This document shows positions 1 to 37,438 of a DNA stretch of 37,438 nucleotides, in pieces (the first letter of the stretch is position 1; every line of letters begins with the position of its first letter). Under the pieces are notes generated by a model. That model was given only the letters and a program-made list of their open reading frames with translations. It ran no database searches and was not told the origin of the DNA. Source of the stretch: Pseudolabrys sp. (GTDB lineage Bacteria > Pseudomonadota > Alphaproteobacteria > Rhizobiales > Xanthobacteraceae); assembly GCA_009694265.1 (NCBI GenBank), contig SHVM01000015.1:1-37438 (forward strand), in the 5' to 3' direction. The translations under genes were made by a program, and so were the position numbers.

Positions 1-503
1 CCATCCGCCTTCACGGCTTTGGTCTGCATCGCCGCTTCCGGCACGTTGTAAGGCAGCCAGCGATCGGATGCGCCGCGCGGCTCGGTCAGGCAATGCGCCA
101 TCAGGAATTGCGGTTCCGCGACCAGGCGCTTGAACCATTTCTCCTGCAAATGCTTCGGCGCGAATTGGCGCAACAGAACCGAGACTTTCCAGTTCTGCAC
201 CAGCTTGTCGGCCAAGCCGGAATCGCCGCGCGCGATCTCCTCCGCGATCATGGCGAAGGTCGATACTTCGGTGCCTTTTTCGAGTTCCACGCCGCCGTAT
301 TCTTCCGGCACGCCCAGCGTGCGGATGCCGACCTTCTCGGCACCTTCCAGAATGCTGATCGGCAGCCGGTCTTCCGGAACCATCGACCATTCGCGCTGCC
401 AATTCTGCTTGATAAAGGGCAGGACCACGTCATCGACGAAATCGCGGCAGCTTTGCCGCATCATCCGCTTTTCTTCCGACAAACCTCGGTCGTACATGTG
501 CAT
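1..503 (-). CDS. Acyl-CoA dehydrogenase, N-terminal part (cut by window edge)
   Basis: The frame is open from ATG at 503 down to base 1, giving 167 residues with no stop. The start is fixed by an in-frame TAA immediately upstream and an AAGAGG ribosome site; a second ATG lies two codons in. The N-terminal helical domain of acyl-CoA dehydrogenases is recognisable: the RDFVDDVV segment, GVPEEYGGVE near residue 65, and AHCLTEPRGASD near residue 145, where the flavin-contacting strand begins. The family transfers electrons from an acyl-CoA to electron-transferring flavoprotein in the cytoplasm. Substrate cannot be read, because the catalytic glutamate region lies outside the window. It is transcribed divergently from the MscS-type channel gene with 115 bases between the starts. 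Confidence 0.9.
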   Translation of the reverse strand, partial: MHMYDRGLSEEKRMMRQSCRDFVDDVVLPFIKQNWQREWSMVPEDRLPISILEGAEKVGIRTLGVPEEYGGVELEKGTEVSTFAMIAEEIARGDSGLADKLVQNWKVSVLLRQFAPKHLQEKWFKRLVAEPQFLMAHCLTEPRGASDRWLPYNVPEAAMQTKAVKAD

Positions 504-618
504 AACCTCTTACGGCCTGCCGTGGCGGATGCCGGGCGCTGGCGCGATCTGATATTGGTCCGGATTGCAGGCGAATTCCAAGAGGCTCGTAGCAAGCGGG
601 CTTGGCCGGGAGCGCGGA

Positions 619-1962
619 ATGGACGATGTCCAGCAGTTGACCGGCACCATTGCCGACATAGTCCGCACCGTCGGCCTCGAACTGACGTCATTGCGGCTGC
701 TGCTCCAATTCGGACTGATTCTGCTCGCTGCCATTATTGGAACCGTGTCGGCATCGCTGGTCCGCCGGCGCATCGACCTCCCCGCACTGACGCTCGGCTG
801 GCCGCCATTCCTGCGTGAATTCACACGGCTGCTGCTGGCCAATCTCGGCACCGTCATTTTCGTGGCTGTGGTCGCGATCATGCATGCGGTCATGCTGTCG
901 CTGGCCTTTCCGAGCCGGTCCTACCTGCTTGGCGTGGCGTCGAGCCTCGCCACCGCCTGGGTGGTGATCGCGCTGGTCGCCGGCCTGATCCGCAATCCAT
1001 TCGTCTACCGGCTGGTGGCGGTGTCGGCCTGGACAATCGCGGCGCTCAGCATTCTCGGCCTGTTGACGCCGACCATGACCGCGTTCGACTCGTTTGCGGT
1101 GGTGATCGGCGGCCTGCGGGTGACGCCGCTGCTGGTGATCAAGACCGCCGTGCTGCTGATGCTCACGCTGTGGGCGGCGAATTGGGCCAGCGACTTCCTC
1201 GACCGGCGTGTGCGCAGCACCACCGACCTGACGCCCTCGATCCAGGTACTGATCGGCAAGGTGATTCGCCTCCTGCTGATCACGTTTGCGATCCTGATCG
1301 TGCTTTCGACCGTCGGCATCGATTTTTCCGCGCTCGCACTGTTCTCCGGCGCGATCGGCGTCGGCCTTGGCTTTGGCCTGCAGAAGATCGTCTCCAACCT
1401 GGTGAGCGGCATAATCCTGCTCGCCGACAAATCGATCAAGCCGGGCGACGTGATCTCGGTCGGCGATCATTTCGGCCGCGTTGGCAATATGGGCGCGCGC
1501 TATACCTCGGTCGACACCAGGGACGGCCGCGAATTTCTGATCCCGAACGAAGACTTCATCACCCAGCGGGTGGCGAACTGGACCTATTCGAACGATCTGG
1601 TCCGGCTGTTCGTCAAGTTCAACACCACCTACGACAGCGATCCGCGCCAAGCGCAGGCGGCGGCGGTGGATGCGGCGCTAAGCATCGAGCGCGTTTTGAA
1701 GAAGCCGGTGCCGGCCTGCATGCTGTGCGAATTCGGCACCACCTCGATCGAATTCGAACTATGGTTCTGGATCAAGGATCCGGCGGCCGGCGTGACCAAC
1801 GTGAAAAGCGATGTCCTGCTCGCGCTATGGGACACGCTCGCCAAACAAGGCGTAAAAATCCCGAAACCTGGCCCCGCGCGCGTGATCTACGAACTTGCGC
1901 AGAACAAACCTACAGGCGGCTCCGACGCGCCGCCGGAAGCGAAATCGCCGTTTCCTCCCTAA
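619..1962 (+). CDS. MscS-family mechanosensitive ion channel
   Basis: The 447-residue product has about five or six hydrophobic segments in its first 245 residues, followed by the MscS core. The pore-lining helix is glycine-rich (GAIGVGLGFGLQ, about residues 244-255). The beta domain follows at about 258-320 (IKPGDVISVGDHFGRV, IPNEDFITQRVANWTYSN). A cytoplasmic alpha/beta domain closes the protein, ending in a proline-rich tail. The family opens under membrane tension to release solutes in osmotic downshock. It is longer than E. coli MscS (286 residues) because of extra N-terminal helices. I chose ATG 619 because GGGAG sits six bases before it; an in-frame ATG at 565 has no such site. The fold call is firm; the gating stimulus is inferred. 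Confidence 0.9.
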   Translation: MDDVQQLTGTIADIVRTVGLELTSLRLLLQFGLILLAAIIGTVSASLVRRRIDLPALTLGWPPFLREFTRLLLANLGTVIFVAVVAIMHAVMLSLAFPSRSYLLGVASSLATAWVVIALVAGLIRNPFVYRLVAVSAWTIAALSILGLLTPTMTAFDSFAVVIGGLRVTPLLVIKTAVLLMLTLWAANWASDFLDRRVRSTTDLTPSIQVLIGKVIRLLLITFAILIVLSTVGIDFSALALFSGAIGVGLGFGLQKIVSNLVSGIILLADKSIKPGDVISVGDHFGRVGNMGARYTSVDTRDGREFLIPNEDFITQRVANWTYSNDLVRLFVKFNTTYDSDPRQAQAAAVDAALSIERVLKKPVPACMLCEFGTTSIEFELWFWIKDPAAGVTNVKSDVLLALWDTLAKQGVKIPKPGPARVIYELAQNKPTGGSDAPPEAKSPFPP

Positions 1963-1974
1963 GTGGCCTGGCGC

Positions 1975-3156
1975 TCACGCCGCCTTGCGCGACGCCAGGA
2001 ACTCACCCATGCGGCCCAGCGCTTTAAGAATGTTCTCGGTCGAGTTGGCGTAGGACAGCCGCACATAGCCTTCGCCGAGAATGCCGAAGTCGGGCCCGCC
2101 GATAATGGCGACGCCGGCGTCTTCCAGCAGCGACGAGGCCAGCGGCTTCGCCTTCCAGCCGGTGCGCTTGATGTTGGGGAAGGCATAGAACGCGCCCTTC
2201 GGGACCGCACAGGACACGCCGGGCAATTTGTTCAAACCCTCGACCACGACTTTGCGGCGCTTGTCGAACTCGGCGATCATCTTCGCCACTTCGTCCTGCG
2301 GACCTTTCAGCGCGGCCAGGCCGGCAAATTGCGCCGAGGCATTGACGCAGGAATGCAGATTGACCGCTAGCTTGCGCGCATAGTCGTAGAGTTTGCCCGG
2401 CCACACCGCATAACCGAGCCGCCAGCCGGTCATGGCATAGGTCTTCGACCAGCCGTTGAGCAGGATCAGCCGGTCGCGGATCGAGGGATAGGTCAAAAGA
2501 CACACATGCGTCTCGCCGTCATAGGTCATGTGGTCATATATCTCGTCCGACATGATCGCGACATCCGGCCACTTTTCCAAACCAGCGACGAGCTTGTCGA
2601 CTTCCGCCTTGCCGGTGACGCCACCGGTTGGATTGGCAGGTGAGTTGAGAATCAAGAGCCGCGTCTTCGGCGTGATTAACTTGAGCGTCTCTTCTGCCGA
2701 AAACGCGAAACCGTTCTCCTCGCGGATCGGCACCGGAATGGGTTTGGCGCCGGTGAACTCGATCATCGAGCGATAGATCGGGAAGCCCGGATCGGGATAG
2801 AGGATTTCCGCACCCGGCTCACCGAACATCAGGATCGACATGAACATGGTCGGCTTGCCGCCGGGCATGATCATCACGCTGTCGGGTGAGACCTCGACCT
2901 TGAAGCGCTTATACAGGTCGGCGGCCACCGCCTCGCGCAGCGGCAGAATGCCATTCGCCGCGGTGTAGCCATGGTGGCCATCGCGCAGCGCTTTCACCGC
3001 CGCCTCGACAATGAAATCGGGTGTGCGGAAATCGGGCTGGCCGATGCCGAGATTGATGATGTCGCGCCCTTGCGCGATCAGGGCATTGGCGCGGGCTAGC
3101 ACCGCAAAGGCGTTTTCCTCACCGATGCGGTCAAAGGCCGCGATGGTACGAAGCAT
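1975..3156 (-). CDS. Class I/II pyridoxal-phosphate aminotransferase
   Basis: The 393-residue length is typical of fold-type I aminotransferases. Visible landmarks are the NSPANPTGG loop at 171-179, DEIYDH at 204-209 with the pyridine-nitrogen aspartate, the Schiff-base lysine K238 in NGWSKTYAMTGWRLGY, and R246 for phosphate binding. A C-terminal YVRLSYANS segment carries the substrate-carboxylate arginine. The enzyme transfers amino groups between an amino acid and a 2-oxoacid; aspartate/aromatic or alanine-type specificity cannot be separated by eye. GGGGAGGA precedes ATG 3156 at good spacing. It ends 12 bases from the end of the channel gene, convergently, and no partner gene clarifies its pathway. 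Confidence 0.92.
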   Translation of the reverse strand: MLRTIAAFDRIGEENAFAVLARANALIAQGRDIINLGIGQPDFRTPDFIVEAAVKALRDGHHGYTAANGILPLREAVAADLYKRFKVEVSPDSVMIMPGGKPTMFMSILMFGEPGAEILYPDPGFPIYRSMIEFTGAKPIPVPIREENGFAFSAEETLKLITPKTRLLILNSPANPTGGVTGKAEVDKLVAGLEKWPDVAIMSDEIYDHMTYDGETHVCLLTYPSIRDRLILLNGWSKTYAMTGWRLGYAVWPGKLYDYARKLAVNLHSCVNASAQFAGLAALKGPQDEVAKMIAEFDKRRKVVVEGLNKLPGVSCAVPKGAFYAFPNIKRTGWKAKPLASSLLEDAGVAIIGGPDFGILGEGYVRLSYANSTENILKALGRMGEFLASRKAA

Positions 3157-3277
3157 GGCTCATTCCTCCCCGGGCGCGGGCCAGGCCCCTCTTGAGCTGT
3201 GGAGCGCCGCCGCTTGAATTTTGCGGCAGTTCACCCGATTGGCTGAGGAAAATCAAATGGGCCGGGCGGGCGCCTCT

Positions 3278-3550
3278 TCAGGGTTCGCCGCCGTATCGGG
3301 CGCCCATATCGCGAAAGATCTGCGAGCGAATAAACGGATCGGGATCGTCGCCCAAGTAATCTTGACCATTATAGATAGCGCCAGCCGGGTACAGATTTGT
3401 GCCCCGGTACTTGCCCTGCATGCGAGCGCTCGTGTGACTGTCGGTAGTTTTCTTGTGCTTGCGTGCTTTGGCGGCTTCAGCCGGCGCAGACGCGGCGGCA
3501 AAAGCAAGTCCGATGACGCAAGCCATACATTTGAGCGTGAGCGATGACAT
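3278..3550 (-). CDS. Small secreted basic protein, unknown function
   Basis: This 90-residue product begins with a classical signal peptide: charged start, hydrophobic CVIGLAFAAASA, and likely cleavage near APAEAA at about residue 27. A lysine/arginine-rich stretch (KARKHKK) and a Tyr/Gly/Asp-rich tail with GTNLYPAGAIYNGQDYLGDD follow. AAGGGG lies eight bases before the ATG. It resembles the many short secreted proteins of unknown function in Bradyrhizobiaceae. I recognise no named domain. It stands alone between the aminotransferase and the divergent lyase operon. Confidence 0.75.
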   Translation of the reverse strand: MSSLTLKCMACVIGLAFAAASAPAEAAKARKHKKTTDSHTSARMQGKYRGTNLYPAGAIYNGQDYLGDDPDPFIRSQIFRDMGARYGGEP

Positions 3551-3871
3551 GATGGCAACCCCTTGAGCGTGCAAGCCGCGTCCAGGCCTTAAGCATTCAT
3601 GAGGACGCCCTCCTCCTATCCGATAGCCAAGGCGGCACAAGGCTATCCGGCCGAAACTCCGATCACAATTCGGTGTCGGAATATCCGCGCGTGCCGGGGG
3701 TTTTACGCTGCTGGCCGAAGCCATGTGCGATCTCCGGCGCCCCGCAACCTCGCATGAATTTCGCGCATGAATTTCGTGCATGGCTGCATCACGGAATAAC
3801 ATTGTCCTGGTGCGCGCAATCGTGGCACGGTCGCACCCGTTTTCCGCCCCGAATTTGCCGAGAGATCGCTT
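3551..3871. promoter_or_regulatory. Divergent intergenic region with inverted repeat and 13-bp tandem repeat
   Basis: This 321-base region separates a minus-strand secreted protein from the plus-strand operon starting at 3872. It contains an inverted repeat GATAGCC/GGCTATC (3622-3628 and 3641-3647, 12-base spacer). It also contains a perfect direct tandem repeat of the 13-mer CGCATGAATTTCG at 3751-3763 and 3764-3776, followed by a partial third CGTGCATG. Either could be a regulator-binding site. I see no convincing coding frame and no strong -35/-10 pair. Confidence 0.45.
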
Positions 3872-4720
3872 ATGCCCAGCCCCTCGACCGCCGATAAACG
3901 CGCCGTGTTTCGCCGTTTGCATGAGAGCGGCTGTTTCGTCATCCCCAACCCGTGGAATATCGGCAGCGCCCGTTATCTCCAGGGGCTCGGCTTCAAGGCG
4001 CTGGCGACCACCAGTTCGGGCTACGCCCATGCGCAGGGTTTCGCCGATGGCGAGCAATCCTGCGATGAGGTTCTCGCTCACTTCCGCGAGATCGCCGGGG
4101 CAACCGGCGTGCCGGTCAATGCCGACTTCGAGGGCGGCTTTGCCGATGACCCCGGCCGCATGGCCGAGAATGTGACGCGTTGCATTGCGACTGGCATCGC
4201 CGGCTTGTCGATCGAGGACTCCACTGGCGACCCCAACCAACCGCTGTACGATTTCGACCTCGCGCTTGCCCGCGTAAAGGCCGCGCGCGCAGCGATCGAC
4301 AAGGCCGGCGGCGATGTCTTGTTCACCGCGCGTACCGAGGGCTTTATCCGCGGCAGGCCGGATCTGGACGAAACCATCCGCCGGCTGAAAGCCTTTGCTG
4401 ATGCCGGCGCCGATTGTCTCTACTCGCCCGGCATCAAAACGCGCGAGCAGATCGAGGCGACCGTGAAGGCGGTCGCACCGAAGCCGATCAATTTTCTCAA
4501 CAGCGGCGCGTTTGGCTTCACGGTCAAAGACCTCGCCCAGCTGGGCGTGCGCCGCATCAGCGTGGGCGGCACGCTGGCGCGCGTGGCCATGCACGCGTTC
4601 ATCAAGGCGGCGCGTGAAATCGCGGATGCCGGCACGTTCGACGGTTTCGCCGGGGTGGTGACGAACGCCGAGCTCAACGCATTCTTTCACGGCGACTTCT
4701 CGAAACGGCCGAAACCATGA
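3872..4720 (+). CDS. Isocitrate lyase/PEP mutase-superfamily enzyme
   Basis: The 282-residue protein matches the PEP mutase-like branch of the isocitrate lyase superfamily. Supporting segments are FVIPNPWNIGSARYL at 22-36, ATTSSGYAHAQG at 45-56, the metal-binding loop VNADFEGGF at 82-90, and GLSIEDSTGD at 111-120. The KKCGH catalytic loop of true isocitrate lyase is absent. Members cleave or form C-C or C-P bonds next to a 2-oxo or 2-hydroxy acid (2-methylisocitrate lyase, oxaloacetate decarboxylase, PEP mutase). The exact reaction is not determinable here. It is the first gene of a four-gene unit; its TGA overlaps the next ATG by four bases, implying translational coupling. Confidence 0.85.
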   Translation: MPSPSTADKRAVFRRLHESGCFVIPNPWNIGSARYLQGLGFKALATTSSGYAHAQGFADGEQSCDEVLAHFREIAGATGVPVNADFEGGFADDPGRMAENVTRCIATGIAGLSIEDSTGDPNQPLYDFDLALARVKAARAAIDKAGGDVLFTARTEGFIRGRPDLDETIRRLKAFADAGADCLYSPGIKTREQIEATVKAVAPKPINFLNSGAFGFTVKDLAQLGVRRISVGGTLARVAMHAFIKAAREIADAGTFDGFAGVVTNAELNAFFHGDFSKRPKP

Positions 4721-5421
4721 GCGATGACCGCCATCCGATAACCGGCCAAACGATCGGCGCGCTCGTCGACACAGCTCCGGCGCAGTGCCCCGGCCCGGTG
4801 ACGCTCAAGGGCCGTTACGGACGTCTTGAAAAGCTCGCCGCGCGTCATACGGCTAGTCTCTGGACGGCATTCGCCGGGCATGACGAGGTTTGGACTTATA
4901 TTACAAGCGATGGGCCATTTGCGAACCTGACGGAATTTTCCGCTTTGATTGAAAAACGCGCGGCGGCCGACGACCCTTACGCTTACGCGATCATCGACGG
5001 CGCCGGGAACGCCGTCGGTTATTTCACCTTGATGGAAATCCGGCCGCAGATGCGGGTCATCGAGGTCGGCCATGTACTCTATTCACCGGCGCTGCAGCGC
5101 ACGCCGCTTGGCACCGAGGTGCAGTTTTTGCTGGCGCAATACGCCTTCGAGACCCTCGGCTATCGCCGCTACGAATGGAAATGCAATGCGCTCAACGCGG
5201 CGTCCCGCGGCGCCGCGCTTCGCTACGGCTTTGTCTATGAAGGCACCTTCCGCCAGCATTTGATCGCCAAGGGCCGCAACCGCGATAATGCCTGGTTCTC
5301 CATGCTCGACAGCGAATGGCCGGAACGCAAGGCCAACTTCGAGCGCTGGCTGGCGCCGGAAAATTTCGCTGACGGCAAGCAGAAGCTAAGCCTGAGCACG
5401 CTGAACGGCGCAACGGAATGA
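4717..5421 (+). CDS. GNAT-family N-acetyltransferase (RimJ/RimL type)
   Basis: The 234-residue product carries a GNAT fold in about residues 35-190. The acceptor-side segment YAYAIIDGAGNAVGYFTLMEI is followed by the acetyl-CoA-binding strand-helix region (VIEVGHVLYSPALQRTPLGT) and the late motif YRRYEWKCNALNAASRGAALRYGF, which resembles RimJ/RimL-type acetyltransferases. The family transfers an acetyl group from acetyl-CoA to an amine; the substrate is unknown. It overlaps both neighbours by ATGA junctions, so it is certainly co-expressed with the lyase-like enzyme and the exporter. Acetylation of a metabolite before export is an inference from that context. Confidence 0.88.
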   Translation: MSDDRHPITGQTIGALVDTAPAQCPGPVTLKGRYGRLEKLAARHTASLWTAFAGHDEVWTYITSDGPFANLTEFSALIEKRAAADDPYAYAIIDGAGNAVGYFTLMEIRPQMRVIEVGHVLYSPALQRTPLGTEVQFLLAQYAFETLGYRRYEWKCNALNAASRGAALRYGFVYEGTFRQHLIAKGRNRDNAWFSMLDSEWPERKANFERWLAPENFADGKQKLSLSTLNGATE

Positions 5422-6665
5422 GCTACCCCACCCAGTCGGTGCCCGGTCTTCTGCACCAACGGCCGTTCGTGTTGTTCTGGCTGGCACGCCTGAGCGCGAC
5501 CATGGGCTACCATATGCTGGCGCTGACCATCGGCTGGCAAATCTACGAGCTCACCAACAGCGCCTTCGATCTCGGCCTGGTCGGCCTGATCCAGTTCGTG
5601 CCATCGGTCGTGCTCACGCTGCTGATCGGACACGCCGCCGACCATTACGACCGCCGCATGATCGTGCGCGCGGCGCAGAGCGTCTATGCCTTGGCCGCGG
5701 TCATGATAACGGCCGCTTTGCTCACAGGTCAGCTCAGCCGCAACCTGCTGTTCGTCACGGTGTTCATGATCGGCTGTGCGCGCGCCTTCGAAATGCCAAC
5801 CGCGCATGCGCTCGCCCCCGCGCTGGTGCCGGCGCCGATGATCCCGCGTGCGATCGCGGCCTGGTCGTCCGCCAACCAGGTAGCGGTCATTTGCGGCCCC
5901 GCGCTCGGCGGCTTGATCTATACGGTCAGTCCCCTGCTGGTCGGCGTGTTCTGTCTGGTGTTTTTCACCGGTTCCATCGCGCTGATCAGTTTCGTGCGCG
6001 CCAAAGGCCCGGCCGCCAATCCCGACCCGCCAACATTTGCTTCCGTTCTCGCCGGGTTCGACTATGTCCGCGGCAGGCCGCGGCTGCTCGGCGTGATTAC
6101 ACTCGACCTGTTCGTGGTGGTGCTCGGCGGCGCCACTGCGCTGCTGCCGATCTTTGCCAAGGATATTCTGGAAGTCGGACCGATCGGACTAGGGCTGCTG
6201 CGCTCGGCACCGGCGGCCGGCGCGCTGATCACCGCGATCGTCTTGTCGCGGCATCCGGTCGAGCGCCACCTCGGGCGCAAGATGTTCGCCGCTGTGGCGG
6301 TCTATGGCGTTGCGACCGTCGCATTCGGGCTGTCGACATCATTTCCGCTCTCGCTGCTGGTGCTCGCGATACTCGGTGCTTCCGATGCCGTTAGCGTCGT
6401 CATTCGCTTCTCGCTGGTACAGATCGAAACGCCCGACGAAAAGCGCGGCCGGGTGAGCGCGATCAACTACCTTCTGGTCGGCTCCTCGAATACACTGGGC
6501 GAGTTCGAGTCCGGCATGGTTGCCGGCTGGCTCGGCACGATGCCGTCGGTGGTCATCGGCGGGATAGGTTCACTATTAGTCGCTGCGACCTGGATGGGAT
6601 TGTTTCCGGATTTACGCCGCATCGATCGCTTTGAACCGGCACATGACAAAGAAGCGAGGACATAG
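5418..6665 (+). CDS. MFS transporter (EntS-like, DHA3-type exporter)
   Basis: The 415-residue protein has about twelve hydrophobic segments. The MFS motif A between helices 2 and 3 reads GHAADHYDRRMIVR (about residues 72-85). A conserved FEMPTAHALAPALVP segment near residue 130 is characteristic of the EntS/DHA3 exporter group. It should be an inner-membrane proton-driven exporter of a small molecule. It starts inside the acetyltransferase stop (ATGA) and its TAG stop shares one base with the next gene's GTG start. The substrate is unknown; the co-transcribed acetyltransferase and dehydrogenase suggest a small organic acid or modified metabolite. Confidence 0.88.
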   Translation: MSYPTQSVPGLLHQRPFVLFWLARLSATMGYHMLALTIGWQIYELTNSAFDLGLVGLIQFVPSVVLTLLIGHAADHYDRRMIVRAAQSVYALAAVMITAALLTGQLSRNLLFVTVFMIGCARAFEMPTAHALAPALVPAPMIPRAIAAWSSANQVAVICGPALGGLIYTVSPLLVGVFCLVFFTGSIALISFVRAKGPAANPDPPTFASVLAGFDYVRGRPRLLGVITLDLFVVVLGGATALLPIFAKDILEVGPIGLGLLRSAPAAGALITAIVLSRHPVERHLGRKMFAAVAVYGVATVAFGLSTSFPLSLLVLAILGASDAVSVVIRFSLVQIETPDEKRGRVSAINYLLVGSSNTLGEFESGMVAGWLGTMPSVVIGGIGSLLVAATWMGLFPDLRRIDRFEPAHDKEART

Positions 6666-7645
6666 TGCATATTCTGATCACCGGCGCGGCGGGTATGATC
6701 GGCCGCAAGCTCACCGCGCGGCTTGTGAAGAACGGCATGCTCAACAGCAGGACAATCGACCGGCTTACGCTGATCGATGTAGTCGCGCCTGAAAAACCCG
6801 CCGGCTTCGCCGGTGCCGTTGAGCTTTTAACCGGCGATCTCGCCGCCCCAGGCGCCGCAGCCAAGGCGGCGGCAGGTAGGCCCGACGTGATCTTCCATCT
6901 CGCCGGCGTGGTGTCGGGCGAGGCGGAAACCGATTTTGAAAAGGGCTACCACGTCAATCTCGACGGCACACGCGCGCTGCTGGAAGCGGTCCGTGCCGTT
7001 GGCAATGGCTACAAGCCGAAATTTGTTTTTACCTCGTCGATCGCTGTGTTCGGCGCGCCGTTCCCCTACGCGATCCCTGATGATTTCCACCTGACGCCGC
7101 TCACCTCCTACGGCACCCAAAAGGCCATCAGCGAACTGCTGCTCGCCGACTATACGCGGCGCGGATTTCTCGACGGCGTCGGTATTCGCCTGCCGACCAT
7201 CTGCGTACGGCCGGGCAAGCCGAACAAGGCTGCATCCGGCTTTTTTTCCGGTATCATCCGCGAGCCGCTTGCAGGCCAAGAAGCGTTGCTGCCGGTCGCC
7301 GACAGCGTCCGCCATACCCACGCCAGCCCGCGAGCAGCGATCGAGTTCCTCATTCATGCGGCGGGCTTGACGCGCGAGCAACTAGGACCCCGCATCAGTC
7401 TCGCGATGCCCGGCGTGTGTTGCACCGTCGCCGAGCAGATCGAATCGCTCGCACGGATCGCCGGCCCCAAGGTGGCCGCGCGCATCCGCCGTGAGCCGGA
7501 CGAGCTGGTTGTGCGCATCGTCAGCGGCTGGTCGGAACGCTTCGATGCCAAGCGCGCGGGTGCGCTCGGTTTCAAGGCCGAGGCGACGTTCGATGACATC
7601 ATCCGCGCGCATATTGAGGATGAACTGGGCGGAAAAATCGCCTAG
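6665..7645 (+). CDS. denD: D-erythronate dehydrogenase-like NAD-dependent SDR
   Basis: The 326-residue extended SDR has the NAD-binding GAAGMIG at 7-13, VFHLA-type strand (VIFHLAGVVSG) at 75-85, catalytic S124/S125, and Y149-x3-K153. The length and the segments RLPTICVRPGKPNKAASGFFSGIIREPL and LPVADSVRHTHASPRAA match the DenD family, which oxidises D-erythronate to its 3-oxo (tetronate) form. The start is GTG at 6665, sharing one base with the preceding TAG. The kinase and aldolase that usually follow DenD (OtnK, OtnC/OtnI) are not in the window; instead it is coupled to a PEP mutase-like enzyme and an exporter. The symbol is by resemblance and the true substrate could differ. Confidence 0.75.
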   Translation: MHILITGAAGMIGRKLTARLVKNGMLNSRTIDRLTLIDVVAPEKPAGFAGAVELLTGDLAAPGAAAKAAAGRPDVIFHLAGVVSGEAETDFEKGYHVNLDGTRALLEAVRAVGNGYKPKFVFTSSIAVFGAPFPYAIPDDFHLTPLTSYGTQKAISELLLADYTRRGFLDGVGIRLPTICVRPGKPNKAASGFFSGIIREPLAGQEALLPVADSVRHTHASPRAAIEFLIHAAGLTREQLGPRISLAMPGVCCTVAEQIESLARIAGPKVAARIRREPDELVVRIVSGWSERFDAKRAGALGFKAEATFDDIIRAHIEDELGGKIA

Positions 7646-7721
7646 TTGCCTCCTCCAGCATGCGAATTAGCAACGAAAGCGCGCGCTTGCGCCGCGCGGC
7701 CCAAGCCTTACATTACTCATC

Positions 7722-8561
7722 ATGACCTATGTCGATGCCGCCGTCGCGCCGCTGCGCAAGACCGGCCAGATCAAAATTCACGGCCCCACCGCCTTCGCCG
7801 GCATGCGCAAGGCCGGCCAGCTCGTGGCGCGCTGTCTTGACATGTTGACCGAACATGTCCGGCCAGGCGCGCCGACCGAAAAGGTCGACAGGCTGGTCTA
7901 CGACTATGCGATGGATCACGGCGCGCTGCCGGCCACGCTGATGTACCGCGGTTACAAGAAATCCACCTGCACCTCGCTCAATCACGTGGTCTGCCACGGC
8001 ATGCCGGGCGACAAGCCGATGAAGGAAGGCGATATCGTCAATATCGACGTGACGCTGATCCTTGATGGCTGGCACGGCGATTCCAGCCGCATGTACCCCA
8101 TCGGCCAGATCCCCCGCCGCGCCGAACGGCTGATCGAGGTAACCCATGAAGCCATGATGCGCGGCATCGCCACCATCCGCCCCGGCTCGACCTCCGGCGA
8201 CATCGGCGCCGCGATCCAGACCTATGTGGAAGCCCAGCACATGAGCGTGGTGCGCGACTTTTGCGGCCACGGCCTCGGCCGGCTTTTCCATGACGAGCCC
8301 AACATCGTCCATGTCGGCCGGCCCGGCGAAGGCATCGTGCTCAAGCCCGGCATGTTCTTTACGGTCGAGCCGATGATCAATCTCGGCCGCCCGCACGTGA
8401 AAGTGCTGTCCGACGGCTGGACCGCGGTGACGCGCGACCGCCAGCTGTCGGCCCAGTTCGAGCACACCGTGGGTGTCACCGATAAAGGCGTCGAGGTGTT
8501 CACCTTTTCGCCGGCAGGGCTCGACAAGCCGCCGTGCCGATTGCCGCCGGCCAAAGCGTAA
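7722..8561 (+). CDS. map: Methionine aminopeptidase, type I
   Basis: The 279-residue enzyme removes the initiator methionine from nascent proteins in the cytoplasm. All metal ligands and the catalytic histidine align with type I enzymes: H92 (VVCHGMPG), D109 (NIDVTL), D120 (HGDSSRMY), H183 (CGHGLGRLFH), E216 (TVEPMI) and E247 (QFEHTVGV). The N terminus is about a dozen residues longer than in E. coli, as is common in alphaproteobacteria. The C terminus ends in a short proline-rich tail. In related genomes radC follows map directly, and here a radC remnant does so. Confidence 0.97.
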   Translation: MTYVDAAVAPLRKTGQIKIHGPTAFAGMRKAGQLVARCLDMLTEHVRPGAPTEKVDRLVYDYAMDHGALPATLMYRGYKKSTCTSLNHVVCHGMPGDKPMKEGDIVNIDVTLILDGWHGDSSRMYPIGQIPRRAERLIEVTHEAMMRGIATIRPGSTSGDIGAAIQTYVEAQHMSVVRDFCGHGLGRLFHDEPNIVHVGRPGEGIVLKPGMFFTVEPMINLGRPHVKVLSDGWTAVTRDRQLSAQFEHTVGVTDKGVEVFTFSPAGLDKPPCRLPPAKA

Positions 8562-8601
8562 AACTCTCTCTCGTCGATTGCATTTGCTTGCACGACAATC
8601 G

Positions 8602-8798
8602 CACCTTCTGGGGCGATGCGGCGTGGGCGCTTCCGCGAGGCCGGACCTGAGGCGGTGAGCGACTATGAGCTGCTCGAACTGGTGCTGTTTCGCGCCATCC
8701 CGCAGCACGACATCAAGCCGCCCGACATTTCCGTGCACGACCACATTATCGTCGGCAAGGAAGGGCATGCCAGCTTCAAAGGTCTTAAGCTGATTTAG
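8602..8798 (+). pseudogene. radC: radC remnant (internal deletion, N-terminal frameshift)
   Basis: A short frame (8616-8798, 60 codons) joins two ends of RadC. Its first part, [20 protein letters not shown], is the conserved N-terminal helix-hairpin region of RadC. Its last part, [21 protein letters not shown], is the conserved RadC C terminus. Everything between is missing in frame, including the JAB-type metal motif with HxH and aspartate, so about 60 of the usual 225-240 residues remain. Upstream, the CAC-CTT-CTG-GGG codons at 8602-8613, which match the HLLGHRERLR start of RadC, are out of frame with the rest. It sits directly after map, the normal radC position in these bacteria. I call it a decayed gene; expression as a mini-protein is possible but unsupported. 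Confidence 0.8.
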
Positions 8799-8803
8799 GC
8801 TCG

Positions 8804-9481
8804 CTACTGCCGCACCAGCGCGATCTGATCGGCGCTTTCCGGCACGCGGCGCCAGTTGCCGCCCTCGATTTCCTCGAACCGCCATGCACCACGCACGGAC
8901 ACCAGCAGCAGCTCGCCGCGGTCCATGCGCCATTGCGTAAAATTCAGCCGTACGATCGTCGCATCGCAGCCCGGCTTGACCGACAGCGCGAAGCCATCCT
9001 TGACCGCGGTGCTAGCCAGCGTGAGCGTGCATATTGACGCATCGGGCCCGCGCATGATCGCCCAATTGCCGGCGACTTGCTCCGGCGGCTTCGGCAATGG
9101 ACCGGCGGCGGCATTTTGCAGGAACAGCACGCCAACCCCGGGCGTCGGCGCCTCGTAGATGCCGCTTTCCACCTCGCTGAATTCGACCAGTGACTTGCCC
9201 TGCGCGTCGAGCAGGCGCAGTAGGTCGTTTTCGGGGAAAATCCAGCCCGCCACGTCGCTCACCAGCGGAAACAGGTTGGCGCAATTTTTATCGAACTCGA
9301 CCTTGAAGCCGACCTTGGTCGAATCGCTTTTGAAAGTGACCGAGCAGGTTTTGTCGCGATCGGCATTGGAGAATTCCCAGGTGCCGATCAGCGCCTTGGC
9401 GGAATCGCCAAGGCTCGTGGATTGCGCCAATACTGGCGAGCCCACGACGACAGCAAGTACGATCAAAGCCAAACGAATCAT
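8804..9481 (-). CDS. Secreted protein with two AprI/Inh-type domains
   Basis: The 225-residue product starts with a signal peptide (MIRLALIVLAVVVGSPVLAQ, cleavage near residue 19-20). Two similar domains of about 90 residues follow. The first runs from LIGTWEFSNADRDKTCSV and the second from VAGNWAIMRGPDASICTL; each has the G-x-W opening and a C-x-T/V strand typical of the AprI/Inh metalloprotease-inhibitor beta-barrel. Paired cysteines in each domain suggest disulfides in the periplasm. It is the last gene of the 15732-8804 unit, 20 bases after the hydroxyacid dehydrogenase, although a secreted inhibitor-like protein has no obvious metabolic link. Many alphaproteobacterial Inh-like proteins have no known protease partner, so inhibition is only a family inference. 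Confidence 0.8.
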   Translation of the reverse strand: MIRLALIVLAVVVGSPVLAQSTSLGDSAKALIGTWEFSNADRDKTCSVTFKSDSTKVGFKVEFDKNCANLFPLVSDVAGWIFPENDLLRLLDAQGKSLVEFSEVESGIYEAPTPGVGVLFLQNAAAGPLPKPPEQVAGNWAIMRGPDASICTLTLASTAVKDGFALSVKPGCDATIVRLNFTQWRMDRGELLLVSVRGAWRFEEIEGGNWRRVPESADQIALVRQ

Positions 9482-9501
9482 GTCAAACCTGTCGCAGGCA
9501 T

Positions 9502-10476
9502 TTACTTACGCGGCCAAGGCGTTTCCGGTACCGGCGAGAGCGGCGGCTTTCCTGCCGCCCAGGCCAGAATGTTGTCGACCACAAGCTGATCCATCGCCGC
9601 CCGCGTCACCTCGGTCGAGGAGCCGAGATGCGGGAACAGCACGATATGGTCCATCTCGATAAGTTCTTTTGGCACCTGCGGTTCCTTGGCGAACACATCG
9701 AGGCCGGCGGAATAGATCGTGCGGCTCTTGAGCGCCTCGATCAAAGCCGGCTCATCGACCACCGACCCGCGCGCCATGTTGATGAGGATGCCGTTGGGGC
9801 CGAGCGCCTTGAGCACCTCGGCATTGATCATGTTTTGCGTCGATGCGCCGCCCGGCACGATCACCATCAGCGTGTCAACGTCGCGCGCCATGTCGAGGAG
9901 CTTGGGATAGTACTTGAAACTCACGCCGGGTTGCGGGTTACGGCTGTGATAAACCACCGGCACACCGAATGCCTCAAGCCGGCGCGCGATCGCCTTGCCG
10001 ATGCGGCCCATGCCGACCATACCGACGGTGCGGTTGCGCAGCGTCGCCTTGGTGAGCGGGTATTGTTTATCCACCCACTTGCCGGCACGCAGGTAACGTT
10101 CAGCCTGCGGAAATTCGCGCACCGTGCAGAGCAGCAGGCCAAGCGCGGTGTCGGCCACTTCCTCATTCAGCACTTCCGGCGTGTTGGTGACGGTGATGCC
10201 GTGCGCGCCCGCCCATTTGGCGTCGATGTAATCGTAGCCGACGCCGAAGCTCGATATTTGCTCAAGCTTGGGAAAGCGTTGCATAAAGTTGGCGTCGACC
10301 TTATTCGCCATATAGGCAACCGCGATGGCGCGGATCTTGTCGCCGACCGATTTGATGAAGGCATCCTGGTCCTTGGCCTCAAGCAGATAATGCAAGTTGA
10401 CCTTCGGTTCGAGGCCACCGATCAGAACCGGCTTCCTCGCTCCGACCAGCAATACATCCGGCTTTTCGCCCGCCAT
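9502..10476 (-). CDS. D-2-hydroxyacid dehydrogenase (NAD(P)-dependent)
   Basis: The 324-residue protein has the D-isomer 2-hydroxyacid dehydrogenase layout. The Rossmann motif GMGRIG is at 155-160. Catalytic R236 sits in MARGSVVDE, D260 in SAGLDVFAKEP, E265 follows, and H283 sits in FPHLGSSTEV. The family interconverts 2-oxoacids and D-2-hydroxyacids (glyoxylate/hydroxypyruvate, D-lactate and similar). The substrate-side loop VGYDYID matches the glyoxylate/hydroxypyruvate reductase group. It lies 18 bases downstream of the small membrane protein and belongs to the same minus-strand unit as the 2-oxoacid dehydrogenase complex, so it could supply or remove that complex's 2-oxoacid substrate. 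That link is inference. Confidence 0.9.
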   Translation of the reverse strand: MAGEKPDVLLVGARKPVLIGGLEPKVNLHYLLEAKDQDAFIKSVGDKIRAIAVAYMANKVDANFMQRFPKLEQISSFGVGYDYIDAKWAGAHGITVTNTPEVLNEEVADTALGLLLCTVREFPQAERYLRAGKWVDKQYPLTKATLRNRTVGMVGMGRIGKAIARRLEAFGVPVVYHSRNPQPGVSFKYYPKLLDMARDVDTLMVIVPGGASTQNMINAEVLKALGPNGILINMARGSVVDEPALIEALKSRTIYSAGLDVFAKEPQVPKELIEMDHIVLFPHLGSSTEVTRAAMDQLVVDNILAWAAGKPPLSPVPETPWPRK

Positions 10477-10494
10477 TTCGTCCTACTCCTTAAG

Positions 10495-10893
10495 TCAGCG
10501 ATTAATCCAGGCGAGCACGGCGCCCATCAGCAGCACACGGATTGTGTCGAACGCGATCTGCTTGATGGCAAGCACAAGCGGCACCGGGGTGACTGCATGA
10601 TATATCAAATACATCGGAACCACGGCTAAGCACGAAACCGCAATGCCGAAGCGTAGACCTTGCATGAGCCAGGGCTTGTCTTCTTTGCCCTGCACATAGA
10701 TCCAAGCAAATGCCACGCCAAAAAATGCGTGCGCGGCGATGATGAACGGAACCAGCTTTTGCATTTCGGCCGGCGGCCGCATGCCTTGCGTAACGGAATA
10801 ATCGGCGCTGAGCAGAAGTTCGTGCACGACGAAGCCCAGCGCCCACGTCATCACAAACATGACGACGGCCGATATGATGCATTTCTTGCTCAT
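10495..10893 (-). CDS. Small inner-membrane protein, unknown function
   Basis: The 132-residue product has four hydrophobic segments (about residues 5-23, 45-66, 78-97 and 108-128) with short loops, so it should be integral to the inner membrane. Start ATG 10893 has AGGGGCG upstream; longer frames upstream overlap the E2 gene and lack a site. It lies 17 bases after the E2 gene and 18 bases before the hydroxyacid dehydrogenase, so it is an operon member. I recognise no named domain. A transport or membrane-anchoring role would be speculation. Confidence 0.72.
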   Translation of the reverse strand: MSKKCIISAVVMFVMTWALGFVVHELLLSADYSVTQGMRPPAEMQKLVPFIIAAHAFFGVAFAWIYVQGKEDKPWLMQGLRFGIAVSCLAVVPMYLIYHAVTPVPLVLAIKQIAFDTIRVLLMGAVLAWINR

Positions 10894-10910
10894 GATTTCG
10901 CCCCTGGTTG

Positions 10911-12212
10911 CTAAACGAGCGCCGTGACCGGCTTTTCGACGAAGTTCTTGAACGCGGCGAGCAATTCGGCGCCGAGCGCGCCATCGACCACGCGATGATC
11001 GCATGACAATGTGACCGTCATTTGGCTGACGAATTTGACGCTGCCGTCTTGCACTTCGACCGGGGCGCGGCGCGATGCGCCCACCGCCAGAATGGTGGCA
11101 TGCGGCGGATTGATGATGGCGGCGAATTCACGCACGCCATACATGCCGAGGTTGGAGATGGCGCTTGATCCACCCTGATATTCGTTCGGCTTGAGCTTCT
11201 TTTCGCGCGCGCGCTCGGCCAGATTGCGGATTTCGGCGGAGATCGCGGTTAGCGATTTGGCCTCGGCGTTGCGGATCACCGGCGTAATGAGGCCGCCCTC
11301 GAGCGCCACCGCCACGCCGATGTCGGAATTCTCGAAGCGCAAAATGCGATCCTCCGCCCACACCGCATTAGCTGCGGGAACGCGCTGCAGCGCCGCCGCC
11401 CAGGCCTTGATGATGAAATCGTTGAGCGACAACTTGAACGCCGGATTGCCGTTTTTGTCTTGCGGCGCGGCGGCGTTGGCCTCCTCGCGCATGGCGATGA
11501 GCCGGCCGATCTCGATATCGGCGGTCAGATAGAAATGTGGAATAGTCTGCTTGGCCTCGATCAGCCGCTTGGCGATGGTGCGGCGCATGGAGTCGAGCGG
11601 CACTTCCTCATAAGCGATACCGGCGTACAGCGCCTTGACTTGCGCAGCGCTGGCGCCGGTGGCCATCGCGCCGGCGGGCGGGGCTGCCTTATCGATGTCG
11701 CCCGCGACGACGCGGCCATGCGGGCCGGAGCCGGAAATGCGCAACAAATCGATGCCACGTTCGGAGGCCATCCGGCGCGCCAAAGGCGTGGTGAAAGCGC
11801 CGCTGGCTAATTTCGCGGGCCCGAAATTGCGCTCGGGGCTGCGCACTTCGCGGAACGGGTCCATCGGGATGGCGCGCGGTGTGGGCTCGGCTTGCGCGAC
11901 GTGAACCGGCGCGGCGGCGCGCGGCGGCGGCGCAGCCGGCTTGGGTGGCACCGTGGCGGGCGATGGGCTAGTCGCTGCGCCAACGCCGGAAATAACCGCC
12001 ACTACGGCGCCGACCTTGGCCACCTCGCCGACGAGGAATCGCACTTCTACGAGCGTGCCGGCGCTGGTGGCAGGCACTTCCATCGATGTTTTGTCGGTTT
12101 CGATCTCGAACAAGTTGTCGCCCGGCTTCACCGCGTCGCCGGCCGCCTTGAACCATTTCGTGATCTTGCCCTCGGTGACGGTTTCACCGAGCTGAGGCAT
12201 CAGAACGTCCAC
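10911..12212 (-). CDS. 2-oxoacid dehydrogenase complex E2 (dihydrolipoamide acyltransferase)
   Basis: The 433-residue protein has three canonical modules. A single lipoyl domain covers 1-76, with the lipoylated K41 in ETDKTSMEVP. An Ala/Pro-rich linker leads to a peripheral-subunit-binding domain at about 138-176 (TPLARRMASERGIDLLRISGSGPHGRVVAGDI). The catalytic domain follows, ending in SCDHRVVDGALGAELL with H406 and D410. It moves the acyl group from E1 via lipoate to CoA. It is co-transcribed with separate E1 alpha and beta subunits, with an aldehyde dehydrogenase inserted between E1 beta and E2. No E3 is in the window, so it probably shares a genomic lipoamide dehydrogenase. Pyruvate, acetoin or branched-chain specificity is not decided by sequence. 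Confidence 0.93.
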   Translation of the reverse strand: MDVLMPQLGETVTEGKITKWFKAAGDAVKPGDNLFEIETDKTSMEVPATSAGTLVEVRFLVGEVAKVGAVVAVISGVGAATSPSPATVPPKPAAPPPRAAAPVHVAQAEPTPRAIPMDPFREVRSPERNFGPAKLASGAFTTPLARRMASERGIDLLRISGSGPHGRVVAGDIDKAAPPAGAMATGASAAQVKALYAGIAYEEVPLDSMRRTIAKRLIEAKQTIPHFYLTADIEIGRLIAMREEANAAAPQDKNGNPAFKLSLNDFIIKAWAAALQRVPAANAVWAEDRILRFENSDIGVAVALEGGLITPVIRNAEAKSLTAISAEIRNLAERAREKKLKPNEYQGGSSAISNLGMYGVREFAAIINPPHATILAVGASRRAPVEVQDGSVKFVSQMTVTLSCDHRVVDGALGAELLAAFKNFVEKPVTALV

Positions 12213-12240
12213 GCGATTCCCCTGAAGTGTTCGGCGTTTT

Positions 12241-13692
12241 CTACCACGTCACCGACACATATTGCGTCTCGAGAAATTCCTTCATGCCTTCCTGCGCGCC
12301 TTCGCGGCCGAGGCCGGACTGTTTGGTGCCGCCGAACGGCGCCGCCGGATCGGAAACGAGACCGCGGTTGAGGCCGATCATACCGAAATCGAGCTTCTCG
12401 GACACGCGCAAGCCGCGAGTGAGATCCTTAGTGAACAAATAAGCGACCAGGCCATATTCGGTGGCATTGGCGCGCTTGATGGCTTCGTCCTCGGTCTTGA
12501 AGGTCTGGATCGAGGCGACCGGCCCGAAGATTTCCTCGTTCAGCATCTTGGCGTCGTCGGACACGTTGGTGAGCACGGTTGCGGGATAGAAGAAGCCGGC
12601 GCCGTCCGGCGTCTTGCCGCCGGTGAGCACCTTGGCGCCCTTTTTCACGGCGTCGTCGACCAACTCGATCACCTTGTCGCGGCCTTCGGCGTTCACCAGC
12701 GGCCCGAGATTGATGCCGTCATCAAGGCCGTTGCCCATCTTGAGCAATTTCATCTTGTCGGTGAGCTTTTTGGCGAATTCGTCGTGCACTTTTTCGTGCA
12801 CGTAGAAACGGTTCGCGGCCGTGCAGGCCTCGCCCATATTGCGCATTTTCGCAATCATGGCGCCGTCGATCGCGGCGTCGATGTCGGCATCCTCGAACAC
12901 CAGGAACGGCGCATTGCCGCCGAGCTCCATCGACGGTTTGAGCACGTTGTCAGCAGCCTCATGCAGCAGCTTGCGTCCGACTTCGGTCGAGCCGGTGAAG
13001 GATAACACGCGCACACGCGGATCGTGCAGCATCGCGCTCACCACCGGACCGGAGCGGCGCGAGGGCACCACATTGACCACGCCGGCGGGCACACCCGCCT
13101 CTTCCAGCACCGGCATCAGCGCCAGCATGGTGAGCGGCGTGTCGGAAGCGGGCTTGAGCACCACAGGGCAGCCGGCGGCCAATGCAGGTCCGATCTTGCG
13201 CGTCGCCATGGCGGCCGGGAAATTCCACGGCGTCACCAGTACGGCGATGCCGGCCGGCTTGTGCTGCACGAAGATGCGTGCGCCCGACGCCGGCGCGCGC
13301 GAGACTGAGCCGTTGTTGCGCACGGCTTCCTCGGCATACCAGCGGAAGAACTCGGCCGCATACGCTACTTCTCCACGAGAATCCGACAGCGCCTTGCCGT
13401 TTTCCAGCGTGATCAATTTGGCGAAGCGCTCGGCGTCGCGCATGATCAGCTCATAGGCCTTGCGTAGAATCTCGGCGCGTTCGCGCGGCTTGCGCCCGGC
13501 CCAGCCCTCAAAGGCGGCGTCGGCGGCATCGACCGCCAGCTTGGCATCCTCGACCGTGGCGCTGGCGACCGATGCAATCTTTTTCTCGGTCGCCGGATCG
13601 ATCACGTCGAAACGCACATTGTCGGATGATTTACGCCATTTGCCGCCGATCCACAGATCGGTCGGCACATTGGCAAGAAGATTTTCGTACAT
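12241..13692 (-). CDS. NAD(P)-dependent succinate-semialdehyde-type dehydrogenase
   Basis: The 483-residue aldehyde dehydrogenase shows N157 in TPWNFPAAM, the coenzyme loop FTGSTEVGRKL at 232-242, E257 in MELGGNAPF, and the catalytic C290 in GEACTAANRF. The length and the GGTKQSGLGREG ending match the GabD/SSADH group, which oxidises succinate semialdehyde or similar omega-oxo acids. Start ATG 13692 has AAAGG nine bases upstream and follows the E1 beta stop by 23 bases. Its position inside a 2-oxoacid dehydrogenase operon, between E1 beta and E2, is unusual and suggests that an aldehyde is an intermediate in the same pathway. Confidence 0.9.
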   Translation of the reverse strand: MYENLLANVPTDLWIGGKWRKSSDNVRFDVIDPATEKKIASVASATVEDAKLAVDAADAAFEGWAGRKPRERAEILRKAYELIMRDAERFAKLITLENGKALSDSRGEVAYAAEFFRWYAEEAVRNNGSVSRAPASGARIFVQHKPAGIAVLVTPWNFPAAMATRKIGPALAAGCPVVLKPASDTPLTMLALMPVLEEAGVPAGVVNVVPSRRSGPVVSAMLHDPRVRVLSFTGSTEVGRKLLHEAADNVLKPSMELGGNAPFLVFEDADIDAAIDGAMIAKMRNMGEACTAANRFYVHEKVHDEFAKKLTDKMKLLKMGNGLDDGINLGPLVNAEGRDKVIELVDDAVKKGAKVLTGGKTPDGAGFFYPATVLTNVSDDAKMLNEEIFGPVASIQTFKTEDEAIKRANATEYGLVAYLFTKDLTRGLRVSEKLDFGMIGLNRGLVSDPAAPFGGTKQSGLGREGAQEGMKEFLETQYVSVTW

Positions 13693-13715
13693 GACTGAAC
13701 CTTTCGCTTCGCGCT

Positions 13716-14696
13716 CTAGCTCCCCAGCGACCGCCGCACCGTATCGACGATGCGGCCCGGCGTCGGCAGCACGATGTCTTCGAGAATATCGGCGGCCGGC
13801 AACGGAATATGCGGCGTGGTGATCCGCACCGGCGGGCCATCGAGATCGTAGAATGCTTCGTCCGCCACGATCGATACGATCTCGGCACCCCAGCCGCACA
13901 GCCGCGGATTTTCCTCGACCGAGAACAGCCGGTGCGTCTTGGCGACGGAACCAAGAATGGTTTGCGTATCGAGCGGCACCAGCGAGCGCACGTCGATCAC
14001 TTCGCAGTCAATGCCGTGTTCCGCCTTCAGCTTTTCCGCCGCCTCAAGCGCACGCGACACCATCAGCGCCAGCGCGATGATCGTGCAATCCTTGCCGGGG
14101 CGAACGATCTTGGCGGTACCGAGCGTATCGACGATTTCGCCGTCCGGCACCTCGCCTTTGGTCGCATAGAGCGACTTGTGCTCGAGGAAAATCACCGGAT
14201 CGGGATCGCGCACCGCGGCTGCCAACAGGCCGATGACGTCGCGCGGCGTCGACGGCGCCACCACCTTGAGGCCCGGAATCATCATGCACCAATTCTCGAC
14301 GCTTTGAGAGTGCTGCGCACCGAAGCGCGAGCCGGCGCCATTGCCGGTGCGCACGACAAGCGGGCACTTCGTTTGCCCGTTCGACATGTAGCGGCTCTTG
14401 GGGAATTCATTGGCGATGTAGTCGAAGCAAACCGCGAAGAAATCCGAGAACATGATTTCCGCAATCGGCTTAAGACCGGTCATGGCCGCGCCCATGGCGG
14501 CGCCGAGAATCGCCTGTTCGGAAATCGGCGTGTCGCGCACGCGTAGCGGACCGAATTGTTCGTACAGACCGACGGTCGCCTTGAACACGCCGCCGGCCTT
14601 CGCCACATCCTCGCCGAGAAACACGACATCGGGATCGCGCGCCATTTCCTGCGCGATACCGCGGACGACGGCGTCTCGATAACTCAGTTCCGGCAT
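13716..14696 (-). CDS. 2-oxoacid dehydrogenase E1 beta subunit
   Basis: The 326-residue product (from ATG 14696) matches the E1 beta subunits of pyruvate, acetoin or branched-chain dehydrogenases. Landmarks are FLGEDVAKAGGVF, the RVRDTPISEQAILGAAMGAAMTGLKP segment, the phosphate/cation loop GNGAGSRFGAQHSQS, and the C-terminal transketolase half beginning EVIDVRSLVPLDTQTI. E1 beta pairs with E1 alpha to form the thiamine-diphosphate site. The start is chosen because GGAGA inside the end of E1 alpha lies about nine bases upstream; the ATG follows the E1 alpha TAA after one base. Tight coupling supports equal production of the two subunits. Confidence 0.93.
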   Translation of the reverse strand: MPELSYRDAVVRGIAQEMARDPDVVFLGEDVAKAGGVFKATVGLYEQFGPLRVRDTPISEQAILGAAMGAAMTGLKPIAEIMFSDFFAVCFDYIANEFPKSRYMSNGQTKCPLVVRTGNGAGSRFGAQHSQSVENWCMMIPGLKVVAPSTPRDVIGLLAAAVRDPDPVIFLEHKSLYATKGEVPDGEIVDTLGTAKIVRPGKDCTIIALALMVSRALEAAEKLKAEHGIDCEVIDVRSLVPLDTQTILGSVAKTHRLFSVEENPRLCGWGAEIVSIVADEAFYDLDGPPVRITTPHIPLPAADILEDIVLPTPGRIVDTVRRSLGS

Positions 14697-14697
14697 T

Positions 14698-15732
14698 TTA
14701 ATTTCTCCATGCCCAGCCCCCGTCGGCATAGACATCGGTGGTCAGGATATCGAGCGGCGGCGGTGGCGCAGCCTTGCACGCCTCGGTCGCGTCATCGACT
14801 TCCTTGCGTACGCTGGCGTCGATCGCCTCAATGGCGGCGTCGCTCACGCCAAACTGCTTCAGCCGTTCGCGATAAATCTTGATCGGATCGCGCAGCTTCC
14901 ACCGCTCCAACTCGCCCTCAGGGCGATACTTCGCCGGATCGGCGCGCGAATGGCCGCTGTGCCGGTAAGTCATGCACTCGATCAGCGACGGCCCCGCGCC
15001 GGCGCGCGCCTTGGCGAATGCCTTCTGCGCGGTGCGATAGCATTCGTCGGCATCGTTGCCGTCGATCACGATGCGCTCAAGACCATAGGCCGAGGCGCGG
15101 TCGGCGGCCGGATGCGGCACGGCGGTAACATCGCCGATCGGTGTGTATTCCATGTAGAGATTGTTTTCGCAGACGAAGATCACCGGCAGTTTCCACACCG
15201 CCGCGAAATTCAACGCTTCATGGAACGCGCCGATATTGGTGGTGCCGTCGCCGAAGAAGCAGACCGAGACATCCTTGTCGCCTTTGTATTGCGCGCGCCA
15301 GGCGGCCCCGCAGGCAATCGGAAGATGCGCGCCGATAATGGCGTAGGAACCCATCACGCCGTGTTCCTCGGACGTTAAATGCATCGAGCCGCCCTTGCCG
15401 CGCATTAAGCCGTTGTCGCGCTGCATCAGCTCACCCAGCACTTTCTCGACCGGCACCCCGCGCGCCAGCGTATGGGCATGGCCGCGATAGGTGCAAAAGC
15501 TCAAGTCGCCCTTCACCATGGCTTCGGCAAAGCCGGCGGCGATCGCCTCCTGCCCGAGCGACAGATGGCTGGTGCCCTTGACCAGGTTCTGCAGAAACAG
15601 GTCGAAGGCGCGCTGTTCCGCCTCGCGCAGGCGCACCTGCGAGCGATACAAGGCCAGGCGCTTCTGCTCGCCAATATCGTCGTTCAAACCGGAACCGGCG
15701 GGTCCCGGCGCCCGGTCTCTTATCGTCGCCAT
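14698..15732 (-). CDS. 2-oxoacid dehydrogenase E1 alpha subunit (thiamine diphosphate)
   Basis: The 344-residue protein carries the thiamine-diphosphate motif GDG-TTNIGAFHEALNFAAVWKLPVIFVCENN, and the family's phosphorylation-loop region around YRHSGHSRADPAKYR. HLSLGQEAIAAGFAEAM near residue 56 is typical of the PDH/acetoin/branched-chain E1 alpha group. It decarboxylates a 2-oxoacid and passes the acyl unit to E2. It is the first gene of a seven-gene minus-strand unit. GAGGAT lies before the ATG, and a palindromic repeat lies 38 bases upstream. Substrate could be pyruvate, acetoin or a longer 2-oxoacid. Confidence 0.93.
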   Translation of the reverse strand: MATIRDRAPGPAGSGLNDDIGEQKRLALYRSQVRLREAEQRAFDLFLQNLVKGTSHLSLGQEAIAAGFAEAMVKGDLSFCTYRGHAHTLARGVPVEKVLGELMQRDNGLMRGKGGSMHLTSEEHGVMGSYAIIGAHLPIACGAAWRAQYKGDKDVSVCFFGDGTTNIGAFHEALNFAAVWKLPVIFVCENNLYMEYTPIGDVTAVPHPAADRASAYGLERIVIDGNDADECYRTAQKAFAKARAGAGPSLIECMTYRHSGHSRADPAKYRPEGELERWKLRDPIKIYRERLKQFGVSDAAIEAIDASVRKEVDDATEACKAAPPPPLDILTTDVYADGGWAWRN

Positions 15733-15769
15733 TAATGATCCTCGAAAAGCCGAAACTCTCTATATTTGC

Positions 15770-15814
15770 GCATGATCTTATCCGAAAACCGGTTGCCACT
15801 TTTCGGGATCATAC
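15770..15814. repeat. Bradyrhizobiaceae-type intergenic palindromic repeat
   Basis: The segment opens with GCATGATC and closes with GATCATAC. Between them, CCGAAAA and TTTTCGG form a 7-bp inverted pair around an ACCGGTTGCCAC-type centre. I recognise this as one copy of a palindrome scattered through Bradyrhizobium, Rhodopseudomonas and Nitrobacter intergenic regions. It lies between the EamA transporter end and the E1 alpha start, so it is in the 5' region of the dehydrogenase operon. A regulatory role is not established; its main value is taxonomic. Confidence 0.7.
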
Positions 15815-15843
15815 GCGCCGGAACTTAGCCCCGCTCCCGACGC

Positions 15844-16761
15844 TTAGGCAACCGGCGTGGAAGGCGCGGGCTTGCCCACTTTGCGCTCGCGATTGAGCAA
15901 ATAAAGCCCCGACGACACCACAATCAGCCCACCCACGATGGTCCATCGGTGCGGCACATCGCCAAAGACCAGAAAACCCAGCGCCGTCGTCCACACCATC
16001 TGGGTATAAATGAACGGCGCCAGCACCGAGGCCGGTGCGAGGCGGTGGCCTACAATCAACAAATAATGCCCGCCGCTCCCAAGCGCGCCAATCAACACCA
16101 TCAACGCAACAATGAGACCATTCTCCGGCGCGGTCCACACGAAAGGAATGACCGGCAACATGGCGACCGCGCCCACCAGATTGGAATAGAACAGCGTGGT
16201 CTCGTTGGAATCGGTACGCGCCAGCACGCGGGTAGAAATCGCATAGACCGCATAGCAAACGGCGCTGCCGAGCGAGAGCAAGGCGGCCGGATGAATGCCG
16301 CCGAAGCCCGGCCGCGCCACCAGAAGTACGCCAAAAAAGCCGACACCAATCGCGGTCCATCGCCGCCAGCCGACCCACTCGCCCAGCAGCGGACCGCACA
16401 GCACCGCCACGATGAACGGCGTGGAAAAAAGAATCGACAACGCTTCGTCGAGCTGCAGATAACGCAGCGCGGTAAAATTCAGCGCCGTAGAAAAGAGAAG
16501 CAGCGCCGAGCGCCCGATCTGCAGGAATGGCCGGCGCGTCACCAGCATCCCCGGATGGTTGATCGGATTTGCGATGAGCAAAGCCAGCAGGAACGCGCCG
16601 GTGTAGCGCGCCCACACCACCTGCATCGTATCCATGTGATGATTGAGATATTTCCCGGTGGCATCGAGACAGGCAAACAGCGCCACCGCACCGCACATCA
16701 AGGCGATGCCAATGAGGCGCTGGCGGCGCTGGTGCGCAAATTCTGTTTTCGTGGGCATCAT
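15844..16761 (-). CDS. EamA/DMT-family transporter
   Basis: The 305-residue protein has about ten hydrophobic segments arranged as two EamA repeats, roughly residues 15-145 and 158-290. Landmarks are the segments FTALRYLQLDEALSILFSTPFIVAVL and ALGSGGHYLLIVGHRLAPASVLAPFIYTQMV, typical of drug/metabolite transporters. It should be an inner-membrane exporter or importer of a small metabolite; the substrate is unknown. Two adjacent ATG codons (16761 and 16758) could start it, and no strong ribosome site separates them. It is divergent from the first TauE/SafE gene, whose promoter begins 11 bases away. Confidence 0.88.
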   Translation of the reverse strand: MMPTKTEFAHQRRQRLIGIALMCGAVALFACLDATGKYLNHHMDTMQVVWARYTGAFLLALLIANPINHPGMLVTRRPFLQIGRSALLLFSTALNFTALRYLQLDEALSILFSTPFIVAVLCGPLLGEWVGWRRWTAIGVGFFGVLLVARPGFGGIHPAALLSLGSAVCYAVYAISTRVLARTDSNETTLFYSNLVGAVAMLPVIPFVWTAPENGLIVALMVLIGALGSGGHYLLIVGHRLAPASVLAPFIYTQMVWTTALGFLVFGDVPHRWTIVGGLIVVSSGLYLLNRERKVGKPAPSTPVA

Positions 16762-16771
16762 GTCGAATGAA

Positions 16772-16886
16772 TTGAATTGGCTTCGGGTGCTGCTATACTC
16801 GTTTCACAGGGGTATTAGCAGCCTCCCCTCGAGATGGCAGCCATCCATTCAAGCGCTGGTCACTTCGTTCTACTTAGGGGCGACCT
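16772..16886 (+). promoter_or_regulatory. Promoter and structured leader 1 (TauE/SafE paralogue A)
   Basis: A -35 TTGAAT (16772-16777) and -10 TATACT (16794-16799) with 16-base spacing would start transcription near 16806. The leader then begins with AGGGG (16808-16812), which pairs with CCCCT (16825-16829). A GATGG/CCATC hairpin follows at about 16833-16845. GGTC (16858-16861) pairs with GACC (16882-16885), enclosing the Shine-Dalgarno AGGGG (16876-16880). CCCCT could alternatively pair with that Shine-Dalgarno, which would make a translational switch. Two more copies of the same layout occur at 17613 and 18474. Folding was done by eye. Confidence 0.65.
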
Positions 16887-17621
16887 ATGGATGGCACGGT
16901 TCTAGCGCTTTTTCTCGCATCGATATTCTTCGGCGGCATCGTCTCCGGCCTGGCCGGTTTCGCCATGGGCCTCGTCGTTTCCGGCATCTGGCTGCACATC
17001 CTAACGCCGATCCAGACCGCGGCCCTGATCGTGGGCTACGGCCTGCTGGTACAGAGCTACAGCATCTGGACGCTGCGGCATGCCTTGCGTTGGCGCACGG
17101 TCGCCCCGTTCATCCTCGGCGGCGCATTGGGCGTTCCGCTGGGAACGGCGCTGCTTAGTTACATCGATCCGGCCTATCTGCGCATCGGCGTCGGCCTGCT
17201 GCTGATCGTCTACAGCATCTACAGCCTGGCGCGGCCGCACCTGAAGCGGATGCATGCCGGCTTCGCCGTCGAAACCGGCGTCGGCATGATCAACGGGATG
17301 ATGGGCGGCCTGACCGGACTGGCCGGACCCTTCATCACCATCTGGTGCCAATTGCGCGGCTGGCCGAAGGACGAACAGCGCGCGATTTTCCAGCCGGTGA
17401 TTCTCGCGACTTTCGTGTTGAGCGCCGTATCGCTGAGTGTCGCCGGAGCCGTCACCGCTGAATTGACCAGGCTCTATGTCTACGGCCTGCCTTTTCTGGC
17501 CGCCGGCGTATGGACCGGGATCAAGCTATACGGACATCTCGACGATGCCGCCTTCCGCAAAGTCGTCCTGGTGCTGCTACTGATTTCCGGATTTGTGCTG
17601 GTGGTGCCGGAATTGCTTTAA
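16887..17621 (+). CDS. TauE/SafE-family anion exporter, paralogue A
   Basis: The 244-residue protein has about eight hydrophobic segments in two TauE/SafE repeats. The first contains GGIVSGLAGFAMGLVVSGIWLHIL and the second GMINGMMGGLTGLAGPFITIW, the duplicated glycine-rich signature. The family exports sulfite, sulfoacetate or related sulfur-containing anions across the inner membrane. It is closely similar to the next gene (shared WPKDEQRAIFQPV-type stretch, identical MDGTVL start and leader), so the pair arose by tandem duplication. ATG 16887 has AGGGG at good spacing. Its own stop codon lies inside the promoter of the second copy. Confidence 0.88.
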   Translation: MDGTVLALFLASIFFGGIVSGLAGFAMGLVVSGIWLHILTPIQTAALIVGYGLLVQSYSIWTLRHALRWRTVAPFILGGALGVPLGTALLSYIDPAYLRIGVGLLLIVYSIYSLARPHLKRMHAGFAVETGVGMINGMMGGLTGLAGPFITIWCQLRGWPKDEQRAIFQPVILATFVLSAVSLSVAGAVTAELTRLYVYGLPFLAAGVWTGIKLYGHLDDAAFRKVVLVLLLISGFVLVVPELL

Positions 17622-17723
17622 CTTCGTTATGTGGTATGCCGTTCGCGCAGGGGTCATTTCAGCCTCCCCTCGAGATGGACGCCATCCATCCAAGCGCTGG
17701 TCAACTCCTTACAGGAGCGACCT
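17613..17723 (+). promoter_or_regulatory. Promoter and structured leader 2 (TauE/SafE paralogue B)
   Basis: A -35 TTGCTT (17613-17618) overlaps the end of the upstream gene, with -10 TATGCC (17635-17640) 16 bases on. The leader starts AGGGG (17649-17653), pairing with CCCCT (17666-17670), then a GATGG/CCATC hairpin. GGTC (17699-17702) pairs with GACC (17719-17722), with CTCC/GGAG pairing inside it that covers the Shine-Dalgarno AGGAG (17713-17717). Compared with leader 1, the distal loop is four bases shorter and both sides of the Shine-Dalgarno stem changed together, which supports the RNA structure. Confidence 0.65.
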
Positions 17724-18464
17724 ATGGATGGCACGGTACTCGGACTTTTTCTTCTCGCTACATTTCTCGGCGGTTTCACCAGCGGCCTGACGGGCTTCGC
17801 GGCCGGTTTAGTTGTGTCCGGCATCTGGCTACACATCATCACGCCGCTGCAAACGGCGGTGCTGATCGCCGCTTACGGCGTGGTCAACCAGTCCTATGGC
17901 ATCTGGAAAGTCCGCAATGCGTTGCAGTGGCGGCGGATCTTGCCGTTCATCATCGGCGGCGCCGTCGGCGTTCCGCTCGGCGCCTATCTGGTGACGTTTC
18001 TCAATCCCGCATACGTGCGCATCGGCGTCGGCGTATTGTTGATCTTGTATAGCACCTACAATCTCGCGCGGCCCACCATCACGGCTATCAAGTCCAATGC
18101 GGCGACCGATACCGGCATCGGCGTCTTGAACGGGCTGCTCGGCGGCCTCACCGGCCTTGGCGGAGTCATTAGTACGATCTGGGTCCAGCTCGGCGGCGGG
18201 CCGAAAGATGCCCAGCGCGCGATATTTCAGCCCGTGCTGTTCATCACCATGACGATGGCCACGCTGACCTTCGCTTCGGCGGGCCATCTCTTCAATGCCG
18301 ACATCCTCAAGCTTTTCTTCATGGGCTTGCCGGCGCTGCTGCTGGGCCTGTGGGTCGGCGTCAAACTCTATGGAAGATTAGACGATGCGGCGTTTCGTAA
18401 GGCCATTCTCATCTTGCTGCTGATTTCCGGATTCTCGCTGATTGTGCCGGCGTTTTTTCGATGA
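17724..18464 (+). CDS. TauE/SafE-family anion exporter, paralogue B
   Basis: The 246-residue paralogue of the preceding gene keeps the two glycine-rich repeats (GGFTSGLTGFAAGLVVSGIWLHII and LNGLLGGLTGLGGVISTIW) and about eight membrane segments. ATG 17724 is preceded by AGGAG. Divergence from copy A is concentrated in the loops and in the second half (GGGPKDAQRAIFQPVL). That fits different substrates, or different sulfur oxyanions, but is not proof. Together with the downstream rhodanese-ChrB and ChrA genes it suggests an oxyanion/sulfur stress locus. Confidence 0.88.
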   Translation: MDGTVLGLFLLATFLGGFTSGLTGFAAGLVVSGIWLHIITPLQTAVLIAAYGVVNQSYGIWKVRNALQWRRILPFIIGGAVGVPLGAYLVTFLNPAYVRIGVGVLLILYSTYNLARPTITAIKSNAATDTGIGVLNGLLGGLTGLGGVISTIWVQLGGGPKDAQRAIFQPVLFITMTMATLTFASAGHLFNADILKLFFMGLPALLLGLWVGVKLYGRLDDAAFRKAILILLLISGFSLIVPAFFR

Positions 18465-18473
18465 CTGAACGCC

Positions 18474-18586
18474 TTGCTGACGCGCCGGTAGTGCGTTAGA
18501 GTTTTTTGTGGGGCCAGCGGCGGTCGCCCCATGCTTTTAAGGCTTGCGAGCCCAAGCACCGTCTCCTTCGTTCACGGAGGGGACCT
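18474..18586 (+). promoter_or_regulatory. Promoter and structured leader 3 (rhodanese-ChrB gene)
   Basis: A -35 TTGCTG (18474-18479) and a -10-like TTAGAG (18496-18501) again have 16-base spacing. The leader begins with TGGGGC (18509-18514), pairing with GCCCCA (18526-18531). A GGCT-TGCG-AGCC tetraloop hairpin (18541-18552) lies within an outer GCTT/AAGC pairing. CTCC (18563-18566) pairs with GGAG (18576-18579) around TTCGTTCAC, covering the Shine-Dalgarno, and the leader ends ACCTATG. The primary sequence differs from leaders 1 and 2 while the order and type of pairings is the same, so this is the most informative copy. Confidence 0.6.
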
Positions 18587-19411
18587 ATGCTGTCTCCAAA
18601 CTTTTCGTTCTCACCCAAAGAACTCTGGCACTTGATTGGCACGGCGGATGCGCCGCAGATCGTCGATGTGCGGCGACGAGACATTTATGAGTCCACGCCG
18701 GGTCTGTTACCCGCCTCCATTTGGCAAGATCCGGCCGCGCTCGCGCAATGGATCGCAACGCTCGACCGGCAGCGCCCGATTGTCGTTGCCTGCAAAGCCG
18801 GCAAGGAGCTCAGCCAGTTCGTCACCGCCGAGCTGCGTAGCGCCGGCTACGAGGCCGCCATGCTTGAGGGCGGCTATGCGGCCTGGAGCGAGGCCGGACT
18901 GCCGATGGTCGACCGCAAGACCTTCGAACGTTTTGCACCGCGCCGCCCCAGCGTCTGGGTAACGCGGCGGCGGCCGAAAATCGACCGCATCGCCTGCCCG
19001 TGGCTGATCCGGCGTTTCATCGACGCCGACGCGAAAATCCTGTTCGTCGATCCGGCCTATGTCGAAGCCTCCGCCGCCGAGGTCGGCGGCATCCCGTTCG
19101 ACATTGCCAATGTCGAGATTTCGCACGACGGAGAGCGCTGCAGCTTCGACACCATGCTCAAGCTGTTCGGCCTGGAAAGTGAGCCTTCGCTGGCGCGCCT
19201 CGCCTTGATCGTGCGCGGCGCCGATACCGCGCGGCCCGACCTCGCGCCGGAAGCGGCGGGCCTGCATGCGATTTCGCTTGGCCTGTCAGCACTTGCCGGC
19301 GACGACGATCATGGGCTGCTCACCCGCGGTTTCATGGTCTACGATGCGCTGTTCGCCTGGCTGCGACTCGCCGCCGAGGAACGCCACAATTGGCCCGTGA
19401 AAGCTGCATGA
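18587..19411 (+). CDS. Rhodanese-ChrB fusion protein (chromate resistance)
   Basis: The 274-residue product has a rhodanese domain at about 10-108, with IVDVRR at 25-30 and the active-site loop ACKAGKE containing C69. The ChrB C-terminal domain spans about 121-262 (WVTRRRPKIDRIACPWLIRRFID, ISHDGERCSFDTM). ChrB proteins accompany the exporter ChrA and are linked to chromate sensing or reduction. Rhodanese domains move sulfane sulfur through a cysteine persulfide. ATG 18587 has GGAGGGG upstream; a longer in-frame start at 18506 would run through the structured leader and has no ribosome site. It is followed by chrA after one base, so the two are one operon. Confidence 0.88.
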   Translation: MLSPNFSFSPKELWHLIGTADAPQIVDVRRRDIYESTPGLLPASIWQDPAALAQWIATLDRQRPIVVACKAGKELSQFVTAELRSAGYEAAMLEGGYAAWSEAGLPMVDRKTFERFAPRRPSVWVTRRRPKIDRIACPWLIRRFIDADAKILFVDPAYVEASAAEVGGIPFDIANVEISHDGERCSFDTMLKLFGLESEPSLARLALIVRGADTARPDLAPEAAGLHAISLGLSALAGDDDHGLLTRGFMVYDALFAWLRLAAEERHNWPVKAA

Positions 19412-19412
19412 C

Positions 19413-20729
19413 ATGAACACTGCGCCAAAGCCTACTTTCGCCGAAGCGTTCAAGGTCTGGCTGGAGATCGGCTGCATCAATTTCGGCGGGCCGGCGGCGC
19501 AAATCGCGTTGATGCATCGCGTCGTGGTTGACGAGAAAAAATGGGTCGACGAAGCGCGTTTCCTGCACGCGCTTAATTTCTGCATGCTGCTGCCGGGGCC
19601 GGAGGCGCAGAAACTTGCGACCTATCTGGGCTGGCTGCTGCATGGCGTGCGCGGCGGATTGGTATCCGGCATATTGTTCGTGCTGCCGGGCGCGCTCTTC
19701 ATGCTGGGCCTGAGCCTGCTTTACGCATTGGGGCGCGGTATCTCGGTCGTGGACGGCGCGCTGTTCGGCATCAAGGCCGCCGTGCTGGTGATCGTGGTCG
19801 AGGCGCTAATTCGCATCGGCAAGCGCGCGCTCAAGACTTCTCTCCTGCTTGGGCTGGCGGCGGCAGCCTTTGCCGGCATTTTCTTTCTGGCGCTGCCGTT
19901 TCCGCTGATCGTAGCGGCGGCCGCGCTGGTTGGTTATCTGGTGGCGCGCCGAACGCCATCGCAACTTGGTCTCGCTAATACAAATATCGACGTACCGCCG
20001 CCAGCTAAAAACCGCTGGCGGCAATTCGCCGTCGCGTCGCTGGTCGGTTTGCTGGTGTGGTGGGCGCCGGTGGCGCTCGCGGCGCTCATCATTGGGCCGC
20101 AGCATGTGCTGGTGAGCATCGGAATTTTCTTCTCGAAGCTCTCGGTGGTGAGTTTCGGCGGTGCCTATGCGCTGCTCGCTTACATGGCGCAGGAGGCGGT
20201 GCAGACCTACGGATGGATGACCGCGCCGGAGATGGTGGATGGGCTCGGCCTCGCCGAAACCACGCCGGGCCCGCTCATCCTGGTGACGCAATTTGTAGGC
20301 TTCCTGGCTGCGTTCCGCGAGGCTGCGCCGTTCTCTCCGATTGCCGCCGGCGTGCTTGGCGCCGCCATGACGACATGGGTGACCTTCGTGCCAAGCATGC
20401 TGTGGATTTTCGCTGGCGCGCCCTTCGTCGAGCGGCTGCGCGCCAATCGCCAGCTGTCCGGCGCACTGGCCGCCATCACCGCGGCGGTCGTAGGCGTCAT
20501 CCTCAATCTAACCGTCTGGTTCGCGCTGCATGTGCTGTTCGGCAAGGTGACCGAGATGCATGCCGGTCCGCTGCGCTGGTACGCTTTCGATCCACTGGCG
20601 CTCGATATCCGCGCGACTGTATTGGCGGGGATAGCCGCCGCACTCGCCTTCGGCCTGCACCGCAGCTTGATCGAGGTGGTGCTGGCGATGGCGGCGCTCG
20701 GCGTCGTCGCGCAATATGTTTTGGGCTAA
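19413..20729 (+). CDS. chrA: Chromate efflux transporter ChrA
   Basis: The 438-residue protein is a long-chain, two-repeat CHR transporter. The first CHR domain starts EAFKVWLEIGCINFGGPAAQIALMH and includes LPGPEAQKLATYLGW. The second starts FFSKLSVVSFGGAYALLAYM and includes ETTPGPLILVTQFVGF. Such proteins expel chromate, a sulfate analogue, from the cytoplasm using the membrane potential. It is translationally adjacent to the rhodanese-ChrB gene (one base apart). It ends with a four-base convergent overlap with the ABC permease gene. Confidence 0.95.
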   Translation: MNTAPKPTFAEAFKVWLEIGCINFGGPAAQIALMHRVVVDEKKWVDEARFLHALNFCMLLPGPEAQKLATYLGWLLHGVRGGLVSGILFVLPGALFMLGLSLLYALGRGISVVDGALFGIKAAVLVIVVEALIRIGKRALKTSLLLGLAAAAFAGIFFLALPFPLIVAAAALVGYLVARRTPSQLGLANTNIDVPPPAKNRWRQFAVASLVGLLVWWAPVALAALIIGPQHVLVSIGIFFSKLSVVSFGGAYALLAYMAQEAVQTYGWMTAPEMVDGLGLAETTPGPLILVTQFVGFLAAFREAAPFSPIAAGVLGAAMTTWVTFVPSMLWIFAGAPFVERLRANRQLSGALAAITAAVVGVILNLTVWFALHVLFGKVTEMHAGPLRWYAFDPLALDIRATVLAGIAAALAFGLHRSLIEVVLAMAALGVVAQYVLG

Positions 20730-21508
20730 CGCTCACGCCTGACCGCGCTCTCATGCCAGCGGCGCAACGCGAGATGCGAGAGCGCCGACAGCACAAAGAA
20801 GATCGCGACGCCCGCCAACGACAACAGCAGCAGCGCCGCGAACATGCGCGGGATGTTGAGGCGGTAACCGGATTCAGCGATGCGGTAGGCAAGCCCCGAG
20901 CCGGCGCCGGCCGAGCCGGCGGCAATCTCGGCCACCACCGCGCCGATCAACGACAACCCGCCGGCGATCCGCAGGCCGGCGAGCATCTGTGGCAGCGCCG
21001 CCGGTAGCTTCAGATTCCACAGCACCTGCCAGCGCGAGGCCTTGTACAGATCGAACAGCGCGATGAGATTGTGGTCGACCGAGTTGAGGCCAAGCGTGGT
21101 GTTGGCCAGCACCGGGAAGAACGCCACGATCCATGCACAGGCCAGCACCGCCAGTGGCTGCGGCAGATAGATCAGCAATAGCGGCGCGACGGCGACGATC
21201 GGCGTCACTTGCAGGATCACCGCGTAAGGATATAGCGAATATTCGAACAACCGCCATTGGTTGAATGCAATTGCCAGCGCGACGCCGCCGAATGCGGCCA
21301 GCAGGAAACCTTCGAAGGTAATGGTGAGAGTCACCAGCAGCGATTGCCACAACAGGCTGCTGTCGGCGATCAAGGTTGCCAGCACCAGGCCCGGGCCCGG
21401 CAGCACGTAGGGTGGAATAGCGCACAGACGCACGATCTGATCCCAGGCCAGCACGACCAGCGCCAGTGTCACAACCGGCAATCCGATGCGAAGCGCTCGC
21501 TCGCTCAT
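20726..21508 (-). CDS. ABC transporter permease (NMT1/THI5-type system)
   Basis: The 260-residue inner-membrane permease has about six hydrophobic segments. The EAA-type cytoplasmic loop is visible in DLYKASRWQVLWNLKLPAALPQMLAGLRIAGGLSLIGAVVAEI. The subfamily is that of SsuC/TauC/ThiX-like importers. ATG 21508 overlaps the ATPase TGA by four bases (ATGA), so it is the last gene of the three-gene importer unit. It likely forms a homodimer that receives ligand from the periplasmic binding protein encoded two genes upstream. Confidence 0.9.
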   Translation of the reverse strand: MSERALRIGLPVVTLALVVLAWDQIVRLCAIPPYVLPGPGLVLATLIADSSLLWQSLLVTLTITFEGFLLAAFGGVALAIAFNQWRLFEYSLYPYAVILQVTPIVAVAPLLLIYLPQPLAVLACAWIVAFFPVLANTTLGLNSVDHNLIALFDLYKASRWQVLWNLKLPAALPQMLAGLRIAGGLSLIGAVVAEIAAGSAGAGSGLAYRIAESGYRLNIPRMFAALLLLSLAGVAIFFVLSALSHLALRRWHESAVRRER

Positions 21509-22275
21509 GGCACGCCACCCGCCATGGCTTGGCTGAGCGCCTCGGAGACCGTGCGGCAAAAACCGGCATATTCCGGTGATGTCCGAAAGCGTTCGTCGCG
21601 CGGATAAGGCGCCGGGATCGCGATTTCGGCAAACACGCGGCCGGGACGCGGCGTCATCACCACGATGCGTTGCGACAGATAGACCGACTCAAACACCGAA
21701 TGGGTGACAAAGATTACCGTGCGGCGAAGTTGCTGCCACAGCACCAGCAGATCGTTGTTAAGCTTGAAGCGGGTGATTTCGTCGAGCGCGGCGAACGGCT
21801 CGTCCATCAGCAGCAATTCCGGCTCGGTCACCAGCGCGCGGGCAATCGACGTCCGCATCCGCATGCCGCCGGACAATTCGCGCGGATAGGCTCTGGCAAA
21901 ATCGGCAAGTCCGACGCGCGCAATCGCCTGCGTCACCGCGGCGCGCGACCGCGCTTCATCGGCATCGCTCAGTTTGAGCGGCAGCCGCACATTGGCGGCG
22001 ACATCGGCCCACGGCATCAAGGTCGGCTCCTGGAACACAAAGCCGATATGGCCTGCTCCCGCGCCGCCCGGTCCTTCGACCGACCCCTCGGACGCCGTGC
22101 TCAAGCCCGCGACGATACGCAGCGCACTCGACTTGCCGCAGCCGGATGGTCCCAGCAGCGACACGAATTCGCCGGAGCCAACATCGAGATTGAAGCGATC
22201 GAGCGCGACCGTGCCACTCTCGAACGTCTTGCCGACATTGCGCAGCGAAACGATTGTCTTGTCCGGCGAACTCAT
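21505..22275 (-). CDS. ABC transporter ATP-binding protein
   Basis: The 256-residue ATPase has Walker A GPSGCGKS at 42-49, the Q-loop FQEPTLMPWADV at 81-92, the signature LSGGMRMR at about 134-141, Walker B LLLMDEPFAALDE at 154-166, and the switch histidine in FVTHSVFE. It belongs to the nitrate/sulfonate/taurine/HMP group and energises the adjacent permease. It overlaps the substrate-binding gene upstream and the permease downstream by four bases each, so stoichiometric expression is expected. Confidence 0.94.
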   Translation of the reverse strand: MSSPDKTIVSLRNVGKTFESGTVALDRFNLDVGSGEFVSLLGPSGCGKSSALRIVAGLSTASEGSVEGPGGAGAGHIGFVFQEPTLMPWADVAANVRLPLKLSDADEARSRAAVTQAIARVGLADFARAYPRELSGGMRMRTSIARALVTEPELLLMDEPFAALDEITRFKLNNDLLVLWQQLRRTVIFVTHSVFESVYLSQRIVVMTPRPGRVFAEIAIPAPYPRDERFRTSPEYAGFCRTVSEALSQAMAGGVP

Positions 22276-23282
22276 TTCGGCTGCAACTCGACGCCGACGC
22301 CCTTGTTGACGAATTGCAGAGTATAGGCGCGTTTGTAATCGATGCCCGCCTTGACCACGCCGGCGCGCACCATCTTGTCGAAGAAATTCTTCATATGCGC
22401 ATCGGTCATGGCGCCAATGCCGAGCTTGAGCGAGTCGCCGGAATCCACGATGCCGTAATCCTTCATCTTGGCAATGGAATACACGAGCAGCGCGTCGGTC
22501 ATTTCCGGATTATGTTTCTTGATCAGGTCGTTGCCCGGCCGGCTGTCGCCATAGAGATAGCGGTACCAGCCGATGGCCGAGGCATCGACAAAACGCTGCA
22601 CCAGATCAGGCTTCTTCTCCACCAGATCGCGACGGGTCTCGATCAGCGTCGAATAGGCATTGAAGCCCTCATCGGCGAGCAGGAACACTTTCGGTTTGAA
22701 GCCGCCTTGCGTTTCGATCGCGTAGGGTTCGGAGGTGACATAGCCCTGCATGGCGGAATGCTTGTCGGCCAGAAACGGCTGCACATTGAAGGTGTAGGGC
22801 TTCACCTTCGATTCATCGAAACCAAAGTCGGCTTTGAGCCACTGGAAATAGCTGACCATGCCTTCCTTGGAGACGAACAGTGTGAGTTTTTTCAGGTCCT
22901 CGAATTTCGCAACACCCGGATGCGCGATCAGCACCTGCGGATCCTTCTGGAAACTCGCCGCTACCACCACGGTCGGAATGTTGTGCTCGACCGCATCGAA
23001 GGATTGCAGCGTGTTGGCGCTCATGAAGAAGTCGAGCTTGCCGACCGGCAACAGGACGCGGTTGTTCACGTTCGGCCCGCCCGGCAGGATGGTGACATCG
23101 AGACCGTATTTGGCATAGGTGCCATCGGCGAGTGCCTGGTAGAAGCCGCCGTGTTCGGCCTCCGCCACCCAATTGGTGCCGAAACGAACCTTGTCCAGCG
23201 TTTGGGTGTGCGCCGGCGGCAGCGTCAGCGTGCCAGCGAGCACCGCAGCAGCCGCGATCCTGCAAAACCTGGTCAATTGCAT
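22272..23282 (-). CDS. ABC transporter substrate-binding protein (NMT1/THI5-like)
   Basis: The 336-residue periplasmic protein begins with a signal peptide cleaved near residue 26 (AHTQ). The mature start VRFGTNWVAEAEHGGFYQALADGTYAKYGLDVTIL is the hallmark of the NMT1/THI5-like family, whose members bind thiamine-pyrimidine precursors, sulfonates or other small organics. It is the first gene of the importer unit. Ligand identity is open; because the window also encodes a thiamine-diphosphate E1 enzyme, a pyrimidine ligand is conceivable but not shown. Confidence 0.88.
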   Translation of the reverse strand: MQLTRFCRIAAAAVLAGTLTLPPAHTQTLDKVRFGTNWVAEAEHGGFYQALADGTYAKYGLDVTILPGGPNVNNRVLLPVGKLDFFMSANTLQSFDAVEHNIPTVVVAASFQKDPQVLIAHPGVAKFEDLKKLTLFVSKEGMVSYFQWLKADFGFDESKVKPYTFNVQPFLADKHSAMQGYVTSEPYAIETQGGFKPKVFLLADEGFNAYSTLIETRRDLVEKKPDLVQRFVDASAIGWYRYLYGDSRPGNDLIKKHNPEMTDALLVYSIAKMKDYGIVDSGDSLKLGIGAMTDAHMKNFFDKMVRAGVVKAGIDYKRAYTLQFVNKGVGVELQPK

Positions 23283-23392
23283 TTTTGTCCCCTCACCGCC
23301 GCTGGCGAAGAATAACCGAAGCGGGCCGATCGGGCAGCAGCAAATAACGTTGTTTCCCGCTACAATCCGGCCCTCGCAAGCTGGGGGGCACG

Positions 23393-23965
23393 ATGGACGC
23401 GGACATCAAGACTGAAAGCTCGAACAAGAGGCTCAACGATCTGGTCGCCGTCAGCGTGGTGATCCTGTCGGTGTTCATGGCGGTATCGAAGATCAAGGAC
23501 GATAACATCAACCAGGCCATGCAGAAGGCCAAGGCGGAATCGGTGGACGCCTGGACGGAATATCAGGCAGCGCGCATCAAGCTGCATGTCGACGAAAACG
23601 GATTGGCGCAACTGCGACTGCTGGAAACCGCCGGCAATTTCGACCGCGCGCTGGCCGCCAAGCAGGCTGCGGAGTTCGAGGCCGATATCAAAAAATATGT
23701 TGCGCGCTCGAAAGAGACCCGCACCAAGGCGGAATCCCTGGAGAAGGAATATGATCGGCTCAACTTCCGCGACGACCAGTTCGACATGTCGGACGCGTTT
23801 ACGTCGATCGCCATTGCGCTGGCCGCGGTCGCGGCCTTGGTCGACAGTTATTGGCTGCTCTACGTCGCCTGGGGTTCGGGCGCCCTCGGCATGATTTTCG
23901 GGTTTGCGGGCTTCGCTGGGCTTAATTTCAGGCCCGAATGGCTGGCACAGCTCTTAGGGACCTAA
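23393..23965 (+). CDS. DUF4337-type membrane protein
   Basis: The 190-residue protein has one N-terminal membrane segment (about 15-33, LVAVSVVILSVFMAV). A charged helical middle of about 90 residues rich in Lys/Glu/Ala follows (likely coiled coil, QAMQKAKAESVDAWTEYQAARIKLH), then two C-terminal membrane segments (about 134-150 and 155-175). This layout is that of DUF4337 proteins, whose function is unknown. GGGGGG precedes ATG 23393. It is divergent from the ABC importer. A weak A-run/T-run hairpin at 23976-23996 may terminate it. Confidence 0.8.
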   Translation: MDADIKTESSNKRLNDLVAVSVVILSVFMAVSKIKDDNINQAMQKAKAESVDAWTEYQAARIKLHVDENGLAQLRLLETAGNFDRALAAKQAAEFEADIKKYVARSKETRTKAESLEKEYDRLNFRDDQFDMSDAFTSIAIALAAVAALVDSYWLLYVAWGSGALGMIFGFAGFAGLNFRPEWLAQLLGT

Positions 23966-24064
23966 CCACGCCCTAAAAAACGGTTTGAACCTTTTTATCT
24001 CCACCCGCGACCCATTGGTACGCGGCCATGACGGCCGCCCCAATTCAACCGGATGGAGACCGCC

Positions 24065-24331
24065 ATGACCAACACCAAGACCATCGCCGCCGCCCTCGCC
24101 GCCCTCACTTTGGCCACCGCTTTCACCGCCATTGGCGGCGAAGCCCAGGCCCACCCCCGCTTCGGCACAGCCCTCGGCATCGGCATTGCCGCCGGCGCGC
24201 TGGTCGGCATCGCAGCAGCTTCCAACTCCTATTACTACGCGCCCGGCTACCGCGAATGCCGCTACGTCGAGCGTATGGATCGCTGGGGCAACCTGCGCGT
24301 CATCAAGGTCTGCGACGTCGCCCCTTACTAA
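24065..24331 (+). CDS. Small secreted glycine/alanine-rich protein
   Basis: The 88-residue product has a signal peptide (hydrophobic AAALAALTLATAFTAI, likely cleavage near EAQA at about 28). A glycine-rich hydrophobic segment GTALGIGIAAGALVGIAAA comes next, then a short cysteine-containing tail (YRECRYVERMDRWGNLRVIKVC). Such proteins are common in Bradyrhizobiaceae and have no assigned role. I chose ATG 24065 because GGAGA stands six bases before it; an ATG four codons earlier lacks a site. It is followed by a strong terminator. Confidence 0.75.
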   Translation: MTNTKTIAAALAALTLATAFTAIGGEAQAHPRFGTALGIGIAAGALVGIAAASNSYYYAPGYRECRYVERMDRWGNLRVIKVCDVAPY

Positions 24332-24392
24332 TCTCCGAATCCAAGGCTGCGATCGGCGCCAGCCCCCCGTCCATCCCTGCGCCGATCCCAAA

Positions 24393-24432
24393 GGCCCGCC
24401 CGGCCAGTCCCCGTCCGGGCGGGCCGCTTTTT
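24393..24432 (+). terminator. Rho-independent terminator after the small secreted protein
   Basis: A perfect 11-bp GC stem is formed by GGCCCGCCCGG (24393-24403) and CCGGGCGGGCC (24415-24425), with an 11-base loop. A T5 run follows at 24428-24432. Orientation fits termination of the plus-strand gene ending at 24331. Confidence 0.85.
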
Positions 24433-24549
24433 GACGCCGTATATAACTAAATCGTTCCAACTTGCGGAACCGTGGCCGTGATGCTGTGATGCCCCGAAGA
24501 ATCTAGGCGTTGTGGCCGGGATTGTTAGAGTGCGGGCGGTACGATCACC

Positions 24550-25296
24550 ATGAGCACCAGTTCATTGCGGCGGGCGATTGCGCGATTGATGCTCGCCACC
24601 GGCGTCCTGCTGCTGCCGGCAACGGCTTATGCCGCGGACGGAGCCTTCGCAATCGACGACGTCGAGGTTGGAAAACCGGGCGAATGCAAGATCGAGTCGT
24701 GGGCATCGGCCGCAACCAATCACGACTTCACCGCCGTCACTTCGCCGGCCTGTGTGGTCAAGCTCGGCATCCCGGTCGAACTCGGGGCACAACTGCAACG
24801 TTCGCGTGGTGACGGCGTTTGGGGCACCAGCGGCACGCTAAAAGCCAAGACCAATCTCATTCCGGTCGAAAACCATCCTTTCGGGCTCGGTATTTCCGGC
24901 GGCAGCACCTGGGATCTGATCACCGGCGCGCATACCGGCGGCTTCATCAATGTACCGGTTACGTTTCAAATCCAGGAAAAGCTCCGCATCAACGTGAACG
25001 GCGGATGGCTGTACGATAATGCCGCCAAGATTCATTACCTGACCTGGGGCGCGGGGTTCGAATGGAATTTCGTCAAGCCGCTGACCTTGATCGGCGAAGT
25101 CTACGGCCAGGCCGGCCGCCTGTCGGCCGTGGGCGAAGACAAAGCACCTGCGCCTAACTCCATCCGTGACCCGCGAACCCAAATCGGATTGCGCGTCACG
25201 CCGCAGGACAATGTCGATCTCGACCTGATTTGGGGCCACAATATCACCGGCGAAAATGCCCAGTGGCTCACGCTCGGCGTGAACTTACGGTTTTAA
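24550..25296 (+). CDS. Predicted outer-membrane beta-barrel protein
   Basis: The 248-residue product has a signal peptide (MLATGVLLLPATAYAAD, cleavage near residue 28-29). The rest alternates hydrophobic and polar residues in many strands and ends in the aromatic NLRF, the usual C-terminal signature for outer-membrane barrel insertion. Segments such as LTWGAGFEWNFVKPLTLIGEVYGQAG and QIGLRVTPQDNVDLDLIWGHNI resemble strand pairs of small barrels. I cannot assign a channel or enzyme activity. It ends 12 bases from the convergent dehydrogenase gene. Confidence 0.7.
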   Translation: MSTSSLRRAIARLMLATGVLLLPATAYAADGAFAIDDVEVGKPGECKIESWASAATNHDFTAVTSPACVVKLGIPVELGAQLQRSRGDGVWGTSGTLKAKTNLIPVENHPFGLGISGGSTWDLITGAHTGGFINVPVTFQIQEKLRINVNGGWLYDNAAKIHYLTWGAGFEWNFVKPLTLIGEVYGQAGRLSAVGEDKAPAPNSIRDPRTQIGLRVTPQDNVDLDLIWGHNITGENAQWLTLGVNLRF

Positions 25297-25308
25297 AAAC
25301 CGGCTGTG

Positions 25309-28278
25309 TCAGCCGCTCGGTCCCAGACGCGGCGCCGTAGCGAGGCTCATTTCCAAAACGCGCGCCACATGCAACGCATCACGATCGGCGCCGTCGTGGA
25401 TCTGATGCCGACATGAGGTGCCGTCGGCCACGATCAGCGCGTCGGCGGGCGCCTTGCGCACCGCCGGCAGCAGCGACAGCTCACCCATTTTGAGCGAGAC
25501 GTCGATGGTTGAGGCCGCGTAACCAAAACTGCCGGCCATGCCGCAACAGCTCGATTCCACCGTCTCGACGGACAGCTCCGGAATGAGCTTCAGCACGCTC
25601 TCGACCGCGCCCATGGCGTCGAACGCCTTCTGATGACAGTGGCCATGCAGCAGCGCCTTTTTCGGTAGCGGACCGAGCGGCAAATTGAGCCGGCCGTCCG
25701 ATTGCTCGCGGGCGAGGAATTCCTCCAGCAGCAGCGCCTGCCCCGACAGCGCATTGGCCGCGTCCGATTTGATCAAAGCCGGCAATTCATCGCGGAAAGT
25801 GAACAGGCAGCTCGGCTCCAGTCCAATGACCGGCACGCCGCGCGCGGCGTAAGGCGCCAAAGCATCAAGCGTGCGCTGCATCTCAACCCGCGCTTCGTCG
25901 ACCATGCCGACCGACAGGAAAGTCCGGCCGCAGCAGAGCGGACGCGCATCGCCGTCTTTCGGCAACACGGCATGCACACGATAGCCGCCGGCAGTGAGCA
26001 CGCGCATGGCGGCTTCGAGATTTTCGTGCTCGAAATAGCGATTGAAGGTGTCGGCGAACAGTACGACATCGCGCATCGGAGCCTCGACCGAACTCGCCGG
26101 CGCATAAGTCCAGTCGGAACGGTCGCGGTAAATATCCTTACGCCACTTCGGCAAGCTGCGTCGGGTCGAGAAGCCGGCGAAGATTTGCGAGGCCCGGCGA
26201 ACGATCGGACTGCGGTTGCGCAGATTGAAAAAATACGGCCAGCGCGCGGCATACGGCGCGTAGTGCGGCAGAAAGCCGACCAGACGGTCGTGCAGCGAAA
26301 GACCGTGTTTGGCGGCGCGCGCCGCCTGCACTTCGATTTTCATGCGCGCCATGTCGACGCCGGTCGGGCATTCGCGCCGGCAGGCCTTGCAGGAAACGCA
26401 AAGCTTGAGCGTGTCGGCCATCTCACTGGAGGCGAGCGCATCCGGGCCGAGCTGGCCGCTGATCGCCAGCCGCAGCGTATTGGCGCGGCCGCGCGTCACG
26501 TCGCGCTCGTCGCGTGTCACGCGATAACTCGGGCACATGGCGCCGCCGGCCAATTTGCGGCAGGCGCCGTTGTTGTTGCACATCTCGACCGCGCCCTGGA
26601 ACCCGCCGCCCGAGCCCGAATAGCCCGACCAGTCGAGATGGGTCTTGATGTCCTCGCCGTGATAGCCGGGCGCATAGCGGAACAGGCTGCGATCGTCGAA
26701 TTTCGGCGGCCGCACCACCTTGCCTGGATTGTACAACCCGTTGGGATCGAAGCGGTCCTTCACCTCCTCGAAAGCGCGCGCCAGCCGAGGGCCGAACATC
26801 GCCTCATTGAATTCCGAGCGCACCAGCCCGTCGCCATGCTCGCCGGAATGCGAGCCCTTGTATTCGCGCACCATGGCGAAGGCCTCTTCGGCGATCGCGC
26901 GCATGGCATGCACATCTTTATCCAGCCGCAAATTGAGAATCGGCCGCACATGCAGACAGCCGGAGCCGGCATGTGCGTACCAGGTGCCGCGGGTGCCGTG
27001 TTTCTCGAAAATTTCCGTCAGCCGCGTGGTGTAATCGGCGAGATGTTCGAGCGGCACCGCGCAATCCTCGACAAAGGAGACCGGCTTACCCGCCTGCTTC
27101 ATCGACATCATGATGTTGAGGCCGGCGGTGCGCACGTCGGTGATGGCGGTTTGCAGTTCGGAATTGAGGATTTCCACCACGCCGCCCCATTTCGCGCCGG
27201 CCCGGTCCCAGCCAAAACCGAGATCGCCCATCAGGTCTTTCAACTGGCGCAGCTGGTGCAGGTTTTCCTCGTGATCCTCCTCGGCAAACTCGACCAGAAA
27301 AATGGCGGCCGGATCATCGCGCACGAATTTTTCCAGCGTAGGCCGGAACATCGCGATCGCGCGCGCCAGTTCGATCATGGTGCGGTCGATCAATTCCACG
27401 GCAATGGGTCCGAGCCGCACGATATGCTGGGCGGCATTCATCGCCTCGTAAAATCTGCCGAAGTGAACGGCGCCGACCGCGCGGCGGCCGAGCAGCGGCG
27501 ACAGTTTCAATTCGATGCGAGTCGAGAAACCGAGCGTGCCTTCGCCGCCAACCAAAATATGCGAAAGGTTGACGTCGTTCTTGAACGGCACCAGCGCATC
27601 GAGATTGTAACCGCCGACGCGGCGCTGCACCTTGGGGAAGCGCGCGGCAATTTCGCCGGCCTCGCGCGTGCCGATGGCGAGCAGGTCCTTTATCAGCGGC
27701 CGCAGCGGCGCCGGCACATCGTTGATATTACCGCCGATGCGGCCGAAATGCGCGAGCGAACCGTCCGCCAGCAGCGCGTCGATTGCGATCACATTGTCGC
27801 GCATGGTGCCATAGAGCATCGAGCGGCCACCGCAGGAATTATTGCCGGCCATGCCGCCGATGGTGGCGCGCGACGATGTCGAGATATCGACCGGAAACCA
27901 CAGCCCGTGCGGCTTGAGTTGCCGGTTGAGATCGTCGAGCACGATGCCGGGCTCGACCGTGCATTGCTTGCGCTTGACGTCGAGATCGAGAACGCGCGTG
28001 AGGTATTTGGAGCAGTCAACGACCAGAGAATCGCCGACGGTCTGGCCCGCCTGCGAGGTGCCGCCGCCGCGCGCCAGCACGGTGGCCCCCTCGGTGCGGG
28101 CAATGCCAATCGCCCGCTCAGCCTCCTCGACGGTGCGGGGGGCCACCACGCCGACCGGCATAATCTGGTAATGCGAGGCATCGGCGGCATAACGGCCGCG
28201 GGTGAAACGGTCGAAATGCACATCGCCGCTCAATTCGGCCTTCAGCCGCCGTTCCAGGCCGGGCATTACCAGCGCCAC
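25309..28278 (-). CDS. FAD/Fe-S D-2-hydroxyacid dehydrogenase fusion (YdiJ/Dld-type)
   Basis: The 989-residue fusion has a PCMH FAD-binding domain at about 35-265 (RGGGTSQAGQTVG, GNNSCGGRSMLYGT, GGEGTLGF) and a FAD-oxidase C-terminal domain at about 265-520 (HAGSGCLHVRP, SGEHGDGLVRSEF). A ferredoxin-like region carries C567, C573 and C582, then C627-x2-C630-x2-C633-x3-C637. Two CCG domains close it (CCGRTF, GLEPSCL, HGHCHQKAF, SSCCGMAGSFG). The family oxidises D-2-hydroxyacids such as D-lactate or D-2-hydroxyglutarate and feeds electrons to the respiratory chain; glycolate is also possible. GTG 28278 has AAGGA upstream; ATG 28266 is an alternative. It is divergent from a serine-glyoxylate-type aminotransferase, which fits C2/C3 acid metabolism. 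Confidence 0.9.
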   Translation of the reverse strand: MALVMPGLERRLKAELSGDVHFDRFTRGRYAADASHYQIMPVGVVAPRTVEEAERAIGIARTEGATVLARGGGTSQAGQTVGDSLVVDCSKYLTRVLDLDVKRKQCTVEPGIVLDDLNRQLKPHGLWFPVDISTSSRATIGGMAGNNSCGGRSMLYGTMRDNVIAIDALLADGSLAHFGRIGGNINDVPAPLRPLIKDLLAIGTREAGEIAARFPKVQRRVGGYNLDALVPFKNDVNLSHILVGGEGTLGFSTRIELKLSPLLGRRAVGAVHFGRFYEAMNAAQHIVRLGPIAVELIDRTMIELARAIAMFRPTLEKFVRDDPAAIFLVEFAEEDHEENLHQLRQLKDLMGDLGFGWDRAGAKWGGVVEILNSELQTAITDVRTAGLNIMMSMKQAGKPVSFVEDCAVPLEHLADYTTRLTEIFEKHGTRGTWYAHAGSGCLHVRPILNLRLDKDVHAMRAIAEEAFAMVREYKGSHSGEHGDGLVRSEFNEAMFGPRLARAFEEVKDRFDPNGLYNPGKVVRPPKFDDRSLFRYAPGYHGEDIKTHLDWSGYSGSGGGFQGAVEMCNNNGACRKLAGGAMCPSYRVTRDERDVTRGRANTLRLAISGQLGPDALASSEMADTLKLCVSCKACRRECPTGVDMARMKIEVQAARAAKHGLSLHDRLVGFLPHYAPYAARWPYFFNLRNRSPIVRRASQIFAGFSTRRSLPKWRKDIYRDRSDWTYAPASSVEAPMRDVVLFADTFNRYFEHENLEAAMRVLTAGGYRVHAVLPKDGDARPLCCGRTFLSVGMVDEARVEMQRTLDALAPYAARGVPVIGLEPSCLFTFRDELPALIKSDAANALSGQALLLEEFLAREQSDGRLNLPLGPLPKKALLHGHCHQKAFDAMGAVESVLKLIPELSVETVESSCCGMAGSFGYAASTIDVSLKMGELSLLPAVRKAPADALIVADGTSCRHQIHDGADRDALHVARVLEMSLATAPRLGPSG

Positions 28279-28465
28279 GGCATCCGTCCTTGTCGTGCCC
28301 AGATCTGGCTATGCATGAAGAGCTTGTTTGCTAGCCGCGGAAAACCGCTTGACCGCAATGTTGCATTCATAGTTCAACGCCACAAGCGCCGCTCCCTGGC
28401 CGGGACGCGCCCGTGGTTAACCCACGAAAATCCTTCAAAAGCCGCGGTTTTAGGAGCGAATGCCA

Positions 28466-29674
28466 ATGGCTAAGAATTCCTCGCGTCCGGTCGGGCGACA
28501 TGCCCTGCATATTCCAGGGCCCACCCCGCTTCCCGACCGCGTATTGCGGGCGATGGATACCCCCATCATCGACCACCGCGGCCCGGAATTCGCCCGGCTG
28601 GCCAAGAAGTGCCTAGAGGGCATCAAGACCATCTTCAAGACCAGTAATCCGGTGATCATCTACACCGCCACCGGCACCGGCGCCTGGGAAGGCGCACTCG
28701 TCAACACATTGTCGGCCGGCGACAAGGTGCTGATGGTGGAGACCGGCCAGTTCGCCACCCTGTGGAAAAAAATGGCCGAAAAGCTCGGCCTGCAAATCGA
28801 ATTCATCACCACCGACTGGCGCGCCGGCGTCGATGCCGCCGCGGTCGAAGCCCGGCTGCGCGAAGACAAGGCCAAGGAGATCAAGGCGGTCTGCTTCCTG
28901 CACAACGAAACCTCGACCGGCGTGCTCTCGCCGGTGGCCGACGTGCGCAAGGCGATCGACAAAGCCGGCCATCCGGCGCTGCTGCTGGTCGACACGATTT
29001 CCTCGCTCGCTTCCACCGATTATCGCCATGACGAATGGGGCGTCGATGTCACCGTCGGCGGCGCGCAGAAGGGCCTGATGCTGCCGCCCGGCATGTCGTT
29101 CAACGCGGTGAGCGACAAGGCGCTGGCCGCCAACAAGACCTCCAAGCTACCGAAATCGTTCTGGGCATGGGACGAGATGATCGTCATAAACAAGATCGGC
29201 TTCTTCCCCTACACGCCGGCGACGCAGATGCTGCAAGGCCTCGCGGTGTCGATCGAGATGCTGCACGAGGAAGGACTCGACAACGTGTTCGCGCGTCATG
29301 ACCGCATGGCGGAAGCCACGCGCCGCGCGGTGAAAGCCTGGGGTCTCGAGATCATCTGCCGCGATCCGAAATTCTACTCGCCGACATTGACAGCCGTATT
29401 ACTGCCGGATGGCCACGACGCCGACGCCTTCCGCGCGCTGGCGCTGGAACACTTTAATATTTCCTATGGCGCCAGCTTCGGCCGCTTCCAGGGCAAGATG
29501 TTCCGCATCGGGCATCTCGGCGATACCAACGACACCATGCTCATCGGTGCGCTTGGCGCCACCGAGATGTCACTGTCGCTCGCCGGCATTCCGCACAAAA
29601 AAGGCGGCGTGCAGGCGGCGATGGATTATCTGGTTTCGGCGCGAGACAGCAGCGTGAAACAGGCGGCGGAGTAG
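28466..29674 (+). CDS. Class V aminotransferase, serine-glyoxylate type
   Basis: The 402-residue protein matches serine-glyoxylate/alanine-glyoxylate aminotransferases: HIPGPTPLPDRVLRAM near the start, YTATGTGAWEGAL at about 66-78, HNETSTGVLSPV at about 146-157, the aspartate in LLVDTISSLAS, and the Schiff-base lysine K202 in VTVGGAQKGLMLPPG. It would convert glyoxylate plus serine to glycine plus hydroxypyruvate, a serine-cycle or photorespiratory step. AGGAG lies nine bases before ATG 28466; an in-frame ATG at 28460 is too close to it. The hydroxyacid dehydrogenase on the opposite strand could handle related acids. Confidence 0.88.
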   Translation: MAKNSSRPVGRHALHIPGPTPLPDRVLRAMDTPIIDHRGPEFARLAKKCLEGIKTIFKTSNPVIIYTATGTGAWEGALVNTLSAGDKVLMVETGQFATLWKKMAEKLGLQIEFITTDWRAGVDAAAVEARLREDKAKEIKAVCFLHNETSTGVLSPVADVRKAIDKAGHPALLLVDTISSLASTDYRHDEWGVDVTVGGAQKGLMLPPGMSFNAVSDKALAANKTSKLPKSFWAWDEMIVINKIGFFPYTPATQMLQGLAVSIEMLHEEGLDNVFARHDRMAEATRRAVKAWGLEIICRDPKFYSPTLTAVLLPDGHDADAFRALALEHFNISYGASFGRFQGKMFRIGHLGDTNDTMLIGALGATEMSLSLAGIPHKKGGVQAAMDYLVSARDSSVKQAAE

Positions 29675-29682
29675 TTCGCGGT

Positions 29683-30465
29683 TTACAGGACGCGCTTCAC
29701 AAATTCCGCAATCGCCTTCAACGTCGCTTCCGGCGCCTCGCGCTGGGGTGAATGCTTGGCGTTGGGCAATAGCGCGACCTCGACCGGGCAGTAGCATTCC
29801 TGTTGCGCGATCTCGATCTGCTTGACCGTTCCGTATTGGTCGTCCGCGCCCTGCACGATCAGCACCGGCACGCGGATATAGGCGAGCTGTTCGGTGATAT
29901 CTCATTGGCGAAAGTTAGGATCGAGCCAGGCGCCATTCCAGCCCTTGAAGGCGTTGTCGACATCCTTGTGCCAGCGCGAAAGCCGCGCGCGCAGGTCGGT
30001 CGTCTCGTAGGCCTTGCGCGCTTCGACGATAGGCGTGATGCCGGAATCTTCCGTAAAGAAATGCGGCGCGATCAGCACCAGCCCGCCGACGCGATGATCC
30101 TGATGTGTGCCGGCATAAATCGCCGCGATGGACGCGCCGTCGCTGTGCCCGAGCAGGAGCCCGCGCTGGAAGCAGATTGTCTCGAGCAGGCGCGGCAGAG
30201 TTTCGCGCGCCTCAATGTGCATATAAGTGAGCGGGCGCGGCAGCACGACCGGGCTCGATTGTCCGTAACCGGCGCGCGAATAGACGAAAACGCCGGCGCC
30301 GGTCGCGGCCTGTAGCCTGTCGGGAAAATCGCCCCACAGTCCGACGCAGCCCAGCCCTTCATGCAACATCACGATAGTCGGCGCCGCATCGGGCCGCGGC
30401 CCGATCATGCGGTATTCCAGGCGCTGGGCGCCAATGTCGAGGAAGCCTACGTCCGCGAGTGCCAT
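29683..30465 (-). pseudogene. Alpha/beta hydrolase interrupted by an in-frame TGA
   Basis: From ATG 30465 the frame runs 187 codons to TGA at 29904-29902. It then continues in the same frame for 72 codons (DITEQLAYIRVPVLIVQG, ending FVKRVL) to a stop at 29683. Together they form a normal-length (about 260-residue) hydrolase: HEGLG oxyanion loop near 35, nucleophile S108 in GHSDG, acid in QGADDQYG and histidine in NAKHSPQ. The stop separates the serine from the acid and histidine, so the truncated product cannot be active. The TGA sits where relatives usually carry tryptophan (NFR-x-W-DI), so TGG to TGA is the simplest change. Its start overlaps the ligase stop (TAATG). A sequencing error or a recent mutation are both possible. 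Confidence 0.82.
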
Positions 30466-32084
30466 TACCGCGCGCCGGGCCCTTCCGCGCGCAGCTTGAA
30501 GCGCTGGATTTTTCCGGTGGCGGTTTTCGGCAACTCTTTGCGGAATTCGATCCAGCGCGGATATTTGTAAGGCGCCAGCTTCTGCTTGACGTGCTCCTGT
30601 AGCGTACGGATCAGCGCGTCGTTGGCCTTGTCCGGCTGTTTGAGCACGACGAAGGCCTTCGGCTTGATCAGCTTCTGCTCGTCGTTCCAGCCGACCACCG
30701 CGGCCTCCAGCACGTCGGGGTGCGAGGAGAGCGCCGCCTCCACCTCGAACGGCGAGACATACATGCCGGAGACTTTGAGCATGTCGTCCTGGCGGCCGCA
30801 GCAGATGTAATAGCCCTCGGCGTCCTCGATATATTTGTCGCCCGAGCGCGTCCATTCGCCCTGGAAGGTCGCGCGCGACTTCTCACGGTTGTTCCAATAC
30901 ATGACCGCAGCTGTAGGCCCGCGCACATAGAGCTCGCCCATCTCGCCTTGCTTCACGGGATTGCCGTCCTCGCCGATCAGCTTGATGTCGTAGCCCGGCA
31001 CGGCCTTGCCTGTGGTGCCGTATTTGGTCGCGCCCGGGCGGTTGCTCAGATAAATGTGCAGCATCTCGGTGGTGCCAAGCCCGTCGGAAATCTCCACGCC
31101 ATAGCGTTCGTGCCACTTGCGCGCGATTTCCTCCGGCAGCGCTTCGCCGGCCGAAATGCAGCGGCGGATTTTCACGTCGCCCTTTTGCGACGCATTTGGG
31201 CTGTTCAGAAACGCGGCGTAAAAAGTCGGCACCGCGTAGAACACCGTAATGGGGTGCTTGCGCAGCAGCGCCGCGACGCCGTCCGGCGTCGGCCGGTCTG
31301 CGAGCAACACCGTAGTGGCGCCGACCGAGAGCGAGAACGTCATGGCATTGCCGAGACCGTAGGCGAAAAACAATTTTGCTACCGAATAGACCATGTCGCT
31401 TTCTTTGATGCCGGCGACCAGCGTGCCGTAAAGGTCGGCGGTGAGTTTCAAACTGGCGTGGACATGCACCGCGCCCTTCGGCTTGCCGGTAGAGCCCGAG
31501 GTGTAGAGCCAGAATGCGATGTCGTCCGCCGTTGTCGGCGCGGTGAAAGACTCCGGCTCGTCGGCGCCGATAAGGTCCTCGAACAGCCGGTAGCCTTTTG
31601 CGTCAAGGTTTTGCGGATTATCGCCGGAGACGATGACGTGTTCGAGGTCCGGGCTTTGCTTGATGAGTTTTTCGAATTTCGGAAACAGCGCCTCCGATAC
31701 CAGCAGGCATTTGGCCCGGCTGTCGGCGAGCATGAAGCGGTAGTCGTCCTCGGTGAGCAGCGTGTTGACCGGCACGGCGACAATGCCGGCCTTCAGGCAG
31801 CCGAGAAAAGCGGTCGGCCAGTCGATGGTGTCAAGCATGGCCATCAGCACGCGTTCTTCGCGCTTGATGCCGAGGCCGCGCAGCGCGGCGCCAAAGCGCG
31901 CCACCCGGTCGGCGAGCTGGCCATAGGTCGTTGTACCGCGCGCGTCGATATAGGCCGGCTTATTGGCGCGCCCGGCATCGAGATTGCGTTGCAGGACATC
32001 GGCGGCGAAGTTGTAGTCGCGTGGGATGACGCCCACCGCGTCACCCGCGTTTGGCTCTGCCGCGCGCGCTTTCGCGACGGTCAT
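30465..32084 (-). CDS. Benzoate-CoA ligase-family acyl-CoA synthetase
   Basis: The 539-residue enzyme is an ANL-superfamily ligase. The P-loop YTSGSTGKPKGAVHVH is present, DGLGTTEM lies in the middle, YYICCGRQDDMLKVSGMYVSPFEVE forms the hinge, and the catalytic lysine is in KTATGKIQRFKLR near the C terminus. Segment order and the short hinge match benzoate/4-hydroxybenzoate-CoA ligases, which activate an aromatic acid with ATP and CoA. The acid is not determined by eye. ATG 32084 has GGGAGGA seven bases upstream. Its stop overlaps the hydrolase start by one base, so the pair is co-translated. It is divergent from the MetE-like gene. Confidence 0.88.
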   Translation of the reverse strand: MTVAKARAAEPNAGDAVGVIPRDYNFAADVLQRNLDAGRANKPAYIDARGTTTYGQLADRVARFGAALRGLGIKREERVLMAMLDTIDWPTAFLGCLKAGIVAVPVNTLLTEDDYRFMLADSRAKCLLVSEALFPKFEKLIKQSPDLEHVIVSGDNPQNLDAKGYRLFEDLIGADEPESFTAPTTADDIAFWLYTSGSTGKPKGAVHVHASLKLTADLYGTLVAGIKESDMVYSVAKLFFAYGLGNAMTFSLSVGATTVLLADRPTPDGVAALLRKHPITVFYAVPTFYAAFLNSPNASQKGDVKIRRCISAGEALPEEIARKWHERYGVEISDGLGTTEMLHIYLSNRPGATKYGTTGKAVPGYDIKLIGEDGNPVKQGEMGELYVRGPTAAVMYWNNREKSRATFQGEWTRSGDKYIEDAEGYYICCGRQDDMLKVSGMYVSPFEVEAALSSHPDVLEAAVVGWNDEQKLIKPKAFVVLKQPDKANDALIRTLQEHVKQKLAPYKYPRWIEFRKELPKTATGKIQRFKLRAEGPGAR

Positions 32085-32088
32085 TTTG

Positions 32089-32116
32089 TTGTCCTCCCAA
32101 GACGTTTTCGTATTAT
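32089..32116 (+). promoter_or_regulatory. Candidate promoter for the MetE-like gene
   Basis: TTGTCC at 32089-32094 and TATTAT at 32111-32116 are separated by 16 bases, ending 48 bases before the ATG at 32165. The -35 element overlaps the ribosome site of the divergent ligase, so the two genes probably share control. The call rests on consensus resemblance only. Confidence 0.4.
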
Positions 32117-32164
32117 GCAGGGGCAACGAATGGGCCGCAATGACGGCTAAAGGGAGCAACGTCC

Positions 32165-33328
32165 ATGATCTTCAGCCGGGACCGCATTCTGACCACCCAT
32201 GTCGGCAGCCTGCCGCGCAACGAGAAACTGTCCGATTTTCTGCTGCGCCAGGAGGCCGGCGAAAAGTTCGACGCCCAGGAAATGGCGGCGGAAATGGATA
32301 AGGCCGTGACCCATGTGGTCGATAAGCAGGTGTCGGCCGGCATCGACATCGGCAATGACGGCGAGCAGCAGCGGGTCGGCTTCCAGACCTATGTGCCGCA
32401 GCGCATGTCGGGCTTCGGCGGCGTGTCGAAGCGAAGGCGCGGGCGCGAATTCGAGGAATTTCCCGAACTGGTGGCGAGCCTGATGCGGCGCTTTCCGCAT
32501 GTCAGCAAGCAGCAGAATGCGCCGGAATGCCAGGCCGAGCTGAAATATCTCGACCTCAAGCCGATTGAAAACGAGATCGCGCGCTTCAAGACCATTGCCA
32601 AGGGAAAAATCTCCGAGCAGTTCATGACCGCGCCCTCGCCCGGCATTGTCTCAACCACCATGCTGAACGCCCACTATGACAGCCACGATAAATATCTGGC
32701 GGCGATCGCGCGCGAAATGCGCAACGAATATCTGGCGATCAACAAGGCGGGTTTGCTGTTGCAGATCGATGCGCCCGATCTCGCCATGGACCGTACCATG
32801 ATGTATCGCGACTTGGACGACGCCGGCTTCGTCAAGGCGGTCGAGCGCCATGTCAGTGCGATCAATGCCGGCATCGAGGGCATACCGCGCGACCGCGTGC
32901 GGCTGCATATTTGCTATGGCAACTGGGAAGGCCCGCATATTCACGACGTGCCGCTCGGCACGATTTTGCCGGCGCTGTATCAGGCCCATGTCGGGGCGCT
33001 ATCGATCGAGTTTTCCAATCCGCGCCACGCGCATGAATACGACGCGCTGAAGAAATATCCGCTGCCCAAGGACATGCTGCTGATCCCCGGCGTGGTGGAG
33101 ACCACCAGCAATTTCGTCGAGCACCCCGAGGTGGTGGCGCGCCGCATCGAGGAAGCCGTCGGTGTCGTCGGCGACCGCGAGCGCGTGATCGCATCGACCG
33201 ATTGCGGCTTCGGCACCTTCACCAATCGCGAATGGGTGATCGAACCGGCCGTGTGGCTCAAGCTGCGCTCGATCCGGCAAGGCGCTGATATTGCCTCTAG
33301 CAGGCTGTGGGGCAAGAAGGTGGCGTGA
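32165..33328 (+). CDS. Cobalamin-independent methionine synthase II-family protein
   Basis: The 387-residue protein has the MetE C-terminal barrel fold, including THVGSLPR at 11-18 and the conserved zinc-site residues H248 and C250 (LHICYGNWEGPH), E282 (IEFSNPRHAH) and C347 (STDCGFGTF). It lacks the N-terminal half of full MetE. Proteins of this family often transfer or cleave methyl or thioether groups in catabolic or natural-product contexts rather than make methionine. The real substrate is unknown. Neighbouring benzoate-CoA ligase, hydrolase and M24-fold genes suggest a catabolic cluster. GGGAG precedes ATG 32165. Confidence 0.85.
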   Translation: MIFSRDRILTTHVGSLPRNEKLSDFLLRQEAGEKFDAQEMAAEMDKAVTHVVDKQVSAGIDIGNDGEQQRVGFQTYVPQRMSGFGGVSKRRRGREFEEFPELVASLMRRFPHVSKQQNAPECQAELKYLDLKPIENEIARFKTIAKGKISEQFMTAPSPGIVSTTMLNAHYDSHDKYLAAIAREMRNEYLAINKAGLLLQIDAPDLAMDRTMMYRDLDDAGFVKAVERHVSAINAGIEGIPRDRVRLHICYGNWEGPHIHDVPLGTILPALYQAHVGALSIEFSNPRHAHEYDALKKYPLPKDMLLIPGVVETTSNFVEHPEVVARRIEEAVGVVGDRERVIASTDCGFGTFTNREWVIEPAVWLKLRSIRQGADIASSRLWGKKVA

Positions 33329-33645
33329 AGCAGGCATGCGTCATCGCCCGTGGTGTCGAGGCGCCGGGACCGCCTGCTTGCCTTTTTCCTTTTCCCTCCA
33401 AAGAGGGAATGGAGCGCCCTCGGTGGATCGGACGATTAGACTATGATCCTCACTAGGATTAAAATTGATAGGCAAACTGTGGGCCAGACTCTTTCTTTCC
33501 CTCTCCCCTTGCGGGAGAGGGAAGGAAGAAACAGCCCCGGCGACAAACCCCGCAGGCGCGTGTTAATGCGCGCGGGAAAGTCTATAATGCCGCCCATCCA
33601 GGCCGGGTCAGCCGGCGCAACATTGTACGAGCAGAGAGAGCCCCC
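33329..33645. other. Intergenic region with terminator-like repeat and promoter
   Basis: No coding frame is convincing. Just after the MetE-like stop, AAGCAGGC (33328-33335) and GCCTGCTT (33372-33379) pair across a 36-base structured loop, followed by a T-rich stretch (possible terminator). TTCCCTC/GAGGGAA (33392-33398, 33403-33409) forms a small hairpin. A long palindrome lies at 33491-33528. A -10-like TATAAT stands at 33583-33588, 57 bases before the M24 start, without a clear -35. Confidence 0.5.
33491..33528. repeat. Long intergenic palindrome
   Basis: CCCTCTCCC (33499-33507) and GGGAGAGGG (33513-33521) form a 9-bp perfect stem around a five-base loop. The pairing continues outward through CTTTCTTT and AAGGAAG to about 15 pairs including wobbles. 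There is no terminal T run. Such CCCTCTCCC palindromes are common short intergenic repeats in Rhizobiales; a function as RNA-end or protein-binding site is unproven. Confidence 0.55.
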
Positions 33646-34947
33646 ATGGACGAGAGAACGCGCGAGCCGCTGAAGATAACGGCCGAGGACATCAACCCGC
33701 GCTACAACTGGGGCCGCCATTTGCCGGTGCTCGGCACCATGGGCGTCGATTTCGAGGAGCGCGTCGATTACCGGCGCCTGCACCGCTACCGGCTCGGCCG
33801 CGCGCAAGCCGCGCTCGAGGCTTCCGACCTTGGTGCGTTGCTGCTGTTCGACGACAACAACATCCGCTACGTCACGTCGACCAAGATCGGCGAGTGGGCG
33901 CGCGACAAGCTGTCGCGCTGGGCGCTGCTGACGCGCGGCGGCGAACCGATCCTGTGGGACTTCGGCTCGGCCGCTGTGCACCACAGGCTCTATTCGCCCT
34001 GGCTCAAACCGGAGAATTGCAAGGCCGGCCTCGTCGGCCTGCGCGGCACCGTCGATCCGGCCTTCGGCCTGATGAAGCGTCATGCCGAGGAAATGGCCTC
34101 GATCCTCAAATCCGCCGGCGTCGCCAAGATGCCGATCGGCGTGGATATCATCGAGCCGCCGATGATGTTCGAACTGGAGAAAGCCGGGCTGAAGGTCAAG
34201 GACGGCCAACAGGTCATGCTGAGCGCGCGCGAGGTGAAGTCGGCCGACGAAATCGCGCTGCTCAACCGCGCCGCCGCCATGGTGGATGGCGCCTATCAGC
34301 TCATCAACGACACGCTGCGGCCTGGCGTGCGCGAGAACGACATCGTCGCCGAGGTCAACAAGTTCCTCTATACGCACGGCTCCGACGATGTCGAAGCGGT
34401 GAACGCCATTTCCGGCGAGCGCTGCAACCCGCATCCGCATAATTTCACCGACCGTATGATCCGGCCGGGCGATCAGGCGTTCTTCGATATCTTGCAAGCT
34501 TTCATGGGCTATCGCACCTGCTACTACCGCACCTTCAATGTCGGGCGCGCGACGCCCGCGCAGCACGACGCCTATAAGAAGGCGCGCACGTGGCTCGACG
34601 ACGCCATCGCCCGCATCAAGCCCGGCGCTAGCACCGCGCATATCTGCGCCGTGTTTCCGAAGGCGGAGGAGTTCGGCTTCCCCGACGAAATGTCGGCCTT
34701 CGGTTTGCAATTCGCCCACGGCCTCGGCCTCAATTTGCACGAACGACCGATCATTTCGCGCGTGGTCTCGATGGACCACCCGACCGAGATCAAGGAAGGC
34801 ATGGTGTTCGCGATCGAGACCTATTGCCCGGCCACCGATGGCTATTCCGCCGCGCGCATCGAGGAGGAGGTCGTGGTCACCGACAAAGGCTGCCGCCTGA
34901 TCTCGCTGTTCCCAGCTGAGGAACTGCCGATCGCGGCGAAGTATTGA
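33646..34947 (+). CDS. M24-family (Xaa-Pro peptidase fold) protein, atypical metal site
   Basis: The 433-residue protein has an N-terminal creatinase-type domain (to about 195) and a C-terminal pita-bread domain. Expected metal ligands D281 (FFDILQ), H358 (FAHGLGLNLHE), E391 (FAIETY) and E406 (RIEEEVV) are present. The position of the second aspartate, 11 residues after D281 in the GY-x2-D-x2-R-T motif, is C292 (GYRTCYYRTF). So one of the five canonical ligands is replaced. Relatives include aminopeptidases, creatinases and the DMSP lyase DddP, but the DddP D-x-D arrangement is absent. GAGAGAG precedes ATG 33646. It follows the MetE-like gene in the same direction. Confidence 0.82.
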   Translation: MDERTREPLKITAEDINPRYNWGRHLPVLGTMGVDFEERVDYRRLHRYRLGRAQAALEASDLGALLLFDDNNIRYVTSTKIGEWARDKLSRWALLTRGGEPILWDFGSAAVHHRLYSPWLKPENCKAGLVGLRGTVDPAFGLMKRHAEEMASILKSAGVAKMPIGVDIIEPPMMFELEKAGLKVKDGQQVMLSAREVKSADEIALLNRAAAMVDGAYQLINDTLRPGVRENDIVAEVNKFLYTHGSDDVEAVNAISGERCNPHPHNFTDRMIRPGDQAFFDILQAFMGYRTCYYRTFNVGRATPAQHDAYKKARTWLDDAIARIKPGASTAHICAVFPKAEEFGFPDEMSAFGLQFAHGLGLNLHERPIISRVVSMDHPTEIKEGMVFAIETYCPATDGYSAARIEEEVVVTDKGCRLISLFPAEELPIAAKY

Positions 34948-34988
34948 GGCTATGTGGGGGGTGCATCGCGCGCGCCCCGCAAACACTC

Positions 34989-35216
34989 ATGACACCTAAC
35001 GTCCAACGCTACATCTCGCCCAAGGAACGCGCGGAAAACCGCGCGCGCCGGCGCGCTTGGCTGTTTTGGACCGCGGTGGCGGTGCCGGCCCTGATCGCGC
35101 TTATCATGTACGGCTATAGCGACCAGGCCCCGGAATGGCTGCGCGGTTTTACCGTCAGCCTGGACGCAACCTTCGGCTATCCGATCCTGTGGCTGATCAA
35201 GGCAGTGGCGGCGTGA
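34989..35216 (+). CDS. Small membrane protein, unknown function
   Basis: The 75-residue product has a basic N-terminal region (SPKERAENRARRRA), one clear membrane segment (WLFWTAVAVPALIALIMYGY, about 25-44), and a second hydrophobic stretch near the C terminus (YPILWLIKAVAA). The ATG lacks a strong ribosome site, so the start is uncertain; the frame extends upstream to 34944. It follows the M24-fold gene by 41 bases and ends four bases before the convergent transferase. No domain is recognised. Confidence 0.55.
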   Translation: MTPNVQRYISPKERAENRARRRAWLFWTAVAVPALIALIMYGYSDQAPEWLRGFTVSLDATFGYPILWLIKAVAA

Positions 35217-35220
35217 CGCG

Positions 35221-35985
35221 TTACGCGCTCGCCGGAGCCTTCTCCCGCAAATGCGGGAAGCGCTCAGACAGCAGCGAGCCCGGATAATAGGTCGGCTTGA
35301 ACGCCGGATGCGCGCGAATATTGTCGAACCAGGTGATGACGCGCGGCAGATCCTGCCACTTCGGCATGCCGAGATCATGCATGCGCACCAGCGCCGGCAT
35401 TACCGCCACGTCGGCAAGCGTGATCTTTTTTCCTAAGAGCCAGGGGCCGCCGCTCTTTTCGATCTCGGCGTCCATGCGCTCGTAAGTACGGCGCAGGCGG
35501 GCGAGCGCCGCGTCCATTTCCGCCTTGGGAAATCCCGCCTGCCCCATGCTCATCATGAATTCGCGGCGCAGCGGTTTTGACTCCGCCATCGCCACGAAGG
35601 CCTCGCGGCTCATCTTCTGGAAGCTCGGCAGGAAAGCGAGATTGAAGGTCGGCACGCGCACGGCGGCGGCCGGCATCTCGTCGATGAAATGCATTAGCGC
35701 GCGCATATGGGCGCGCGCGACGGACGATTCCGGCGTGAAGCTTGCGGACGGCTCGACTTCGTCGAGATATTCGGTGATGACGGTTGAATCGGTGACGATG
35801 GCGCCGTCGTGATCGAGCGTGGGCACGACGCCGTTGGGATTGAGCTTGAGATAATCCGGCTTGAGCTGGTCGCCTTCCAGCAGATTGAGTTTCACCTCGT
35901 CGAAGGCAAGCTGCTTTGCGTTGAACACAAAGCGAACGCGCTGGCTGCAGGTCGATTGCGGCGCGTTGTAGAGCTTGAAGGCCAT
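35221..35985 (-). CDS. Glutathione S-transferase family protein
   Basis: The 254-residue protein has a thioredoxin-like N-terminal domain, KLYNAPQSTCSQRVRFVF with S11/C13 in the active-site position, NPNGVVPTLDHDG with the cis-proline loop, and DSTVITEYLDE for glutathione contact. An all-helical C-terminal domain of about 150 residues follows, with GPWLLGKKITLADVAVMPAL, the usual N-capping box. It would conjugate or reduce small electrophiles with glutathione in the cytoplasm. The substrate is unknown. Confidence 0.9.
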   Translation of the reverse strand: MAFKLYNAPQSTCSQRVRFVFNAKQLAFDEVKLNLLEGDQLKPDYLKLNPNGVVPTLDHDGAIVTDSTVITEYLDEVEPSASFTPESSVARAHMRALMHFIDEMPAAAVRVPTFNLAFLPSFQKMSREAFVAMAESKPLRREFMMSMGQAGFPKAEMDAALARLRRTYERMDAEIEKSGGPWLLGKKITLADVAVMPALVRMHDLGMPKWQDLPRVITWFDNIRAHPAFKPTYYPGSLLSERFPHLREKAPASA

Positions 35986-36104
35986 TTCCGTCTCCGTTTC
36001 GGCCGCTTTTACAGCGCCCGATGATGGCGCATGTCAGCGCTGCAAATCCAGCAGCATATTTACGGGCAATTTACTTGTGGTAGCCGCGTGCGGTCTATTC
36101 ACTG

Positions 36105-36202
36105 ACACCCGTGCGCTGCCGCCGTTTTCCTCCCTTTTGGCTTAAACGGCGGTGTGAATCCTCCACCTTATGCACACAGGGCCCCGAGAGGGGCCCTTTT
36201 TT
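36105..36202 (+). ncRNA. Candidate intergenic small RNA with CCTCCC loop
   Basis: In the 301-base gap 35986-36286 there is no coding frame I support. On the plus strand a perfect 9-bp stem CCGCCGTTT/AAACGGCGG (36119-36127, 36144-36152) encloses a 16-base loop containing TCCTCCC, an anti-Shine-Dalgarno-like motif. A strong terminator follows 26 bases later (36179-36202). No plus-strand gene precedes it, since the nearest one ends at 35216. Trans-acting small RNAs of alphaproteobacteria often have such exposed CCUCC loops and a terminator. The 5' end is not defined; the given start is approximate. Confidence 0.45.
36179..36202 (+). terminator. Rho-independent terminator 1
   Basis: GGGCCCC (36179-36185), a GAGA tetraloop, GGGGCCC (36190-36196) and T6 (36197-36202) form a textbook intrinsic terminator for plus-strand transcription. 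The neighbouring genes on both sides are on the minus strand, so it implies a plus-strand transcript in this gap. Confidence 0.85.
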
Positions 36203-36209
36203 AACTTGC

Positions 36210-36232
36210 GCACCCCGCGCAAGCGCGGGTGC
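36210..36232. repeat. GC-rich hairpin between the two terminators
   Basis: GCACCC plus GCGC pairs with GCGC plus GGGTGC around an AA turn, with one bulged C at 36216. It is about ten base pairs and has no T run. It forms the body of a partly repeated unit, because GGGGCCCTTTTTTA followed by a TGCGC element recurs about 55 bases downstream. Confidence 0.5.
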
Positions 36233-36235
36233 GAT

Positions 36236-36256
36236 GCCCCGCAAGGGGGCCCTTTT
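36236..36256 (+). terminator. Rho-independent terminator 2
   Basis: GCCCC (36236-36240) pairs with GGGGC (36246-36250) around GCAAG, followed by CC and T6 (36251-36258). It duplicates the sequence GGGGCCCTTTTTT of terminator 1, suggesting a tandem duplication of the terminator region. Confidence 0.65.
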
Positions 36257-36286
36257 TTACGTGCGCCCGCGCCGCCAGAGGGGCGA

Positions 36287-37243
36287 TTACTCCAGCCCGG
36301 TCGGCACATTCTTGTTTTCCGGCGTGAGCGTCATGCCGGCGGCGAGCGCCATGGTCTCGGCCAGCGCGGCGAAATCCTTGGCAATGTATTCGCCCGGATT
36401 TTTCTGCAGCATGGCCGCGCCGAAATGGCTTTGCAGCACTTCGCGCGTCGCGGCCGTCACCGGCATCGGCACGTCCATCGCGCGTCCGAGTTCGAGCCCG
36501 AGATCGAGGTCCTTGCGCAGCAGTTCGGGCGTAAAGGTCGTGGTCCAGTCGAGATTGACCAGCGCCGGCGTCTTATAGCGCGTGAACATCGAGCCCATGA
36601 CGCCGTTGTTGAGGAAAGCGAGAAAAGCGTGGCGCGGCACGCCCATCTTGTTGGTGAGCAGCGTGATCTCGATCAGGTTCTCGATCACCACACCAAGCAT
36701 GACGTTGTGCGCGATCTTGCAGACGCGCGCGAGTTCGCCGTCGCCGACATAGGAGACGCCCTGCGGCGCGATCACTTCCATCAGCGGGATCGCCGATTTG
36801 CACGCGGCTTCCGGCCCTGAGACCACCGACGACAGCCGGCCCGCTTTGATCACCTTGGCGTTGCCGGACACCGGCGCGGTCACATAGTCGGCGCCGCGCT
36901 CGGCCAAGCGCTTGCGGATGGCGGCGGATTCCTCGACCGAAATGGTGGAGCAGTCGACCACGATGCGCGGCGCCTTGGCCCCGCTGGCGAGCACGCCGTC
37001 CTTGCCGAAATAAACCTCCTCCAGGTCCTTTCCGGTTGAAACAATCGAGAACACAATGTCGCAGGCAGCCAGGTCGGACAGCTTGTCGGCGATCTTGCCG
37101 CCCTTGGCCGCCAGCGGTTCGGCCTTGGCGCGGGTGCGGTTCCAGATCGTCACGTCGTGGCCGGCCTTGAGCAGGCGTTCCGCCATGGGAGTACCCATGC
37201 GGCCTGTTCCAATCCAGCCAATCTTTTGTGCATTCTTCGACAT
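36287..37243 (-). CDS. 3-hydroxyisobutyrate dehydrogenase-family oxidoreductase
   Basis: The 318-residue protein has the NAD(P)-binding GTGRMG at 12-17, the DCST and APVSGN substrate-binding segment at 97-129, and the catalytic lysine K177 in KIAHNVML. The family reversibly oxidises 3-hydroxy acids such as 3-hydroxyisobutyrate or tartronate semialdehyde/2-hydroxy-3-oxopropionate. ATG 37243 has GGGAGAG upstream; a longer in-frame start at 37366 lacks one. It stands alone on the minus strand, with the small-RNA candidate region beyond its end. Substrate specificity cannot be read from the sequence. Confidence 0.9.
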   Translation of the reverse strand: MSKNAQKIGWIGTGRMGTPMAERLLKAGHDVTIWNRTRAKAEPLAAKGGKIADKLSDLAACDIVFSIVSTGKDLEEVYFGKDGVLASGAKAPRIVVDCSTISVEESAAIRKRLAERGADYVTAPVSGNAKVIKAGRLSSVVSGPEAACKSAIPLMEVIAPQGVSYVGDGELARVCKIAHNVMLGVVIENLIEITLLTNKMGVPRHAFLAFLNNGVMGSMFTRYKTPALVNLDWTTTFTPELLRKDLDLGLELGRAMDVPMPVTAATREVLQSHFGAAMLQKNPGEYIAKDFAALAETMALAAGMTLTPENKNVPTGLE

Positions 37244-37438
37244 CACGAAACTCTCCCGTTGCGATTTTGCCGCGACATTGGCCCGCGCTTTAGCCGTTCT
37301 GCCGCCAAATCGCCAGTGCTGAGAATTCCGCGCCATCAATGCTTGTAGTGGCGGTTCAAAGCGCATTATCCTGCGCCGAAGGCGGTCAAAAACCAGCCTC
37401 GCAAGGGCCCATGCAAGAGGCCTATCGGCAATGCCATG
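37244..37438. other. Upstream region, no gene seen
   Basis: The remaining 195 bases to the window edge hold the 5' region of the preceding minus-strand gene. I see no convincing coding frame, repeat or promoter in it; the edge may fall just inside another gene. Confidence 0.3.

Follow-up and report, generated by a model that had tools for sequence, protein, structure and literature searches.

Three chrB-type leader RNAs in a Pseudolabrys locus, with a pseudoknot strand that may be shared with the Shine-Dalgarno hairpin

The chrB motifs were reportedly first described in 2017 by Weinberg and colleagues. Rfam lists the chrB RNAs as cis-regulatory, with models for chrB-a (RF03078) and chrB-b (RF03086). 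The chrB-b model comprises 49 positions and ends at the 3' strand of a pseudoknot that is absent from its structure line, and it contains no Shine-Dalgarno (SD) hairpin. The chrB-a model has the same P1 stem and a pseudoknot in the same place (GCGAU/AUCGC), followed by an SD hairpin that is included in the model and whose 5' strand begins within AUCGC; the P2 region is unpaired in its structure line. A covarying pseudoknot in 'chrB RNA' was reported by Rivas 2020 (PMC7657543), so that the covariation described below is a confirmation of this element rather than its discovery. The RNA family, a pseudoknot within it and the chrB-a SD hairpin are all already known, from publications or from Rfam. 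No paper on a ligand of these RNAs was found in the open-licence literature, a scope outside which most subscription papers fall, and these RNAs thus have the appearance of an orphan class.

The riboswitches SAM-II, SAM-V and preQ1-II are H-type pseudoknot aptamers that lie at the 5' end and act on the SD sequence; in these RNAs, the pseudoknot hides the SD sequence (OFF). Their likeness to the chrB type does not extend to sequences or targets, and the chrB-type pseudoknot would open the SD sequence (ON). Among small anions, fluoride is recognised by RNA, and we know of no riboswitch for a ligand of the oxyanion or sulfur-species class; if chrB RNAs sense chromate or a sulfur oxyanion, this would be a new kind of small anion recognised by RNA.

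The locus and its three leaders

The window analysed here is the whole stretch of 37,438 nucleotides of contig SHVM01000015.1 from Pseudolabrys sp. (assembly GCA_009694265.1). On its forward strand, a gene for a TauE/SafE exporter is followed by a second TauE/SafE gene, whose product is 58% identical to that of the first, by a rhodanese-ChrB_C fusion and by chrA (Table 1). One leader each precedes TauE-1, TauE-2 and rhodanese-ChrB, at 16808-16886, 17649-17723 and 18509-18586, exactly where the preliminary description had placed them, and no RNA match (searches with the Rfam chrB models and with our models R1 and R2) lies before ChrA as a leader of its own. The common layout named in that description is present in full: the GGGG/CCCC stem P1, then P2, then a hairpin over the SD sequence with the foot GGTC/GACC in leaders 1 and 2 and GTC/GAC in leader 3, and finally ACCTATG. 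The description was confined to nested stems and overlooked the pseudoknot formed by the P1 loop.

Table 1. Coordinates of genes, leader RNAs and their elements in the window
Feature	Coordinates	Strand	Details
TauE/SafE exporter 1	16887..17621	+	244 aa; PF01925, E 6.9e-27
TauE/SafE exporter 2	17724..18464	+	246 aa; PF01925, E 1.3e-28
Rhodanese + ChrB_C protein	18587..19411	+	274 aa; PF00581, E 4.2e-10; PF09828, E 6.6e-45
ChrA chromate transporter family	19413..20729	+	PF02417, E 2e-72; directly 3' of ChrB
Candidate -10 box TATACT, leader 1	16794..16799	+	consensus match; -35 TTGAAT from 16772, 16 nt spacing
Leader 1 core, chrB-b RNA (P1, P2, pseudoknot)	16808..16859	+	RF03086 40.7 bits; R2 28.6 bits
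Leader 2 core, chrB-b RNA	17649..17700	+	RF03086 41.6 bits; R2 32.9 bits
Leader 3 core, chrB-type RNA	18509..18562	+	RF03086 30.5 bits; RF03078 23.4 bits; R2 35.9 bits
P1 GGGG/CCCC, leader 1	16809-16812/16825-16828		
P1 GGGG/CCCC, leader 2	17650-17653/17666-17669		
P1 GGGG/CCCC, leader 3	18510-18513/18527-18530		
Pseudoknot, leader 1	16818..16822 with 16855..16859	+	GCAGC with GCTGG; 4/5 pairs
Pseudoknot, leader 2	17659..17663 with 17696-17700	+	TCAGC with GCTGG; 5/5 pairs, one T-G
Pseudoknot, leader 3	18520..18524 with 18558-18562	+	GCGGT with ACCGT; 5/5 pairs, one G-T
SD hairpin, leader 1 (predicted fold)	16858..16885	+	GGTC...GACC; covers AGGGG 16876-16880 of TauE-1
SD hairpin, leader 2 (predicted fold)	17699..17722	+	GGTC...GACC with CTCCT/AGGAG; TauE-2
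SD hairpin, leader 3 (predicted fold)	18561..18584	+	GTCTCC...GGAGGGGAC; 10 pairs, -15.4 kcal/mol; rhodanese-ChrB

In a covariance-model search against Rfam, leaders 1 and 2 pass the RF03086 cut-off of 36.5 bits (40.7 and 41.6, respectively) and are clear chrB-b members. They resemble this family in the GGGG/CCCC stem P1, P2, CAAG, the order of parts and the cis-regulatory type, and differ from it in that their pseudoknot strand ends in CTGG rather than CTGC. Leader 3 does not reach this cut-off (30.5 vs 36.5 bits), and the RF03078 cut-off of 43.9 bits is reached by none of the window leaders, the best score being the 23.4 bits of leader 3; by Rfam's rule, leader 3 is therefore neither chrB-b nor chrB-a, and we name it chrB-type, in a wide sense that is our own grouping and not an Rfam family. 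The preliminary description had guessed that the leaders belong to the sul1 motif, and the genes downstream are indeed sulfur-related; however, the sul1 model, presumably part of the library searched, gave no match up to E = 5 in 16700-18700, and chrB-b scores over its cut-off for two of the leaders. We accordingly dropped sul1, which is now a highly improbable identity for these RNAs.

The unity of the three leaders was assessed with a model that has not seen them. Model R2 was built from alignment A2, which consists of 59 leaders of other loci (42 from the search of the order and 17 from that of the class); one of them, L001, lies elsewhere in the genome that carries the window, but the window leaders themselves are absent from the alignment. 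In a search of the window, R2 finds leaders 1, 2 and 3 with E values of 1.1e-5, 9.5e-7 and 1.8e-7, respectively, and the next-best match has 11.3 bits; given that R2 was trained without them, all three represent a single type of RNA. Leader 3, which had been thought to share the design of the other two, has the highest R2 score of the three, in line with that view, and is an outlying chrB-type member. Matches of R1 to the window leaders carry no evidential weight because this model was trained with them. A descriptor of P1, pseudoknot and AAG, drawn up after the leaders were seen, matches the window exactly three times, at the leaders, with a mean of 0.65 matches in 100 mononucleotide shuffles of the window.

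A -10 box had also been assigned to each leader. This assignment holds for leader 1, with a good TATACT, but not for leader 3, with the weaker TAGAGT 7 nt before P1, or leader 2, with only TATGCC; one such promoter was found in the searched window sequence, with 0.7 expected. Of the 75 distinct leaders of the chrB-b type, 49 carry a TANNNT hexamer whose end lies 3-13 nt upstream of the first G of P1, usually by 8-10 nt, compared to an expectation of 9.4; this enrichment fits transcripts beginning at P1. No such enrichment is seen in chrB-a (5 of 30, 3.5 expected), for which a -10 box at a fixed distance is unsupported. Of the three terminator-like sites found (2.2 expected), none falls within a leader: two are in the TauE coding sequences, and the third separates TauE-2 from leader 3.

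The pseudoknot and the strand next to the Shine-Dalgarno hairpin

The pseudoknot consists of 5 bp in which bases of the P1 loop pair with the five bases that follow CAAG and one spacer base. This helix is paired in 96.6% of the cells of A1, a MAFFT alignment of 77 leaders made without structure, in 97.6% of the cells of A2, and in 96.0% of the 502 cells of A3, which holds the full set of 101 distinct leaders retained from the searches of the order, the genus and the window. Alignment A1 omits 24 of these 101 (16 near-identical chrB-a and 8 irregular or long chrB-b leaders), and three false or garbled matches were excluded before all counts (L035, which lacks the pseudoknot; L004, which lacks the 3' strand; and L095, whose 3' end was set wrongly). 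Over the 101 leaders, compensatory changes are present in four of the five pairs. Rows L106, L108 and L113, in which the 3' strand is out of register, entered the counts without correction; each has 4 of 5 pairs whether corrected or not. The covariation score is 0.637 vs 0.270 for shuffles, and with a slid partner strand only 21-66% is paired vs 96.0% for the real pseudoknot; relatedness is kept by the slid-partner control and lost in the shuffles. Two of the five measures do not exceed shuffles when computed on the pseudoknot alone, namely double-change pairs (4 vs 3.3, a value equalled or surpassed in 216 of 500 shuffles) and the number of further pair types (12 vs 11.0; 147 of 500). The first pair is unpaired in 13 of the 101 rows, and in 16 when the three misaligned rows, whose 3' strands also end in CTGG, are read by eye; leader 1 belongs to these 16. 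The multi-genome alignments thus show covariation, whose absence would have refuted the preliminary description.

Downstream of the pseudoknot, the predicted folds contain a hairpin that usually holds the SD sequence and that differs in sequence by subgroup (GGTC/GACC; GTCTCC/GGAGGGGAC; TGCTCGC/GCGAGCA; TGCGCA/TGCGCA; GCGTCC/GGACGC). The foot of this hairpin is formed by the last bases of the pseudoknot 3' strand, in leader 1 as well. When the 40 bases from the start of the pseudoknot 3' strand onward are folded, its two final bases find partners further downstream in 97 of the 104 distinct leaders examined, compared to 56.1 expected from dinucleotide-keeping shuffles; the overlap is found in 30 of 30 chrB-a and 67 of 74 chrB-b-type leaders and is absent in 7. 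The mean downstream fold energies are -13.7 kcal/mol for chrB-a and -14.3 kcal/mol for chrB-b, vs -8.3 and -10.5 kcal/mol, respectively, for shuffled sequences.

The reading that we favour, with a probability of roughly 0.55, is an ON switch acting on translation, with the pseudoknot and the SD hairpin competing for the shared strand. Under this model, P1 and P2 at the 5' end of the mRNA would make up a compact fold closed by the 5-bp pseudoknot, which is probably stabilised by a small molecule or ion. Once the pseudoknot has formed, the SD hairpin would lose its foot and translation would start more easily (ON); otherwise, the hairpin would stay closed (OFF). Of the earlier suggestion, a shared cis-acting layout that could serve as a riboswitch-like translational switch has good support in the covariation and the target genes; a riboswitch in the strict sense is a proposal.

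By rough estimates, the energies of the competing parts are balanced, which would suit a switch: the pseudoknot duplex is put at -4.7 kcal/mol in chrB-a and -5.2 kcal/mol in chrB-b, with the pseudoknot penalty not counted, and the cost of freeing its strand at 6.1 and 5.2 kcal/mol, respectively, with some duplexes, that of leader 1 among them, mis-assigned to a wrong 5' strand. Blocking the five pseudoknot bases raises the predicted openness of the SD sequence from 0.22 to 0.35 in 70 chrB-b-type leaders and from 0.26 to 0.30 in 29 chrB-a leaders, and a control block of the five bases just before the pseudoknot 3' strand yields 0.25 and 0.26, respectively. The openness is modestly below that of shuffles (0.22 vs 0.30 in chrB-b-type and 0.26 vs 0.36 in chrB-a leaders), these means being blurred by start codons that were taken from a simple score and are in some cases wrong (e.g. 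L008, L013 and L084); neither L109 nor five leaders for which no start was called are in this set. Full mutual exclusion of the pseudoknot and the SD hairpin is unsupported because only the foot overlaps and the predicted opening is partial, and we limit the claim to competition for the shared strand.

The hairpin being on average stabler than shuffles, and mostly closed in the predictions even with the pseudoknot strand blocked, is also what would be seen if the leader were a fixed translational element or an RNA thermometer or pH sensor, in which the SD hairpin would keep the rate low or make it depend on temperature, with mRNA stabilisation as the sole role of the upstream fold. We consider this unlikely: a plain hairpin needs neither a covarying pseudoknot nor near-fixed spacing and a conserved AAG before it, and the recurrent, narrow set of targets argues for a specific signal. 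The competition model also makes a prediction for the TauE leaders of this genus, many of which have CTGG at the end of the shared strand: the final G of this motif keeps its partner in the hairpin foot but has lost its pairing with the G that opens the pseudoknot, so that, if the model is true, these leaders should be shifted towards OFF. The three-cassette operon supplies, within a single cell, three naturally occurring versions of the same putative switch, one per gene.

Target genes and distribution of the leaders

At E <= 0.001, RF03086 matches 31 of the 397 genomes of the order (24 over the cut-off) and RF03078 matches 106 (93 over the cut-off). Among the 40 nearest genomes, chrB-b is present in 18, that is, 18 of the 24 from the window's own genus and none of the 16 others; in the class, R1, trained with the window leaders, has matches in 45 of 385 genomes. 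The 14 control genomes gave no match at E <= 0.001, and at E <= 1 weak chrB-a matches appear in 4 of them.

Targets were labelled by similarity to reference proteins, and the label 'rhodanese-ChrB' takes in short single-domain rhodanese proteins labelled without a Pfam run (for example, L024, L030, L032, L034, L045 and L047, of 110-116 aa). The best 30 chrB-a loci comprise 28 rhodanese-ChrB genes and 2 unlabelled ones. For chrB-b, the 44 matches of the order search, one of them from the window's own genome, precede 14 rhodanese-ChrB, 9 Cj0069-family, 6 TauE, 4 ChrA, 4 MFS, 2 ornithine-cyclodeaminase-family, 1 GH59_C-like and 4 unlabelled genes, two of these last being false matches. The genus together with the own genome outside the window (n = 31) adds 17 TauE, 4 rhodanese-ChrB, 3 GH59_C-like, 2 MFS and 5 unlabelled targets. 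For the class, where 61 matches were listed, the 28 loci that were read comprise 15 rhodanese-ChrB, 5 MFS, 2 ChrA, 2 ornithine-cyclodeaminase-family and 4 other or no targets. A strict chrB-b pattern applied to named genomes, which are not a fair sample, gave among the matches listed (80 loci of at least 119 stretches) at least 31 Cj0069-family, 9 rhodanese-ChrB, 7 MFS, 5 TauE, 4 ChrA and 2 ornithine-cyclodeaminase-family targets and at least 22 others. Pfam assigned three of five such 'other' proteins, to DUF3182 (L206), Fe/Mn superoxide dismutase (L195) and a GH59_C-like family (L164), and no family to L189 and L225. DUF3182 is given as a member of the ATP-grasp group in PMC4431377; no function for Cj0069 or DUF3182 was found in the open-licence literature. 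The kinds of target, rhodanese-ChrB, ChrA, TauE, MFS and others, recur across the class.

The targets point to an oxyanion or sulfur stress signal, which is our best, albeit tentative, guess at the ligand: it would be tied to the stress that the genes handle, and might be an oxyanion, chromate for example, or else a sulfur compound, for instance sulfite or a persulfide. A broader proposal would unite chrB-a, chrB-b and the leader-3 type in a single superfamily of small pseudoknot ON riboswitches that sense an oxyanion or sulfur species (chromate, sulfite or something akin to these), share a strand with the SD hairpin and govern a stress regulon across Alphaproteobacteria. It is speculative, and as a whole we would bet against it; the regulon in this proposal would take in exporters, rhodanese, superoxide dismutase and ATP-grasp enzymes. 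The list of targets and the strand overlap offer concrete tests of chrB RNA function.

Control of translation by a protein bound to the leader, either the rhodanese-ChrB product or a host factor, would require no small-molecule aptamer. The pseudoknot is small, leaders bound by proteins covary as well, and the commonest target belongs to a single protein family (28 of the best 30 chrB-a loci), all of which accords with such a protein. We searched for ChrB_C (PF09828) in 39 genomes, mostly genomes of the order with a chrB-b but no chrB-a match. One genome entered in error and one whose leader proved false were removed, so that the counts rest on 37. ChrB_C is present in 26 of these and has no match in 11 (G090, G094, G224, G268, G338, G350, G362, G402, G472, G596 and G643), a proportion that reflects a hand-chosen set and is no fair rate; four of the 11 (G090, G268, G350 and G362) are >=90% complete and <=5% contaminated. 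Autoregulation by ChrB_C thus cannot be general, and the ChrB_C protein was dropped as a general regulator. In most of the 11 genomes, the leader precedes a short rhodanese, ChrA, MFS, TauE or ornithine-cyclodeaminase-family protein, and in G643 it has no called gene. Several of the 11 encode a rhodanese domain without ChrB_C, which leaves room for a rhodanese-only regulator or a host factor; with the ChrB_C result against it, we rate protein-mediated control as improbable next to the ON switch.

Each gene with its own RNA, and probably its own promoter, would make up a cassette. Elsewhere in the genus, TauE, ChrB and ChrA are repeatedly found together; in 14 of 18 genus loci, TauE and ChrA are both present or the locus ends early, and some loci have two TauE genes with a leader before each (L113, at 684, 1568 and 2427). 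Between the first TauE gene of L120 and the leader of the second lies a remnant of the ChrB leader that still includes the start codon and four further codons, and L129 contains a similar leftover. Duplication and insertion of whole leader-gene cassettes would be expected to produce such leftover copies and recurring leaders.

Leaders ahead of other genes and in other genomes

Within the genome of the window itself, an additional chrB-b leader on contig C63 scores above the leaders of the window and is followed by a gene for an MFS transporter. In Bradyrhizobium and its relatives, the leader targets include two families of unknown function, DUF3182 and Cj0069/DUF6815. The former was assigned by Pfam at one locus only (L206), with L188 and L180 being look-alikes of it, and is classed as ATP-grasp in one published source (PMC4431377). 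Cj0069-family targets account for at least 31 named loci among the 80 loci read of 119 stretches. In another locus, L195, a Fe/Mn superoxide dismutase gene lies behind the leader; in the chr operon of Ochrobactrum, chrC likewise encodes a superoxide dismutase. A leader preceding a TauE gene was also found on a contig (L174) that is labelled Ramlibacter, a member of the Betaproteobacteria, and comes from a metagenome bin, reflecting either transfer or mis-binning.

Paired and leftover leaders

Head-to-head chrB-a (RF03078) and chrB-b (RF03086) leaders occur in four genomes: L052 (G376:C20), L013/L078 (G194:C1), L010/L082 (G171:C140) and G216:C1. In the first three, the chrB-a leader is followed by rhodanese-ChrB and the chrB-b leader (L052, L013, L010) by an MFS transporter; in G216, a GH59_C-like protein is encoded downstream of the chrB-b leader. 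In two loci of the genus of the window that carry two TauE genes, we read the leftover chrB leaders as a trace of cassette insertion or duplication; the one in L120 leads into a start codon with four further codons before the stop.

Surroundings of leader 3 in the window

A terminator-like stem overlaps the -10 region of leader 3, the leader of rhodanese-ChrB; the whole window contains 3 such sites versus 2.2 expected. Convergent with the chr operon are three genes that, judged by eye, resemble a permease, an ATPase and an NMT1-like binding protein.

Coordinates of the leaders and neighboring features
Feature	Location	Strand	Remark
Additional chrB-b leader, same genome, contig C63	L001 / L050:1301-1350	minus	58.2 bits
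Head-to-head chrB-a/chrB-b pair	G216:C1 3346278-3346531		
Leftover chrB leader	L120:1554-1649		between TauE-1 and leader of TauE-2
Leftover chrB leader	L129:6211-6119	minus	between TauE-1 and leader of TauE-2
Terminator-like stem and T run	window 18477-18509		immediately 5' of leader 3
Three genes resembling an ABC uptake system	window 20726-23282	minus	family calls by eye only
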